A DNA stretch of 9,666 bases, taken from NCBI GenBank assembly GCA_946545105.1, contig CAMNMY010000018.1, positions 1-9,666 of the forward strand, written 5' to 3'. The notes below the pieces were generated by a model that saw nothing but the letters and a program-made list of their open reading frames with translations, was not told the origin of the DNA and searched no databases. This document shows positions 1-9,666 of this stretch, one piece after another. Source of the stretch: an uncultured Clostridia bacterium. GTDB lineage: Bacteria > Bacillota_A > Clostridia > Christensenellales > UBA3700. A program made the translations under genes and the position numbers. Numbering within the stretch: the stretch's first letter is position 1; every line of letters starts with the position of its first letter.

Positions 1-1
1 A

Positions 2-2011
2 GGCGTATCTACAGCTGTTGAGATTATATTTGATCAAACAATTCTATCGTCAAACATTTATGGCGTTATGTTAGATTCTAAGAGTGTAGATTATTCAATC
101 TCTGGAACAAAATTATCTATCTCAAGTGCAATTGCAAATAATTTATCTTTAGGTAAGCATTTAGTTGAAATTGCTACAAATTTAGGTCAAGCGTCTATAG
201 ATATAACGATTCATAATGAATCAGCTTATGTTCCATACAATGTAAGAGCAGATATCGATTCTAATCCTGGATATACATATATTTATTGGGATAGTGATTT
301 TGATGCTACAAAGTATGTAGTTCAAATTGGCTCAATGACATATGCATCAGATAGCTCTACTTATGCATCAAAATTTGATGGAACAAGATTTGATGCAACA
401 GGATTACTTCAAACTCCATCTCAAACATTTAAAGTAATTGCATATAATGGTGTAGATTCTTATGAATCTAGCACTTTAACATTTAAATACAATTTAACAT
501 CTTCAGAAACAAATAAATATTTAACAAACAATTTATATGTTTATGGAAAGCGTTTCAACAGATTTATTACAAGCTGGGAAGAGTTATATGATTTAATGTT
601 CTATATTGCTATTCATAGCGATGAATTAGACCCATATAATACATCAGATAAGGCACTATATAAATCAATTTACTTCTGCGTAGATTTTGATATAGATAAG
701 GCGGAACAAATTGATTTAACTTATACAAGCTATGTAAATTCATCAAATCCAATTGCTAGTTACTCACTAGACAATACGGCATTTTTGATTGCGCTTTTGA
801 AAGAAGTATCTTATTTAATGCCAGAAGCTTCTTCATTTAATATTGTTGCAGCAAAGACAAACGAAGGTATTTTGCCATCGCAAACATATCATGTTGGATT
901 TAAATTTAGTAGTGTTTTAGAATCGACAATAAATAGAACAAAAGAAAACACAAATAATAGCTCATATAAAGATTGCGAATATTATCCACAAATGTATGGT
1001 AATGGACTTTCAGATTCTTATGTATTCCCAATCGATACAGTTAACAATGGAACAGCTAGCGTTAAATCATCTGTTGAATTATATCTTGCTTTAGAGCATG
1101 GCTATAAGCCATATGTAAATGCAACTAAGTATCCAGAACTTGCTGCGCTTTATGAAAATATTAAGTCAGTTCTAAGAGGAATTCTTGATGAAGATATGAA
1201 CGAATATCAACAAGCTCTAGCTATTTATCAATGGCTATGTACTTGTGTTCTATATGATCACGCAGGATTAAATGAAGCATCTACTTTATATTCAAATGCA
1301 GCAAAGAGTGGAGCAACACAAGAAGAAATCGACGCATACAACGCATCATATGGCTGGTCTATGTATTATATGGAAGGCGTATTTAATAATAGATTGGCGG
1401 TATGTAATGGTATAGCAGCTGCATATTCTGCAATGTGTGGAATTATGGGAATTCCTTGTCATAAGCTAACTGGTGAGGCAATTAATAGTTCAAATAGTAA
1501 AGAAATGCATGCTTGGAATGAAATATATATTGGTGGTAGTTGGTATGTTGTAGATGCCACTTGGGGAAGTGTTACTGTAAGCATTTCTGGTTCTTCTCAA
1601 AAGTATGAAACTTTAACATACGATTATTTCTTAATGACAACAAACGATGCTTCAGCTGTATATAAGCATTATGCTAAAGCAACAGTATACGGCAAAAAGT
1701 ATGGCGAAGATAAATGTATAAATCCTTATAAGTTTATGAACTATAAGTACGATTCAACAAACTATACATTAGAAGTGACAAATTATAATGATTTAGTAAG
1801 AGTGCTAAATTACGCAGTAGGTAATAATAGTGGAACATCTGTTCCTCGTAATATAGCATCAGGCGAGGTTATTATGATTGATGTGTATTGTCCAAATAAT
1901 AATATGACATCGCTTGCATCTAAATTAGATATATCTTTATACTATAATGTATATTATTTGTTGGATTCTGAAGGTACGAATTCGCCAACAATAATATTTA
2001 TTAGAAAATAA
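2..2011 (+). CDS. Transglutaminase-like domain protein, 5'-truncated by the window
   Basis: The frame is open from base 2 with no stop, so the ATG at 68 is only an internal methionine and the gene begins upstream. Numbering from that Met: an Ig-like stretch is cut by the window edge and ends near residue 50. A fibronectin-III-like beta domain follows at about 54-141. A mixed region lies at about 150-340. A transglutaminase/papain-like core at about 370-500 carries the full triad: Cys446 (in AVCNG), His481 (in HAWNE) and Asp496 (in VDATW). A C-terminal module spans about 570-647 and ends in IFIRK. Family knowledge: such bacterial proteins are usually surface or secreted, acting as cysteine proteases, amidases or cross-linkers; which one applies here is unknown. 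No LPXTG anchor or C-terminal membrane helix is present, and any signal peptide would be upstream. The stop is 22 nt before the hydratase start with no terminator between, so co-transcription is likely. Confidence 0.85.
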   Translation, partial: GVSTAVEIIFDQTILSSNIYGVMLDSKSVDYSISGTKLSISSAIANNLSLGKHLVEIATNLGQASIDITIHNESAYVPYNVRADIDSNPGYTYIYWDSDFDATKYVVQIGSMTYASDSSTYASKFDGTRFDATGLLQTPSQTFKVIAYNGVDSYESSTLTFKYNLTSSETNKYLTNNLYVYGKRFNRFITSWEELYDLMFYIAIHSDELDPYNTSDKALYKSIYFCVDFDIDKAEQIDLTYTSYVNSSNPIASYSLDNTAFLIALLKEVSYLMPEASSFNIVAAKTNEGILPSQTYHVGFKFSSVLESTINRTKENTNNSSYKDCEYYPQMYGNGLSDSYVFPIDTVNNGTASVKSSVELYLALEHGYKPYVNATKYPELAALYENIKSVLRGILDEDMNEYQQALAIYQWLCTCVLYDHAGLNEASTLYSNAAKSGATQEEIDAYNASYGWSMYYMEGVFNNRLAVCNGIAAAYSAMCGIMGIPCHKLTGEAINSSNSKEMHAWNEIYIGGSWYVVDATWGSVTVSISGSSQKYETLTYDYFLMTTNDASAVYKHYAKATVYGKKYGEDKCINPYKFMNYKYDSTNYTLEVTNYNDLVRVLNYAVGNNSGTSVPRNIASGEVIMIDVYCPNNNMTSLASKLDISLYYNVYYLLDSEGTNSPTIIFIRK

Positions 2012-2033
2012 CAAATAGAGGTAAATAGATAAA

Positions 2034-4292
2034 ATGATTAACTTGATTTCGCAAGGAATGTATTTCTTTGACGGAGAATTCCTTACAAGAGAACAACTAA
2101 CTAACTTAGGCTTAAGCGCAAAAGAAATTGATGAAGCTTACAAAGGCACAATGGCCTATACGATTTTAAAGAATCACAATACAGCTCCTATAACAGCTAA
2201 AGGTGAAGGCTTAAAGATTAAGTTTGATGCTATGGCATCACATGATATTACATACGTTGGCATTATTCAAACAGCAAAGGCAAGTGGATTAAAGAAATTC
2301 CCAATTCCATATGTGCTAACAAACTGTCATAACAGTTTATGCGCTGTTGGTGGAACAATCAATGAAGATGACCACGTATTTGGTTTATCTGCTGCCAAAA
2401 AGTATGGTGGTATCTATGTACCTCCTCATCAAGCAGTTATTCATACATATATGAGAGAATGTATGAGCGGATGCGGAAAGATGATTTTAGGATCAGATTC
2501 TCACACAAGATATGGTGCTTTAGGTACTATGGCTATGGGTGAAGGCGGTCCAGAACTTGTTAAACAATTATTAAATAGAACATATGATGTTAAATATCCG
2601 GATGTTATCGCTATTAAATTGACAGGTGCTCCAAGAAAGGGTGTAGGTCCTCAAGACGTTGCTTTATCTATTATTGGTGCAGTATTTAAAAATGGCTTTG
2701 TTAAGAACAAGGTTATGGAATTTGTTGGCGATGGCATCAAAAATTTACCAATCGAATATAGAAATGGTATTGATGTAATGACAACAGAAACAACATGCTT
2801 ATCTTCAATTTGGAGAACAGATGATATTGAAGTTAAGAATTACTATGCTATTCGTGGTAGATTAGATGATTATAAAGAAATTAAGCCAGAAAAACTAGCT
2901 TACTATGATGGCGTTGTAGAAGTTGATTTAAGCACTATTGAACCACAAATCGCTATGCCATTCCACCCATCAAATGTATACAACCTAAAAGATGTTATTG
3001 AAAATCCAAAGGACATCTTAGCAAAGGTTGAAGAAGATGGAAATAAACTTTTGAAGAATGCTAAGTTTACATTATTAGATAAAGTTAAAGATGGAAAGAT
3101 TTATGTAGAACAAGGTGTTATCGCAGGATGTGCTGGTGGTACATATGATAACATTTACGAAGCATCACAAATCTTAAAGGGTAAGGATATCGGTTCTGGT
3201 AAGTTCACATTGAATGTATATCCAGCATCTACACCTACATATGAAGATTTGTTAGAAAAGGGCGCTTTAACAAGATTGTTAAAAGCTGGCGCTATTATCA
3301 AGACATGCTTCTGCGGACCATGTTTTGGTGCTGGAGATGTTCCTGCTAATAATGCATTCAGTATTAGACACTCAACAAGAAACTTTGAAAATAGAGAAGG
3401 ATCAAAGCCAGCAAATGGACAAATCGCTTCAGTTGCTTTGATGGATTCTAGATCAATTGCAGCTACTGCTGCAAATGGTGGCGTATTAACAAGTGCGCTA
3501 GATTATGATTATGATAACACAATTCCAGCATTCAACTTTGACCAAACAATATATGCAAATAGAGTTTATAAAGGTTTTGGAAAAGCTGATGAGAATGCTG
3601 AACTTCAATATGGTCCAAACATTAGAGATTGGCCAGAGCAAATTGAATTAACAGATAACATTATTGTTAAACTTGCATCAGAGATTAATGATCCAGTTAC
3701 AACAACAGATGAATTAATTCCATCTGGTGAAACATCTTCATATAGATCAAATCCACTAAAACTTGCAGAATTTGCTTTATCTAGAAAAGACCCACAATAT
3801 GTTGCAAGAGCAAAAGAAATTCAAAACTGCGAATTAGAAAGAAGAAAAGGAAATAAAGATCTAATTAAATGCATCGAAGATGAATTGAAGATTGCTAACA
3901 TTGAATTGAAAGGATCTGTATCTTTAGGTTCAGGTATTTTTGCTGTTAAACCAGGTGATGGTTCTGCAAGAGAACAAGCTGCTTCTTGTCAAAGAGTTTT
4001 GGGCGGTATTTGTAACATTTCTAGAGAATATGCAACAAAGAGATATAGAAGTAATTTGATTAACTGGGGTATGTTCCCATTTATTTCTAACGATACATTT
4101 AAGTTAAATGATATAATTATCATTAAGGACATTAAATCTAAACTTGCTAATAACGATTTGGAATTTGATGTAAAGATTGTAAGAGAAGGAAAGGCAATTG
4201 ACGCACATCTTAAGATTGATGCGTTGACAGATGATGAGAGAGAAATCATCAAACAAGGTTGTTTAATCAACTACTATAAGAGTCAAATGTAA
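2034..4292 (+). CDS. Aconitase-superfamily hydratase, YbhJ-like
   Basis: This is a full-length aconitase-fold protein of 752 residues, close to E. coli YbhJ as I recall it (about 753), a putative hydratase of unproven substrate. Visible elements in order: GSDSHT at 153-158 (substrate-binding Asp/Ser/His), Glu252 in TETTC, [4Fe-4S] ligands Cys366 (IAGCAGG), Cys427 and Cys430 (CGPC), Arg449 and Arg454 (RNFENR), Ser644 and Arg646 (GSARE, counterpart of the catalytic SSR), and Arg672 (YRSN). The swivel domain is at the C-terminus. One departure: where aconitase has its Asp-His dyad (CDHLI), this protein reads CHNSL at 98-102, so it may not act on citrate. It is probably a cytosolic Fe-S hydro-lyase. 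The start is supported by AGAGGT at 2017-2022, 11 nt upstream. The stop lies 2 nt before the next ATG, implying translational coupling. No other TCA-cycle gene is visible nearby. Confidence 0.88.
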
Positions 4293-4294
4293 TT

Positions 4295-4834
4295 ATGCAA
4301 AAGAGTGACGCTAGAGCAATTGTAAGAGAGAGATTGAATGAGCTCCAAAATAAGAAGGAATTAAGTGATAAGATTTGTAAACAAATCTTAGATTTAAACT
4401 TGCAATGCAAAAATATTTTGCTTTACAAGGCATTGGATAGCGAAGTTAATGTTGATCCACTAATTGATGCTTATCTTGGAAAGATGAATGTTTATTTGCC
4501 AAAAATCGTTGGCAGAGACATTGTGCTTATTAAAGTAGATAAGGATACTAAATATGAGACAGGTATGTTTGGTATTAGTGAACCAATTGGAGAAGAACTA
4601 GATGCTAAAGATGTTCCAATTGACATTTGCATAGCTCCACTTTTAGGCTTTGATGTTTATTTAAATAGATTAGGCAAAGGAAAAGGATATTTTGATAGAT
4701 ATTTTGATAAAGCAAATCCAAAGAAGATTGGTGTTGCTTTTGAAGTACAAAAAGTAAGCAAAGTAGACTTTTTACCATACGACCATAAATTAGATATGGT
4801 AGTAACTGAGGTCGGAATCTATGAGAATAATTAG
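4295..4834 (+). CDS. fau: 5-formyltetrahydrofolate cyclo-ligase
   Basis: This is the cytosolic enzyme (E. coli Fau/YgfA, Bacillus YqgN, MTHFS family) that converts 5-formyl-THF to 5,10-methenyl-THF with ATP, recycling an inhibitory folate store. Its 179 residues are normal for the family. Recognisable blocks: the N-terminal helix with R-E-R-L, GISEP at 93-97, APLLGFD at 114-120 (the family's P-x-x-(A/G)-F-D block), the glycine-rich phosphate-binding loop GKGKGYFDRYF at 127-137 (usually GxGxGYYDR), and LPYDHKLDMVVTE at 160-172. The start is only 2 nt after the hydratase stop and has no good Shine-Dalgarno of its own, so it probably relies on coupling from upstream. Its last 14 nt overlap the start of the rsmD-coaD fusion. 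The bases GAGG at 4808-4811, inside this gene, are the ribosome binding site of that next ORF. Confidence 0.92.
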   Translation: MQKSDARAIVRERLNELQNKKELSDKICKQILDLNLQCKNILLYKALDSEVNVDPLIDAYLGKMNVYLPKIVGRDIVLIKVDKDTKYETGMFGISEPIGEELDAKDVPIDICIAPLLGFDVYLNRLGKGKGYFDRYFDKANPKKIGVAFEVQKVSKVDFLPYDHKLDMVVTEVGIYENN

Positions 4835-5837
4835 TGGCAAATATAGAGGAAGGCCACTTGTATCTTTTGAAGGAAAGGATGTTAGACCAACAATAGATAG
4901 GGTGAAAGAATCTATATTTAATGTCATTCAATTTGGAATCAAAGATTCAAAGTTTGTAGATTTATTTTCTGGAACTGGCTCAATAGGAATAGAAGCTATA
5001 TCTAGAGGCGCTAAAGAGGTCATATTTTCAGATAATGCGCAATCTAGTATAAATATAATAAAACAAAATCTAAAAGGCATAGAAGGCGAATATAAGCTTT
5101 TAAATAGGGATTATAGGGAAACGCTTAATTCACTTGCACACAAAGTTGATTATATTTTTGTAGATGCACCATATGCACTAGATTGTATAAACAATATTAT
5201 AGATATAGTTAAAAATAGAGACTTGCTTTTAGAAGATGGATACATCATCTATGAGCATGATGTAGATAAGAGATATAAACTTCCACAAGAATTCTTTGTA
5301 GAAAAAGTAAAAACTTTTGGAAAGGTTCAAGTGGATTATATAAAGCATACAAATACAATTTGTGCAGTAACAGGAAGCTTTGATCCAATAACTTTAGGGC
5401 ATATTGATATAATTGAAAAAGCTCTAAATGATTATGACAAGGTAGTTGTTGTTATAGCTCAAAATGAAGAAAAGCCAAGTTTCTTCAAATTTGAAGATAG
5501 AAAAAAGATTGTTGATGAAGCAATCAAAGATTTTGATAATGCTATCTGTGAAGTATGTGAAGGGTATGTGTATCCTTTCCTTAATGAAAGGAAAATCAAT
5601 ATAATTGCTAGAGGATATAGAACAGAAAAAGACCTTGCATACGAAAAAGACATGGCTAAATATAACAAAGATCATGGGAATTTAGATACAGTCTTTTATG
5701 AAGCAAAATCAAAAGATTGTGATATAAGTTCAACAAAAGTAAGACAAGCACTTGAAAATAATTTGACAATTAAGGGCCTTGTACCTAAAAATATAGAAAA
5801 GATAATAAAGAAATTATATGAGGTAAATAAATTATGA
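4821..5837 (+). CDS. rsmD-coaD: RsmD-CoaD fusion: 16S rRNA G966-N2 methyltransferase / pantetheine-phosphate adenylyltransferase
   Basis: One uninterrupted 338-residue frame joins two enzymes that are normally separate neighbours. Residues 1-~176 are RsmD: the typical start MRIISGKYRGR, RPTIDRVKESIFN at 22-34, SAM motif I DLFSGTGSIGIEA at 47-59, and catalytic motif IV as DAPY at 115-118 (usually DPPY). RsmD methylates G966 of 16S rRNA (E. coli numbering) during 30S assembly. Residues ~179-338 are CoaD, the penultimate CoA-pathway enzyme, which transfers AMP from ATP to 4'-phosphopantetheine. It has GSFDPITLGH at 185-194, a Lys at 218 (EEKPSFF), ARGYR at 263-267 with both phosphate-binding arginines, and ISSTKVR at 302-308. 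Both domains look complete. The junction (FGKVQVDYIKHTNTICAVTG) has almost no linker. The start has GAGG 9-10 nt upstream and overlaps the cyclo-ligase gene; the TGA stop overlaps the next ATG and is followed in frame by TAG. Confidence 0.93.
   Translation: MRIISGKYRGRPLVSFEGKDVRPTIDRVKESIFNVIQFGIKDSKFVDLFSGTGSIGIEAISRGAKEVIFSDNAQSSINIIKQNLKGIEGEYKLLNRDYRETLNSLAHKVDYIFVDAPYALDCINNIIDIVKNRDLLLEDGYIIYEHDVDKRYKLPQEFFVEKVKTFGKVQVDYIKHTNTICAVTGSFDPITLGHIDIIEKALNDYDKVVVVIAQNEEKPSFFKFEDRKKIVDEAIKDFDNAICEVCEGYVYPFLNERKINIIARGYRTEKDLAYEKDMAKYNKDHGNLDTVFYEAKSKDCDISSTKVRQALENNLTIKGLVPKNIEKIIKKLYEVNKL
5321..5333 (+). promoter_or_regulatory. Possible internal ribosome binding site and GTG start for a CoaD-only product
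   Basis: Inside the fusion, AAAGG (5321-5325) lies 5 nt before an in-frame GTG (5331, Val171), just ahead of the CoaD domain. Initiation there would give a 168-residue protein beginning VDYIKHTNTICAVTGSFDP, about the usual CoaD length. The motif is short and could be chance in this purine-rich genome; no in-frame ATG lies near the junction. Confidence 0.22.
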
Positions 5838-6316
5838 TAGAACAAAGCGTTGAAGAATACTTAAATAAATTAGAATCATTAATTACACTTGCTAAGAAGT
5901 CATTAATTAGTGATGCAAAATTAGTTGATGAAGGTGCTTGCTTAGAATGTATCGCAGCAATTAGAAACTTATTGCCAAGCGAATTATCTGAAGCTAGATT
6001 AATTAGAAAGGATGCTCAAAACATCATTGGAAACGCTAATAAGACAGCTCAAGATATTATTGAAAGAGCAAAGCAAGATGCTGCTACTTTAGTTTCTGAA
6101 AACAAGATTGTTGAACAAGCTCAACAAGAAGCAGACAAGATTCTTCAAAACGCATCAGATTATGCAAATTCTATGGTTGGACAAGCATATAGTGATTTAA
6201 GCAGATTATATGATGAAGCTGAAACACATGCTAAAGAAATTGTGGATGTTATTATGCAAGCAAAGGCTAAAGTATTCCCACAATATCCAAATCCACAAGA
6301 TGGTATGCAACAATAA
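5834..6316 (+). CDS. Small alpha-helical coiled-coil protein (ATP-synthase b-subunit/DivIVA-like)
   Basis: This is a 160-residue protein of unknown function. It appears almost wholly helical. From about residue 55 to 145 Ala, Ile and Leu recur at the 7/11-residue spacing typical of right- or left-handed coiled coils (for example ANKTAQDIIERAKQDAATL), as seen in the b subunit of F-type ATPases and DivIVA-like proteins. There is no signal peptide or membrane segment, so it is likely cytosolic, and no catalytic motif is visible. The tail (FPQYPNPQDGMQQ) is polar and probably disordered. The ATG overlaps the stop of rsmD-coaD (ATGA), with GAGG at 5820-5823 giving 10-nt spacing. From memory, coaD in several Clostridia is followed by a similar small coiled-coil ORF, often labelled 'ATPase' only because of this resemblance; I would not transfer that function. 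It is the last gene of the unit, just before a strong terminator. Confidence 0.8.
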   Translation: MIEQSVEEYLNKLESLITLAKKSLISDAKLVDEGACLECIAAIRNLLPSELSEARLIRKDAQNIIGNANKTAQDIIERAKQDAATLVSENKIVEQAQQEADKILQNASDYANSMVGQAYSDLSRLYDEAETHAKEIVDVIMQAKAKVFPQYPNPQDGMQQ

Positions 6317-6337
6317 TAAATATTAATGTTTATATTG

Positions 6338-6365
6338 GAGTTCGGTTATGCCGAACTCTTTTTTT
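6338..6365 (+). terminator. Intrinsic terminator closing the five-gene unit
   Basis: A perfect 8-bp stem, GAGTTCGG (6338-6345) with CCGAACTC (6351-6358), has a 5-nt loop TTATG and is followed directly by seven T residues (6359-6365). It sits 21 nt after the coiled-coil gene's stop and is the strongest terminator in the window. Confidence 0.95.
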
Positions 6366-6375
6366 GTTCGTGTAT

Positions 6376-6405
6376 TTGCAAAAATATATACAAATGATAT
6401 ACAAT
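6376..6405 (+). promoter_or_regulatory. Promoter of the antitoxin gene
   Basis: A -35-like TTGCAA (6376-6381) lies 16 nt before a -10-like TATACA (6398-6403), preceded by an extended -10 TG (6395-6396). TACAAT (6400-6405) at 18 nt is an alternative -10. It starts just after the upstream terminator, so it is the natural promoter for the gene at 6431. The start site was not mapped; the call is by consensus only. Confidence 0.6.
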
Positions 6406-6412
6406 GTATATA
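6385..6412 (+). promoter_or_regulatory. Putative RelB/DinJ-type operator: repeated ATATAC half-sites
   Basis: The element ATATAC occurs at 6386-6391 and again at 6397-6402, 11 bp apart (about one helical turn), each followed by AA(A)TG. Its inverse GTATAT is at 6406-6411, so the second and third copies form a perfect 6-bp palindrome with a 3-nt centre. TATATAC (6385-6391) and GTATATA (6406-6412) also form a 7-bp inverted repeat with a 14-nt spacer. The array covers the predicted -10. Ribbon-helix-helix antitoxins of this family usually repress their own promoter through such sites; binding here is inferred. Confidence 0.5.
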
Positions 6413-6430
6413 AGAAAAAGGAGATAATAT

Positions 6431-6691
6431 ATGGCTCAAACAACAGTGAATATTAGAATAGATAAAGATACAAAGATTGCATTTGACAAATTCTGTAAAG
6501 AAATAGGGCTATCGTCTAGTGCTGCTTTTAATTTATTTGCAAAGACGGTTGTTAGGGAACAACGAATCCCATTTGCAATTGAGATCCCAAATGCTAATAC
6601 TAAAAAAGCAATCAATAATGCGAGAATAGGAAAAGGCCTTAGCAAAGAATTTAAGACAGTTGATGAAGTTATAAATAACCTAAATGCATAA
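6431..6691 (+). CDS. RelB/DinJ-family antitoxin, orphan
   Basis: The 86-residue protein has the RelB/DinJ layout. An N-terminal ribbon-helix-helix (about residues 3-45) starts with the beta strand TTVNIRIDKDTK, followed by helices AFDKFCKEIG and SSSAAFNLFAKTVVRE. Next comes the family hallmark IPFAIEIPN (47-55), then a C-terminal tail (KKAINNARIGKGLSKEFKTVDEVINNLNA) of the kind that wraps the partner RelE/YafQ toxin. In known systems the antitoxin neutralises an mRNA-cleaving toxin and represses its own operon. Here no toxin ORF follows: the 216 nt to pyrC are regulatory, and none lies upstream. The start has AAGGAG at 6418-6423, 7 nt from the ATG. It is flanked by terminator and promoter, so it is an independent unit wedged between two housekeeping operons, which suggests insertion or remnant status. 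An alternative is a stand-alone regulator. Confidence 0.88.
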   Translation: MAQTTVNIRIDKDTKIAFDKFCKEIGLSSSAAFNLFAKTVVREQRIPFAIEIPNANTKKAINNARIGKGLSKEFKTVDEVINNLNA

Positions 6692-6742
6692 ACGCATAAA
6701 GTGGTGCATATAAAATTCTTTTAATTAATTAACAATTTTACT

Positions 6743-6770
6743 TTGTGTTAAATCAATATTGTGATAAAAT
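6743..6770 (+). promoter_or_regulatory. Promoter of the pyrC-carB operon
   Basis: An extended -10, TGATAAAAT (TAAAAT at 6765-6770, TG at 6762-6763), is preceded at 16 nt by a weak -35, TTGTGT (6743-6748). The predicted start is near 6777, a few bases before the first leader hairpin at 6785, as expected for an attenuated leader. The call is by consensus only. Confidence 0.55.
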
Positions 6771-6784
6771 ACTATCAAAGATAA

Positions 6785-6817
6785 ATCTTTAAGTTGATTC
6801 AGAGAAGTCGACAAGAT
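6785..6817 (+). promoter_or_regulatory. PyrR-binding hairpin (anti-antiterminator) of the pyr leader
   Basis: The lower stem AUCUU (6785-6789) pairs with AAGAU (6813-6817). A 3-nt bulge UAA lies on the 5' side only. The upper stem GUUGAUU (6793-6799) pairs with AGUCGAC (6806-6812) and closes a hexaloop CAGAGA (6800-6805). This is the published PyrR target architecture as I recall it: a 5'-side purine-rich bulge, a hexaloop of type CNGNGA, and a conserved U-G wobble two pairs below the loop (here U6798-G6807). When UMP is high, PyrR would stabilise this hairpin, block the antiterminator and let the terminator form. pyrR itself is not in the window. Confidence 0.8.
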
Positions 6818-6852
6818 GCTAAATAATATACGAATTGGTATAAGTCTTGTCG
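6809..6852 (+). promoter_or_regulatory. Antiterminator of the pyr leader
   Basis: CGACAAGA (6809-6816) pairs perfectly with UCUUGUCG (6845-6852), extended by a U-G wobble (6817-6844). An inner 5-bp stem UAUAC (6827-6831) with GUAUA (6838-6842) is closed by a GAAUUG loop. The 5' strand is shared with the PyrR hairpin and the 3' strand with the terminator, so the three structures are mutually exclusive. This is the default fold expected when PyrR is not bound. Confidence 0.8.
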
Positions 6853-6876
6853 CACAGATAAGACTTATTTTTCTTT
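6840..6876 (+). terminator. Regulated intrinsic terminator (attenuator) ahead of pyrC
   Basis: AUAAGUCUUGUC (6840-6851) pairs with GAUAAGACUUAU (6857-6868) over 12 bp with one G-U wobble and a 5-nt loop (6852-6856). UUUUCUUU (6869-6876) follows. It lies about 63 nt after the predicted transcription start and ends 31 nt before the pyrC ATG. Its 5' arm overlaps the antiterminator. Confidence 0.85.
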
Positions 6877-6902
6877 AAATGGTACAGAGAGACCAAAAGG
6901 AG
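6870..6902 (+). promoter_or_regulatory. Second PyrR-like hairpin sequestering the pyrC Shine-Dalgarno
   Basis: The hexaloop CAGAGA recurs at 6885-6890. Below it are an A-G mismatch (6884-6891), then UGGU (6880-6883) paired with ACCA (6892-6895), and a 5'-side purine bulge AAA (6877-6879). The lower stem pairs UUUCUUU (6870-6876) with AAAGGAG (6896-6902), including two G-U pairs. The lower stem covers the pyrC ribosome binding site. The layout matches the first PyrR site, though the loop-closing mismatch makes it a weaker match. It suggests translational repression in addition to attenuation; this is inference. Confidence 0.5.
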
Positions 6903-6907
6903 TAAAA

Positions 6908-8113
6908 ATGTTAGGTTTAAACGTAAAATGCTGTATTCCAGACAAATACAAGAAAACTATCATAGATAGTTTCCTTCAAAATGAATCACTTGAAAAATTT
7001 AATACTAATCAATATACAATTTTACCTGGTTTTTGTGACGTACATGTCCATTTTAGAGAACCAGGTTTTTCATATAAAGAGACAATAAAGACTGGTTCAA
7101 TGGCAGCAGCTCATGGTGGATATACTGCAGTTTGCACAATGCCAAATTTAAATCCAGTTCCACATTCAATTGAAAATCTAAAAATTCAACAAGATATCAT
7201 AGATAGAGATGCTTGCATTGCTATATATCCATATGGAGCTATAACAGTTAATGAAAAAGGCGAAGAACTTGCAGATTTTGATGGCATGAAAGATATGGTA
7301 GTTGCTTTTTCTGACGATGGTAGAGGCTTGCAAAGAGCTGAAATGATGGAGAAGGCAATGAAGAAAGCAAAAGAGCTAGATAAGATTATAGTTGCTCATT
7401 GCGAAGTAAACGAACTTTTAAAGGGTGGATATATTCACGATGGAGAATATGCAAAGGCTCATAACCACAGAGGAATCTGCTCTGCATCAGAATATGAGCA
7501 AATTGCTCGTGATGTAGAAATTGCAAAGAAATATAATGCAAAATATCATGTATGTCATATATCTACAAAAGAAAGTGTAGAGATTATAAGAAAGGCAAAA
7601 GCTGAAGGCGTAAACGTTACTTGCGAGACAGCACCTCATTATTTAGTTTTAGATGATTCAATGTTAAAAGAAGATGGAATTTGGAAAATGAATCCACCTT
7701 TAAGATCTTCTCAAGATAGACAAGCTTTAATTGAAGGAATTTTAGATGGCACAATCGATATGATAGCAACAGATCATGCGCCACATTCTCAAGAAGAAAA
7801 ATCAAAAGGCTTAGAGAAGAGTCCATTTGGAATAGTTGGTATTGAGAATGCATTCCAAGTTCTATATACAAATTTAGTAAAAAAAGGAATCATATCTTTA
7901 GAAAAATTAATCCAACTTTTAGTTGTTAACCCAAGAGAGAGATTCAATATTCCAATGAATGCAGATTACAGTATTTGGGATTTAGATAAGGAAACAGTAA
8001 TTGATTCTAAAACATTCTTATCAATGGGGAAAGCAACACCATTTGATGGAGAAAAAGTATTAGGAGAAATTGAAGCTACGGTATATCAAGGAAATATCGT
8101 ATATAAAAAATAG
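6908..8113 (+). CDS. pyrC: Dihydroorotase, class I
   Basis: PyrC closes N-carbamoyl-L-aspartate to L-dihydroorotate, the third step of de novo pyrimidine synthesis, in the cytosol. The metal-dependent amidohydrolase motifs are all present: PGFCDVHVHFREPG at 40-53 with zinc ligands His46 and His48, FSDDG at 134-138 with the bridging Asp (the residue that replaces carbamylated Lys in this subgroup), AHCE with His164, HVCHIST at 214-220 with His217, NPPLRS at 262-267, and ATDHAPHS at 287-294 with catalytic Asp289. Its 401 residues are somewhat short of the usual ~425; the missing part is the N-terminal beta strand region before PGF. The start is set by AAAAGGAG (6895-6902), 5 nt upstream. It is the first gene of a leader-regulated operon, and carB follows after 33 nt. 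Confidence 0.95.
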   Translation: MLGLNVKCCIPDKYKKTIIDSFLQNESLEKFNTNQYTILPGFCDVHVHFREPGFSYKETIKTGSMAAAHGGYTAVCTMPNLNPVPHSIENLKIQQDIIDRDACIAIYPYGAITVNEKGEELADFDGMKDMVVAFSDDGRGLQRAEMMEKAMKKAKELDKIIVAHCEVNELLKGGYIHDGEYAKAHNHRGICSASEYEQIARDVEIAKKYNAKYHVCHISTKESVEIIRKAKAEGVNVTCETAPHYLVLDDSMLKEDGIWKMNPPLRSSQDRQALIEGILDGTIDMIATDHAPHSQEEKSKGLEKSPFGIVGIENAFQVLYTNLVKKGIISLEKLIQLLVVNPRERFNIPMNADYSIWDLDKETVIDSKTFLSMGKATPFDGEKVLGEIEATVYQGNIVYKK

Positions 8114-8146
8114 AAAAAATTATTTGCTTTAGGAGGCATATTATAT

Positions 8147-9666
8147 ATGGCAAAGAGAAAGGACATCAAAAAGATTTTAATCATTGGTTCAGGTCCAATC
8201 GTAATTGGACAAGCTGCAGAATTTGACTATGCTGGAACACAAGCATGTCTTGCTTTAAAAGAAGAAGGATATGAAGTAGTTTTAGTAAACTCAAACCCAG
8301 CTACAATCATGACAGACACAACAATCGCTGATAAGGTTTACATGGAACCTCTAACACTTGAGTACATTGCAAAGATTCTACGTTATGAAAGACCAGATGC
8401 AATCGTTCCAGGTATCGGTGGACAAACAGGTTTGAACCTAGCTATGCAACTTGAAAAGAAGGGCGTTTTAAAAGAATGTAATGTTGAACTTCTAGGAACT
8501 CCATCTACAAGTATTGAAAGAGCAGAAGATAGAGAATTGTTCAAGGAAATGTGTCAATCAATCGGAGAACCAGTTATCCCTTCAGAAATTACATATTCAG
8601 TAGAAGAAGCTATCAAGGCAGCTGATGATATTGGATACCCAGTAGTTTTAAGACCAGCTTTCACACTAGGTGGAACAGGTGGTGGTTTTGCCAACAATAA
8701 AGAAGAATTAATTGAAGTTGCTACAAACGGATTCCAATTATCTCCAGTTCATCAAGTATTAGTTGAAAAGAGCGTTAAAGGATATAAGGAAATCGAGTTC
8801 GAAGTTATGAGAGACTCTAATGACCACGCAATTACAATTTGCGGTATGGAAAACGTTGACCCAGTTGGTGTACATACAGGTGACTCAATCGTTGTAGCTC
8901 CAATTATGTCTCTAAATGATCATGACTTAAAGATGTTAAACGATAGTGCTATTAAGATTATTAAGGAATTAAAGATTGAAGGTGGATGTAACGTACAATT
9001 CGCTTTAAATCCAAATTCTTCTGAATACTACCTAATCGAAGTTAACCCAAGAGTTTCAAGATCTTCAGCTTTAGCTTCAAAGGCATCAGGATATCCAATC
9101 GCTAGAGTAACAGCTAAGATTGCTGTAGGTATGGCTCTTGAAGATATTCATGTTGGTGGTACAACAGCAGATAAAGAACCAAGCTTAGATTATGTAGTTG
9201 CTAAGTTCCCAAGATTCCCATTTGATAAGTTCTCAACAGCTTCAAATAAATTAGGAACACAAATGAAGGCAACAGGTGAAGTTATGTCAATCGGTTCAAA
9301 TCTAGAAGAGTGCTTCCTAAAGGCTACAAGATCACTAGAAGTTGGCGTAACACACATCTATGTTCCAAAGTTCGATAATATGTCTAAAGAAGAATTGATG
9401 AATTACGTTTCAGAATTCAGAGCAGATAACATCTTTGCTATTGCTGAATTAGTAGCTCGTGGAGCAACAATTGAAGAGATGGCAAAAGTTACAATGATTA
9501 CTCCTCTATTCTTAGAAGCAATAAAGAGAATTGTAGATAAAGAAACTGAGTTAAAAGCTCATAAACTAGATGCAGCTGTTCTAAAGTCTGCAAAGGTAAT
9601 AGGCTTCTCAGATAAGTTTATTGCTAAGTTATGGGATATGAAAGAAATTGAAGTTATAAATTTAAA
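8147..9666 (+). CDS. carB: Carbamoyl-phosphate synthase large subunit, 3'-truncated by the window
   Basis: CarB makes carbamoyl phosphate from ammonia (delivered by the glutaminase CarA), bicarbonate and two ATP. The window holds the first 506 codons of a protein usually near 1,070 residues: the N-terminal carboxyphosphate ATP-grasp half and most of the oligomerisation domain. Visible: [18 protein letters not shown] at 13-30, [10 protein letters not shown] at 88-97, Arg129, Arg169 ([14 protein letters not shown]), VHTGDS with His243, Gln284, and [17 protein letters not shown] at 297-313 with Glu298 and Asn300, close to the E. coli numbering. The start is clear: AGGAGG at 8131-8136, 10 nt before the ATG. 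No carA lies between pyrC and carB; it must be downstream or elsewhere. Being second in the operon, it should share the PyrR-type leader control; its own strong ribosome binding site would let it escape any pyrC-specific translational block. Confidence 0.97.

Follow-up and report, generated by a model that had tools for sequence, protein, structure and literature searches.

The pyrC locus and its leader

As summarized in Table 1, the window (the whole stretch of 9,666 nucleotides of DNA analysed here) carries the dihydroorotase gene pyrC followed by carB, and the sequence between the end of a relB-like gene (position 6691) and the pyrC start at 6908 constitutes the pyrC leader, in which two PyrR-type hairpins were located. 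Directly 5' of this leader lies the RelB-family antitoxin gene itself (6431-6691), and no match to a toxin family of Pfam was obtained among the other window frames submitted. A strong terminator (6337-6359; 10 pairs and a T-run) stands after a gene of 160 aa and before relB and pyrC, and the Rfam family cyano_het_sRNA matched weakly over it, under its cut-off. At positions 4821-5837, an RsmD-type 16S rRNA methyltransferase and a CoaD-type adenylyltransferase share one reading frame as a fusion, for which full-length matches of about 30-38% identity were found in other genomes of the class, mostly with an internal stop codon; the fusion was dropped as a marker of kinship, the best full-length matches reaching only 37-38%.

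Table 1. Features of the pyrC leader and the adjoining genes in the window
Feature	Positions	Strand	Basis
First PyrR-binding hairpin (anti-antiterminator), hexaloop CAGAGA at 6800-6805	6784-6819	+	Model R1, RF00515
Antiterminator 5' arm CGACAAGAU, doubling as the 3' arm of hairpin 1	6809-6817	+	Pairing with 6844-6852
Intrinsic terminator stem-loop, 12 pairs, then U-tract 6868-6876	6840-6868	+	Terminator scan
Second PyrR-type hairpin, hexaloop CAGAGA at 6885-6890	6870-6902	+	Fold, R1, conservation, shuffle test
Arms of the second hairpin	5' arm 6870-6876; upper stem 6880-6884/6891-6895; 3' lower arm 6896-6902	+	
pyrC Shine-Dalgarno AAAGGAG, paired within the second hairpin	6896-6902	+	Sequence; invariant in four species
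pyrC, dihydroorotase, 401 aa	6908-8113	+	Pfam PF12890, PF01979
carB, carbamoyl-phosphate synthase large subunit, extending past the window end	8147-9664	+	Pfam PF02786, PF25596, PF02787

The 5' part of the leader has the layout of the Rfam PyrR family (RF00515), that is, a CNGNGA hairpin overlapping an antiterminator arm and then an intrinsic terminator. The first hairpin was recognized with 42.1 bits (E 7.6e-7) by R1, a covariance model built from 17 canonical sites of loci outside the clade of the window and hence trained without it (alignment A4, with equal spacing); the alignments A1 (33 rows) and A2 (25 rows) were unused for R1 because MAFFT misaligned the CUUUAA in rows with longer bulges, and 8 of the 25 A2 rows were left out of A4. 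RF00515 itself matched positions 6782-6875 with 51 bits (E 6.9e-5), which is 3 bits under its gathering score of 54, and gave 49.0-51.6 bits on the leaders of the relatives described below. RNA folding assigned -11.9 kcal/mol to the possible antiterminator pairing and -13.9 kcal/mol to the terminator, and from the sequence the antiterminator excludes both hairpin 1 and the terminator. The R1 match and these pairings agree with the first-pass annotation, which had placed an attenuator upstream of the second hairpin.

The second hairpin is present where that annotation had drawn it, and reads, from 5' to 3', UUUCUUU (6870-6876), AAA, UGGU (6880-6883), A6884, the CAGAGA loop, G6891, ACCA (6892-6895) and AAAGGAG, with UAAAA as the five bases between the Shine-Dalgarno and the AUG of pyrC. 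UGGU pairs with ACCA, an A-G juxtaposition closes the loop, and CUUUAA stands at the 5' side. Both overlaps ascribed to the structure were confirmed in the letters, as UUUCUUU in the lower stem pairs with the Shine-Dalgarno and the terminator U-tract doubles as the 5' arm. RNA folding reproduced the drawn hairpin with -5.8 kcal/mol, an unremarkable energy (z -0.83; 40 of 200 shuffles equally good) that was discarded as evidence; because it is no better than that of many shuffles, the case for the hairpin is carried by the motif and not by the energy. On the plus strand of the entire window, hairpins with a C.G.GA hexaloop and at least four pairs number only two, both in the pyrC leader, in agreement with the repeated CAGAGA loop noted at first. 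When positions 6869-6907 (39 nt) were shuffled 200,000 times, a hexaloop hairpin of this kind immediately preceded by CUUUAA turned up 4 times (a rate of 2e-5), and 50,000 shuffles of the 131-nt leader produced it once. The pyrC leader has the feature of a translational operator, a PyrR hairpin overlapping the Shine-Dalgarno, as judged from sequence, conservation and a weak model match.

Motif specificity and conservation in close relatives

Defined as CUUUAA and, 3' of it, a stem with four or more pairs around CNGNGA, the motif was present at 30 places when both strands of 115 related loci (1,555,984 nt) were searched; 29 of these read as canonical PyrR sites and the remaining one (L027) as degenerate. 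The closing A-G mismatch, which the first-pass annotation took for the weak point of the second hairpin, recurred in 8 of these 30 sites and was dropped as a ground for disqualifying the second site. R1 yielded 15 matches at E<=10 in 71,491 bases that comprised the window, three relatives and another 13 pyrC loci. Eleven were canonical sites with 40.7-47.8 bits, four of them the first sites of the clade, and the other four, with 13.6-18.1 bits, were exactly the four second hairpins of the clade. Taken singly, the second hairpins are weak in R1 and far under site 1 (E 0.2-2.2; the one in the window, 17.3 bits and E 0.33), and in whole genomes only that of G971 among three reached E<=5. Stray matches with no known pyr context scored 18.5 and 18.0 bits in whole genomes, and five more scored 13.7-15.5 bits in 110 other loci. 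The Rfam PyrR model does not report the second site in the window, the three relatives or 20 pyrB loci, and annotation by this model alone overlooks it.

The three relatives, G785 (locus L117), G971 (L131) and G972 (L132), whose PyrC proteins are 78-82% identical to that of the window, were reached by going through genomes by order and family, and a close PyrC was found in only these 3 of the 46 genomes of the family examined. The rest of the family comprised 3 genomes with a distant PyrC (46-47%) and 40 with none at E<=1e-100, which suggests that pyrimidine synthesis is patchy across the family of G785.

All four clade leaders possess both hairpins, with site 2 at the same place; a relative keeping hairpin 1 and losing hairpin 2, the case that would have spoken against the first-pass annotation, was absent. 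Hairpin 1 is identical in the four save for one lower-stem base, and hairpin 2 reads UGGUA-CAGAGA-GACCA in the window, AGGUA-CAGAGA-GACCU in L132, AGGUC-CAGAGA-GGCCA in L117 and UGGUA-CUGUGA-UGCCA in L131. The outer pair of hairpin 2 is accordingly U-A in the window and L131, A-U in L132 and broken in L117, and its closing position is A-G in the window and L132, C-G in L117 and A-U in L131. The C, G, G and A of CNGNGA and the two G-C pairs are invariant. The changes are confined to the N positions of the loop (CAGAGA to CUGUGA), the bulge and paired positions. In the alignment for covariation proposed at first, pair-keeping changes are seen in the upper stem, but the four-row pair counts were not above those of shuffles (188 of 500 as high), although no slid register matched them, and the U-tract and the lower stem, being invariant in the four species, yield no evidence of covariation.

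A PyrR protein is encoded in G785 (246 bits against a cut-off of 138), with PyrR proteins as its best PDB matches, and none over the cut-off was found in G971 and G972 (both 1.3 Mb). The pyrR gene of G785 is itself preceded by a PyrR-like site (R1, 22.2 bits) in a leader with a terminator-like stem, seen by eye, and no second hairpin; it is followed by a permease-like frame read as uraA. The operon of G785 is ordered pyrC-carB-pyrK-pyrD-pyrF-pyrE-pyrB, the match of pyrK to its family being under the curated cut-offs.

Shine-Dalgarno hairpins at other pyrimidine genes

Among 84,980 genomes, each representing one species, at least 80 pyrC loci were found, the top identity among the matches listed being 70%. 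In distant pyrC loci (60-70% protein identity), R1 found single canonical sites in 24 of 80 (33 bits or more; 13 belonging to the training rows), 17 of 30 (at least 30 bits; 4 training rows) and 7 of 13, and some of these sites precede another gene of the locus. No second site on the Shine-Dalgarno was found with R1 in any of the 80, 30 and 13 loci, and hairpin scans agreed; the lowest R1 score listed for the 80 loci was 15.4 bits, so that a second site with scores as low as in L117 and L132 might escape the model there, though not the scan. Stem-loops near the start without CUUUAA in L041 and L101 (loop UAGGGA) and stem-loops of 3 pairs in L047 and L073 were not counted. A search for viral contigs with PyrC found none.

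A survey with the Rfam model covered 398 genomes of the phylum, from which 130 RF00515 leaders were read (30 loci and 100 other listed matches). More than one hexaloop hairpin was present in 13 of them, and three (L193, L253 and L266) carry tandem PyrR attenuators, each site with its own terminator-like stem; within this set they precede one uraA-like and two pyrB-like genes, the names being given by eye. In L193, the 3' arm of the second terminator bears a Shine-Dalgarno-like AAGGAGG. None of the 130 leaders read has a CUUUAA-CNGNGA site on the Shine-Dalgarno. In L177, a UUGAGA loop occurs immediately after the terminator, over the Shine-Dalgarno of a pyrB-like gene; closed by G-U pairs only and without CUUUAA, it was not counted as a second site, and is possibly a decayed one or a chance occurrence.

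The survey with the Rfam model pointed to a design unique to the clade, and this was overturned by a search for the pattern CTTTWA..CNGNGA..AAGGAG in 391 genomes of the class (112 with a match), taken as Clostridia from the named records encountered, and in 147 genomes of the order. In the order, 16 of the 147 genomes matched, and a PyrR-like stem was found only in G785 among the 17 matches listed, six of the others being assessed by reading their sequence. For the class, 88 loci were read and gave 86 distinct matches, 63 of which have a stem of at least four pairs. Behind 43 of these a gene follows, with its start codon 3-13 nt downstream and a frame that stays open for 80 aa or more; the remaining 20 lack such a start, and several of them resemble ordinary attenuators. 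The hairpins overlap the Shine-Dalgarno of pyrB, uraA or pyrC in 42 of the 43 cases (41 pyrB or uracil permease, and the pyrC of G785), the remaining one preceding an unrelated DUF4130 gene. The genes were identified by Pfam in 10 cases (6 carbamoyltransferase, 3 permease, 1 unrelated), as the known pyrC in one and from N-terminal letters in 32. The genomes of the class were drawn by the tool, 49 extra regions were chosen by eye for a plausible stem, and a reversed-pattern control also gave matches; because of these sampling, listing, control and by-eye limits, the survey counts are lower bounds and not frequencies. Since the pattern required AAGGAG, the survey is blind to the frequency of sites without Shine-Dalgarno overlap. 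A pyrB-like locus with an interrupted stem (L314) was excluded by the stem rule, and identical stretches were counted once.

By script, at least 20 pyrB leaders from 20 genomes, their genes named mostly by N-terminal letters, were revealed to have a PyrR hairpin, a terminator and then a Shine-Dalgarno hairpin. In all of the 20 but L335, where Rfam has no PyrR match, the Rfam PyrR attenuator lies no more than roughly 105 nt upstream; 9 of these 19 matches exceed the gathering score. In L306, whose nearest named protein is from Clostridium tetanomorphum (85%), CUUUAAAUUUAGUACAGAGAUACUAAAAAGGAGGAGAUAGUAUG begins four bases after the terminator U-run, and the hairpin with the Shine-Dalgarno in its lower stem folds with -7.7 kcal/mol (5 of 200 shuffles equally good); the corresponding folds of L302 and L340 stand out less (17 and 22 of 200). 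L302 encodes a PyrB that matches one named Clostridium saccharobutylicum at 100% identity. At further pyrB and uraA genes, the Shine-Dalgarno site stands alone. In particular, at the uraA-type permease genes of L305, L309, L310, L326, L327, L328 and L334, the PyrR hairpin lies on the Shine-Dalgarno and no upstream terminator was found, which looks like translation-only control by PyrR; the DNA upstream reads as the end of pyrR in L305, L309 and L310.

Furthermore, the upper stem covaries in an alignment of these sites, A6, which drew on 34 of 39 distinct sites (L310, L351, L361, L362 and L363 were left out). Over its 33 distinct rows the covariation was strong in score and in paired cells: the score was 0.434 against 0.236 in shuffles, none of 500 being as high, and the best slid register reached 0.133. 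Two of five measures were unremarkable, being equalled or exceeded in 50 and 184 of 500 shuffles, and 17 of the 33 rows leave the outermost pair open.

Proposed operation of the leader and known systems

All these features suggest that the pyrC leader is very probably a two-checkpoint PyrR leader, in which PyrR-UMP promotes termination and then represses translation of the read-through mRNA. At high UMP, PyrR-UMP would bind hairpin 1 as it emerges and hold the antiterminator 5' arm, whereupon the terminator would form and most transcripts would end in the U-tract. Read-through transcripts would expose a second PyrR site made of the U-tract and the pyrC Shine-Dalgarno, and clamping of this hairpin by PyrR-UMP would block initiation of pyrC translation. 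At low UMP, PyrR would be off, the antiterminator would form, and the weak second hairpin would open to ribosomes. The geometry would enforce the order of the checkpoints, since termination cuts a transcript short within the 5' arm of site 2. The binding of PyrR to site 2, its dependence on UMP, the repression and any effects on the genes downstream of pyrC are inferred. The two-checkpoint design put forward in the first-pass annotation is supported, at the level of sequence, by conservation and recurrence, but it is no one-off, recurring as it does at pyrB.

Our confidence goes no further mainly because the Shine-Dalgarno is predicted to be partly paired without protein (mean pairing probability 0.68-0.75 when the whole leader is folded and 0.47-0.79 when the stretch after the terminator is folded), and some occlusion may therefore be constitutive. 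Such an occlusion, or the mere pairing of U-tract and AAAGGAG, would lower pyrC translation without PyrR, as both the predicted pairing in the whole leader and the invariant lower stem would allow; it leaves unexplained, however, the kept CUUUAA and CNGNGA loop, the loop-specific CUGUGA substitution and the 42 of 43 hairpins that precede pyrimidine genes, and we regard it as improbable. We consider it quite improbable that site 2 is a PyrR site with a mainly non-translational role, e.g., in local PyrR concentration or mRNA stability. The tandem PyrR sites of L193, L253 and L266, which lack a free-standing Shine-Dalgarno site, are in line with such a role, but the layout implies that site 2 could not aid site 1 before the termination decision, since terminated transcripts end within its 5' arm, and the AAGGAG overlap at pyrC, pyrB and uraA, including L305, L309 and L310 where no terminator was found, also argues against it. 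A chance resemblance, in which an AT-rich U-tract beside a Shine-Dalgarno happens to enclose CAGAGA, would accord with the single-site R1 E-values and the unremarkable z-score, but is highly improbable in view of the conservation in four species with consensus-respecting changes, the rarity of the motif in shuffles and the occurrence of the same design elsewhere.

Beyond the clade, we think it likely that two-checkpoint PyrR leaders are recurrent in Clostridia with at least two origins, one at pyrB in Clostridium and relatives and one at pyrC in the clade of the window, and that the Shine-Dalgarno-only operators of pyrB and uraA represent translational control by PyrR well outside mycobacteria. 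An independent origin at pyrC and pyrB is suggested because the design is absent from the other pyrC leaders and from the sampled order. One small protein seems, from the sequence, to act at two successive steps on one mRNA, and the leader is compact, with the terminator U-tract serving a second time as the arm that would mask the ribosome-binding site. Its recurrence at pyrB in culturable Clostridia makes the design directly testable, and leaders with the attenuator only, the operator only or both provide a natural comparison set for asking whether the second check brings tighter shut-off, noise control or faster response. Open-licence full text yielded no account of a PyrR leader that combines the two controls via two sites, and the chief papers on PyrR (Fields and Switzer 2007, the 2008 review, Bonner 2001) may mention one.

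Transcription attenuation by PyrR is known (passages of PMC7430163 and PMC4347634), and in the same part of PMC7430163 the PyrR site has the consensus ARUCCAGAGAGGYU, in which the loop, the top of the upper stem and the purine-rich bulge are crucial, and the three PyrR attenuation regions of B. subtilis are of one kind. The present leader resembles the Bacillus-type attenuator in its CNGNGA anti-antiterminator, antiterminator and terminator 5' of pyr genes and in the PyrR gene of a clade genome, but unlike the PyrR leaders of B. subtilis it has a second loop, without its own terminator, on the Shine-Dalgarno. With the tandem PyrR attenuators it shares two PyrR sites per leader; in those, however, each site has its own terminator-like stem, whereas site 2 here would be a free-standing Shine-Dalgarno block. 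Fields and Switzer, in 2007, reportedly described PyrR-dependent translational repression in Mycobacterium smegmatis, and the operator of this type is reported to be translational only and to act without a terminator. By analogy, the PyrR-type site at the ribosome-binding site here would be a translational block, but, unlike in M. smegmatis, an attenuator precedes the operator, and this in Clostridia, which makes the leader a combined type. In the B. subtilis trp operon, the single RNA-binding protein TRAP governs termination as well as ribosome access (PMC4347634). One protein would likewise serve termination and ribosome access here. In the trp leader, one TRAP site triggers both outcomes, whereas the pyrC leader has two separate PyrR sites, and its protein and RNA site are unrelated to those of the TRAP system.
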